Shown here: positions 1 to 47,064 of the stretch, one piece after another
How the letters are laid out: every line of letters begins with the position of its first letter
Numbering within the stretch: position 1 is the first letter of the stretch
Assembly (NCBI GenBank): GCA_900320325.1
Contig: ONRU01000017.1
Span: 1 to 47,064, forward strand
DNA from: an uncultured Lachnospiraceae bacterium
GTDB taxonomy: Bacteria; Bacillota; Clostridia; Lachnospirales; Lachnospiraceae
DNA: 47,064 bases
Reading direction: 5' to 3'
Made by a program: the position numbers and the translations under genes
The notes under the pieces: generated by a model
The model's input: the letters and a program-made list of their open reading frames with translations, nothing else
Database searches by the model: none
Told to the model about the DNA's origin: nothing

Positions 1-22
1 AAAAGCTGCGTATGGAGGAATT

Positions 23-1426
<1,404 letters not shown>

Positions 1427-1540
1427 CGGCAGAGCCGCTTCCGGGCGACAGAAGGAAAAATACATATTTGAGATATATGTCTGAAGTCAGACAGCAGATA
1501 TCGTAAAGAACACCGTAGAACAAACGGAAGAAGAAATACA

Positions 1541-1577
1541 GACAGGAAGGATGATTGCGCCTTCCTGTCTTTTCTTA
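1541..1577 (+). terminator. Rho-independent terminator of asnS
   Basis: A perfect 10-bp stem (1541-1550 pairing with 1560-1569) with a 9-base loop is followed by TTTTCTT. It lies 115 bases after the asnS stop and ends that transcript before guaA. Confidence 0.85.
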
Positions 1578-1728
1578 TACAATGTATTTCATTGATGAAC
1601 CAACTGCCTGCTGCCTGCGTTGACAAAGCTTCTGCGGCTGATGGAAAAAATCCTGCCGCCATACTGTGGCGGTTACCGGAAGCGCCGGCGCCCGGACAGG
1701 GCATATTGACGATTAAAGAGGAAGAAAG
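1578..1728 (+). other. Upstream region of guaA, no recognised element
   Basis: This 150-base leader contains a TTGACA hexamer at 1620-1625, but no convincing -10 box at 16-18 bases from it. I looked for a purine riboswitch, which often precedes guanine genes in Firmicutes, and saw no matching helices or conserved loops. The guaA ribosome binding site (GAGGAAG) is at about 1718-1724. Confidence 0.4.
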
Positions 1729-3294
1729 ATGGAAAGAGATTTGATCATTGTACTGGATTTCGGAGGACAGTATAAACAGCTGATCGCCCGCAGGGTCCGG
1801 GAATGCAAAGTATATTGCGAGATTCATCCCTATACCACCGGTCTGGACCGGCTGCTGTCCATGCGTCCTAAAGGCATTATTCTGACAGGGGGCCCAAACA
1901 GTGTTTATGACCCCCAGTCCCCGACTTATACGGCAGATCTTTTCAAAGCCGGCATTCCGGTGCTGGGCATCTGCTACGGATCCCAGCTGATGGCCTATAA
2001 GCTGGGCGGCAGGGTCGAAACAGCCCCCACCAGTGAGTACGGTCATACTGTCGTGACCATTGACCGTCAGGATTCCGCTCTGTTTACAGATGTCGGCAAT
2101 CCCACCAGCGTCTGGATGAGCCATACCGATTATATCGCGGCCGTCCCGGAAGGCTTTACTGTTACAGCCCACACACCTGTCTGTCCGGTGGCGGCCATGG
2201 AAAACGCGGAGAAAAAACTATACGCGGCCCAGTTCCATCCGGAAGTGACCCACTCGGAAGAGGGCATGAAGATGCTGCGGCATTTTGTCCTGAATGTATG
2301 CGGCTGCAGGGGCGACTGGGAAATGGCTTCCTTTGCGGAGACCACCATCCGGCAGCTGCGGGAGCAGATCGGCGAAGACCATGTCATTCTGGGCCTGTCC
2401 GGCGGTGTGGACTCTTCTGTAGCCGCCGCCCTGCTGTCCAGGGCAATCGGCTCCCAGCTGCACTGCGTTTTTGTAGATCACGGTCTCATGCGGAAAGACG
2501 AAGGAGATGAGGTTGAAGCCATATTCGGTCCCGGCGGCAATTTTGATCTGGACTTTACACGGGTCAACGCCAGAGATACCTTCTTCCTGCAGCTGATGGG
2601 GGAATCCGATCCGGAATCCAAGCGTAAAGTGATCGGGGCCGTTTTCCCCCAGGTCTTCGGCGATGAAGCCAGAAAGTTCATGGGAAAAGTCAAATACATC
2701 GCCCAGGGAACCATTTACCCTGACGTCGTGGAGAGCGGAGACGGAAAGACCAGCGATGTGATCAAATCCCACCATAATGTGGGCGGCCTTCCCATTGAGC
2801 TGGTCAAGGAACTGGGCTTTGATGAGAAACCCATCGAACCCCTCCGTATGCTCTTTAAGGATGAAGTCCGCAAAGTGGGACTGGAACTGGGAATTCCCCG
2901 GGAGCTGGTCTTCCGTCAGCCTTTCCCCGGACCCGGTCTGGGTGTCCGGATCATCGGTGAAATCACCCCGGCCAAGGTGGCCATTGTCCAGGAAGCGGAT
3001 TACATCTTCCGGGAGGAACTGGCCAAAGCGGGCGTTGACAGGGACCTGGGCCAGTACTTTGCCGCTCTTTCCAACATGCGCAGCGTAGGCGTCCAGGGCG
3101 ATCATCGCACATACGGCCTTGCCGTCGTCCTCCGCGCGGTGCTGACCAGTGATTTCATGACCGCCGAGGCAGCGGAGATCCCCTGGCCTGTCCTGCAGAA
3201 GTGCATGAACCGTATCATCAATGAGGTCAAAGGCGTGAACCGGGTACTCTACGATATCACTTCGAAACCGCCCGGAACCATAGAGCTGGAATGA
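1729..3294 (+). CDS. guaA: GMP synthase (glutamine-hydrolysing), full length
   Basis: Converts XMP to GMP using ATP and glutamine, the last step of de novo GMP synthesis. The 521-residue protein has both standard parts. The class I glutamine amidotransferase domain covers about residues 5-195, with nucleophile Cys82 in GICYGSQ and the His170/Glu172 pair in FHPE. The ATP-pyrophosphatase domain carries the PP-loop SGGVDSS at about 224-230, and the dimerisation domain has [12 protein letters not shown] and ends in GTIELE. It is a single-gene unit between two terminators. The 3' end of guaA is a known integration target for tyrosine-recombinase elements, and here a truncated integrase lies directly downstream. 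A second guaA homologue lacking the amidotransferase domain lies at 45269. Confidence 0.97.
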
Positions 3295-3295
3295 T
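3283..3295 (+). repeat. Candidate attL at the guaA 3' end
   Basis: GAGCTGGAATGAT spans the last codons and stop of guaA and recurs as GAGCTGGAATAAT at 14516-14528. The 3' end of guaA is an established target of tyrosine-recombinase elements, and the integrase C-terminus ends 85 bases away. The repeat is short, so the identification is tentative. Confidence 0.45.
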
Positions 3296-3302
3296 GCACA
3301 AA

Positions 3303-3347
3303 AAGCCGGAGAACCGCATAAATACGTGGTTCTCCGGCTTCTCTTTT
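3303..3347 (+). terminator. Terminator following guaA
   Basis: A 13-bp stem (3303-3315 with 3328-3340) with a 12-base loop is followed by CTCTTTTT. It ends guaA transcription. If the attachment site proposed at the guaA stop is right, this hairpin was supplied by the inserted element. Confidence 0.88.
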
Positions 3348-3379
3348 TGGCTTTTGATACACTTTTGATATGTAAATCA

Positions 3380-4135
3380 TCACTGGAGATCGGGATTATC
3401 GGAAAGCGGGTCATCCGATAATCTGACGTTATCTATCTTTTTGGCCAAAAGCTGGTCCTTTCCGGGGTAAAGGTGGGCATAGGTCGACCAGGTCGTGTGG
3501 GTGTTGTCATGGCCTATCCTTTTGGATATCTCCTCGATCGGGATCCCCATGTGGATCAGCATCGCCACATGACTGTGCCGCAGGTCGTGGATCCGGATCT
3601 GCGGCAAGCCGGCCTTTTCTGTCCGCTTCCTGAATTCTGAGGTCAGGCCGGATTTGGTGAAGTGGAAGATCCGTTCATCCGGGCCTATGATCATGCTGCC
3701 TATGTAAGTCCCGACCTCGAGGGCCAGGGAGTCCGGCATTGTAACGTCCCGGATTCCTTTTTCCGTCTTTGGGGTCTGGATGAGTTCTCTGCCATCGACG
3801 ATCTGGAAGTTCGCACGGACAGAAATGATATTCCCATTTATGGCAGAAGGCATGAGGGCCAGGAGCTCGCCTTCCCGAAGGCCGCAGTAGAACAGGATGT
3901 CGAAAGCTACTTTATAGTGCAGGGAGACCACCTGCTCCCGGAACTGCTTATACTGGTCATGCGTCCAGATGTGCATTTCATCGGCCTTGGCCCTTCCGAT
4001 CAGGCCGGCAATAGCACAAGGATTGACCTTAAGCCGATAATATTTTATTGCATAGTTGAAAATCGCGGACAGCTGTGTGTGAATGGACCTAAGATATGTC
4101 TGCGCGTAGGGATTCCCGTCCGCATCCGGAATTGC
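3380..4135 (-). pseudogene. int: Tyrosine-type site-specific integrase, N-terminally truncated
   Basis: Phage/ICE-type tyrosine recombinase. The catalytic domain is complete: Arg in CGLREGELL, the HDLRHSH box, His in RIGHDNTHTT and the nucleophile Tyr in TWSTYAHLYPG. Part of the core-binding domain (PYAQTYLRSIHTQLSAIF) is also present. Family members usually have about 370-400 residues with an N-terminal arm-binding and SAM-like region; here homology stops near 4125-4135, where the sequence passes into an oppositely oriented phage tail gene. The open frame continues to 4255, but the added residues do not resemble an integrase. It is probably inactive through deletion, or at best makes an arm-less protein. 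Its position beside the guaA 3' end fits the expected int-att arrangement. Confidence 0.8.
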
Positions 4136-5050
4136 CCGAACCTTACGGGCTCCATCAATCTGTCGGCGTGCGAGAACCTGGTCAGCCTCTTTGCAGAAGG
4201 CACGGCGATCACTTTGGTCCTGTTTGCGGCCAACGGCAAGATCGTGCATGCACATCTGCCGGCCACAATCAACAGCCTGACCTTCCGTCAGATCCAGTAC
4301 CTCACAGACCTGATCCTTGCCTCTTACGGCAACCTGGAATCCTTCATCTGTGAATACTCGAATCTGGATGCCTTGACCATCATTCAGACGGCCATCTCCA
4401 CGCTGCAGATCTGCAGAGTGCTCGGAATTGACTGGGAGCTGGCAACGACAGACACCCTCAATGCCATTCTCGGCATGAGCCAGTCACTGCTGACTGGTGA
4501 GGTCTATATCTCTGGCCAGATCAGAAACCAGGAGCTGCTCAACTATGACAGTGCATGGCCTGATCTGGATGTGACCTATGACCCACAGAACCTGGTAACA
4601 CAGTACCCTGTGACATTCGTCAATGCGGATGGCACCACTCTTTACGAGACATATGTGGACCGTGGTTCTTCCCCTGTTGATCCTGTTACAGCCGGACTGA
4701 TCGACACACCTACGAAAGCCCCGGATGCCCAGTACGTTTACACATACACAGGATGGGATGATATCGAGTCACCTGTCCTTGCTGCCAAAACGATCACGGC
4801 CCAGTACAGCGAGTCGATTCGGAGTTATACAGTCCGCTGGCTGTCCCGTGTTGGACTGGTCCTTGAGACCTAGACCTGTGAGTATGGTTCGGAAGCTGTT
4901 TTTTCTGGAGATATTCCCACAAACAGGGAGGAGGAGAGCTCCTATATCTACAACCTGTTCGCAGGATGGGACAAGTCGACCGGATTTATCACGGGAGATA
5001 CTGATGTCTATGCGATATGGGAGAGAGCGGAGCTGCCGGTGATGCAATGA
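4126..5050 (+). pseudogene. Phage tail/LRR-type structural protein remnant
   Basis: The plus-strand frame from about 4126 encodes leucine-rich-repeat-like sequence (NLTGSINLSACENLVSLF...) followed by bacterial-Ig/InlB-like beta modules (VTFVNADGTTLYETYVDRG, YTGWDD, AGWDKSTGFITGDTDVYAIW). I recognise this layout from tail-fibre or adhesin-like proteins in Firmicutes prophages. It has no start: its 5' end abuts the truncated integrase in inverted orientation. A TAG at 4871-4873 interrupts the frame, but homologous residues continue in the same frame to a TGA at 5048-5050. It is thus a double-damaged fragment left by a deletion that removed most of a prophage. Confidence 0.6.
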
Positions 5051-5510
5051 TGCTGGACCGTATGGGGCTCTCAAAAAAGAACAACTGGCTCGATGAGCAA
5101 AAACGGGTGTTCATCTACTATACGGTAGATGAGATCATTGAAAAGATGGGCTGCTGCAAGCAGAAAACGGTGAAGCTCCTGAAAGAACTGAAAGAGATCG
5201 GCCTGATCGAATGCGAAAGGATCGGGCTGACCAAGCCGAATAGGATTTACGTTAAAACCTACTATTGATTGACAGATTAGGGTATACTGCGCCGGGACTA
5301 TGTGGATAAGTCTGTGGAAAGAGATTTCAAGAAGAATGATTCCCAGACTTCCTGTAGTCTGTATTTCATACCTCATGAAGGATGATAATCATACCCTAAT
5401 AATACTAATATAAACAATACTGAAATGATCAAGACTCATTCCTTTCCTATCCGGAAGGGAACTTCAGGAACGACCGGCGCAGGTACATAAGGGAGAATGT
5501 GTCTCCCCAA
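5047..5510 (+). pseudogene. RepA_N-type replication initiator remnant
   Basis: From 5047 the frame reads MMLDRMGLSKKNNWLDEQ, then VFIYYTVDEIIEKMGC, KTVKLLKELKEIGLIE and KPNRIYVK. This is the middle of the RepA_N (replication initiator A, N-terminal) winged-helix domain of Firmicutes plasmids and ICEs; the first 30 or so residues of the domain are missing. The frame stops at 5268, but later fragments remain in shifted frames: NNTNINNTEMIKTHSFPI around 5398-5455 and RRYIRENV around 5478-5502, both typical of the linker and C-terminal part of this family. The gene is decayed by a 5' truncation and several frame disruptions. Confidence 0.65.
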
Positions 5511-5546
5511 AATATAAGTGCGACTATTATCGTCATTGAACAAATC

Positions 5547-5579
5547 AATAAAGTCATTTTCGAACAAAATGACTTTATT
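5547..5579. promoter_or_regulatory. Perfect 14-bp inverted repeat, probable operator of fic-hsd
   Basis: The arms at 5547-5560 (AATAAAGTCATTTT) and 5566-5579 are exact reverse complements around CGAAC. The repeat ends five bases before the -35 box at 5584. A related half-site (AAAATGACTATGTTA, 5634-5648) lies between promoter and fic start. This arrangement fits autoregulation by a DNA-binding protein, most simply the C-terminal winged helix of the Fic protein. It is not followed by a T tract, so a terminator is unlikely. Confidence 0.6.
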
Positions 5580-5583
5580 AACC

Positions 5584-5612
5584 TTGACTTTTGACAGAGC
5601 TCATGATAAGAT
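5584..5612 (+). promoter_or_regulatory. Promoter of the fic-hsd operon
   Basis: TTGACT at 5584-5589 and TAAGAT at 5607-5612 are separated by 17 bases, and transcription would start about 50 bases before the fic ATG. The inverted repeat lies just upstream and a half-site just downstream. Confidence 0.55.
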
Positions 5613-5670
5613 GCAACTGTGTCATACTGTAGCAAAATGACTATGTTAAACTCTGAAAAGAGGAAATTGA

Positions 5671-6729
5671 ATGAGAACACTGAATTACAAAACCGAATAT
5701 CAGAAACTGCTGTCCCCTGAGATCGTATCGTACCTGGCTCAAATACATGAGCAGAAGGGTCAGCAGAATCTTTTCATAGAAGCACATAAGGACGCTTTGT
5801 CCGAGCTGCTGGAGATCGCGAAGATACAGAGCACGGAGGCATCCAACCGTATCGAGGGCATCATCACCACCGATGATCGGCTGAAAAAGATTGTGATGAA
5901 CAAAACAACGCCCAAGGGACGGAGTGAACGCGAGATCGCCGGTTATCGTGATGTGCTGAACACGATCCACGAAAACTATGACTTTATTCCCGTCAGGCCG
6001 GGCATGATTCTGCAGCTACACCGGGATCTCTACAAATTCAGCAATTCGGCTATCGGCGGCAACTTCAAGAACTCCGATAATATCATTGCCGAAGAGCTGC
6101 CGGATGGGACCAAGAGAGTCCGGTTCCAGCCAGTCCCGGCTTGGGAAACATCGGAGGCCATGGATTCCCTTTGCAATGCATTGCAGGAAGCGCTGACAGA
6201 TCCGGAAATGGATCCCCTGCTGCTGATGCCGATGTTCATTCTGGACTTCCTGTGCATCCACCCGTTCAACGACGGAAACGGCCGCATGAGCCGTCTCCTG
6301 ACGCTTCTTCTGCTGTATCGTTCCGGATATTTCGTCGGAAAGTATATCAGTATCGAGAGGCTGATCGCGGACAGCAAGGAAACCTATTACGAGGTTCTGC
6401 AGGACAGCTCGACCGGCTGGCATGAAGGCAAAAACGATTATCTCCCCTTCGTCCGGTATATGCTCGGGATCGTGATCGCCGCCTACCGGGAGTTCGTTTC
6501 CAGAGTGGATGTTCTGATTACAAGGGGTCTCTCAAAGCCGGAACGGGTACGAGAAATTATCCGTAGCACAATGGGGAAAATCACAAAAACGCAGATCATG
6601 AAACAATGCCCGGATATCAGCCAGAAGACAGTGGAACGGGCATTGAAAGAACTGATGGACAACGGCGAGATTATCAAGATCGGCGGAGGCCGTTACACCT
6701 CCTACACATGGAACTGGGAGAAGGAGTAA
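5671..6729 (+). CDS. Fic family protein with C-terminal winged helix
   Basis: Fic-domain enzymes transfer AMP (or other nucleotide parts) from nucleotides to hydroxyl groups on target proteins. The 352-residue protein has the active motif HPFNDGNGRMSR at about residues 197-208, with the catalytic His and anion-binding DGNGR all present. An inhibitory-helix motif, Ser58-N-R-I-Glu62-Gly63, lies before the core, placing it in the class with N-terminal autoinhibition. The last 60 residues (from about KPERVREII, then ITKTQIMKQCPDISQKTVERALKELMDNGEI) form a winged helix likely to bind DNA. It is the first gene of the operon, four bases before hsdM. Similar Fic genes are often found beside type I restriction genes; regulation of the operon is a reasonable but unproven role. 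Confidence 0.9.
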   Translation: MRTLNYKTEYQKLLSPEIVSYLAQIHEQKGQQNLFIEAHKDALSELLEIAKIQSTEASNRIEGIITTDDRLKKIVMNKTTPKGRSEREIAGYRDVLNTIHENYDFIPVRPGMILQLHRDLYKFSNSAIGGNFKNSDNIIAEELPDGTKRVRFQPVPAWETSEAMDSLCNALQEALTDPEMDPLLLMPMFILDFLCIHPFNDGNGRMSRLLTLLLLYRSGYFVGKYISIERLIADSKETYYEVLQDSSTGWHEGKNDYLPFVRYMLGIVIAAYREFVSRVDVLITRGLSKPERVREIIRSTMGKITKTQIMKQCPDISQKTVERALKELMDNGEIIKIGGGRYTSYTWNWEKE

Positions 6730-6733
6730 AGCA

Positions 6734-8236
6734 ATGGTGACAGGTGAACTGAAAAGCAAAATCGACAGCCTTTGGGAGATCTTCTGGACCGGCGGGCTGA
6801 CCAATCCCCTGGACGTCATCGAGCAGATGACCTATCTGATGTTCATCCATGACCTGGATGATTCTGACAACACCAGGGCAAAGGAAGCTGCCATGCTCGG
6901 CCTGCCCTACGAGAGCGCTTTTGCCAAAGAAGTACAGGTCGGTGATCGTTCCATTGACGGCAGTCAGCTCAAATGGAGCGTGTTCCACGATTTCCCTGCC
7001 GGGAAGATGTACAGCACCGTGCAGGAGTGGGTTTTCCCTTTCATCAAAAATCTGCACGGCGATAAAGAGAGCGCCTACTCCAAATACATGGGCGACGCCA
7101 TCTTCAAGATCCCCACGCCGCTGATGCTCGACAAGATCGTCACGGCCATGGACGGCATTTATGAGCAGATGGCCCAGCTGAAGGCCGCCGACACCCGGGG
7201 CGACGTGTACGAATATCTGCTGTCCAAGATCGCCACGGCGGGCGTCAACGGCCAGTTCCGCACCCCTCGGCACATCATCCGCATGATGGTGGACATGATG
7301 GAGCCCAAAGCGGACGAGATCGTCTGCGACCCGGCCTGCGGCACCTCCGGCTTTCTGGTGGCGGTCAGCGACTATCTGAAGGAAAACCGCAAACAGGAGG
7401 TTTTCTTCAACCGGCAGAACAGGGACCACTACATGAACCACATGTTCCACGGCTACGACATGGACCGCACCATGCTGCGCATCGGCGCCATGAACATGAT
7501 GACCCACGGCGTGGACAACCCCTTCATCGAGTACAGGGACAGCCTGTCCGACCAGAATCCGGATCGGGAGAAGTACAGCCTGATCCTGGCCAATCCCCCG
7601 TTCAAGGGCAGCCTGGACGCGGATATCGTCTCCACCGATCTTTTGAAGGTATGCAAGACCAAGAAGACGGAGCTGCTGTTCCTCGCGCTGTTCCTGCGGA
7701 TGCTCAAGGTAGGCGGCCGCTGCGCCTGCATCGTCCCGGACGGCGTGCTCTTCGGTTCCTCCAAGGCACACAAAGCCATCCGCAAAGAGCTGATCGATGG
7801 CAATCGCCTGGAGGCCGTGATCTCCATGCCCTCCGGTGTGTTCAAGCCCTACGCCGGCGTATCCACGGCGATCCTGATCTTCACCAAGACCAGCCACGGC
7901 GGCACGGACAAGGTGTGGTTTTACGACATGAAGGCCGACGGCTACAGCCTGGACGACAAGCGCAGCGAGACGAAGGAGAACGATATCCCGGATATCATTG
8001 CCCGGTTCCATGCGCTTGACGCCGAGCACGATCGAAAACGGACGGAGCAGAGCTTCTTCGTGCCGAAGGAGGAGATCGTCGGCAACGATTACGATCTTTC
8101 CATCAACAAGTACAAGCAGACGGAGTATGTGGCGGTGGAGTATCCGCCGACGAGCGAGATCATGGCGAAGCTGGACGAGCTGGAAATGGAGATCGGAGCA
8201 GAAATGGATGCTCTCCGGGAACTCTTAGGACTGTAA
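6734..8236 (+). CDS. hsdM: Type I restriction-modification methyltransferase subunit HsdM
   Basis: N6-adenine DNA methyltransferase subunit of a type I restriction-modification complex; with HsdS it forms the M2S1 methylase. The 500-residue protein has an N-terminal helical HsdM_N domain (about 1-140) followed by the N-6 methylase domain. The SAM-binding motif I is DPACGTSGFL near residue 198 and the catalytic motif IV is NPPF near residue 287. Length and motif order match the family. It is cotranscribed with fic upstream (4-base gap) and hsdS downstream (23-base gap). The gene is GC-rich and appears intact. Confidence 0.95.
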   Translation: MVTGELKSKIDSLWEIFWTGGLTNPLDVIEQMTYLMFIHDLDDSDNTRAKEAAMLGLPYESAFAKEVQVGDRSIDGSQLKWSVFHDFPAGKMYSTVQEWVFPFIKNLHGDKESAYSKYMGDAIFKIPTPLMLDKIVTAMDGIYEQMAQLKAADTRGDVYEYLLSKIATAGVNGQFRTPRHIIRMMVDMMEPKADEIVCDPACGTSGFLVAVSDYLKENRKQEVFFNRQNRDHYMNHMFHGYDMDRTMLRIGAMNMMTHGVDNPFIEYRDSLSDQNPDREKYSLILANPPFKGSLDADIVSTDLLKVCKTKKTELLFLALFLRMLKVGGRCACIVPDGVLFGSSKAHKAIRKELIDGNRLEAVISMPSGVFKPYAGVSTAILIFTKTSHGGTDKVWFYDMKADGYSLDDKRSETKENDIPDIIARFHALDAEHDRKRTEQSFFVPKEEIVGNDYDLSINKYKQTEYVAVEYPPTSEIMAKLDELEMEIGAEMDALRELLGL

Positions 8237-8259
8237 ATTGAGATTTGTAGGGATGATAG

Positions 8260-9429
8260 ATGGAATATAAAAAGTTATCTGAAGTATGTGATGTAAGGGA
8301 TGGAACTCATGATTCCCCAAAGTACGTTACTGAGGGATTCCCGCTTGTTACATCAAAGAATATAGTAGATGGAAAACTTGATTTGTCTGTTGTGAGTTAT
8401 TTATCGCAGAATGATTATGACAAAATTAATGAAAGGTCAAACGTGGATACTGGAGACATCATAATGCCTATGATTGGCACAATCGGTAATCCATATTTGG
8501 TCGAGGATTTCTGTGAATTCGCAATTAAGAATGTAGCACTTATTAAGTTTCCAAATGATGATATTAGTAATAAATATATTTGGTACTATTTAAAAAGTCC
8601 AAGATTCAGTAGATATATCGAAGAAAAAAATAAGGGTGGAACTCAAAAATTCCTTGCGTTAGGTGATATAAGGAGCTTACTAGTTCCATATTTATCAATT
8701 TATATTCAAAACCAAATTGTTGAACGTTTGGACAAGTTGTTTTTAGTGATAAAGCATAGAGAACAAGAACTTGAACTGTTTGATGAACTCATCAAAGCCC
8801 GATTTGTCGAGATGTTTGGGGATATAAAAACAAATGAATATAATTGGCCCGTATGTAAATTTAAAGATGTTAGCATAAAGATTACTGATGGGGAACATGG
8901 TACAGTTCCGCGTGTTGATAAAAATGAAGGATATCTTTATTTTATGGCAAGAAACATTACAAAGGATGGTGATGTTGATCTGTCTGAAACATCTTTTGTT
9001 CCGGCTGAAGTTCATGAAAAGATATATAAAAGATGCAATCCGGAGAAAGAGGATCTACTTCTTGTGTGCGTAGGTGCAACAATTGGTAAATGTACGCTAG
9101 TACCAGAAACACTTGGAGAGTTTAGCATGGCCCGAAGTGTTGCATTAATAAAGCCCAACCGAGAAAAAGTGACAAGCGGATTCTTAATTAATTTACTACG
9201 AAGTGAAGCTATACAAAATGATATAGATCACTGCTCTCACGCAGCTGCGCAGGCAGGTTTATATACTAATATGATTAACAACTTAGATGCTTTTGTTCCG
9301 CCAATGGAATTGCAGATGGAATTTGATTCATTTTGTAAACAGGTCGACAAATCAAAAGTTGCCGTACAGAAAGCTCTGGACGAGGCACAAGTCCTGTTTG
9401 ACAGCCTGATGCAGCAGTATTTCGGGTGA
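8260..9429 (+). CDS. hsdS: Type I restriction-modification specificity subunit HsdS
   Basis: DNA-recognition subunit that sets the bipartite target of the methylase and nuclease. The 389-residue protein has two target-recognition domains (about 1-150 and 190-345), each followed by a conserved helical spacer: QNQIVERLDKLF...ELFDELIKARFVEMFGD in the centre and FDSFCKQVDKSKVAVQKALDEAQVLFDSLMQQYFG at the end. Most of the coding sequence is much richer in A/T than hsdM and hsdR, while the conserved spacers look like the neighbours. That pattern is expected where recognition domains are exchanged by recombination. The two TRDs differ from each other, so the recognition sequence should be asymmetric. 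The target cannot be predicted here. Confidence 0.93.
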   Translation: MEYKKLSEVCDVRDGTHDSPKYVTEGFPLVTSKNIVDGKLDLSVVSYLSQNDYDKINERSNVDTGDIIMPMIGTIGNPYLVEDFCEFAIKNVALIKFPNDDISNKYIWYYLKSPRFSRYIEEKNKGGTQKFLALGDIRSLLVPYLSIYIQNQIVERLDKLFLVIKHREQELELFDELIKARFVEMFGDIKTNEYNWPVCKFKDVSIKITDGEHGTVPRVDKNEGYLYFMARNITKDGDVDLSETSFVPAEVHEKIYKRCNPEKEDLLLVCVGATIGKCTLVPETLGEFSMARSVALIKPNREKVTSGFLINLLRSEAIQNDIDHCSHAAAQAGLYTNMINNLDAFVPPMELQMEFDSFCKQVDKSKVAVQKALDEAQVLFDSLMQQYFG

Positions 9430-9437
9430 GGTGAATC

Positions 9438-9776
9438 ATGGAAACATACCTTCCGTACATAGTTTCTGTTATCTGTGCAGCCATAGCTGGCTTTACAAGT
9501 TATACTGTTGCTAGAAAGCAGACAAAAGCAGATATTCAGAAACTTGAGAAGCAATATGAACTCGATATCGAAAAAGAACGTGAAAAGTTCGCAATGGAAA
9601 AAGAGAAAATGGAGATTGAGCATCGCCATCAACTGGAACTCCTGCAGAAAGAGTCCGAAAACAATCTTGGAGCGTCTGTGACCAATACCTTAATCACTGA
9701 GGCAATGAAAATGCCCGAGGTGAGACAGCAACTGTCTCAAGGAATGCGGAATGGAAACAAACGCAACAAACGGTAA
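9438..9776 (+). CDS. Small membrane-anchored coiled-coil protein in the hsd operon
   Basis: The 112-residue product is not recognised. One hydrophobic segment near the N-terminus (about residues 7-25, YIVSVICAAIAGFTSYTVA) is followed by a long charged heptad-like stretch (about 27-80, rich in K, E and Q) that predicts a coiled coil, and a basic tail ending NKRNKR. It starts eight bases after hsdS and ends 12 bases before hsdR, with a GAGGTGA ribosome binding site, so it is translated as part of the operon. A role in anchoring or regulating the restriction complex at the membrane is possible but is inference only. Confidence 0.75.
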   Translation: METYLPYIVSVICAAIAGFTSYTVARKQTKADIQKLEKQYELDIEKEREKFAMEKEKMEIEHRHQLELLQKESENNLGASVTNTLITEAMKMPEVRQQLSQGMRNGNKRNKR

Positions 9777-9788
9777 CGGGGAAACAGT

Positions 9789-12700
9789 ATGACAAACTTT
9801 GACCTCTTCACAAAAGAACAGGATTTCGCCACGTTTGCGGAACCGGCTATTGCGGCGGAGCGGATCTATCAGATCGACCCAGCGGCCTGCGTGTTGAACT
9901 GCCGCAGGGCGATGGAGGCTGCCGTCAAATGGATGTATTCCGTTGACGCCGCGCTGGTGATGCCCTATCAGGATAACCTCATCAGCCTGATGAACACGGA
10001 CGAATTCCGGGACATCGTGGATGACAACCTTCTTCGCCGCATAGACTATATCCGCAAGACCGGCAACGCTGCCGCGCATACAGGGAGAAGAATCACGAAA
10101 GAGCAGGCCGCGCTGTGCCTGGAGAATCTTTATATCTTCCTGGATTTTGTGGCTTATTGCTATGGCGATGATTATCAGGAGGGGACCTACGATCCTTCCC
10201 TGTTGGAGCAGGAGCCTCCTGCAGACATTCATATCATCGATACCGAGGCGGAGCTGAAGCTGGAAGAGCTGATGGCAGAAAACGTTGCCTTGCGGGAGGA
10301 GCTGACCGCCCGCCGAGCCGAGCAGCAACAGACTTATGTCCCGAAGCCACTGGATATCTCTGAATACAAGACCCGCAAGCTCTATATCGACGCCATGCTG
10401 GAGGACGCCGGCTGGATTGAGGGGAAGAACTGGATCAATGAGTATGAGATCCCCGGTATGCCCAACAAATCCGAGGTGGGCTATGCGGATTATGTACTGA
10501 TGGGCGACGATGGGCGGATCCTGGCGGTGGTCGAGGCCAAGCGTACCTGCGTGGACGTGGCCAAGGGCCGTCAGCAGGCCAAGCTGTACGCCGATCTAAT
10601 CGAGCAGAAACAGGGGCGCCGTCCGGTGGTGTTCCTGACCAACGGTTTTGATACCCGCATCGTAGACAACCAGTACCCGGAGCGGAAGGTCGCTGCCTTC
10701 TATTCCAAGCGGGATCTGGAGAAGCTGTTCAATCTGCAGAGCATGCGGAGCAGTCTGAAATACATCATCGTGGACAAGCAGATCGCCGGACGCTACTATC
10801 AGGAGGCGGCCATCAAGGCCGCATGCGACGCCTTCGGGCAGAAGAACCGCCGCAAAGCGCTGCTCGTCATGGCAACCGGGTCCGGCAAGACGCGGACGGT
10901 CATTGCCCTGGTGAAAGTGCTGCTGGACCAGGGATGGATCAAGAACGTTCTGTTCCTGGCTGACCGGAATTCTCTGGTGACCCAGGCGAAGCGGAACTTT
11001 GTGAATCTCCTGCCGGATCTGTCGGTGACGAACCTCTGCGAGGAGAAGGACAACTATACGGCCCACGGCGTATTCTCCACCTATCAGACGATGATGAACT
11101 GCATCGACTCGGTCCGGGATGAGGAGGGCAAGCTGTTCTCCTGCGGACATTTCGACCTCGTGATCTGCGACGAGGCCCACCGGTCGATCTACAACAAATA
11201 CAAGGATATCTTCAACTATTTCGATGCGCCGCTGGTGGGCCTGACCGCCACGCCGAAGGATGAGATCGATAAGAATACCTATGCCATTTTTGAGCTGGAA
11301 AGCGGCGTCCCGACCTATGGCTATGAGCTGGCTCAGGCGGTGCAGGACGGCTATTTGGTGGATTTCATGTCGGTGGAAACGACGCTGAAATTTATCCAGC
11401 AGGGTATCGTCTACGATGATCTCTCCGATGAAGATAAGGGAATCTACGAGGACACCTTTGAGGACGAGAACGGCGAGCTGCCGGAAAGCATTGCCTCCTC
11501 TGCCCTGAATGAGTGGATCTTCAACGAGGATACTATCCGCGAGGTTCTGCATATCCTTATGACCAACGGGCTGAAGATCGACTACGGCAATAAGATCGGC
11601 AAGACCATCATTTTTGCCAAGAACCACACCCATGCGGAGAAGATCCTGGAGGTGTTCGGGAAGGAGTATCCGCATCTCAACGGTTACGCCAAGGTCATCG
11701 ACAACTATATGACCTACGCCCAGAGCGCTATCGACGAATTCTCCGACCCGAAGAAAATGCCGCAGATCGCAATCTCTGTTGATATGCTGGACACCGGCAT
11801 CGACGTACCGGAAGTGTTGAACCTGGTCTTCTTCAAGAAGGTCATGAGCAAGGCCAAGTTCTGGCAGATGATCGGGCGCGGTACACGCCTCTGCCCGGGG
11901 CTGATTGACGGTGCTGATAAGGACAAGTTCTATATCTTTGATTTCTGCGGGAACTTCGAGTTCTTCCGTATGAACAAAGGCAAACCCACTGCCAATATGA
12001 TCGCTCTCCAGGGGGCCATATTCGGCCTGCAGTTTGAGATCACATACAAGCTCCAGGATCTGCAATATCAGACGGAGCGGTTGATTGCCTACCGGAAGGC
12101 TCTGGTGGAGCATATGACCGGGAAAGTGCAGGAGCTGAACCGGGAGAATTTCGCTGTACGGCAGCATCTCCGGTATGTGGATAAATATATCGTATCAGAG
12201 AATTATCAGGCCCTGACCTATGAGGATACACTTATGGTCCGGGAGGAACTGGCTCCGTTGATCGAGCCGGAAAACGATGACGCCAAGGCACTGCGCTTTG
12301 ACGCCCTGATGTACGGGATCGAGCTTGCTTATCTCGCAGGTAAGAAGTACAGCCGGGCCAGACACGACCTGATAAAAAAGGTCTCCGCCGTGGCCAGTGT
12401 GGCCAACATCCCGGAGATCATGATGCAGGCGGAACTGATCGACAAGATCCTGCATACGGACTATTTGGACAATGCCGGCATTGATGAATTTGAGCATATC
12501 CGCGAGAACCTGCGGGATCTGATGAAATACATTCCGACCGGCAAGATCATTTACGATACGGATTTCGACGATGAGATCCTGTCTATCAACTGGAAGGAGT
12601 CGGAACTGGACAGCGACGACCTGAAAAACTACAAGGCCAAGGCTGAGTATTATGTCCGGCAGCATCAGGATAATGCCGTGATTGCCAAGCTGAAAAGCAA

Positions 12701-13085
12701 CGTGCCGCTGACCGGTGCAGATGTAAAAATATTGGAAGAAATACTGTGGAGCGAGGTCGGCACCAGACAGGAATATCAGGCTGAATACGGAGAGAAGCCC
12801 CTGGGCGAATTCGTACGCGAGATCGTAGGCCTGGATATGAATGCTGCGAAGGCGGCGTTCTCGGAGTACCTGGATGAAACGCACCTGGACAGCCGCCAGA
12901 TCTATTTTGTCAATCAGATCGTGGAGTACATTGTCCACAACGGCATGATGAAAGATCTGTCTGTGCTTCAGGAGCCTCCGTTCACAGATCAAGGCTGCAT
13001 CGTGGAAGTGTTCACGGATCTGACTGTTTGGATGGGCATCCGTAGAGTAATCGAACAGGTCAATGCGAATGCATTGGCGGCGTAA
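9789..13085 (+). CDS. hsdR: Type I restriction endonuclease subunit HsdR
   Basis: ATP-dependent translocase and nuclease subunit of the type I complex. The 1098-residue protein has an N-terminal DUF4145-like helical domain (about 15-115). The PD-(D/E)xK nuclease domain has its acidic residues in YADYVLMGDD (about 237) and VVEAKRT (about 251). The SF2 helicase motor has Walker A ATGSGKTRT (about 360), DEAH (about 460), GLTATP, and motif VI QMIGRGTRLC. The C-terminal helical region for M2S binding follows. All motifs are intact, so the system should be functional. It is the fifth gene of the operon, followed after 12 bases by a GIY-YIG gene. Placement after hsdM and hsdS with an intervening small gene is unusual but not rare. 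Confidence 0.95.
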   Translation: MTNFDLFTKEQDFATFAEPAIAAERIYQIDPAACVLNCRRAMEAAVKWMYSVDAALVMPYQDNLISLMNTDEFRDIVDDNLLRRIDYIRKTGNAAAHTGRRITKEQAALCLENLYIFLDFVAYCYGDDYQEGTYDPSLLEQEPPADIHIIDTEAELKLEELMAENVALREELTARRAEQQQTYVPKPLDISEYKTRKLYIDAMLEDAGWIEGKNWINEYEIPGMPNKSEVGYADYVLMGDDGRILAVVEAKRTCVDVAKGRQQAKLYADLIEQKQGRRPVVFLTNGFDTRIVDNQYPERKVAAFYSKRDLEKLFNLQSMRSSLKYIIVDKQIAGRYYQEAAIKAACDAFGQKNRRKALLVMATGSGKTRTVIALVKVLLDQGWIKNVLFLADRNSLVTQAKRNFVNLLPDLSVTNLCEEKDNYTAHGVFSTYQTMMNCIDSVRDEEGKLFSCGHFDLVICDEAHRSIYNKYKDIFNYFDAPLVGLTATPKDEIDKNTYAIFELESGVPTYGYELAQAVQDGYLVDFMSVETTLKFIQQGIVYDDLSDEDKGIYEDTFEDENGELPESIASSALNEWIFNEDTIREVLHILMTNGLKIDYGNKIGKTIIFAKNHTHAEKILEVFGKEYPHLNGYAKVIDNYMTYAQSAIDEFSDPKKMPQIAISVDMLDTGIDVPEVLNLVFFKKVMSKAKFWQMIGRGTRLCPGLIDGADKDKFYIFDFCGNFEFFRMNKGKPTANMIALQGAIFGLQFEITYKLQDLQYQTERLIAYRKALVEHMTGKVQELNRENFAVRQHLRYVDKYIVSENYQALTYEDTLMVREELAPLIEPENDDAKALRFDALMYGIELAYLAGKKYSRARHDLIKKVSAVASVANIPEIMMQAELIDKILHTDYLDNAGIDEFEHIRENLRDLMKYIPTGKIIYDTDFDDEILSINWKESELDSDDLKNYKAKAEYYVRQHQDNAVIAKLKSNVPLTGADVKILEEILWSEVGTRQEYQAEYGEKPLGEFVREIVGLDMNAAKAAFSEYLDETHLDSRQIYFVNQIVEYIVHNGMMKDLSVLQEPPFTDQGCIVEVFTDLTVWMGIRRVIEQVNANALAA

Positions 13086-13097
13086 GGAGTGTGTGAA

Positions 13098-13930
13098 ATG
13101 GCATACGGAAAAGCTATCGAATTGTTCCTCGTGAACGGGACCGCAGAGAGCCTGATCACCGCAGAATTGTCAAACTGGAATGGGAAAGCAATCAAGATTC
13201 CGCGGACGGAGGTGTCTTCCTGTGAGCGGGATGATATCAAAGGCGTGGGAGTCTATTTCCTGATTTGCCAGGAAGATGATGGGACCGATTCTGTTTATAT
13301 TGGAGAAGTGGAGAACGTGCTGGATCGCCTGACGCAGCATCTTCGTGATTATCAATCCGGGAAAGAAAAGTATTATTGGAATACGGCTGTCATCTTTGTG
13401 GGGAGAGATCTGAACAAGGCCCTGATCCGGTATCTTGAAAACGTTTTGTCGAGATCGCAAAAGAATGCGGACGGTATACGATCCTTACGAAGAATACTTA
13501 CAAGAATACTGTCCTCAAAGAGGCCCAGATTGCCAGCATGGAGGAGTTTATCGATAACGTAAAAATCCTCATCAACACCTTGGGCTATAAGGTGCTGGTG
13601 CCGGTCCCCAAGGCGAACGATGAGACGATTTACCTGTACTGCAAAGGATTCGGAGCTTCTGCAAAAGGATTTGTAAGTGCCGGAGGGTTTACCGTTTTGG
13701 AAGGTTCCACCGTTTCCGATCATACAGTTCCTTCTTTGGAGACAAAGGGGAAATCGTATTATAATCTTCGAAATGCTCTGATCAAAGATGGAACAATTTC
13801 TGATCGTGTATTCACCAGGGACTATGAGTTTAAAGCACCATCGGCAGCGTCTGCTGTGATATTGGGGCATACGTCCAACGGTAATGTGGATTGGAAAACC
13901 GCGGACGGGACTAAGCTCAAAGACCTATAA
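13098..13930 (+). pseudogene. GIY-YIG nuclease family protein with DUF4357, frameshifted
   Basis: The first frame (13098 to about 13440) encodes a GIY-YIG-like domain with GVGVYFLICQ, SVYIGEVENVLDRLTQH and the conserved Glu in RYLEN. Right after that Glu a one-base loss shifts the frame; in the next frame the expected sequence continues FVEIAKECGRYTIL, KNTYKNTVLKEAQIASMEEF, and on to a DUF4357 module (GFTVLEGSTVS, YYNLRNALIKDG, VDWKTADGTKLKDL) ending at 13930. Loss of one base from a C or T run in AACGTTTTGTC (13440-13450) explains it. ATG 13098 is preceded by AAGGAG eight bases upstream. Family members accompany restriction and other defence loci. As sequenced the gene is broken; a sequencing error cannot be excluded. 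Confidence 0.8.
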
Positions 13931-13957
13931 TCTGAAAACGATGAGGATCTGAAATCT

Positions 13958-14086
13958 GCAAAAACCGATTTTTGCGATTGCATGAAGCGTCGAAAGACGC
14001 GCAGCTCGCACTTGTGCGATCATAAGGGTTTGGGATTATCCCAACAAGCCAACTTTGGCGAAAGTGGTTCCGATCCGGAGCGGAAC
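13958..14086 (+). other. Hairpin-dense, oriT-like region
   Basis: Six short inverted repeats follow one another: 13958-13975 (7-bp stem), 13987-14000 (GCGTC-GAAA-GACGC), 14006-14019 (TCGCAC-TT-GTGCGA), 14030-14044 (TTGGGA-TTA-TCCCAA), 14048-14059 (GCCAA-CT-TTGGC) and 14067-14086 (GTTCCG/CGGAAC). I recall similar text, including the TAAGGGTTTGGGATTATCCC segment, upstream of relaxase genes in mobile elements of Clostridia, which would make this a transfer origin. No relaxase gene is present here, so the function is inferred and the region may be a relic. Confidence 0.4.
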
Positions 14087-14155
14087 ACTGCTCGCAAAGT
14101 TGTGAAAGCATTGCTGGACTTGGCGCAGAAATGTGCAAACTCGTAAGTGTTTGCC

Positions 14156-14202
14156 CTGCTTGCCAAGTACAATATGGACGGCAATGCACTGCTTGCCAAG
14201 TA
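14156..14202 (+). repeat. Two exact 14-base direct repeats
   Basis: CTGCTTGCCAAGTA occurs at 14156-14169 and again at 14189-14202, 33 bases apart, just downstream of the hairpin cluster. Iterated short repeats of this kind can flank transfer or replication origins. No protein was identified that would bind them. Confidence 0.5.
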
Positions 14203-14515
14203 GTGATTGTTCAGATATATATTATTCTGAAATAGTAAAGAAAAGAAGAATTGTTTGTAAAAGAATGTAAGTGGAATGCATCATTTCCCAGACAGAAAGA
14301 CGATATTACAAGAGAACAAATCAAATATATACTCTCTGCATAGCAGATAAACACATGAATTGAAGTGTGTATCATTAGAGCAAAATGGGGATTTGATGAC
14401 AACGTTTTGACAACACCCCCTCAGATAGCCATTGTTTATAGGCTAATCAGAATACCAGAGATACTGCAGTCAAAGAAACTAATCAAATATGTTTAGCAAA
14501 ACCATTTGAAGAGTC
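14203..14515. other. AT-rich stretch without recognised genes
   Basis: About 310 bases between the oriT-like repeats and the candidate right attachment site. It is AT-rich, has no ORF with a credible ribosome binding site and shows no remnant that I can name. It is probably the residual right end of the element. Confidence 0.4.
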
Positions 14516-14528
14516 GAGCTGGAATAAT
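14516..14528 (+). repeat. Candidate attR
   Basis: GAGCTGGAATAAT matches the guaA 3' end (3283-3295) at 12 of 13 bases. To its left lies element DNA, to its right the aldolase promoter and ordinary chromosomal genes. The match is short, so this is tentative. Confidence 0.42.
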
Positions 14529-14537
14529 ACCGGCTGT

Positions 14538-14554
14538 CCCTTATATAATAAGGG
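14538..14554 (+). promoter_or_regulatory. -10 box inside a dyad, aldolase operon
   Basis: CCCTTA-TATAA-TAAGGG is a 6-bp inverted repeat whose centre contains a perfect TATAAT (14544-14549). No good -35 hexamer sits 16-18 bases upstream. This is consistent with a regulated promoter, with a repressor covering the -10 or an activator compensating for the poor -35. The PucR-type protein encoded at 16151 is a candidate regulator. Confidence 0.45.
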
Positions 14555-14604
14555 TTGAATGCGATTTTGATGTGTGAGAATGTTGTGGAGAAGGAGGCTC
14601 ATAG

Positions 14605-15444
14605 ATGCTTGTTAACCTGAAGGAAATCCTGGCAATCGCGGAAGAAAGAAAATGCGCGGTCGGCGCGTTCAACACGCCCAACCTGGAATGTCTGCTCGCT
14701 GTGATCGACGCGGCGGAGAAACTCGGCACGCCTGTGATCATCTCCCATGCGGAGCTGCATGAGGACATTTCTCCGCTTGAAAAGATCGGTCCCGTCATGG
14801 TACAGGCGGCAGAGCAGGCCGGTGTGCCGGTGTGCGCGCAGCTCGATCACGGTGAGTCCCTTGCATACATTGAGAGGGCACTGGAGATTGGATTTACCGG
14901 CATTATGTATGACGGAAGTCTGCTTTCTTATGAAGAGAACCTCGTAAATACAAAGAAAGCAGTGGCCATGGCCGGGAAGTTCAATGCCGGTGTTGAAGCG
15001 GAGCTTGGAGCCATGCCCTCCCGTGAAGGAGGAGAAGCGGCGTCAGGACCGGTATATACCGATCCGGCTCAGGCGGTGGAATTTTGCCGGGAGACGGGGA
15101 TCGACGCGCTTGCGCCCAGTTTTGGTACAGCGCACGGCATTTACAAAGCAAAGCCCATGCTGGATCTGGAGAGAGTACGCGTGATCGCGGAGAAGACAGG
15201 CCGTCCCCTGGTCATGCACGGCGGGAGCGGTGTTTCGGAGGAAGAGTACCGCAGAGCGATCAGGGCCGGCATCCGCAAGGTCAATTACTACACCTATATG
15301 TCCAATGCGGGAACCCGCGCGGTCAAAGAACTTCTTGCCGGGCAGGATGTGACGTTCTTCCACGACCTCGCTTTCGCGGCGCAGAAAGCCATGCAGGCGG
15401 ACGTGGAAAAGGCAATGACAGTGTTTATGAATCCTGCAGGTTGA
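14605..15444 (+). CDS. Class II fructose-bisphosphate/ketose-bisphosphate aldolase family
   Basis: Zinc-dependent aldolase of the FbaA/GatY/KbaY family (279 residues, usual length 280-310) that cleaves a ketose bisphosphate to dihydroxyacetone phosphate and an aldehyde. The catalytic Asp81 and zinc ligand His82 are in AQLDHG, further ligands are His177 (GTAHGIY) and His205 (VMHGGSG), and VEAELG at 130-135 is the standard metal-loop motif. Numbering is within three residues of GatY-type enzymes, so a role in tagatose- or related hexitol-phosphate breakdown is as likely as glycolysis. An AAGGAGG site precedes the ATG. It heads a three-gene cluster with a HAD phosphatase and a PucR-type regulator. 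The exact substrate is unknown. Confidence 0.88.
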   Translation: MLVNLKEILAIAEERKCAVGAFNTPNLECLLAVIDAAEKLGTPVIISHAELHEDISPLEKIGPVMVQAAEQAGVPVCAQLDHGESLAYIERALEIGFTGIMYDGSLLSYEENLVNTKKAVAMAGKFNAGVEAELGAMPSREGGEAASGPVYTDPAQAVEFCRETGIDALAPSFGTAHGIYKAKPMLDLERVRVIAEKTGRPLVMHGGSGVSEEEYRRAIRAGIRKVNYYTYMSNAGTRAVKELLAGQDVTFFHDLAFAAQKAMQADVEKAMTVFMNPAG

Positions 15445-15492
15445 GAAGCAAGAGCCCGGCAGAAATATCTGACCGGAATCAGAGGGGGAACG

Positions 15493-16137
15493 ATGCGGAC
15501 GAAGGCAATCTTGTTTGACCTGGACGGGGTCATTTTGGACTCGGAGAAAGTATACAGGCAGTTCTGGCTGCAGGCAGCTGAAGAGCTTGGCCTGCCGCTG
15601 AAGGAGGAGGTGGTTCTCCGGCTCAGGAGCTGCGACGCTTCGATCGCGCGAGAAATCGTCGATACAGCCGCAGGCCAGGCGGGCGCCTATGACCGGATCC
15701 GGGCGCGGCGCAGGGGACTGATGAAGGAGTTCCTGTCAGAGCATACATTCGAGCTCAAACCCGGCGTTAAAGCTTTTCTGGAAAAGTGCGGGGATCTTCC
15801 GGTCAGGAAAGTGATCGTGACTTCCTCGACGCCGGAGGAGAAAATGCCGGCACTTGAGCGGCTGGGAATCGGGCAGTATTTTGACGGCTTTGTGTCGGTA
15901 AAAGAAGTGAAGCGGGGCAAGCCCTTTCCGGATGTCTATCTCTTTGCCTGCAGCAGGCTGGGGATGGATCCCGGCGAATGCCTCGCGATCGAGGATTCTC
16001 CGAACGGCGTCAGGAGCGCTTACGACGCGGGCGTAAAAGTGGTCATGGTGCCGGACCTGACCGGACCGACCGATGAGCTGCGCCGGATGTGCCGGGTGGC
16101 GGACGGGATTGAAGCGGTCATGGACTTCATCACCTGA
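15493..16137 (+). CDS. HAD superfamily phosphatase/phosphoglucomutase-like protein
   Basis: The 214-residue protein has HAD subfamily I features. Motif I is DLDGVILDSE (Asp9 nucleophile, Asp11 acid/base), motif II the Ser/Thr in VIVTSST, motif III the Lys in KRGKPFPDVY, and motif IV EDSPNGVRSA. A helical cap lies between motifs I and II (about 17-80). Close relatives include beta-phosphoglucomutases and sugar-phosphate phosphatases. A GGGGG ribosome binding site is six bases before the ATG. It lies 48 bases after the aldolase and 13 bases before the PucR-type gene, which suggests removal or isomerisation of a sugar phosphate from the same pathway. The substrate cannot be told from the sequence. 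Confidence 0.88.
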   Translation: MRTKAILFDLDGVILDSEKVYRQFWLQAAEELGLPLKEEVVLRLRSCDASIAREIVDTAAGQAGAYDRIRARRRGLMKEFLSEHTFELKPGVKAFLEKCGDLPVRKVIVTSSTPEEKMPALERLGIGQYFDGFVSVKEVKRGKPFPDVYLFACSRLGMDPGECLAIEDSPNGVRSAYDAGVKVVMVPDLTGPTDELRRMCRVADGIEAVMDFIT

Positions 16138-16150
16138 AGGGAGGCAGAGG

Positions 16151-17302
16151 ATGGGCTTTACGATTGAAGATATGCTGGTCGTTTCCCAGGACCGTTACAA
16201 GATGAAGATGGAAGCTGGCAGCGGCGGCTGGTCCAATTCCATCAGCTGGCTGCTGATGCTGGAGGACCTGACCATCATTCTGAATCTCAGAGGCAAGGAG
16301 CTGGCGGTCACGACAGGACTGGGATTCCGGCGGGATGAGGACATGCTTGAGCTGGTGGAGGAGCTCTCGACCCACCACGCGTCGGGACTGCTTGTAAATA
16401 CCGGCTACTATGTCAAAGAGATTCCCCAGTGTGTTAAGGATTACTGTGACGCCAATGATTTTCCCCTCCTGACGGTGCCCTGGGAGGTCATTCTTCCGGA
16501 TCTGATCAAAGAACTGACAATCCGGATCTTTGTCCAGTCTTCTACGGACGAGCAGATTTCGGGCGCCCTGATCCATGCCATCGAAGATCCTGAGGCACGG
16601 GATCTGTACACGAAGGATCTGCTGGCGCATTTTGACCTGGACGGAACATTTCAGGCGGCCCTGGTCTCGACCGGAGATCTGGATAAAATGGACACCGTGG
16701 AGCGCAAGAGGATTGCCTACCGCATGCAGCTGAATCTGGCGAATCTGACCCACAACGGCCATTTCTTTTATTATGATTCCTATTTTGTAATCATAATGAA
16801 CGCGATGCGGGAAGATGAGTGCAGCGAGATCCTTGAATCCTTCGCGGCCAGGCTCCATGCCAGAATGCCGGAACGCGCTGTCTATATCGGCGTCAGTGAC
16901 CAGGTGAAGGGCATAGAGAATCTTCACTATGTGTATAAACGGGCGCGGGCGGCCGCAGAGATGGCAGTGACACGGAAGAGCCGGCTGCAGTACTTTGACA
17001 GGATGGGGCTATACAGACTGCTCTATATTGTGGAGGACCAGGATCTGCTTCGGAAACTTTCGGAAGAGCCCCTGGCGCCGCTTCTCGAATATGACAGGGA
17101 ACACAATGGAGAATACCTTGCGACACTGGAATCCTATCTGAGATGCGGCGGGAGCATCAAGCGTATGTCGGAAGAGCTGTTCATTCACAGGAACACGATT
17201 CTGTACCGCATGGCGAATATTAAAAAGCTTCTGGGCTGCAGCCTGGAGGAGCCGGAGGAGAAACTGGCTTATGCGGTCGCCTGTATGATCCAGAAAATGT
17301 AG
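16151..17302 (+). CDS. PucR family transcriptional regulator
   Basis: The 383-residue protein begins with a PucR-type sensor domain (about 1-120; FTIEDMLVV..., GKELAVTTG) and ends with the PucR C-terminal helix-turn-helix (RCGGSIKRMSEELFIHRNTILYRMANIKKLLG). A GGDEF-like middle region lies between. The open frame extends upstream into the HAD gene, but ATG 16151 is preceded by GGGAGG at a spacing of six, so I take that start. Members of this family control purine, amino-acid or sugar catabolic genes, often adjacent ones. The likely target here is the aldolase promoter with its dyad at 14538. Confidence 0.88.
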   Translation: MGFTIEDMLVVSQDRYKMKMEAGSGGWSNSISWLLMLEDLTIILNLRGKELAVTTGLGFRRDEDMLELVEELSTHHASGLLVNTGYYVKEIPQCVKDYCDANDFPLLTVPWEVILPDLIKELTIRIFVQSSTDEQISGALIHAIEDPEARDLYTKDLLAHFDLDGTFQAALVSTGDLDKMDTVERKRIAYRMQLNLANLTHNGHFFYYDSYFVIIMNAMREDECSEILESFAARLHARMPERAVYIGVSDQVKGIENLHYVYKRARAAAEMAVTRKSRLQYFDRMGLYRLLYIVEDQDLLRKLSEEPLAPLLEYDREHNGEYLATLESYLRCGGSIKRMSEELFIHRNTILYRMANIKKLLGCSLEEPEEKLAYAVACMIQKM

Positions 17303-17340
17303 CGGACAGTCCGGACCCGTCTGTCCTGACAGGCAAAAAG

Positions 17341-17379
17341 AAAGCCTTGTGCGGCGAATGGTGCGGCACAAGGCTTTTT
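17341..17379 (+). terminator. Terminator of the aldolase-HAD-pucR cluster
   Basis: A perfect 12-bp stem (17341-17352 with 17366-17377) and 13-base loop end in a T run. It lies 38 bases after the regulator stop codon. Confidence 0.9.
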
Positions 17380-17446
17380 ATGGTGTGAGGTCTGCGCCTG
17401 CGGCAGGACCTTCACATGATTTTCGCAATTTCATGAGTCAACTCCA

Positions 17447-17623
17447 TCAGTGAAGAACGGCGGTAAAAACAGAGGCCAGCTTTGTCCAGAAGGTATGGTT
17501 CTTCTTTCCGGTGCATCCTTCGTAAAAACCTTCACAGAATTCATAGCGCTCAGAGCGGACCCACTCGGGCATGCGGTAATCGTTTACAGGTCTGTCGTTG
17601 TAGTATCTCTCGATCGTGATCAT
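17447..17623 (-). CDS. Small hypothetical protein, 58 residues
   Basis: Minus-strand ORF starting MITIERYYNDRPVNDYRMPEW and ending WTKLASVFTAVLH. A GGGAGG ribosome binding site (complement of 17632-17637) lies eight bases before the ATG, which is the main support that it is real. The product is aromatic-rich and charged in its first 40 residues, has two cysteines, and ends in a short hydrophobic/amphipathic helix. I do not recognise a family. It is a lone gene between a terminator and the DUF937 gene on the other strand. Confidence 0.55.
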   Translation of the reverse strand: MITIERYYNDRPVNDYRMPEWVRSERYEFCEGFYEGCTGKKNHTFWTKLASVFTAVLH

Positions 17624-17871
17624 TTTCGTTTCCTCCCTATTGTTCGATAAATGCTTGATTGAGGGACCATTCAGCGGTTCCCTTTGTTTTCTATATCCAT
17701 AATACCAAATAGGTAATGCAGTTCTACGGGCTTCAAGCCACAATATTCCGGGATTCTTTGTGCTTACAGCACAAGTGAAAAACAACGGCATTTTGCCGTA
17801 AAAATGCGCCGCAAATGCGGAATATGATATAAAATAAAAGACAGAAAAGCATTGCGCGTCAGCACGGAGAT
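17624..17871. other. Intergenic region with two small hairpins
   Basis: This spacer between the divergent 58-residue ORF and the DUF937 gene has two perfect 6-bp inverted repeats, TTGTGC-TTACA-GCACAA at 17758-17774 and ACGGCA-TTT-TGCCGT at 17785-17799. A TATAAA at 17828-17833 could be a -10 box for the DUF937 gene. No -35 box or gene was recognised. Confidence 0.35.
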
Positions 17872-17922
17872 AGAACGTTCCGGGAGACAGAACATTCCGG
17901 GAGACAGAGCGTTCCGGGCGCG
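17872..17922 (+). repeat. Three tandem copies of a 17-bp repeat
   Basis: Units at 17872-17888, 17889-17905 and 17906-17922 follow AGAACGTTCCGGGAGAC with one to a few changes. Each includes the near-palindrome GAACGTTCC. The array lies 18 bases before the DUF937 start, in its 5' leader, and could be operator-like or a simple slippage repeat. Confidence 0.7.
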
Positions 17923-17939
17923 CAGAAAGGAAGGAAGAT

Positions 17940-18512
17940 ATGAATTTACGGAATCTGCTGTTAGCCTCCATGACTTCCAATAAAGCTGTGAAGGAGGTCG
18001 CTGTCAAGACCGGGCTGCCCGAGAAATATGTCAGGAAACTGATGAAACTGGCCATTCCGGTCATACTGAAGCACCTGACCAAAAATGTTTCGACCTCCGC
18101 CGGTCTGATCGCTCTGGCCGCCGCACTGAAACATCATACAGATAAGAAGGAGATGGAAAAGCAGCTTAAAGAAGCGGATGAGAAAGATGGCCACAAGATC
18201 ATTCATCACATCTTTGGCAGGCAGGAGAAAGAAGTCACACAGGAACTGTGCGCCCAGTCCGGGCTGACCGTGGATCAGGTCAATCAGATCCTGGCCATCA
18301 TGGCGCCTGCCCTGATGAGCGGCGTTTCAGAAGCGGCCGCCAACACGACCACTGTGCAGGAGTCCCATAAACCGACGATTTCTCTGGACTCCGCGTCCGG
18401 TATCTTCGGCGCGCTTACGGGATCGAAGCCTTCGCAGGAAGAGGAGGAAAAGGAGAACAGCTCCTCCACTGGCATGGCTCTTTTACAGGCATTGCTCAGC
18501 GCGGGAAAATAA
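17940..18512 (+). CDS. DUF937 domain protein
   Basis: The 190-residue protein matches the DUF937 pattern: LLLASMTSNKAVKEVAVKTGLPEKYVRKLMKLAIPVILKHLTKN, then a second similar helical unit (EVTQELCAQSGLTVDQVNQILAIMAPALMSGV). These are two helical repeats, each with a short helix-turn-helix-like start and a hydrophobic helix. A Glu- and Ser-rich linker (about 165-178) precedes a short C-terminal hydrophobic helix. The family's function is unknown. AGGAAGG lies before ATG 17940. It is a single-gene unit with its own terminator. Confidence 0.82.
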   Translation: MNLRNLLLASMTSNKAVKEVAVKTGLPEKYVRKLMKLAIPVILKHLTKNVSTSAGLIALAAALKHHTDKKEMEKQLKEADEKDGHKIIHHIFGRQEKEVTQELCAQSGLTVDQVNQILAIMAPALMSGVSEAAANTTTVQESHKPTISLDSASGIFGALTGSKPSQEEEEKENSSSTGMALLQALLSAGK

Positions 18513-18567
18513 AAGTACAGATAGTAATATTCAGTCATATTGCCTGGTTTATGAAAGGCACAGGAAG

Positions 18568-18600
18568 CAGGGCTCCCGCGGTTGCGGGGCCCTGTTTTTT
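18568..18600 (+). terminator. Terminator of the DUF937 gene
   Basis: GC-rich stem, 18568-18579 with 18584-18594 (one bulged base), GGTT loop, and six T residues at 18595-18600. Confidence 0.9.
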
Positions 18601-18653
18601 CCGGACCGCGTGGGGGAGAAGAAGGGCCTGTATCGGATTCAGATGGAATATCG

Positions 18654-18659
18654 TATAAT
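18654..18659 (+). promoter_or_regulatory. -10 box of the C11 protease gene
   Basis: A perfect TATAAT lies about 45 bases before ATG 18704. The -35 region (around 18631) is weak. Transcription would start near 18666, so translation cannot begin much upstream of 18674; this bears on the missing signal peptide. Confidence 0.5.
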
Positions 18660-18703
18660 AAAAGAAGAGTGGTTTGCGGATCTTTGTATACAGGGGGATA
18701 CAG

Positions 18704-21700
18704 ATGAGAGACCTTCTGCTCAGCGCCTGCGGGAGCGGGACCGGGACGAGCGGCAGCGGCCGTACGGCAGGTGAACAGACAGCAGACGGACAGGCGGCGG
18801 AGAGCGGTCCTGCGGCAGCTGATACGGCAGATGAAGCCGCGGATGACGCTGCTCCGGACAGTGAGACTTACCGGGCCCTGGCCAGGAAGCACCAGCAGCA
18901 GGAGGACGGCGCGGAGGAGCTGGAAATGACTGCCGAAGACCTGCCGGCCGCCGCCAAAGACTTCACTGTCATGATCTATATGATCGGCTCCGACCTGGAG
19001 TCCCGTTTTGGTGCCGGTTCCCGGGACCTGCGGGAGATCAAGGAAGCGGGTGTGGATTATGACAGGACCAATGTCATTGTCTGCGCTGGCGGCACCCAGA
19101 AATGGAACAGCGGCATCCCCTGCTCCTCCAACAGTGTACTGGATATGTCCCGGACAGGAGAGGAGGACTGGATCGTGGCGGAAACAGAGGGGAATTCCGA
19201 TATGGGCCACCCCGCCACCCTGGTCAGTTTTGTGAATTTCTGTACTGATAATTATCCGGCGGACCAGTATGTCCTCCTCTTCTGGAACCACGGAGCAGGC
19301 CCGGTCTGGGGCTATGGCAGCGATGAGCTGTTTGATGAGGATTCCCTGCTGCTGGAGGAGATGCGGGAGGCCATGGAACAGACGGTCTTCGCCGGGCAGC
19401 AGAAGCTTGCCCTTGTCGGCTTTGACGCCTGCCTGATGGGCTGTCTGGAAAATGCCAGGCTCTGGTCCTCTTATGCCGCCTATATGACGGCTTCGGAAGA
19501 ACTGGAACCGGGAGACGGCTGGGATTATCATTTCCTCTCGGTGCTGAATGGTATGGCCGGAGGAGACGCGCCAGGGCTTGTCCTGGGGAAACAGATCCTG
19601 GAAAGCTATCAGGCTTTCAATGAAAACGCCAGGTCCGCGACTTTCAGCCCGGACATCACCCTGGCCCTGGTCGACCTGTCCAAAATCGATCCGCTGATCG
19701 AAACGGTGGACGGACTGGCCGTCAAAATGGAAGAGCAGCTGTCCGCGGGAGAATTTGCCGGCCTGTCCAGGCTGCGGCGGGAATCCAGGGCTTTCGGCCT
19801 GGCAGCGGTCAAAAGCAGGACCAATGGATTCGACCTGATCGACCTGCAGTCCCTTTCCCGGGAAATGGATGAGAAAAGCCCGGCGGAAAGCGAAGCGGTC
19901 CGTACGGCCCTTGCGGACGCGGTCATTTCCCATGTGACCAACGTGGAAGGAACAGGGGGGCTGTCCCTCTATTTCCCCGGAGAGAACATGGAACTTTACA
20001 AGGCGGCGCAAGGAACGCTGTCCGGCAGCGGTGCTGTATCAGAGACGTATGACCATTTTATCCGCAGCTACGCGGAGCGATGGACCGCTTCTTCTAAAAC
20101 GGACTGGACCCTGGCGGATCCTGTGGACAGCAAAGAGGATCAGGATTCTATTTCTGTGCAGCTGACGCAGGACCAGCTGGACAATCTGGCCGACGCCTCC
20201 TACAGCGTCATGTACAAGGCCGATAAAGGGACTTATTACATGGCGGCTTCCGGTCTGCCGCTGCAGGCGGACGACAAAGGCAGACTCAATATACCGGCCG
20301 ATCCTCCCCTGATCGGCATGGAAGATAAGAGCGGCAGTACAGGCAAGCCCTGGCCGTTTTCCGCGGTGGACAGCAGGGACGGTATCCTGACTATGTGCAG
20401 CACCGACATGATCCTGAACCGGTCTTCTGATTCCCTTTCCTCCGATATGATCCAGCATGTGACCATGACCATCACCCTGCAGGACGGCAGGATCCGGATC
20501 CAGAGTGTATCCGCCGAGGAGCAGGGAGCAGCCGCCGGCGGCAAGTCCACGGTGGACCTGTCCGAATATGATACCATTGCCCATTCCTATGTAATGGGGA
20601 TCTTTCCGACCCGGAGACAGGACGGGACCATGCTGCCCTGGGAGAACTGGCAGAACGGTTATACCAGCAGCAAGTATGAAATACCGCTTGAAGATCATGT
20701 GGCCTTTTCTGTCATCCCGGCCTCCTCGTTCGGGGCAGACTGCCTGATCCAGGTCCAGGTGATGGACGTCAACGGCCAGAAGCACGTGACAGAGCTGTAT
20801 GAGATGTCCGGACAGGGGACCGGTATGACAGCGGAGATCGTCAATCCTGCCGGCAGCGGTATCTTTACGGTGGCTCTGCACGGAGACCATGCTGCTGTGA
20901 CAGATTATGAGGGAGAGGATGCCAGGATTGAAATACCTTCGGAAGCGGAGGGCCTGCCTGTGACAGCCATCGGCACCAAAGCTCTTTACGATCAGTGGTC
21001 GGTGGAGGAGGCGGTGATCCCGGAAGGGATTACCGCCATAGGAAGCGGCGCCTTCGAAAGATGTGTACATATGCGGACGATCCGGCTGCCCCGGACCCTG
21101 ACAGATCTGAGCCCCGACGCTTTTTATGAGTGCAGGGACCTGACTGCTTTTGAAATGGAGGAAGTCTCCGAAAGGTATCAGGTCAGAGACGGCGTTCTCT
21201 TTACAGGGGACGGGACCGGTCTGATCTGCTGGCCCTGGGCAAAGGGAACGGACTGCGTTGTGCCGGAGGGGACTGTATATATCGGCAAGCGGGCCTTTTT
21301 CGGGAGCCCCCTGGAGCATGTCGCCCTGCCGGAAGGACTGCGGGAACTGCAGGCCCTGGCCTTTGGGGAATGTGTCCATCTGCAGGAAGTCATTCTGCCG
21401 GAGTCTCTGGAGCGGATCGGGACCATGGCTTTTGGCGGCAATAAGGATACGGATAAAGAGGCCTGTCCGGACATAGACAGCGTCCGGATCGGCCCGGCTG
21501 TCACGTATATAGGCCCGGAGGCCTTCTCTGCCCTGAAAAAGCTGGGCAGGATAGAGGTAGACAGCAGGAATCCGGCTTACAGCGCGGTGGACGGCTATCT
21601 GACCAATAAGGCGGAGGACACCATTCAGGAAGCTCCCAGAAGCAAGGATACAGGATCGGTGACGGTTCCGGAGGGGATCGGCGGCCTGGAGCCTTCTGTT

Positions 21701-23308
21701 TTCGCTGAATTTGACAAGTATTCGGAATTCTTCCTGCCGGCTTCTCTGACCAGGATTCCGGACAACCTGTTCCCGAAAGATGTCCTTGCGGAAGGATCCG
21801 GATATTCCATTGTCCTGCACTGTCCGGAAGGATCGGAAGCCGCGGCCTATGCCGATACAAAGGAGATCCAATATGACAGCTATCAGTCAGCCCATGAGGA
21901 CGTGACGGTCGAAGGGGAGATGGGGACATTCTATTTCCGCCTGTATGACAGTTACGCGGCCCTTCTGCTCTATAAGGGCATTGAAAGGGAAGTGACGGTC
22001 CCGGAGACCGTGGAAGGCAGGCCGGTCACCATTCTGGGGGACGGCATGAAATGCTTTTTGAAATATGATACGGATCTGGAGAAGGAGATTTTTGGAGAAT
22101 ACGATACGGAGGCTTATAATCAGGCCATCAGCGAAGGAAAGACCCCGGTTGAAGCTTCCGAGGCGGCTTACGCGAACTGTCCCTACGGGCGGGATACCTA
22201 CAGTAAAAAGAGGGAGCTGGGGGTCGACAGACCGGAAGTCCTGCATCTGCCGGACACTTTGACGACCATCCGCAAAGGGGCCTTTTCAGACCTTTACCAT
22301 CCTGCCCGTTTTACAGTGCCCGCTTCCGTAACAGAGATTGAAGAGGGGGCTTTCAGTGAATACAACGGGACCGCCATCGATGTAGAGGAAGGCAGCGCTT
22401 CTTTCAAGTCGGTCTCCGGCCTTCTTTATTCCGCGGATCAGAGCCTGCTGCTGGCGATTCCTTCCAATCTGACGCTGAATGGCACGGAGGGGCTGGAAGA
22501 AATTCTGGAACAGGAAGAAGCCGGCGGTAAAAATTTATTTATTTATCATATACGGATTCCCGAGGGTACAGTCAGGATCGGCGCGGAAGCCGCCGCCTTT
22601 CTGTGGGCCAATGACAGCGTCGGCTATGTGCTGACCTGCCCCGACAGTCTCCGGGAAATCGGGAAAAAAGCCTTTTATAACGCGGACCTGGTCAAGGTGG
22701 AGCTGAATGATGGTCTGACCCGGATCGGTGCCAGCGCTTTTGAAAGGACCGACATGACCCATCTGACCCTGCCGGATTCTGTGGAAAAGATTGAAAAGTT
22801 CGCTTTCAACGGGATCCGCGGTCTGGACCGGCTGGAACTCCCTTCTTCTATGGAGGAAATTACCTTTTCCAGCTTCGGCCTTCAGGATCCGGAACAGGGA
22901 GAACCGGTGCCGCATTGTACAGAGGTCCTGCTGGGCGCAAAGATTGAGAAGATTGATAACGGGGCGTTTTACTATCTGCCGATCGATAATTACACGATCA
23001 GCAAACGCAACCATCAATATTCCGTTACAGACGGTATGCTGCTGTCCGCCGATGGAACCAGGCTGCTGAGCTGTCCTTCGGGACGGAGCGGATCCGTTAC
23101 TGTGCCGGACGGCGTGACAGAACTGGCCCAAAGCTCTTTCTTCCATTGTGATGATGTGACAGATGTATACCTGCCGGACAGCGTGATCAATATCAATCCC
23201 CAGGCCTTTAAACGCACCATATCCGATTACGGGATCACCCTGCACTGTAAGCCCGGCTCTTACGCCCGTGAGGCGGCAGAGCGGATGGGGATCGAATACG
23301 CGGACTGA
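18704..23308 (+). CDS. Clostripain-like (C11) cysteine protease with BspA-type LRRs
   Basis: The 1534-residue protein carries a peptidase C11 domain (about residues 85-460): FTVMIYMIGSDLES, catalytic His196 in FWNHGAGPVWG and Cys243 in GFDACLMG, the family dyad. After a beta-rich linker come many LRR_5/BspA-type repeats (patterns such as AIGSGAFERCVHMRTIRLPRTL) to the C-terminus, as in surface or secreted proteins of gut Firmicutes. The start is odd. ATG 18704 has an AGGGGG site, but the lipobox-like LLLSAC follows after only eight residues with no signal-peptide core; the only alternative start (TTG 18674) adds ten non-hydrophobic residues. The paralogue at 33700 has a normal lipoprotein signal. 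A deletion in the signal sequence is likely. Export is therefore doubtful. Confidence 0.9.
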   Translation: MRDLLLSACGSGTGTSGSGRTAGEQTADGQAAESGPAAADTADEAADDAAPDSETYRALARKHQQQEDGAEELEMTAEDLPAAAKDFTVMIYMIGSDLESRFGAGSRDLREIKEAGVDYDRTNVIVCAGGTQKWNSGIPCSSNSVLDMSRTGEEDWIVAETEGNSDMGHPATLVSFVNFCTDNYPADQYVLLFWNHGAGPVWGYGSDELFDEDSLLLEEMREAMEQTVFAGQQKLALVGFDACLMGCLENARLWSSYAAYMTASEELEPGDGWDYHFLSVLNGMAGGDAPGLVLGKQILESYQAFNENARSATFSPDITLALVDLSKIDPLIETVDGLAVKMEEQLSAGEFAGLSRLRRESRAFGLAAVKSRTNGFDLIDLQSLSREMDEKSPAESEAVRTALADAVISHVTNVEGTGGLSLYFPGENMELYKAAQGTLSGSGAVSETYDHFIRSYAERWTASSKTDWTLADPVDSKEDQDSISVQLTQDQLDNLADASYSVMYKADKGTYYMAASGLPLQADDKGRLNIPADPPLIGMEDKSGSTGKPWPFSAVDSRDGILTMCSTDMILNRSSDSLSSDMIQHVTMTITLQDGRIRIQSVSAEEQGAAAGGKSTVDLSEYDTIAHSYVMGIFPTRRQDGTMLPWENWQNGYTSSKYEIPLEDHVAFSVIPASSFGADCLIQVQVMDVNGQKHVTELYEMSGQGTGMTAEIVNPAGSGIFTVALHGDHAAVTDYEGEDARIEIPSEAEGLPVTAIGTKALYDQWSVEEAVIPEGITAIGSGAFERCVHMRTIRLPRTLTDLSPDAFYECRDLTAFEMEEVSERYQVRDGVLFTGDGTGLICWPWAKGTDCVVPEGTVYIGKRAFFGSPLEHVALPEGLRELQALAFGECVHLQEVILPESLERIGTMAFGGNKDTDKEACPDIDSVRIGPAVTYIGPEAFSALKKLGRIEVDSRNPAYSAVDGYLTNKAEDTIQEAPRSKDTGSVTVPEGIGGLEPSVFAEFDKYSEFFLPASLTRIPDNLFPKDVLAEGSGYSIVLHCPEGSEAAAYADTKEIQYDSYQSAHEDVTVEGEMGTFYFRLYDSYAALLLYKGIEREVTVPETVEGRPVTILGDGMKCFLKYDTDLEKEIFGEYDTEAYNQAISEGKTPVEASEAAYANCPYGRDTYSKKRELGVDRPEVLHLPDTLTTIRKGAFSDLYHPARFTVPASVTEIEEGAFSEYNGTAIDVEEGSASFKSVSGLLYSADQSLLLAIPSNLTLNGTEGLEEILEQEEAGGKNLFIYHIRIPEGTVRIGAEAAAFLWANDSVGYVLTCPDSLREIGKKAFYNADLVKVELNDGLTRIGASAFERTDMTHLTLPDSVEKIEKFAFNGIRGLDRLELPSSMEEITFSSFGLQDPEQGEPVPHCTEVLLGAKIEKIDNGAFYYLPIDNYTISKRNHQYSVTDGMLLSADGTRLLSCPSGRSGSVTVPDGVTELAQSSFFHCDDVTDVYLPDSVININPQAFKRTISDYGITLHCKPGSYAREAAERMGIEYAD

Positions 23309-23340
23309 CCGGGGCCGAGACACAGGAAAAGCGGCTATAT

Positions 23341-23376
23341 AAGAAAGGCGGCTGTGTGCAGACAGCCGCCTTTCTT
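23341..23376. terminator. Bidirectional terminator between convergent genes
   Basis: A perfect 15-bp stem (23341-23355 with 23362-23376) has A-rich sequence on the left and T-rich on the right. It can stop the C11 gene on the plus strand and the EamA gene on the minus strand. Confidence 0.92.
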
Positions 23377-23409
23377 ATTCTTATATTGCCCGGAAAATCA
23401 TTTGCAGAG

Positions 23410-24270
23410 TCAGGTGATTCTCTGGCTGTATATTTTTTTCAGGTTGTAATAGAGAATGCCGCAGATGACGATGCCGGCCCCCGCCATGGACATTTTCCCC
23501 AGCATCTCTCCATAGAATACCGCGACCAGAATCGGATTCAGGATGGGTTCCATGGCGTTGATGATTGACGCGGTAACAGGATCTGTATATCTGGTGCCGG
23601 TCGTAAAGAAGATGTAGGCAAGGCCCACCTGAACAGCGCCCAGCAGGAAGACATACAGCAGCACCGGGGCTGAGAAATCGGTTTCCTTTAAGACCAGGGG
23701 CGACAGGAAGATACCGCACGCCAGCTGCCCGAACAATACCGAAGACAGGGCATCTCCCTTTTCAAAGCTGTTCAGCATGAATACGCCTGCGTAGAAAATG
23801 CCGGACAGCAGGGCCAGCAGGTCGCCCAGCCATTTGCCGGTGGAAACGCCTTCGAAGAAAAAGCAGAGGATCCCCGCGAATACGACCAGGATAGAAATCA
23901 GGGAGGTCCGGTCAGGCTTTTCGCCGAAGAACAGATACATCATGATCACGATCCAGATCGGGGCGGTATACTGCAGTATGATCGTATTGCCGGCGGTCGT
24001 CAGCTTATTGGCAATGGAAAACAGGGTCGTAACGCCTGCCAGAGACAGGGCCCCGACCAGGACAGTCCGGTTCCATTTCAGCTTATGGCGGATCACCCGG
24101 AGATAGATTCCGAACACCAGGCAGGCGACCAGATTTCTGGCACCATTGATCGCCAGCGGGTTCCAGGGGATCAGCTTCATTAAGAGTCCACCTGTGGAAA
24201 AGCAGAGGGAAGCGGCCAGCATCATGGCTGTACCGAATAAGGGTTTTTCTGTATGCTTCATAACAAACAT
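23410..24270 (-). CDS. EamA (DMT) family transporter
   Basis: Integral membrane protein of the drug/metabolite transporter superfamily with two EamA repeats and about ten hydrophobic segments, from GTAMMLAASLCFSTGGLLMKLIPW to AGAGIVICGILYYNLKKIY. The second repeat includes the family-typical ASIINAMEPILNPILVAVFYGE. Substrates of this family are varied (amino acids, nucleotides, metabolites) and cannot be told here. The frame is open to a GTG at 24372, but that lies upstream of the probable promoter region. I chose ATG 24270 (286 residues), with GGAGAG some 15 bases away; ATG 24261 is a close alternative. It is divergent from the riboswitch-controlled exchanger gene. Confidence 0.87.
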   Translation of the reverse strand: MFVMKHTEKPLFGTAMMLAASLCFSTGGLLMKLIPWNPLAINGARNLVACLVFGIYLRVIRHKLKWNRTVLVGALSLAGVTTLFSIANKLTTAGNTIILQYTAPIWIVIMMYLFFGEKPDRTSLISILVVFAGILCFFFEGVSTGKWLGDLLALLSGIFYAGVFMLNSFEKGDALSSVLFGQLACGIFLSPLVLKETDFSAPVLLYVFLLGAVQVGLAYIFFTTGTRYTDPVTASIINAMEPILNPILVAVFYGEMLGKMSMAGAGIVICGILYYNLKKIYSQRIT

Positions 24271-24362
24271 ACTATAGCACAGAATCTCTCCGGATATATC
24301 CTGTCCTGGCCGACTTTTCCATGATTCTACATTTTTGTTCTCTTTTTTGGACAATTCTTCCA

Positions 24363-24391
24363 TTGACTTCACCGGCAGGATGCTTTACGAT
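24363..24391 (+). promoter_or_regulatory. Promoter of the riboswitch-exchanger transcript
   Basis: TTGACT (24363-24368) and TACGAT (24386-24391) are separated by exactly 17 bases. The predicted start near 24398 lies just before the first conserved bases of the riboswitch. Confidence 0.65.
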
Positions 24392-24400
24392 GATATTGTC

Positions 24401-24532
24401 GTAACAGGGAGTAGCTTGCACCGTAAGGTGTAACATACGATCGTCAGTACGGGAGAATTTCTCCCCGGTCTATGTTCGAAGTAGCGAGACTATTACTGCA
24501 ATTATTTGATTGCAGTAATAGTCTCTTTTTTT
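24401..24532 (+). promoter_or_regulatory. yybP-ykoY family Mn2+ riboswitch with terminator
   Basis: Conserved pieces of the yybP-ykoY aptamer occur in order: GGGAGTAGC (24407-24415), a CACC-GTAA-GGTG hairpin (24419-24430), CGATCGTCAGTACGG (24438-24452), CCCCGG (24463-24468) and GTAGCGAGAC (24481-24490). Helix AACATA/TATGTT and the inner hairpin GGGAGA/TCTCCC are also present. The 3' strand of the closing helix (TATTAC) is shared with a perfect 17-bp terminator stem (24486-24502 with 24509-24525) and seven T residues. Binding of Mn2+ would stabilise the closing helix, prevent termination and switch on the downstream exchanger. The family is known to sense Mn2+; the switch logic is read from the overlap. 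Confidence 0.85.
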
Positions 24533-24596
24533 ACATATGCGTACTCTTTTTTACATACCGTGTATTGTTATATCTATACTGTGTAAGGAGGAAAAA

Positions 24597-25634
24597 ATGA
24601 TTATTGTATATCTGCTGGTCCTGGTCACAGGCTTTTATGCCCTGGTCAAGGGAGCCGACATGTTCGTTGACGGCAGCTCCAATATAGCCAGAATGCTGCA
24701 TGTGCCGGGGCTGATCATCGGTCTGACCATTGTCGCTTTCGGCACCAGTGCCCCAGAGCTGGCGGTCAGTACGTCCGCGGCCCTGCAGGGAGCCAATGAG
24801 ATTGCGGTCAGCAACGTAGTGGGATCCAACCTGTTCAATCTGCTGGTAGTCCTGGGGATTTGCGCGGTGCTTAAGCCGATCGCGGTAGACAGAGATGTGC
24901 TTAGAAGAGATTATCCGGTCTCACTTGGCATCACAGGCCTGGCACTGGCCATTACCTGCGGATCTGCCTTTGTTATAAACAGAGGACCGCAATATATGCT
25001 GGCCCAGGGAACCAGTCTTTTGAGTACAGGGGAACGTTTTTTAGGTATAGACATGAGTCAGATTGTCGGAACTGTCTCCAGAATAGACGGACTGGTGCTG
25101 GTGATCATGCTGGTCCTCTATATTGGCCTGCTGATCATTTCTTCCCTGCGGGGTGCCGCGGAGGAAGAGGAGCCGCAGGAAGCGGTTTATACGGCGCGGA
25201 AGGCGGTCGGCGTGCTTCTGATCGGTCTGGCCCTGATCATCATTGGCGGGCAGGCTGTTGTCAACAGTGCCAGAGCCATCGCGCGGGCGCTGGGCATGAC
25301 AGAGACCCTGATCGGTCTGACCATTGTCGCTTTCGGAACATCCCTTCCGGAGCTGGTCACATCGATCGTTGCTTCCCGCAAAGGGGAGGTCAGTATGGCC
25401 GTCGGTAATGTTATCGGATCCAATATTTTTAATGTTCTGCTTATCCTGGGCATATCCTCCGTGCTGCATCCGATCACCATCAATGCCGCGACGGCGATTG
25501 ATATGGCTCTGCTGATCTGTGTCAGTTTTGTGGTCTACTTCTTTTGCGTTACAGACCATAAAATCTCCCGTCTGGAAGGCCTCCTCATGCTGTGCATGTA
25601 CTGCGCGGATATGGCCTTCGCGATCATCAGATGA
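24597..25634 (+). CDS. Calcium/sodium antiporter family (CaCA) membrane protein
   Basis: The 345-residue protein belongs to the YrbG-type branch of the Ca2+:cation antiporter superfamily. Two inverted alpha-repeats are visible: GLTIVAFGTSAPELAVS with NVVGSNLFNLLVVLGI in the first half and GLTIVAFGTSLPELVTS with NVIGSNIFNVLLILGI in the second. The two Glu residues (in APELA and LPELV) are the ion-binding acids. About ten membrane segments are present, with a loop rich in Glu near residue 190. ATG 24597 has AAGGAGG. Control by a Mn2+ riboswitch suggests that it exports Mn2+, or exchanges Ca2+/Mn2+ for Na+ or H+, when Mn2+ is high. Confidence 0.92.
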   Translation: MIIVYLLVLVTGFYALVKGADMFVDGSSNIARMLHVPGLIIGLTIVAFGTSAPELAVSTSAALQGANEIAVSNVVGSNLFNLLVVLGICAVLKPIAVDRDVLRRDYPVSLGITGLALAITCGSAFVINRGPQYMLAQGTSLLSTGERFLGIDMSQIVGTVSRIDGLVLVIMLVLYIGLLIISSLRGAAEEEEPQEAVYTARKAVGVLLIGLALIIIGGQAVVNSARAIARALGMTETLIGLTIVAFGTSLPELVTSIVASRKGEVSMAVGNVIGSNIFNVLLILGISSVLHPITINAATAIDMALLICVSFVVYFFCVTDHKISRLEGLLMLCMYCADMAFAIIR

Positions 25635-25681
25635 ACCACCGGCAAACGACCCCTGGGTTGACGAACTGCCTGATGTAAAGA

Positions 25682-25732
25682 AAAACAGTACTGTCTGATT
25701 GCATTATAGCCGACAGTGCTGTTTTATTTTTT
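25682..25732 (+). terminator. Terminator of the exchanger gene
   Basis: A 14-bp stem (25682-25695 with 25712-25725, one G-T pair) with a 16-base loop is followed by a T-rich tract. Confidence 0.85.
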
Positions 25733-25754
25733 TGGTCTTCTCCAGCGGCTTAAA

Positions 25755-25960
25755 CATGGACCACGACCTCAGAGCTGGCGATCGATTGGACCACACCTCA
25801 GAGCTGGTGATCAAGGGCGGCAATCACGCATGGACCACGACCTCAGAGCTGGCGATCAAGGGCGGCAATCATGGACAGCACATGGTCTACGACCTCAGAG
25901 GTGATAATCAAGGGATGCTGGACCACGACCTTGGACCACGACCTCAGAGGTGACAATCAA
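25755..25960. repeat. Repeat cluster A, five copies of a GACCTCAGAG element
   Basis: The core (G)ACCTCAGAG(C/G)TG appears at 25765, 25795, 25839, 25891 and 25940, each preceded by GGACCAC or a variant and followed by GATCAAGGGCGGCAATCA-like sequence. A decayed sixth copy is near 25923. Spacings of roughly 30-50 bases are irregular. The cluster follows the exchanger terminator and contains no credible gene. It belongs to the family that recurs at 26423, 29035 and 31373 around the trp genes. Confidence 0.8.
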
Positions 25961-26056
25961 AGGCGGCAGTCATGTACAGCAAACGATTTTACAAATATTT
26001 ATGCCGATGTTTCGTATTCTGTTTCGTATTCTTTCGTATTCTTCTCGATATAGGGA

Positions 26057-26085
26057 TTGACATAAATAATCATACATGTTAAATT
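26057..26085 (+). promoter_or_regulatory. trp: Promoter of the trp operon leader
   Basis: A perfect TTGACA (26057-26062) with TAAATT (26080-26085) at 17 bases, in an AT-rich segment immediately upstream of the T-box leader. Confidence 0.65.
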
Positions 26086-26097
26086 GATAAAAATTTA

Positions 26098-26401
26098 ATA
26101 CAATAAACCGATGAAGCGGAGATAAAGGCAATGATGCCGTTACAGAGAGCCTGTGATGCTGAGAGACGGGCACGAAACAAGTTGTCAAATGGACCGCGGA
26201 GGGCGCAGTCAAATGCGGTCTGATCCCAAAGGGAAGAGACCCGCAAAGTATTCTGCGACGCCGGAGGCAGGCGTAAACTGCCGGGGGTATGCAGGTACCC
26301 CGCTAAGCGCATGGGGTCATGCCCATGAATTCGAGGTGGCACCGCGGATATTTTATATTCGTCCTTGACAGAAGCAGCAGCTTTCTGCCAGGGATTTTTT
26401 T
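26098..26401 (+). promoter_or_regulatory. T-box leader, tryptophan-specific
   Basis: The T-box sequence AGGTGGCACCGCGG is at 26334-26347. Its bulge reads TGGC, which pairs with an acceptor end GCCA, as expected for bacterial tRNA-Trp with discriminator G. Stem I features AGAGAG (26141-26146 region) and a candidate specifier UGG at 26190-26192, followed by the purine A, agree. Stem III-like hairpins lie between about 26240 and 26320. A terminator with CCTTGACAGAA / TTCTGCCAGGG arms and seven T residues ends at 26401. Uncharged tRNA-Trp would favour the antiterminator and allow transcription of trpDCFBA. Confidence 0.9.
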
Positions 26402-26422
26402 ATGCTTAAAACCTGGCAGTCT

Positions 26423-26558
26423 GGCCAACGACCTCAGAGGTGATTGACGCCATGGTGGCCAACGACCTCAGAGGTGATTGACGCCATGGTGGCCAACGAC
26501 CCCAGAGGTGATCGACACCAGGCAGGCCAACGACCTCAGAGGTGATTGACACCAGGGG
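26423..26558 (+). repeat. Repeat cluster B, four tandem 34-bp units
   Basis: Units begin at 26423, 26457, 26491 and 26525. Each contains GGCCAACGACC, the dyad ACCTCAGAGGT (one unit has CCCCAGAGGT) and GATTGACGCCATGGT or a variant. The period is exactly 34 bases and there are no variable spacers, so this is a tandem repeat and not a CRISPR. It lies between the T-box terminator and the trpD ribosome binding site, thus inside the trp mRNA leader. Confidence 0.9.
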
Positions 26559-26596
26559 TGGCGGGCGGTCTGGCCGAATGAACGAAGGAGGAGAGT

Positions 26597-28423
26597 ATGA
26601 TCAAAGAAGCAATCGTCAAAATCGTAAGCAAGGAAGACCTGACCTATCAGGAAGCGTATGATGTCATGAATGAGATCATGAGCGGACAGACGACAGCGAC
26701 CCAGAATGCCGCGTTTCTGTCGGCCCTGTCGACCAAGAGCGCCAGAGCTGAGACAAAGGATGAGATCGCGGGCTGCGCGGCGGCCATGCGCGATCACGCC
26801 ACCCGGGTCGATCCCGGCATGGATGTATTTGAGATCGTAGGGACCGGCGGTGACAACGCCCACAGTTTTAATATTTCCACTACTTCCGCTCTGGTAGCGG
26901 CCGCGGGCGGCATGAAGGTGGCCAAGCACGGAAACAGGGCTGCTTCTTCCATGAGCGGGACCGCGGACTGTCTGGAGGCTCTGGGCGTCAATATCCATCA
27001 AAGCCCTGCCAAATGTGTGGAAATGCTGAAAAAGACAGGTATGTGCTTCTTCTTTGCCCAGAAATACCATACCTCCATGAAATATGTCGGATCCATCCGC
27101 AGGGAGCTGGGCTTCCGCACCGTCTTTAATATTCTCGGTCCCCTGACCAATCCGGCTTCTCCTTCCATGCAGCTGCTGGGCGTCTATGATGACTATCTGG
27201 TGGAGCCCCTGGCCCAGGTCCTGGTCAGTCTGGGTGTAAAAAGAGGCATGGTCGTATACGGTATGGACAAGCTGGATGAGATATCCATTGGCGCGCCCAC
27301 CAGAATCTGTGAGATCCGGGACGGATGGTTCAGGACCACCACGATCTGTCCTGAAGATTTTGGCTTTGAACGCTGCAGCAGGGAGGACCTTAAAGGCGGT
27401 ACACCTGAGGAGAACGCGGAGACCACCCGGGCCATCCTGCGCGGAGAAAAAGGGCATAAAAGAAACGCGGTCCTGATGAACGCGGGCGCTGCACTCTACA
27501 TCGGCGGCAAAGCGGACAGCCTGCAGGATGGTGTCCGGCTGGCAGCGCAGCTGATCGATTCCGGGAAAGCCATGGAGACACTGGAACAGGTGATCCGGGT
27601 CACTGGAACAGGTGATCCGGGTCAGCAACGAGCCGGAGGAGGAAGCATGACCATACTGGACCGGCTGGCGGAACATGCCGCGGAGCGAACGCGAACAGCC
27701 AAATCCCTGATTTCCGCGGAGGAGATGCGGAGGATGGCACTGGAGCTGCCTGCCGGAGACTTAGCTTTTGAAAATGCCCTGAAAAGTCCCGGTATGTCCT
27801 TTATCTGTGAATGCAAAAAAGCGTCTCCTTCCAAAGGTCTGATCGCGCCTGACTTTCCGTATCTGGACATTGCCCGTGCTTATGAGGAAGCGGGCGCAGA
27901 CTGCATCTCTGTCCTGACAGAACCGAAATGGTTCCTCGGCAGTGACCTCCGGGAAATCGCTGAGCAGGTCGCGATACCCTGTCTGCGTAAGGACTTTACG
28001 GTAGACGCCTATATGATCTATCAGGCAAAAGTGCTGGGAGCCTCCGCAGTGCTGCTGATCTGTTCCATCCTGGATATGGATCGGATCAGGGAATACATAG
28101 GAATCTGTGATGAACTGGGCATATCCGCTCTGGTGGAAGCCCATGATGAGCGGGAAATTGAGACAGCCCTTGCGGCAGGAGCCCGTATCATCGGTGTCAA
28201 TAACCGCAATCTGAAGGATTTTTCCGTAGATACAGGCAACAGCAGCAGGCTGCGCGGCATGATCCCGCCTGACGTGCTGTTCGTATCGGAGAGCGGTGTC
28301 CGGGGACCGGAGGATATCCGCAGCCTGCGGGCCTGTGGAACAGACGCGGTCCTGATCGGTGAGCTGCTGATGAAGGCAGAGGATAAAAAGAAAACGCTGG
28401 AAGAATTGAGAGGCACTTTATGA
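26597..28423 (+). CDS. trpDC: Fused anthranilate phosphoribosyltransferase / indole-3-glycerol-phosphate synthase
   Basis: Two tryptophan-pathway enzymes in one 608-residue frame. TrpD (about 1-343; [14 protein letters not shown] and HGNRAASS phosphoribosyl-site motifs) joins PRPP to anthranilate. TrpC (from Met351; [36 protein letters not shown]) forms indole-3-glycerol phosphate. The joint is formed by a 22-bp tandem duplication (27579-27622). Without it, TrpD would read [12 protein letters not shown] and stop at a TGA overlapping the trpC ATG (27647) as ATGA, the usual arrangement. The duplication shifts frame so that TrpD runs into trpC without a stop. The GGAGGAGG site before ATG 27647 remains, so free TrpC may also be made. 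AGGAGG precedes ATG 26597. trpE and trpG are not nearby. Confidence 0.93.
27579..27622 (+). repeat. 22-bp tandem duplication at the trpD/trpC junction
   Basis: Positions 27579-27600 and 27601-27622 are identical. As 22 is not a multiple of three, the extra copy shifts the trpD frame and deletes its stop, creating the TrpD-TrpC fusion. Confidence 0.95.
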
Positions 28424-29019
28424 CTGGAATCAAACTATGCGGACTTTCCAGAATTAAAGACATTGAAGCAGTCAATGTCCTGCGTCCGGAATATATCGGA
28501 TTTGTTTTCGCCCCGGCCAGCAGGAGATATGTAAACGCGGAGACAGCAGCCCTGCTCCGGCAGGCACTTGTCCCCGGAATACAGGCCGTCGGCGTGTTCG
28601 TGGATGAAAAGCCGGAGACAGTAGCGTCGCTTCTGAACGGGGGAATCATCGATCTGGCACAGCTCCATGGAAGCGAGGATGAGGAATATATCTGCCGGCT
28701 GCGCGGATTGACGGCCGGCCCCCTGATCAAGGCATTCCGTGTCCGATCGCAGGCGGATGTGCTGGCGGCCCGGGAGAGCAGCGCGGACCATATTCTGCTG
28801 GATCACGGGGCGGGCACAGGCGCTGCTTTCGACTGGTCCCTGATCCGGCAGCTTGACCGGCCTTATTTTCTGGCCGGAGGCCTGTATCCGGAGAATGTCG
28901 CGGAGGCGGTCAGGAGCCTGCGTCCCTTTGCCGTAGATGTCAGCAGCGGGATCGAAACAGACGGACGGAAGGACGGCCATAAAATGCAAGCCTTTGTAGA
29001 AGCTGTCCGCGGAGCATAG
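28420..29019 (+). CDS. trpF: Phosphoribosylanthranilate isomerase
   Basis: Catalyses the Amadori rearrangement of phosphoribosylanthranilate to CdRP in tryptophan synthesis. The 199-residue TIM barrel has the expected catalytic Cys7 (IKLCGLSR) and Asp128 ([10 protein letters not shown]), plus QLHGSED and AGGLYPENV phosphate-binding motifs. Its ATG overlaps the trpC stop as ATGA, so it is translationally coupled. It is followed by a 356-base gap filled with repeats before trpB, an unusual interruption in a trp operon. Confidence 0.94.
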
Positions 29020-29034
29020 CTTCGCGCATGAAGA

Positions 29035-29304
29035 GCTTCGGCGCGCAGGACATTCCTGTCCGGGCGGTGAGCGACCTCTGAGCTCGTGAACAGCAGCGGT
29101 GAGCGACCTCTGAGCTCGTGAACAGCTTCGGAGCGCAGGACATTCCTGTCCGGGCGGTGAGCGACCTCAGAGCTCGTGAACAGCAGCGGCGAGCGACCTC
29201 TGAGCTCGTGAACAGCTTCGGCGCGCAGGACATTCCTGTCTGGGCGGTGAGCGACCTCAGAGCTGGTGGACAGCAGCAGTGAGCGACCTCAGAGCTGGTG
29301 AACA
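29035..29304. repeat. Repeat cluster C, three 90-bp higher-order units
   Basis: Units start at 29035, 29125 and 29215. Each has GCTTCGGMGCGCAGG, a small hairpin GGACA-TTCC-TGTCC, GGGCGGTGAGC, then two GACCTCWGAGCT elements 32 bases apart (29073/29105, 29163/29195, 29253/29285) followed by GTGAACAGC. The core is the same as in clusters A and B. The array occupies nearly the whole trpF-trpB gap. Long open frames across it on both strands have a 30-residue period and no credible start, so they are taken as by-products. Confidence 0.9.
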
Positions 29305-29375
29305 GCAGGTGTGGCGATTAACGTAGGAACATCGGCGCAGATCAGATCTGTGCCGGCAGAAGGAGAAAGAAGAAC

Positions 29376-30566
29376 ATGACGAACCCAAACGGACGATTCG
29401 GGATCCACGGCGGCCAGTATATCCCTGAAACATTGATGAACGCCGTGATCGAGCTGGAAGAGGCCTATAACCATTATAAAAAAGACCCGGATTTCAACCG
29501 GGAGCTGACAGAGCTTTTCAATGAATACGCGGGAAGACCTTCCAGGCTCTACTATGCTGAAAAGATGACCCGGGATCTGGGCGGCGCCAGGATCTACCTG
29601 AAGCGGGAGGACCTCAATCATACAGGCGCCCATAAGATCAATAATGTGCTGGGGCAGGCCCTGCTGGCCTCCAAAATGGGCAAGACCCGCTTGATCGCTG
29701 AGACCGGCGCGGGACAGCATGGCGTGGCGACGGCCACGGCGGCGGCACTGATGGGAATGGAATGCGTGGTCTTCATGGGGGAGGAAGACACGATCCGCCA
29801 GGCCCTCAATGTTTATCGTATGCGGCTTCTGGGCGCGGAAGTGATTCCCGTAAAAACAGGGACTGCCACCCTCAAAGATGCCGTGTCGGAGGCCATGCGG
29901 GAGTGGACATCCCGGATCGCCGATACCCATTATTGTCTGGGATCGGTCATGGGCCCTCATCCTTTCCCTACCATTGTCAGGGACTTTCAGGCGGTAATTT
30001 CCAAAGAGGCCAGGCAGCAGATCCTGGAAAAAGAAGGAAGACTGCCCGACGCGGTCATAGCCTGCGTAGGCGGCGGTTCCAACGCCATCGGCAGTTTTTA
30101 CCATTTCATCGGCGATGAAGGAGTCCGGCTGATCGGCTGTGAAGCAGCCGGAAGAGGCATCGACACATTTGAGACAGCGGCTACCATCAATACCGGCCGG
30201 CTGGGCATTTTCCACGGAATGAAATCATATTTCTGTCAGGATGAATATGGACAGATCGCGCCGGTCTATTCCATTTCCGCGGGTCTGGATTATCCGGGTA
30301 TCGGTCCGGAGCACGCGTATCTGCATGATACGGGGCGGGCCGAATATGTGGCTGTTACAGATGAGGAGGCAGTGAATGCCTTTGAATATCTTGCCAGGAC
30401 AGAGGGAATTATACCGGCAATCGAGTCAGCCCACGCAGTGGCCCATGCCATGAAGATCGCGCCGGCCATGGATAAAGATCAGATTCTGATCATCACCATT
30501 TCCGGCAGAGGAGACAAAGACTGCGCTGCCATTGCCCGCTACAGGGGGGAGGATATCCATGAATAA
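29376..30566 (+). CDS. trpB: Tryptophan synthase beta chain
   Basis: PLP enzyme that joins indole to serine to make tryptophan. The 396 residues match TrpB1. PLP-binding Lys87 is in HTGAHKINN, catalytic Glu109 in AETGAGQHG, phosphate loop GGGSNAIG at about 233, and the C-terminal Ser-containing ISGRGDKD is present. AGGAGAAAG precedes ATG 29376. The 3' end overlaps the trpA start by eight bases. TrpB works with TrpA in an alpha2-beta2 complex with an indole tunnel. Confidence 0.97.
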
Positions 30567-31329
30567 GATCAGCCGGGCCTTTGAGAACGGAAAGGCCTTT
30601 ATAGCATTTATTACCTGCGGTGACCCGGATCTGGAAACGACTGCGGCGGCTGTCCGCGCAGCCGCGGAGAACGGGGCAGATCTCATAGAGCTGGGAATCC
30701 CCTTTTCAGATCCCACGGCGGAGGGACCTGTCATTCAGGCTGCCAGCCTGCGCGCTTTGCAGGCCGGCACTACGACAGACCGTATTTTTGCGCTTGTGGA
30801 AGACCTGCGCCGGGATGTGACCATCCCTATGGTCTTTATGACTTATGCAAATGTCATATTTTCATATGGCGCGGACCGTTTTATCAGCAGATGTCAGCAG
30901 ACGGGCATTGACGGCCTGATCCTGCCGGATCTGCCATTTGAGGAGAAAGAGGAATTTCTGCCGTACTGCCGGAAATATGATGTCAGCCTGGTTTCCCTGA
31001 TCGCGCCCACCTCGGAGAACCGTATCGCCAGGATTGCCCGGGAAGCGGAGGGATTTATATATGTGGTCTCCAGTCTGGGCGTGACAGGAGTCCGCAGTGA
31101 GATCAAAACAGATCTGGAATCGGTCATCGCCGCCATCAGGGAAAACACCCGGATTCCCTGCGCGGTCGGTTTTGGCATCTCCACACCGGAACAGGCCCGT
31201 AAGATGGCCGGTCTTTCCGATGGTGCCATCGTCGGATCCGCAATCGTAAAGATTCTGGAAAAGTATGGGAGAGAAGCGCCTCCTCATATCGGGGAATATG
31301 TCCGCGCCATGAAGGACGCGGTCAGATGA
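30559..31329 (+). CDS. trpA: Tryptophan synthase alpha chain
   Basis: Cleaves indole-3-glycerol phosphate to indole and glyceraldehyde 3-phosphate. The 256-residue TIM barrel has catalytic Glu44 in [11 protein letters not shown]. The second catalytic acid, Asp60 of enteric TrpA, corresponds to Glu55 (TAEGP instead of ADGP), a variant I believe is common in Clostridia. Substrate phosphate motifs GVTGVRS and GFGISTPEQ are present. ATG 30559 lies inside the trpB 3' end and is preceded by GGGGGGAGG, so that start is preferred over the open frame at 30532. It is the last gene of the operon. Confidence 0.95.
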
Positions 31330-31372
31330 ACCGGGAAGTCCGGGTCCAGGGATGGTCGACGGCATGGTCGAT

Positions 31373-31387
31373 GACCTCAGAGGTGGC
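31373..31387 (+). repeat. Single copy of the trp-locus repeat (D)
   Basis: GACCTCAGAGGTGGC, containing the dyad ACCTCAGAGGT, lies 44 bases after trpA and before the operon terminator. It is one isolated unit of the family. Confidence 0.75.
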
Positions 31388-31435
31388 GGATCGATGGGCT
31401 TTGCTTGAACAAAACAGGAAGAAATGTTAGGATTG

Positions 31436-31472
31436 AAACGTTCGTTCCGCGGAACGCGGGGCGGACGTTTTT
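31436..31472 (+). terminator. Terminator following trpA
   Basis: A 15-bp stem (31436-31450 with 31456-31470, including G-T pairs), five-base loop and T run. A possible promoter for the next gene, TTGAAC (31405-31410) and TAGGAT (31428-31433) 17 bases apart, would start transcription at this hairpin, so a leader function for the symporter gene is also possible. Confidence 0.75.
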
Positions 31473-31499
31473 CCGGAAATAGCAAAGGAGGAACCTGTT

Positions 31500-32867
31500 T
31501 TGAAAGAGCGTGAACAACTGGGAAGCCGTCTGGGCTTTATTCTGCTGTCGGCCGGATGCGCCATCGGTATCGGCAACGTATGGAAATTCCCCTGGCTGGT
31601 GGGTCAGAACGGCGGAGGCGCCTTTGTTCTTGTATATCTGATCTTTCTGGCGATCATGGGCGTTCCTGTTATGACCATGGAATTCGCCATGGGACGGGCC
31701 AGCCAGGCCAGTCCGGTGACCATGTACCGCAAACTGGAACCCGGGGGTAGTTTCTGGCACCTGCATGGTTATGCCGCAGTGGCCGGCAACTATATCATCA
31801 TGATGTTCTATACCTCCGTCTGCGGCTGGATGATCCAGTATTTCTTTACGACAGCGGCAGGGACTTTTACGGGGCTGGATACAGACGGCGTCGCCGCTGA
31901 ATTCGCCAATATGATGGCGTCACCTGTCCGCCAGTGGGGATTTATGGCAGTTTCGGTCATTGCCGGCTTTTTCATTCTCTCCATGGGTCTGCAGCAGGGT
32001 GTTGAGAGGATCACCAAGTTCATGATGACGGCCCTGATCCTGATCATGCTTATCCTGGCTTTTAACAGCATTCTTGCGCCCGGCGGCAGCGAGGGACTTT
32101 CCTTCTATCTTAAGCCGGATTTCGCGAAGCTCCGGGAAGCCGGCCTGTGGAACGTGGTCCAGTCAGCTATGAACCAGGCGTTCTTTACCCTGTCCGTCGG
32201 TATGGGCGGTATGGCTATTTTCGGCAGCTACATCGGCAAGGACCATTCCCTTATGGGAGAGTCTGTCAATGTTGCTTTGCTGGATACCTTTGTAGCTCTG
32301 ACCTCCGGACTGATCATTTTTCCGGCCTGCTTCGCCTATGGCGTTGAACCGGACGCGGGGCCCAGCCTGATCTTCATAACACTGCCCAATATATTCAACC
32401 ATATGGGGCTTGGCCGTTTATGGGGTTCCCTTTTCTTCGTATTTATGTCCTTTGCGGCCATGTCCACGGTTATCGGCGTTTTTGAGAATATCATTGCCAT
32501 GTTCCGGGACCTGACCGGCATGAGCCGTAAAAAGGCCTGCCTGGTCAATACCTTCCTGATGCTGGTCCTGGCGACACCCTGCGCCCTGGCCCCCAATCTG
32601 CTGGCGGGAATCCAGCCCATGGGACCCGGTACATCTATCATGGATCTGGAGGACTTTCTGGTCAGCAACCTGATCCTGCCTCTGGGCGCCTTTATCTTCT
32701 GCATTTTCTGTACCCGGAAAATCGGATGGGGATGGGACAACTTCGTAAAAGAAGCGAATACCGGAAAAGGAATGAAAGTTGCTTCTTGGATGCGTTTCTA
32801 TCTGACCTGGATTCTGCCTGTCCTGTTCCTGATCGTATTTGTAATGGGGATCAGATCCTATTTGTAA
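31500..32867 (+). CDS. Sodium-dependent neurotransmitter-symporter (NSS/SNF) family transporter
   Basis: The 455-residue protein resembles LeuT/TnaT-type Na+:amino-acid symporters. The first helix has the broken TM1 sequence GCAIGIGNVWKFPW, whose backbone and Asn bind Na+ and substrate; TM6 carries NQAFFTLSVGMGGMAIFGSYI. About 11 hydrophobic segments are visible, typical of bacterial members. The start is TTG 31500, with AAAGGAGG seven bases upstream; no ATG fits. It follows the trp operon terminator, so tryptophan or indole-like amino acids are plausible substrates (TnaT is in this family), but that is inference from position only. Confidence 0.92.
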   Translation: MKEREQLGSRLGFILLSAGCAIGIGNVWKFPWLVGQNGGGAFVLVYLIFLAIMGVPVMTMEFAMGRASQASPVTMYRKLEPGGSFWHLHGYAAVAGNYIIMMFYTSVCGWMIQYFFTTAAGTFTGLDTDGVAAEFANMMASPVRQWGFMAVSVIAGFFILSMGLQQGVERITKFMMTALILIMLILAFNSILAPGGSEGLSFYLKPDFAKLREAGLWNVVQSAMNQAFFTLSVGMGGMAIFGSYIGKDHSLMGESVNVALLDTFVALTSGLIIFPACFAYGVEPDAGPSLIFITLPNIFNHMGLGRLWGSLFFVFMSFAAMSTVIGVFENIIAMFRDLTGMSRKKACLVNTFLMLVLATPCALAPNLLAGIQPMGPGTSIMDLEDFLVSNLILPLGAFIFCIFCTRKIGWGWDNFVKEANTGKGMKVASWMRFYLTWILPVLFLIVFVMGIRSYL

Positions 32868-32953
32868 TAAGTATCATGGGGAAATCATAATGAGTACCAG
32901 GTCATACTTATCCCAATGGGATTCAGCCTGTATCTGTAAAGGGGGATTATCGG

Positions 32954-33535
32954 ATGAAAGTATATTTTATTGCCGATCTTCATTTCGGCCACAGGAAGAT
33001 CATAGGATTTGACAATCGTCCCTGGGACTCCCTGCAGTCCATGGAAGCGGAGATGATTCGCCGCTGGAATGAGCGGGTGACCGACCGGGATCATGTATTC
33101 ATCGTGGGTGATTTCTGCGCTTTTTCCTCTATGTCCCATGCGGCCGCAATCCTGCGCCGTCTGAAGGGACACAAGCACCTGATCCGGGGCAATCACGATC
33201 TGCGGGAACCGGTCTTTGACAGCTTCTTTGAAGATGTTTCAGACTACAGGCAGATCACGGTCCGGGCCTTCGGAGAAAAACAGAATCTGGTGCTCTGCCA
33301 TTATTTCAGGCCCTTTTTCAGAGGCGCCCGGCAGGGCGGGATTCATTTGTACGGACATACCCACAATTCCCGGGTCGCGGAGATGGAGGAGCGCTTTCAA
33401 AGATTCCTGGGATGGGCCGGCATCCAGTGCGAAGCCTATAATGTCGGTGCCTTCCGGCTGGACTATACCCCCAGGACCCTGGAGGAGATTATCGGTATCT
33501 ACAGACCGGATCTGCGGATCCGCGGGAAAGTCTGA
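32954..33535 (+). CDS. Metallophosphoesterase family protein
   Basis: The 193-residue calcineurin-like phosphoesterase has every metal-binding motif: DLHFGH (Asp8, His10), VGDF (Asp53), GNHD (Asn80, His81), a His in LVLCHYF, and GHTHN. Members of this size act on phosphomonoesters, cyclic nucleotides or dinucleotides. The specific substrate is not evident. AGGGGGAT precedes ATG 32954. It lies 86 bases after the symporter and may be co-transcribed with it; a terminator follows. Confidence 0.9.
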   Translation: MKVYFIADLHFGHRKIIGFDNRPWDSLQSMEAEMIRRWNERVTDRDHVFIVGDFCAFSSMSHAAAILRRLKGHKHLIRGNHDLREPVFDSFFEDVSDYRQITVRAFGEKQNLVLCHYFRPFFRGARQGGIHLYGHTHNSRVAEMEERFQRFLGWAGIQCEAYNVGAFRLDYTPRTLEEIIGIYRPDLRIRGKV

Positions 33536-33597
33536 GTACAGTCCGGCTGACCATTCCATGGCAGATATAGAGAACAGCATAATGCGTAAAAAGAAGA

Positions 33598-33657
33598 AGC
33601 AGCAGCATTCCCGGCTCTGGGAAGGCTGCTGCTTTTTGGTGTGCCCGGCGGGCACAC
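33598..33657. terminator. Terminator plus second hairpin between convergent genes
   Basis: AGCAGCAGC-type stem (33598-33606 with 33625-33633) followed by five T residues ends the phosphoesterase transcript. A perfect 8-bp hairpin (33639-33646 with 33650-33657) follows immediately. The second could end the opposing C11-type gene, although no T run follows it on the minus strand. Confidence 0.7.
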
Positions 33658-33699
33658 GTTTATACTTTGTTATTATGCGATGTATTTAAACATTGTTTT

Positions 33700-36600
33700 T
33701 TACTCAGAAACGACTGTGATACCGTGGGCGTAAGCATACTCCGCGGCATAGGAATAATAGCTGCAATGGAAGATCAAAGGCAAGGCTGCCTTCGGATCTT
33801 CACTGAAAGCAGTATCGCTGATTTCCGTCACGGAATCGGGAATGGTCAGGTCGGTCAGGCCCGAAACGCCGGCAAAGGCACCGGATTCAATGGAAACCGT
33901 TCCCTCGGGAACAGCCGCTTCCGGCCCGGCACCGGAGGGACACTGCAGCAGGCTGCTGCCTTCCCGGTCCATCAGAAAGCCGTCTCTGGAAGAAAAGTCC
34001 TGGTTCGAGTCTGATACGGAAAAGCTCCGGAACAGAATGCCGGCAAATGCCGCGGGATCCAGATCTGTCATGGCGCTGCCGATCTGCAGGGTATCGCAGG
34101 ACAGGATATTGTGGCCGCCCGAGGAATCCGGCCGCCTGACGGTAGGGTCGAAGGCGCCGGCGCCGACTGCCGTCAGGCCGTCGGGCAGAACCGGTACGGA
34201 CGCGAGCGGGTTGCCGGCAAAAGCGTGGCTGCCGACAGACCGGAGAGAATCCGGCAGGGCAAGCTCTGTCAGGGAGCAGCAGCGGAAGGCGTCTTCCCCT
34301 ATGGTCTGCAGTCCGCCGTTCCATGTGATCTGGCACAGGGCAGCGGTATTTTCAAAAGCGCCCCGGCCGATGGTTTCCAGTGTGGAAGGCAGGACCAGGC
34401 TCAGATCGTCATAATATCTGTCAAAATCAGCAAAAGCATAGTCAGCGATCCGGACTGTTCCTTCCGGAATTGTATAGGTATACAGAGGCAGTGCCTCATG
34501 ATCGGAAGGGACATGCGTTGAATCCGGTGACTGACCGGAAGCCGGCAGCAATGACTGGCCGGTCGTATCATAGGCGGCCGGGAACAGCCAGAGGGTCTTT
34601 CCGTCAGCGCTGAAGAGCACGCCTGAAACAGTCTTAAAGGCTGTGTTATCGGCACTGATGGAATAAGCATTGACGGAGCTGCAGCCGTAGAAAGCATACG
34701 CTTCCAGTGTCTGCAGGGAAGCGGGCAGCTGGACAGATTCCAGGCTGATGCAGTCTTCAAAGGCATGGGCGTGAATCGTTGTTACGCTGTCAGGAATGAC
34801 CAGCTGGCGGAGCATGCCCGGAACGCTCATTTCAGGGGCCAGCGCGTCGGGACTGCTCTGATCCGGCAGGGTATACGTATCCGCGTCGAAAACATAGTGG
34901 ATACAGCTGCTTTCACCGTCTCCGATCTCAGTGACAGGTATGGATTCCACTTCCGCGGGGATGGTCAGGGCACTGTCCTGTCCCTCATAAGAAAGCAGGA
35001 TTGCGTGGTCCGCTGAAACCATAAAATGCAGGGAACCGTAACTGGTCTCCACATCGACCGGTGTAGGTTCTGTAAAGACCACCGCCGGAACCGTGTCCGC
35101 CTGCCCGGCCTGTTCCGAAGAAGTCTGATCATCAGAAGCGCCGTCCTGTGAAACACCGGTCTTGGCAGACGCAGAATCTGTGCTGTTCCGGTCATCCTCC
35201 GTTTTATCTCCGGCAGCGTCCCCGGAGGTATCAGCAGTTTTCGAGGTATCAGCAGTTACTGAGGTATCAGCAGTTTTCGAGGTGTCAGCAGTTACTGAGG
35301 TATCAGCAGTTACTGAGGTATCAGCAGTTTCCGAAGTGTCTGCCGCGGCGGGATCCTCCTCCCTGTCAGAGGAAGAGGGCAGAATAACTGCCTCTGAGGC
35401 GTGGGAATTGCCGGACAGATCCGTGAGGATCAGCTGGACCAGGAACTGCCCTTCAAACGACGAGACGGGTTCTCTGGACAATGCCAGGCCGTTCCGCAAT
35501 CCCAGGCTTTCCTGTCCCTGATGGGGAGAGGAGGACCAGGTATACCAGGGGCTGGCACTGTCCGCAGGTCTTGTATAAGCAGTACTTTGGGCATCTGCAA
35601 TGGCGGTATAGCCTGCAGCGTCCGCTGTATTTCTGCCAATGGGGAAAGGGGATTCCATCTTCCGGCTGACCGTTTTCACCGTAAACGAAGCACCATTCCT
35701 TTCCGTAATCAGAGCTGCCTCTGTTCCGCTGTCAGCTCCGTCCTCTGTCAGGAGCAGATCCGGGGCTTTATAGGTCACATAGCTGCCGCGGATGACCGTC
35801 TCCCTGAAATACCAGGGATCCTCCATCTGTCCGTAAGGATTGGAAGCCCGGACCAGCAGAGGATCTGCCGGAACAGACATGGTATCATCACGGGAGAGAG
35901 GAATCCGGACATCGGTCAGGACAGGCCGGAAAGTACCCGGCCCGGTCTTCTGCAGGATGCTGTAGGAAGCGTCTGCCAGAGCCGAAGCCTGGTCCGGGGT
36001 CAGAGAGAGTTCCAGGACCGGGGTATAGCCGTCTTCACTGCTGATGGCTTCTTCCAAAGAAGGCAGATTCCAGTCGGTTCCGTCCCCGCCGGAAGCCTCT
36101 TCCATGAAGAGCTGTATCATACTCAGGTAAGCCTCGCCGGGCGCGAAACTGCTGTAGGAGACGGTCTCGCAGGCATCATAAAGACTGCGGTTCCAACCGG
36201 GGAAATATACAGACAGGCCTCTGGTACCCGACATGTTGGCGGTCCTGGCCAGAAGGATGCCTTCGCAGGCCTGATACAGGAGATCCGCCTGGTCCGGATA
36301 CAGATCGCTGAAGGCGGAGGCCAGGTCGGCGATATCGGCCAGATCACAGCCTGTTTCCCGGCTTTCGGCCTGGCTGACGCCGAAGAACCTGGCCCGGTCC
36401 CGGCATGCGCGGATATCGCTGTAACGGCCGTTCCGCAGATCTTCCATGACCGGCTGTACAAGCGTATCCAGGGCGTTGGTCACCCGGTCCAGCCGGTCCA
36501 GATCGACCGCGGACAGCGTCAGGTCCGGATGGTGCAGGGCGGATATGTTCTCATCATAATAAGCCCTGCAGCTGCCCACAGCGCTGTCGGCAAAGGCCGC

Positions 36601-37518
36601 CGCAGAGGGAGCAGTATTCAGAATGTCCAGGAAACGGTAATTCCAGCCGCAGGAGGCTTCCACTTCTTCAGAAGCGATCATGCAGGAGGCATAATTGCGC
36701 CACAAAACGGCATTCTCCACAGAAGCCATCATGTCGGCGTCAAAGCCGACCCAGTCCAGGCGGGCATGGCTTTTGAAAACCGTATGATCCATGGCTTCCC
36801 GCATCTCCGAAAGCAGAAGGCCGTCGCCTCCGTTCAGTTCATCCGAGCCAAAGCCCCAGACAGGGCCGCCTCCGGTCCCCCAGAACAGCAGGCCGTAATG
36901 GCGGGCGGGAAAGCGTTCGGTGCAGTAATTGACAAAGGCGGCCAGTGTCCCCGCGTCCCCCATATTGGCGGGGCCGGCTGTTTCGGCAATGATCCGGTCA
37001 TCGGGATCTCTGGACAGGTCCAGGATACAATCCCGGTCAGCGGGTATACCGGACTGCCAGGCGCTGCTGCCGCCGGTCATGAGTACCACATTGGAGGTGT
37101 TAAAATCAATGCCTGCCTCCTCCATTTCCCGGATATCCTCCGAAGCCGCGCCCGCTCCGCTTTCCAGACCGGAACCATTCATGTAGATCATCACGGTATA
37201 ATTCTTTTCGGCAGTTCCGCTGCTGTCAGCAGAACGGCCTTCAGAGTCTGTGATCTCCACTTCCGTATAGCTCTTTCCGTCCCGGCTTTCCAGGAGCCCG
37301 GGATCAGAGGAATCCGGTGTCCTGTCTTCCGGCTCTTCCGCGGATTCCGGTGGCGCTTCTTCGACAGCCGGAGCGGATGAGGCGGCCGCGGCGGCTTCGG
37401 AAGCGCCCGTAGAAGCCGCGGCCGGATTACCGGTCTTCCCGGCGCAGCCGGCAGCCAGCAGAGCAGCCAGCAGAATCGCCGCGACGGAATGAAGTTTTGT
37501 TTTATTTCGTTTCATCAT
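33700..37518 (-). CDS. Clostripain-like (C11) pseudoprotease lipoprotein with BspA-type LRRs
   Basis: Paralogue of the protein at 18704, 1272 residues. It has a clear lipoprotein signal (basic start, hydrophobic core, LLAAGC lipobox), then an Ala/Ser-rich linker, a C11 domain (YTVMIYMNGSGLESGAG to about residue 480), a beta-rich region, a Thr/Ser/Asp repeat tract, and LRR_5 repeats at the C-terminus. At the positions of the catalytic residues the sequence reads FWGTGGGPVWG (Thr215 for His) and GFDADMMA (Asp262 for Cys), while surrounding residues are strongly conserved. It therefore should lack protease activity but keep the fold. ATG 37518 has CAGGA nine bases upstream. Possible roles are binding, inhibition or scaffolding at the cell surface. 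Confidence 0.9.
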   Translation of the reverse strand: MMKRNKTKLHSVAAILLAALLAAGCAGKTGNPAAASTGASEAAAAASSAPAVEEAPPESAEEPEDRTPDSSDPGLLESRDGKSYTEVEITDSEGRSADSSGTAEKNYTVMIYMNGSGLESGAGAASEDIREMEEAGIDFNTSNVVLMTGGSSAWQSGIPADRDCILDLSRDPDDRIIAETAGPANMGDAGTLAAFVNYCTERFPARHYGLLFWGTGGGPVWGFGSDELNGGDGLLLSEMREAMDHTVFKSHARLDWVGFDADMMASVENAVLWRNYASCMIASEEVEASCGWNYRFLDILNTAPSAAAFADSAVGSCRAYYDENISALHHPDLTLSAVDLDRLDRVTNALDTLVQPVMEDLRNGRYSDIRACRDRARFFGVSQAESRETGCDLADIADLASAFSDLYPDQADLLYQACEGILLARTANMSGTRGLSVYFPGWNRSLYDACETVSYSSFAPGEAYLSMIQLFMEEASGGDGTDWNLPSLEEAISSEDGYTPVLELSLTPDQASALADASYSILQKTGPGTFRPVLTDVRIPLSRDDTMSVPADPLLVRASNPYGQMEDPWYFRETVIRGSYVTYKAPDLLLTEDGADSGTEAALITERNGASFTVKTVSRKMESPFPIGRNTADAAGYTAIADAQSTAYTRPADSASPWYTWSSSPHQGQESLGLRNGLALSREPVSSFEGQFLVQLILTDLSGNSHASEAVILPSSSDREEDPAAADTSETADTSVTADTSVTADTSKTADTSVTADTSKTADTSGDAAGDKTEDDRNSTDSASAKTGVSQDGASDDQTSSEQAGQADTVPAVVFTEPTPVDVETSYGSLHFMVSADHAILLSYEGQDSALTIPAEVESIPVTEIGDGESSCIHYVFDADTYTLPDQSSPDALAPEMSVPGMLRQLVIPDSVTTIHAHAFEDCISLESVQLPASLQTLEAYAFYGCSSVNAYSISADNTAFKTVSGVLFSADGKTLWLFPAAYDTTGQSLLPASGQSPDSTHVPSDHEALPLYTYTIPEGTVRIADYAFADFDRYYDDLSLVLPSTLETIGRGAFENTAALCQITWNGGLQTIGEDAFRCCSLTELALPDSLRSVGSHAFAGNPLASVPVLPDGLTAVGAGAFDPTVRRPDSSGGHNILSCDTLQIGSAMTDLDPAAFAGILFRSFSVSDSNQDFSSRDGFLMDREGSSLLQCPSGAGPEAAVPEGTVSIESGAFAGVSGLTDLTIPDSVTEISDTAFSEDPKAALPLIFHCSYYSYAAEYAYAHGITVVSE
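35225..35350 (-). repeat. 18-bp repeats encoding a Thr/Ala/Asp/Ser tract
   Basis: Six close copies and one diverged copy of an 18-bp unit (GAGGTATCAGCAGTT plus three variable bases on the plus strand) start at 35225, 35243, 35261, 35279, 35297, 35315 and 35333. On the coding strand they give ETADTS/VTADTS/KTADTS hexapeptides. The tract links the beta-rich region and the LRR domain. Copy number is likely to vary by slippage. Confidence 0.92.
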
Positions 37519-37520
37519 AT

Positions 37521-37578
37521 GATATTGTCCTGCCCCAATATTCTTTTCCGATATTGTCCTGTTCCAATATTTTCTTTC
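37521..37578. promoter_or_regulatory. Two tandem dyads upstream of the C11 pseudoprotease
   Basis: A 29-bp segment is repeated with a few changes (37521-37549 and 37550-37578). Each copy holds the inverted repeat ATATTG-N8-CAATAT (37522-37541 and 37551-37570). They lie just upstream of the minus-strand start and its ribosome binding site, and may be operator sites or mRNA hairpins. Confidence 0.6.
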
Positions 37579-37930
37579 TGTTTTCAATCTGAATGCTTTA
37601 CAGACATTTTCAGCCGGCTGGAAACAGCATCCGCCCGCAGTCCGAAATCCGGACCGCAGGGCATAATTATATCTATTGTAACATTGAACTTCTCCATTGT
37701 CATTTACCCTGTCGGGAACCTGCAGAACCCTGGCGGATCGTAAAATGACGGCAGAAATCAGACAAGCTGTCAAATAACGGCAGAAACCCGGACAGGAAAA
37801 AGAAATCAGAGGTCAGACTTCTCCTGTTATTGTAGATTGTATACAGAACTTTGCGCCTTATTTTGTCGGTTGTGACAGAATATTTCAGAAGCTGTATTAA
37901 TTTTGTACAAATCGTGTCGGGGTGTTTCTG
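37579..37930. other. Intergenic region between divergent pseudoprotease and atp genes
   Basis: No gene recognised. A minus-strand TATAAT (complement of 37666-37671) may be the -10 box of the pseudoprotease gene, but no good -35 was found. A 5-bp hairpin GTCCG/CGGAC lies near 37640. Confidence 0.35.
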
Positions 37931-37959
37931 TTGCATTTGATTTATCTTTAATTTAGAAT
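37931..37959 (+). promoter_or_regulatory. Promoter of the atp operon
   Basis: TTGCAT (37931-37936) and TAGAAT (37954-37959) with a 17-base spacer, about 75 bases before atpI. Confidence 0.55.
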
Positions 37960-38034
37960 AACAGTAGTGCTTTATTTTCTATATGAATAGATGTCCGCTT
38001 TCGGGACAATTGTTTAAGACAAAGGAGAATATGA

Positions 38035-38460
38035 ATGCACGTTCAGGATGCGATCAAAAAGGAAACTGCCAGGATTGGAATGGCTACAGTCATAGGGACC
38101 GTTATCATGTGCGCGGTTTTTTTCGGACTGCACAGTGCCTTTCCCGAGGCGGTTCCTTTTGATTATACAGTGATATTGGGCGGGGCCGCCGGGTGCGCTG
38201 TCGCTGTCGCTAATTTCTTTTTCATGGGACTGACCGTCCAGGCCGTAACGGACGCGGGCGGGACCCAGGATCAGGCGGACAGGGACAGGGCTTTCAATAC
38301 TCTGAAGGCAAGCTACCGGAACCGGACGCTGGCCCAGCTTCTGTGGATCATCATTGCCATAGTGGCGCCCTGCTTTAATCCTGTTTCAGGGATCATTCCG
38401 CTGTTTCTGCCGGGGATCCTGATCAAGGTCCTGCATTTGACGGGAATCATTAAAGTCTGA
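38035..38460 (+). CDS. atpI: AtpI-like ATP synthase assembly/accessory protein
   Basis: The 141-residue membrane protein has four hydrophobic segments (about 15-34, 44-68, 98-115, 118-136) with a charged loop between the second and third (DQADRDRAFNTLKASYRNRTLAQ). That layout and its place directly before atpB fit the poorly conserved AtpI family, linked to c-ring assembly and cation handling. ATG 38035 has AAAGGAG at a spacing of eight; the ATG four bases earlier is in another frame. It is the first gene of the atp operon. Confidence 0.78.
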   Translation: MHVQDAIKKETARIGMATVIGTVIMCAVFFGLHSAFPEAVPFDYTVILGGAAGCAVAVANFFFMGLTVQAVTDAGGTQDQADRDRAFNTLKASYRNRTLAQLLWIIIAIVAPCFNPVSGIIPLFLPGILIKVLHLTGIIKV

Positions 38461-38539
38461 GGACGGATCGGATCATACTGGTCCCGAAGAACTCGGAACG
38501 GAACTGTTGGAATAAGGAGGAAAGGAGAAAAGAGAGTAT

Positions 38540-39307
38540 ATGGATGTTGATATTACTGGCGCGAAGATACTGGCAGAGATTAATGTTCCATTCCTGAGCA
38601 AATATCTCGGGGTCTGGCAGCTGACGGAAACACTTGTAGTCAGCTGGATCGTAATGGCCATCATTACGATCACCTGTATCATACTGACCAGGAATCTCAA
38701 GGTCGAAAACGTCTCAAAACGGCAGGCTGTCGCGGAATGGCTGGTCGAGCTGGTCACCAATCTGGTCCGCGATAACACCGGCGGCACCAAAATGGACTGG
38801 CTGATCCCGCTGGTGGCTGCTCTGTTTTCAACAAGTGTCATATCCAACCTGATCAGTCTGCTGGGCTTCCGGAGCCCGACGGCTGACCTGATGACAGAAC
38901 TGGCCTGGGCCATCATCGTTTTCATTCTGATCACCGCCAACAAGATCAAATCAATGGGTATCCTCGGATATCTGAAGGACTTCACGACGCCGATTTTCCT
39001 GATGACCCCTTTCAATATACTGGGAGAGGTCTTCACGCCCATCAGTATGGCCTGCCGTCATTTCGGCAACATTCTGTCAGGTGTCGTCATCAACGCCCTG
39101 ATCTACGCGGCCCTGGCAGTGGCTTCTTCAGCCCTGTTCGGACTGATTCCGGGCGCTGTCGGCAAAGTGCTTGCCAGTATCCCGATCCTGGATGTCGGTA
39201 TTCCGGCAATCGCCGGTGTCTATTTTGACTGGTTCTCAGGCGTCATGCAGGCATTTATCTTTACCATGCTGACGATCATGTTCATTTCCCAGGCGGCGGA
39301 AAGCTGA
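38540..39307 (+). CDS. atpB: ATP synthase F0 subunit a
   Basis: Membrane stator subunit that forms the ion half-channels with the c-ring. The 255-residue protein has five to six hydrophobic helices. The essential Arg is Arg173 in SMACRHFGNI, where many bacteria have SLRLFGN, and the PTADLMTELAWA segment is the usual aMotif. AAGGAGG and AAAGGAG lie before the ATG. It is in the standard F0 order before atpE. Confidence 0.95.
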   Translation: MDVDITGAKILAEINVPFLSKYLGVWQLTETLVVSWIVMAIITITCIILTRNLKVENVSKRQAVAEWLVELVTNLVRDNTGGTKMDWLIPLVAALFSTSVISNLISLLGFRSPTADLMTELAWAIIVFILITANKIKSMGILGYLKDFTTPIFLMTPFNILGEVFTPISMACRHFGNILSGVVINALIYAALAVASSALFGLIPGAVGKVLASIPILDVGIPAIAGVYFDWFSGVMQAFIFTMLTIMFISQAAES

Positions 39308-39356
39308 CGCTGCGGAACAGGTCAAAGAAGGTCCCCGCGGGGGCCGGATACAATGA

Positions 39357-39740
<384 letters not shown>

Positions 39741-39777
39741 ACGCCGTACAGTTCATCAGAACAGGAGGGACAATAAA

Positions 39778-40278
39778 GTGACACAGGGATTAGTAGCCAT
39801 TAATTCATGGACATTTCTGGCACAGATGCTCAACCTGTTGATCCAGATCGTACTGATCCGTAAATTCCTGCTCAAGCCCATCAAGGAGGTCATCGCCAAG
39901 CGCAAGGCCATTTCTGATGAGGAACTTGCAGTTGCCAGAAAATCCCGCGCTGAGGCGGAGGCTATGAAGGCGGAATATGAAAGCAGTATCGCCAATGCCA
40001 AAGCCGAGGCCAATGAGATTATCCAGACAGCCCAGAAGGCAGCGGATACCCGGGGCGAAGAGATCGTCGCCGCGGCGGAGAAGCATGCCGCTTCCATTAA
40101 GGCCAAGGCTGAGACGGATATTGAACAGGAACGCAAGAAGGCAGTGAATGAGCTCAAGAACGAGATCGGCGGCATTGCCGTGGATCTGGCCGGCAAGGTC
40201 ATTGAGCGTGAAATCAGCGAAAAGGACCATCAGGCTCTGATCAATGAATTTATTGAGAATGTAGGTGAGGCGTCATGA
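39778..40278 (+). CDS. atpF: ATP synthase F0 subunit b
   Basis: Peripheral stalk subunit of 166 residues. One N-terminal membrane helix (WTFLAQMLNLLIQIVLIRKFL) is followed by a long charged, Ala-rich right-handed coiled coil. The start is GTG 39778 with GGAGGG upstream. It overlaps atpH by four bases (ATGA), so the two are coupled. Confidence 0.95.
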   Translation: MTQGLVAINSWTFLAQMLNLLIQIVLIRKFLLKPIKEVIAKRKAISDEELAVARKSRAEAEAMKAEYESSIANAKAEANEIIQTAQKAADTRGEEIVAAAEKHAASIKAKAETDIEQERKKAVNELKNEIGGIAVDLAGKVIEREISEKDHQALINEFIENVGEAS

Positions 40279-40814
40279 CAAAAACTGCCGAACTTTACGG
40301 CGGAAGCCTGTATGATCTCGCGGTCGAAGAGAACTGCTCCTCTGAAATGATGGGGGAGCTGGCGCAGATCCGCGACATTTTCCGGGAGAATCCGGAATAT
40401 ATAGGCCTGCTTTCCGAGCCGGCCATTGCCAAGGCGGAACGGCTTTCTCTGATCGATCAGGCTTTTGGGACACAGGCCATGCCCTATATCGTAAATTTCC
40501 TCAAGATCCTCTGCGAAGAGGGAATGATGCGGGAATTCTTCGGATGCTGCGAAGCGTTCCGGGAACGATATAATAAAGATCATAATATTGCGGAAGCAGT
40601 CGTGACGGCTGCCGTACCGCTCACCGCTGCCCAGGCAAAGGCCCTGGAGGCCAGGCTGGAACAGATCAGCGGTAAGAACATCCTTTTAATACAGAAGACG
40701 GATCCCGCCGTGATCGGCGGCATGAAGGTGGAACTGGAAGGCCGTCAGTACGACGCCACCATATCCGGCCGCCTGTCAGGCGTACGCAGAAGGATGACAG
40801 AGGTCGTATTATAA
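40275..40814 (+). CDS. atpH: ATP synthase F1 subunit delta
   Basis: Joins the peripheral stalk to the F1 head. The 179-residue protein has the helical N-terminal domain (LYGGSLYDLAVEEN..., NFLKILCEEGMM) and the C-terminal segment VIGGMKVELEGRQYDATISGRLSGVRR typical of the family. Its start overlaps the atpF stop. Confidence 0.94.
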   Translation: MTKTAELYGGSLYDLAVEENCSSEMMGELAQIRDIFRENPEYIGLLSEPAIAKAERLSLIDQAFGTQAMPYIVNFLKILCEEGMMREFFGCCEAFRERYNKDHNIAEAVVTAAVPLTAAQAKALEARLEQISGKNILLIQKTDPAVIGGMKVELEGRQYDATISGRLSGVRRRMTEVVL

Positions 40815-40885
40815 GGGCCTCCTTTACCTGGAGATCAGGCTGCCCCGGGCAGCCTTCAGAAGCATAAAAAAGGACGGATGTAAAA

Positions 40886-42406
40886 ATGCAATTAAAACCT
40901 GAACAAATATCCAAGGTCATCCGGAGCCAGATCAAATACTATCAGAATACGATCGAACAGACAGAAACAGGCACAGTCCTGACTGTCGGTGACGGTATTG
41001 CCAGAGCCAGCGGCCTGACAGGCTGTATGGCCGGCGAGCTGCTGGAGTTTGAGGACGGCACCTTCGGAATGGCACAGAACCTGGAAGAAAACAGTGTTTC
41101 CATCGTGCTTTTCGGTACTGACCAGGGGATCAGTGAAGGACAGACCATCAAGCGCACAGGCAGAGTCGTATCTGTGCCTGTAGGCGAGGCCATGATCGGC
41201 CGTGTTGTCAACGCGATCGGCCAGCCCATTGATGGCGACGGTCCTGTCAGTACGACAGAGTTCAGGCCTGTAGAGACCATAGCGCCCGGCATCATTGCCC
41301 GCCAGCCCGTTAAAGAGCCTCTGCAGACCGGTATCAAGGCCATCGACTCCATGATCCCGATCGGACGCGGACAGCGTGAGCTGATCATCGGCGACCGTCA
41401 GACCGGTAAGACCACCATCGCGATCGATACGATCCTGAACCAGAGAGATAAGGATGTTATCTGTATTTACGTAGCCATCGGCCAGAAGCGTTCCACAGTG
41501 GCCAACCTGGTTGCCCAGCTGCAGGAAGGCGGCGCCATGGACTATACCATCGTTGTAGCGGCGACAGCTTCCGAGCCCAGCCCGCTGCAGTTCATCGCTC
41601 CCTATTCCGGCTGCGCGATGGGCGAATACTTTATGAACAAAGGCAAACACGTCCTGATCATCTATGATGATCTGTCTAAGCACGCGGTCGCTTACAGGGC
41701 CCTGTCCCTGCTGATCCGCCGTCCGCCGGGACGTGAAGCCTATCCCGGTGACGTTTTCTACCTGCACTCACGTCTGCTGGAAAGAGCGGCCAAGCTTTCC
41801 GATGAGAACGGCGGAGGTTCGCTGACAGCCCTTCCCATCATCGAGACCCAGGCAGGCGACGTCTCCGCATATATCCCGACCAACGTCATTTCCATTACCG
41901 ACGGACAGATCTTCCTGGAGACCGAGCTGTTCCACTCCGGCATCATGCCGGCGGTCAACCCCGGTATTTCCGTCTCCCGAGTCGGCGGTAATGCCCAGAT
42001 CAAGGCCATGAAGAAGGTCGCCGGTACCCTGAAACTGGTCTATGCCCAGTACAGAGAGCTGGCCAGCTTCGCCCAGTTCGGATCCGATCTGGACGCGGAT
42101 ACCAAGGCCCGTCTTGCCCAGGGTGAAAGAATCGTGGAAGTCCTCAAGCAGAACCGGAGCACCCCGATCCCTGTAGAGAAGCAGGTCGCGATCCTTTACG
42201 CGGTCATCAATGACTATCTGGGCAGGATCGAAGTTACCGACATTCATGACTTTGAAGAAGGATTCTATCAGTTCCTGGATACCAACGCCGCAGGCCTGGC
42301 CGCCATGCAGACCATCCGCTCCACCGGAGCCATGGACCAGAAGGCGGAACAGAACCTGAAGGAAGCTCTGGAAGAATATCTGGAGATTTTCCAGAAGACC
42401 AGATAA
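40886..42406 (+). CDS. atpA: ATP synthase F1 subunit alpha
   Basis: Non-catalytic nucleotide-binding subunit of F1, 506 residues as usual. P-loop GDRQTGKT at about residue 170, followed by the family sequence [26 protein letters not shown] and the signature [14 protein letters not shown]. The N-terminal beta-barrel is complete ([10 protein letters not shown]). Confidence 0.97.
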
Positions 42407-42485
42407 AAGCATTGTTAGATATCCCGATCCGGACCGGGATCCCCCGCGGATACCGGATCTGACAGGGATATGAGGAGGAAAACGC

Positions 42486-43349
42486 ATGGCTTCTAATATG
42501 AAAGCTGTAAAGCTCCGTATGAAGAGCATCGAAAGCACCATGCAGATCACCAGGGCAATGCAGCTGGTCGCGGCTTCCAAGCTGCGCAGGGCCAAGGAAC
42601 GGGCCGACAATACCCGGCCTACGTTCAAGATGCTCCGCGATACACTGCTGGATATCTCCCTGACCAATACCGAATTCACCTCCGTATATTCAACAGCCTC
42701 TGAGAACAAGAAATGGCTCTATGTAGTCATTGCCGGCGACAGGGGAATGGCAGGCGGATACAACTCCAACCTGTTCAAGAAGATGATGGAGCTGACAGAG
42801 GGCAAGGAATATGATGTCCTGCCCCTTGGTAAAAAGGCAGTGGAATTCTACAGACGCAGAAAGGTCAATATGATCACGGACGCTTTCGCGGAGGTGGCGA
42901 ATGTCAATATCGGCGACTGCTTCAGTATCGCCAATATTATCTGTGACGCCTATAAGAACGGAGAATATGGTCATATCGCTCTGTGCTACACGGGATTCAT
43001 TTCCATGCTGACACAGAGACCCAGTCAGTCATCGCTCCTGCCCCTTTCCGACTTCAAGGCGGAAGCCGAGGACGCGGAAAGAGTAAAGGCAAAGGGCCTG
43101 ATCCTGTATGAGCCTGACAGTGAAACAGTATTCGATGCGATCGTACCCCAGTATCTGGCGGCTCTGATCAGCGGTGCAATGTTTGAGTCTGTCGCCAGCG
43201 AACTGGCGGCCAGAAGAACAGCCATGGACGCGGCGACCAAGAACGCGGGCGAAATGCTCGACAAACTGGGTCTGTACTACAACCGTGCCCGTCAGGCAAG
43301 CATTACACAGGAGATCACGGAGATTGTGGCCGGTGCTGAGGGAACCTGA
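42486..43349 (+). CDS. atpG: ATP synthase F1 subunit gamma
   Basis: Central rotor shaft, 287 residues. The N-terminal helix has MKSIESTMQITRAMQLVAASKLRRA and the C-terminal helix has ARRTAMDAATKNAGEML..YNRARQASITQEITEIVAGAE, both forming the coiled coil that turns inside the alpha/beta ring. The Rossmann-like middle part begins VIAGDRGMAGGYN. GAGGAGG lies just before ATG 42486. Confidence 0.96.
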   Translation: MASNMKAVKLRMKSIESTMQITRAMQLVAASKLRRAKERADNTRPTFKMLRDTLLDISLTNTEFTSVYSTASENKKWLYVVIAGDRGMAGGYNSNLFKKMMELTEGKEYDVLPLGKKAVEFYRRRKVNMITDAFAEVANVNIGDCFSIANIICDAYKNGEYGHIALCYTGFISMLTQRPSQSSLLPLSDFKAEAEDAERVKAKGLILYEPDSETVFDAIVPQYLAALISGAMFESVASELAARRTAMDAATKNAGEMLDKLGLYYNRARQASITQEITEIVAGAEGT

Positions 43350-43355
43350 GCATAA

Positions 43356-44774
<1,419 letters not shown>

Positions 44775-44792
44775 AGGAAGGAGGGTACAGCT

Positions 44793-45203
44793 ATGGCAGC
44801 AGCCTTCCATCTGCATATCGCAGATCTTGACGGAATTGTCTATGACGGACAGGCCCAGATGATTTCCTGCCGTACGATCGACGGTGAAGTTGCCATCCTG
44901 GCAAAACACATCAATTATATTTCCGCCATTTCCGTCGGCAGGGCAGCAGTCATCATGGAGGACGGCAGCAGACGTGAGGCGGCCTGCGTAGGCGGCATGC
45001 TTACCATGGTCGACAATTACTGCAGAATGATCTGCAATACCTGGGAATGGACCGAAGAGATCGACGTAGAACGCGCTAAAGAAGCTCTGAAAAGAGCGGA
45101 GAAGAGGCTGGCGGATCCGGCTTCCAGTGAGAAGACCAAGCATGCAGCCCGGCAGAAGAAAAAAAGAGCGGAGCTGCGGCTTCAGCTTACAGGAAACAAA
45201 TGA
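44793..45203 (+). CDS. atpC: ATP synthase F1 subunit epsilon
   Basis: Rotor subunit and intrinsic regulator, 136 residues. An N-terminal beta-sandwich (FHLHIADLDGIVYDGQAQMISCRTIDGEVAILAKH) and two C-terminal helices (EEIDVERAKEALKRAEKRL, HAARQKKKRAELRLQL) match the family. AAGGAGG lies before ATG 44793. It is the last atp gene. Confidence 0.93.
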   Translation: MAAAFHLHIADLDGIVYDGQAQMISCRTIDGEVAILAKHINYISAISVGRAAVIMEDGSRREAACVGGMLTMVDNYCRMICNTWEWTEEIDVERAKEALKRAEKRLADPASSEKTKHAARQKKKRAELRLQLTGNK

Positions 45204-45211
45204 TGCAACAG

Positions 45212-45246
45212 TTCCCCTCGCGGGGAGAACCGCGGGGGGAATTATT
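45212..45246 (+). terminator. Hairpin between atpC and the second guaA
   Basis: A 12-bp stem (45212-45223 with 45230-45241, one G-T pair) and a six-base loop are followed by TTATTT. The weak T tract suggests partial termination, so some atp transcripts may read into the guaA-like gene, which has no separate promoter that I can see. Confidence 0.6.
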
Positions 45247-45268
45247 TGGTAAAGGAGAGAAGAGCCAT

Positions 45269-46279
45269 ATGGCAGATTTTAACATCGCAGAATATTATCA
45301 GAGCAACGTACGTCCCGATTCCATGGAAAGGATCACGACACCGGAACTGGCGAAGGAATTCATCGACGAGCAGGTCGAGCTGATCCGGAAACAGGTCGGT
45401 GACGGCAAGGTCCTCCTGGCCCTGTCCGGCGGCGTGGATTCCAGCGTTGTAGCAGCCCTTCTGATCAAAGCGATCGGAAAGCAGCTGACCTGTATCCATG
45501 TCAACCACGGCCTTATGAGAAAGGGCGAGTCCCAGCAGGTAATCGATGTATTTCAGAAGCAGCTGGGCGCCAATCTGATCTATATTGACGCCACAGACCG
45601 TTTCCTGGATCTGCTGGCAGGCGTTGAGGAACCCGAGCAGAAGAGAAAGATCATCGGCGGCGAGTTCATTAAAGTTTTTGATGAAGAGGCTTCCAAACTG
45701 ACCGGCATCGGCTTCCTGGGCCAGGGCACCATCTATCCTGATATCCTGGAGTCCAAGGACGGCATCAAGGCCCATCACAACGTGGGCGGCCTTCCTGAGG
45801 ATGTGGAGCTGGAACTGGTAGAACCCGTCAAGCTTCTGTACAAAGACGAAGTCCGCATGGTCGGAAGAGCCCTGGGACTGCCGGAGTCCATGGTAGACCG
45901 TCAGCCTTTCCCGGGCCCCGGCCTGGGCGTACGCTGCACCGGCGCCATCACCCGTGACAGACTGGAGGCGGTCAGGGAGTCTGACGCCATCCTGCGTGAA
46001 GAGTTCGCGAAGGCAGGCCTCAACAAGACAGTCTGGCAGTACTTCACAGTCGTACCGCCCTTCAAAGCGACCGGCATCAAGGACGGAAAGAGAGCTTTTG
46101 AATGGTCCTGCATCATCCGCGCTATCAATACCAAAGACGCGGTCACCGCGACCATCGAGCATGTGGACTGGGATCTGCTGGATAAGATCTCCTACAGGAT
46201 CACCCACGAGGTCCCTGGCATCAACCGCTGCCTCTATGACATCACGGCCAAGCCCACCGGCACGATTGAGTTCGAATAA
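45269..46279 (+). CDS. GMP synthase-like protein lacking the amidotransferase domain
   Basis: The 336-residue protein matches only the C-terminal two thirds of GuaA: PP-loop SGGVDSS at 53-59, the ATP-pyrophosphatase lid region, HHNVGGLPE, and the dimerisation domain with [12 protein letters not shown] and a GTIEFE end. There is no glutamine amidotransferase domain; in its place is a 45-residue N-terminal helix pair. It resembles the split archaeal GuaAb type and would need free ammonia or a separate glutaminase subunit, none of which is adjacent. ATG 45269 has AAAGGAGA at a spacing of ten. A full-length guaA is at 1729, so this is a second, possibly specialised, XMP aminase. Confidence 0.9.
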   Translation: MADFNIAEYYQSNVRPDSMERITTPELAKEFIDEQVELIRKQVGDGKVLLALSGGVDSSVVAALLIKAIGKQLTCIHVNHGLMRKGESQQVIDVFQKQLGANLIYIDATDRFLDLLAGVEEPEQKRKIIGGEFIKVFDEEASKLTGIGFLGQGTIYPDILESKDGIKAHHNVGGLPEDVELELVEPVKLLYKDEVRMVGRALGLPESMVDRQPFPGPGLGVRCTGAITRDRLEAVRESDAILREEFAKAGLNKTVWQYFTVVPPFKATGIKDGKRAFEWSCIIRAINTKDAVTATIEHVDWDLLDKISYRITHEVPGINRCLYDITAKPTGTIEFE

Positions 46280-46288
46280 TTAAAAAAC

Positions 46289-46327
46289 AGCGGGAAGTCC
46301 TATAAATAAAGGCTTCCCGCTCTCTTT
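46289..46327 (+). terminator. Terminator following the second guaA
   Basis: AGCGGGAAG (46289-46297) pairs with CTTCCCGCT (46313-46321), with additional inner pairs, followed by CTCTTTG. Confidence 0.82.
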
Positions 46328-46364
46328 GTCAATAAAATGTCAACACTAATCTCAATTTCTTGTT

Positions 46365-47063
46365 TTAGCGATCGCTGTATCGTGCTATCTCATCCTCAAT
46401 ATAGCAATAATCAGTCTTCAAACTGTTTGCAAAACTTGTCTCAAATGAGTCCCGCGAAAACTCATTTTTATTTCCGTTTGCAACGCTCCTTCGATATTCC
46501 AGCAGATCATCTAATTGGTCTTTAATTATGCTGAAGGAGGCTACAGGAATAAAATACGTGATGAGTAAAGAATCTTCAGGTAATTGCAATTCTGTGTAAA
46601 CTTTTGCCCCCAGTTTTGAAAAATGCTTTATCTCAGATAAAAACTGTGCAAATAGATGGGCTGCATCTTCTGAGGGCGGGTCTAGTAGCTCGCTGACAAT
46701 AAAAGTAAAACCGGGGCCGTCTGTTGGACTATGTGTATAATTGTACAATGTGGAAATGGTAAATCCAGATTCCACGATTTTCCTAAGCAAAAGTGTGATG
46801 TCAGATGTTTTCTTTGCATATGGACATGATTTTTCTGCTTTGGTAATTAGTTTGTTGTATTGAGCTTCTATTGCCTTCTCTTTATTAGAAAAGTATTCCC
46901 TGATATTGCTGGAAAATCTTGACTTCCAGATTTGATAAGCTCTTAATTGATCAGGAGTTGGGTTAATGGGATCCGACAGTAGAGTAGCTTTTTGATTCCT
47001 CCATATATTCATGAAAGTAATCAGTGTTCGGATGCTTATATTGCTATTGTCGAAAACCAATAG
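46365..47063 (-). CDS. Hypothetical protein, 5' end outside the window
   Basis: Minus-strand frame of at least 231 residues that remains open to the window edge; the TTG at 47060 is not convincing and the true start is probably beyond 47064. The product is not recognised. It is mostly helical by inspection, with charged stretches (SNKEKAIEAQYNKLITKAEKS) and a central beta-like part (GPGFTFIVSELLDPPSEDAA, LGAKVYTELQLPEDSLLITYFIPVAS). No signal or membrane segment is evident. It is clearly more AT-rich than the neighbouring atp and guaA genes, which suggests recent acquisition. Confidence 0.6.
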   Translation of the reverse strand, partial: LLVFDNSNISIRTLITFMNIWRNQKATLLSDPINPTPDQLRAYQIWKSRFSSNIREYFSNKEKAIEAQYNKLITKAEKSCPYAKKTSDITLLLRKIVESGFTISTLYNYTHSPTDGPGFTFIVSELLDPPSEDAAHLFAQFLSEIKHFSKLGAKVYTELQLPEDSLLITYFIPVASFSIIKDQLDDLLEYRRSVANGNKNEFSRDSFETSFANSLKTDYCYIEDEIARYSDR

Positions 47064-47064
47064 C

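What the first reader, a model, noticed from the sequence alone, without database searches (positions are those of the whole stretch)
27579..27650. trpD-trpC fusion created by a 22-bp tandem duplication
Removing one copy restores TrpD ending [10 protein letters not shown] with a TGA overlapping the trpC ATG. With both copies the frame runs through [16 protein letters not shown] into Met1 of TrpC. A gene fusion by simple duplication is caught here at single-base resolution, and TrpC retains its own ribosome binding site.
Basis: seen in the sequence. Interest (0 to 1): 0.75.

Follow-up and report, generated by a model that had tools for sequence, protein, structure and literature searches.

The report
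TrpD-TrpC fusion by short duplication
In one gut-type bacterium a 22-letter stretch of DNA, copied in tandem, has joined two neighbouring tryptophan-making genes into one long gene, while a close relative still has them separate; it is a neat but modest example of how gene fusions are born, not yet checked in the original sequencing reads.

Summary
Window 27579-27624 is a perfect 22-bp tandem duplication, and ORF 26597-28423 runs from TrpD into TrpC through a 15-residue linker. A sister genome about 90% identical (RUG13495; L111 = G080) has one copy, a TrpD ending RVSNAPEEEA, and a stop overlapping the trpC start as ATGA. The separate form is therefore most likely ancestral. Of 122 distinct trpD-trpC junctions compared, only the window's is fused. 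Among rows listed for 299 genomes of the phylum, no other row spanning both domains is free of stops. Most likely this is a real, recent slippage event at an ATGA junction, where any insertion of 3n+1 bp can fuse the genes. Both domains match their families well and TrpC keeps its ribosome-binding site. Activity is untested. This TrpC also lacks two residues that the other 121 have, so decay of trpC is a live rival. Reads could not be checked and the genome is a 179-contig draft, so an assembly or minority-allele explanation is not excluded. New variant of a known kind (trp gene fusion); modest interest.

The parts
27579..27600 (+). first 22-bp unit of the tandem duplication (end of trpD)
27601..27622 (+). 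second, identical 22-bp unit; a further CA (27623-27624) completes the 46-bp array
   Evidence: absent from the sister
26597..28423 (+). fused trpD-trpC ORF, 608 aa
26597..27601 (+). TrpD part, residues 1-335, up to the last residue shared with the single-copy form
   Evidence: TIGR01245 at residues 8-334, 406 bits, cut-off 199
27602..27646 (+). linker, residues 336-350, [15 protein letters not shown]
27635..27642 (+). GGAGGAGG, retained Shine-Dalgarno-like site of trpC
   Evidence: sequence
27647..28423 (+). TrpC part from its original ATG (Met351)
   Evidence: NF001377 at residues 351-605, 311 bits, cut-off 260
27947..27948 (+). place where 6 bp (two residues after GSD in TrpC) present in the sister are missing
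   Evidence: 121 of 122 junction loci have the two residues
28420..29019 (+). trpF; its ATG overlaps the stop of the fused gene as ATGA
   Evidence: best NCBIfam hits are phosphoribosylanthranilate isomerase, each below its cut-off
29376..30566 (+). trpB
   Evidence: TIGR00263, 647 bits
30559..31329 (+). trpA
   Evidence: TIGR00262, 289 bits
26102..26369 (+). T-box leader upstream of trpD; probable specifier TGG at 26190-26192 (specifier reading is mine)
   Evidence: RF00230, 80.2 bits, E 1.1e-17, below the gathering score of 93; not listed at gathering threshold; position of TGG

Best explanation
A recent 22-bp tandem duplication, so far seen only in this genome, fused trpD to trpC. The ancestor had a trpD whose TGA overlapped the trpC ATG (ATGA). 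There the downstream gene lies one base out of frame, so an insertion of 3n+1 bp before the stop removes termination and runs into Met1 of the next protein, provided no new stop appears; 22 = 3x7+1. The unit starts with CA and is followed by CA, as replication slippage at a short match would leave. The change lies after the part of TrpD that aligns to solved structures and before Met1 of TrpC, so it swaps the TrpD tail for a 15-residue glycine-rich linker. Shown: sequence, frame, single-copy state of the sister, domain matches, retained ribosome-binding site. Inferred: slippage as mechanism, activity of both domains in the 608-aa protein, some free TrpC from the internal ATG, and that the change is close to neutral rather than adaptive.
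For: Exact 22-bp repeat. Sister with one copy and ATGA. 1 of 122 distinct junctions fused, the window's own. 16 of 16 other listed rows spanning both domains in the 299-genome phylum sample hold a stop, as do 6 of 6 in the 61-genome relatives search. Ten further places, eight chosen for a long open frame at TrpD, are unfused. TrpD chains among the 60 solved structures shown align only to query residues 329-337 at their ends. dN/dS to the sister 0.035 (trpD) and 0.095 (trpC). Across 13 genes, 16,002 coding bases, no other frame-changing difference from the sister was found.
Against: One genome only; no reads. TrpC also lacks two residues present in the other 121 junction loci. The VSN-type ending of TrpD, common in relatives, is lost. 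dN/dS reflects mostly the time before the duplication. The sister's copy of the gene at 33700-37773 has one in-frame stop in the alignment, so at least one of the two assemblies is not free of lesions there.
Confidence: 0.62

Rival explanations
1. Assembly artefact or minority allele: the true or majority sequence has one copy and the draft assembly kept an erroneous or rare two-copy path.
For: Draft of 179 contigs, 84.7% complete; only one genome has it; the relatives and sister have the separate form.
Against: A 46-bp array is shorter than usual short reads, and assemblers more often collapse than expand repeats (general knowledge). 12 of the 13 genes compared with the sister keep one collinear frame; the fused gene is the exception.
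Confidence: 0.18
2. trpC is decaying in this lineage, and the fusion is one of its lesions: the fused protein keeps TrpD but has little TrpC activity.
For: Private 2-residue deletion after GSD in TrpC, absent from the other 121 junction loci. trpE not found and trpG only below cut-off in this genome.
Against: No window-specific change at the 73 most conserved TrpC columns (it counts substitutions, not the deletion). trpC dN/dS 0.095. trpB and trpA are well conserved. The missing trpEG may be an assembly gap: in the sister they lie on another contig, and the best-matching contig of this genome starts about 2.6 kb past trpG.
Confidence: 0.14
3. Reversible switch: slippage between 1, 2 and 3 copies moves the locus between coupled separate genes, a fusion, and uncoupled separate genes.
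For: Frame arithmetic: 1 copy, 343-aa TrpD; 2 copies, 608-aa fusion; 3 copies, 346-aa TrpD whose stop ends 31 bases before the trpC ATG. Other tandem arrays lie around these genes and differ between this genome and the sister.
Against: One genome, no variation seen; a two-copy 22-bp repeat is not a usual phase-variation tract; the other arrays are intergenic.
Confidence: 0.04

Closest known systems
Other trp gene fusions (TrpC-TrpF, TrpE-TrpG, TrpG-TrpD, TrpF-TrpB)
   Same: Two neighbouring pathway enzymes in one polypeptide. E-G and C-F are named in PMC2395257 (passages), TrpGD, TrpF-TrpB and TrpF-TrpC in PMC11237513 (passages). TrpC-TrpF fusions also occur in four genomes of this genus.
   Different: The pair and order TrpD then TrpC were not among fusions I saw there, nor in the papers listed for (listings only, apart from those two papers). 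Here the causal mutation is visible.
hisD-hisC fusion of Salmonella made by frameshift mutations (Yourno, Kohno and Roth, 1970; recalled, not found)
   Same: Adjacent operon genes fused by a change of frame near the junction, giving a bifunctional enzyme.
   Different: That one was selected in the laboratory; this one is natural, made by a 22-bp duplication, and untested for activity.
Translational coupling at stop-start overlaps (E. coli trpE-trpD; PMC12548453, passages)
   Same: The ancestral ATGA junction of trpD and trpC is of this kind.
   Different: The duplication abolishes the termination step; free TrpC could arise only by initiation at the internal site.

Membership tests
trp gene fusion (bifunctional enzyme) | two trp enzyme domains in one uninterrupted frame | tested here: met
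trp gene fusion (bifunctional enzyme) | separate genes in relatives, so that fusion is the derived state | tested here: met
   sister; 121 of 122 junctions unfused
trp gene fusion (bifunctional enzyme) | single polypeptide made in the cell | not testable with these tools
   needs proteomics or a blot
trp gene fusion (bifunctional enzyme) | both activities present | not testable with these tools
   needs complementation or assay
trp gene fusion (bifunctional enzyme) | kept over evolutionary time in more than one species | tested here: not met
   only this genome
T-box leader (RF00230) before trpD | score at or above Rfam's gathering score | tested here: not met
   80.2 against 93 bits, full-length match, E 1.1e-17

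The most novel reading that the evidence does not exclude
A new natural bifunctional enzyme, TrpD-TrpC, born in one mutational step at an ATGA overlap, with both the fused protein and free TrpC made from one mRNA (read-through plus internal initiation), caught before selection has shaped it.
Probability: 0.3. Interest if true: 0.55.

Novelty: new variant of a known kind. Interest (0 to 1): 0.38.

Why it matters
Gene fusions are usually seen long after the event. Here the separate and fused states differ at the junction by one 22-bp unit between genomes about 90% identical. If real, it shows that overlapping stop-start junctions are one indel away from fusion, and gives a ready test of whether a raw, unselected fusion of two pathway enzymes works at once.

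Tried and rejected
Rejected: that relatives share the fusion. Rows with a long open frame at TrpD looked like possible fusions: the one in G029 ends its TrpD at a stop before TrpC; of ten places in the phylum sample (eight picked because the listed open frame was about 630 aa or more without a stop, and G313 and G243, which had a stop), none is fused; TrpD ends 5-15 residues after its match in 10 of 10 (two regions held no TrpC). Not accepted as shown: loss of trpEG, since an assembly gap explains it too. A first alignment for folding (A1) misaligned the TrpC-only rows and was not used. Searches for TrpD-TrpC fusions in print showed none, in listings and a few passages of open-licence papers only. 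The two-copy mRNA folds with a 14-bp hairpin upstream of the trpC start (z -2.76; 3 of 200 shuffles as good; sister z -1.00); I draw nothing firm from it.

Full report
Observation. The window holds a perfect tandem duplication at 27579-27624: two 22-bp units and 2 further bases, at the end of trpD. ORF 26597-28423 is open for 608 aa and contains TrpD (residues 8-334, TIGR01245, 406 bits) and TrpC (351-605, NF001377, 311 bits). Residues 336-350 are [15 protein letters not shown] and Met351 is the TrpC start. The same DNA with one copy gives a 343-aa TrpD ending [10 protein letters not shown]. No perfect tandem match of 20 or more bases arose in 20 Markov copies of the window; units of 20 bp or more occur twice in 704,690 bp of 80 related loci, both in L086, and twice in the window, here and in the array before trpD.

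Direction of change. The nearest genome found is RUG13495 (uncultured Lachnospiraceae; L111, the same place as G080). It is 90% identical over the gene pair; the next is 74%. The alignment opens a 22-bp gap at the second unit, and the sister reads CGGGTCAGCAACGCGCCGGAGGAGGAAGCATGA, a TrpD ending RVSNAPEEEA with its TGA overlapping the trpC ATG. I compared junctions in all 151 loci then held: four had no usable pair (L011, L022, L030, L143) and the other 147 collapsed to 122 distinct junctions, in which one genome may still appear twice if its copies differ. One is fused, the window itself; 121 are not, and five of these have the ATGA-type overlap (overlaps also). The 80 loci were ranked by a search that favours both genes in one frame, so frame counts are biased; a fused gene would have been favoured too. 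In 299 genomes drawn from the phylum, 193 matched; 16 other listed rows span both domains in one frame and each has a stop inside, while the window has none; the list was cut at its low end. Ten further places from that sample, eight of them chosen for a long open frame at TrpD, are unfused. In the 61-genome relatives search six other full-length rows all hold a stop. Apart from the sister, no genome close enough to show the unit letter by letter was found.

Mechanism. In an ATGA overlap the downstream gene lies one base out of frame. An insertion of 3n+1 bases before the TGA therefore removes the stop and enters Met1 of the next gene, if no new stop appears. 22 is 3 x 7 + 1. The unit starts with CA and is followed by CA, which fits slippage in replication (inference). 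The TrpD chains among the 60 solved structures shown align up to query residues 329-337, so the change lies at or beyond the end of the part shared with solved TrpD, although the VSN-type ending common in relatives is lost. GGAGGAGG stays 4 bases before the ATG. Free TrpC could thus still be made, but no longer by termination and restart (inference; coupling at the E. coli trpE-trpD overlap is described in PMC12548453, passages).

Is it functional? For: dN/dS against the sister is 0.035 (trpD), 0.095 (trpC), 0.173 (trpF), 0.012 (trpB), 0.024 (trpA); TrpC shows no window-specific substitution at its 73 most conserved columns, TrpD one at 150, S232G; residues I recall as catalytic in TrpC are present in the alignment. 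These values describe mostly the time before the duplication. Most TrpC differences from the sister could not be polarised (16 of 20). Against: this TrpC lacks two residues after GSD that the other 121 junction loci have. trpE was not found in this genome and trpG only below cut-off, but the sister's trpEG lie on a separate contig, and the contig of this genome that matches nearest begins about 2.6 kb past them, so an assembly gap explains it as well. trpE was found in 27 of 62 genomes of the genus, many of them incomplete.

Assembly error? Reads are not available. The genome is a draft of 179 contigs, 84.7% complete. Over 13 genes (16,002 coding bases) compared with the sister contig, the 22-bp unit is the only frame-changing difference I found; paired single-base gaps in the gene at 33700-37773 cancel out, and the sister's copy of that gene has one in-frame stop in the alignment. 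This speaks for a sound contig but does not prove the repeat.

Setting. The cluster is trpD-C-F-B-A, behind a T-box leader (26102-26369, 80.2 bits, below the gathering score of 93) with a probable TGG specifier; the sister has a similar leader before its separate trpEG. Tandem arrays lie before trpD and between trpF and trpB.

Verdict. A real-looking, recent, one-step fusion of two tryptophan genes, well polarised by one sister genome. The kind (trp gene fusion) is known; this pair and its freshness are the new parts. Interest stays modest until reads and activity are checked.

Noticed in passing
27947-27948 (inside trpC): TrpC lacks two residues after GSD that the other 121 distinct junction loci have: a 6-bp deletion relative to the sister.
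   Followed up: partly
25787-25951, 26422-26562, 29029-29308, 31373-31384: Intergenic arrays and single copies with a palindrome-like core (ACCTCAGAGGT and variants) before, within and after the trp genes; the exact core occurs 6 times in the window against 0.01 expected. GACCTCWGAGGT also occurs on contigs C11, C45, C92, C95 and C96 of the same genome.
   Followed up: partly
26102-26369; L165 about 9388-9662: A T-box leader before trpD resembles the leader before the sister's separate trpEG (71% over 275 bases), suggesting shared control of a split trp pathway.
   Followed up: partly
L147 (G026), L149 (G023), L116 (G065), L128 (G078): Four genomes of the same genus have TrpC fused in frame to TrpF with linkers of different length and sequence; in G026 the open frame also includes TrpB.
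   Followed up: partly
37814-45033: This stretch is 98.0% identical to the sister, while the trp region is about 90% and nearby stretches 83-92%; recent exchange is one reading.
   Followed up: no
27591-27624: The duplication creates a 14-bp RNA hairpin just upstream of the trpC ribosome-binding site.
   Followed up: no
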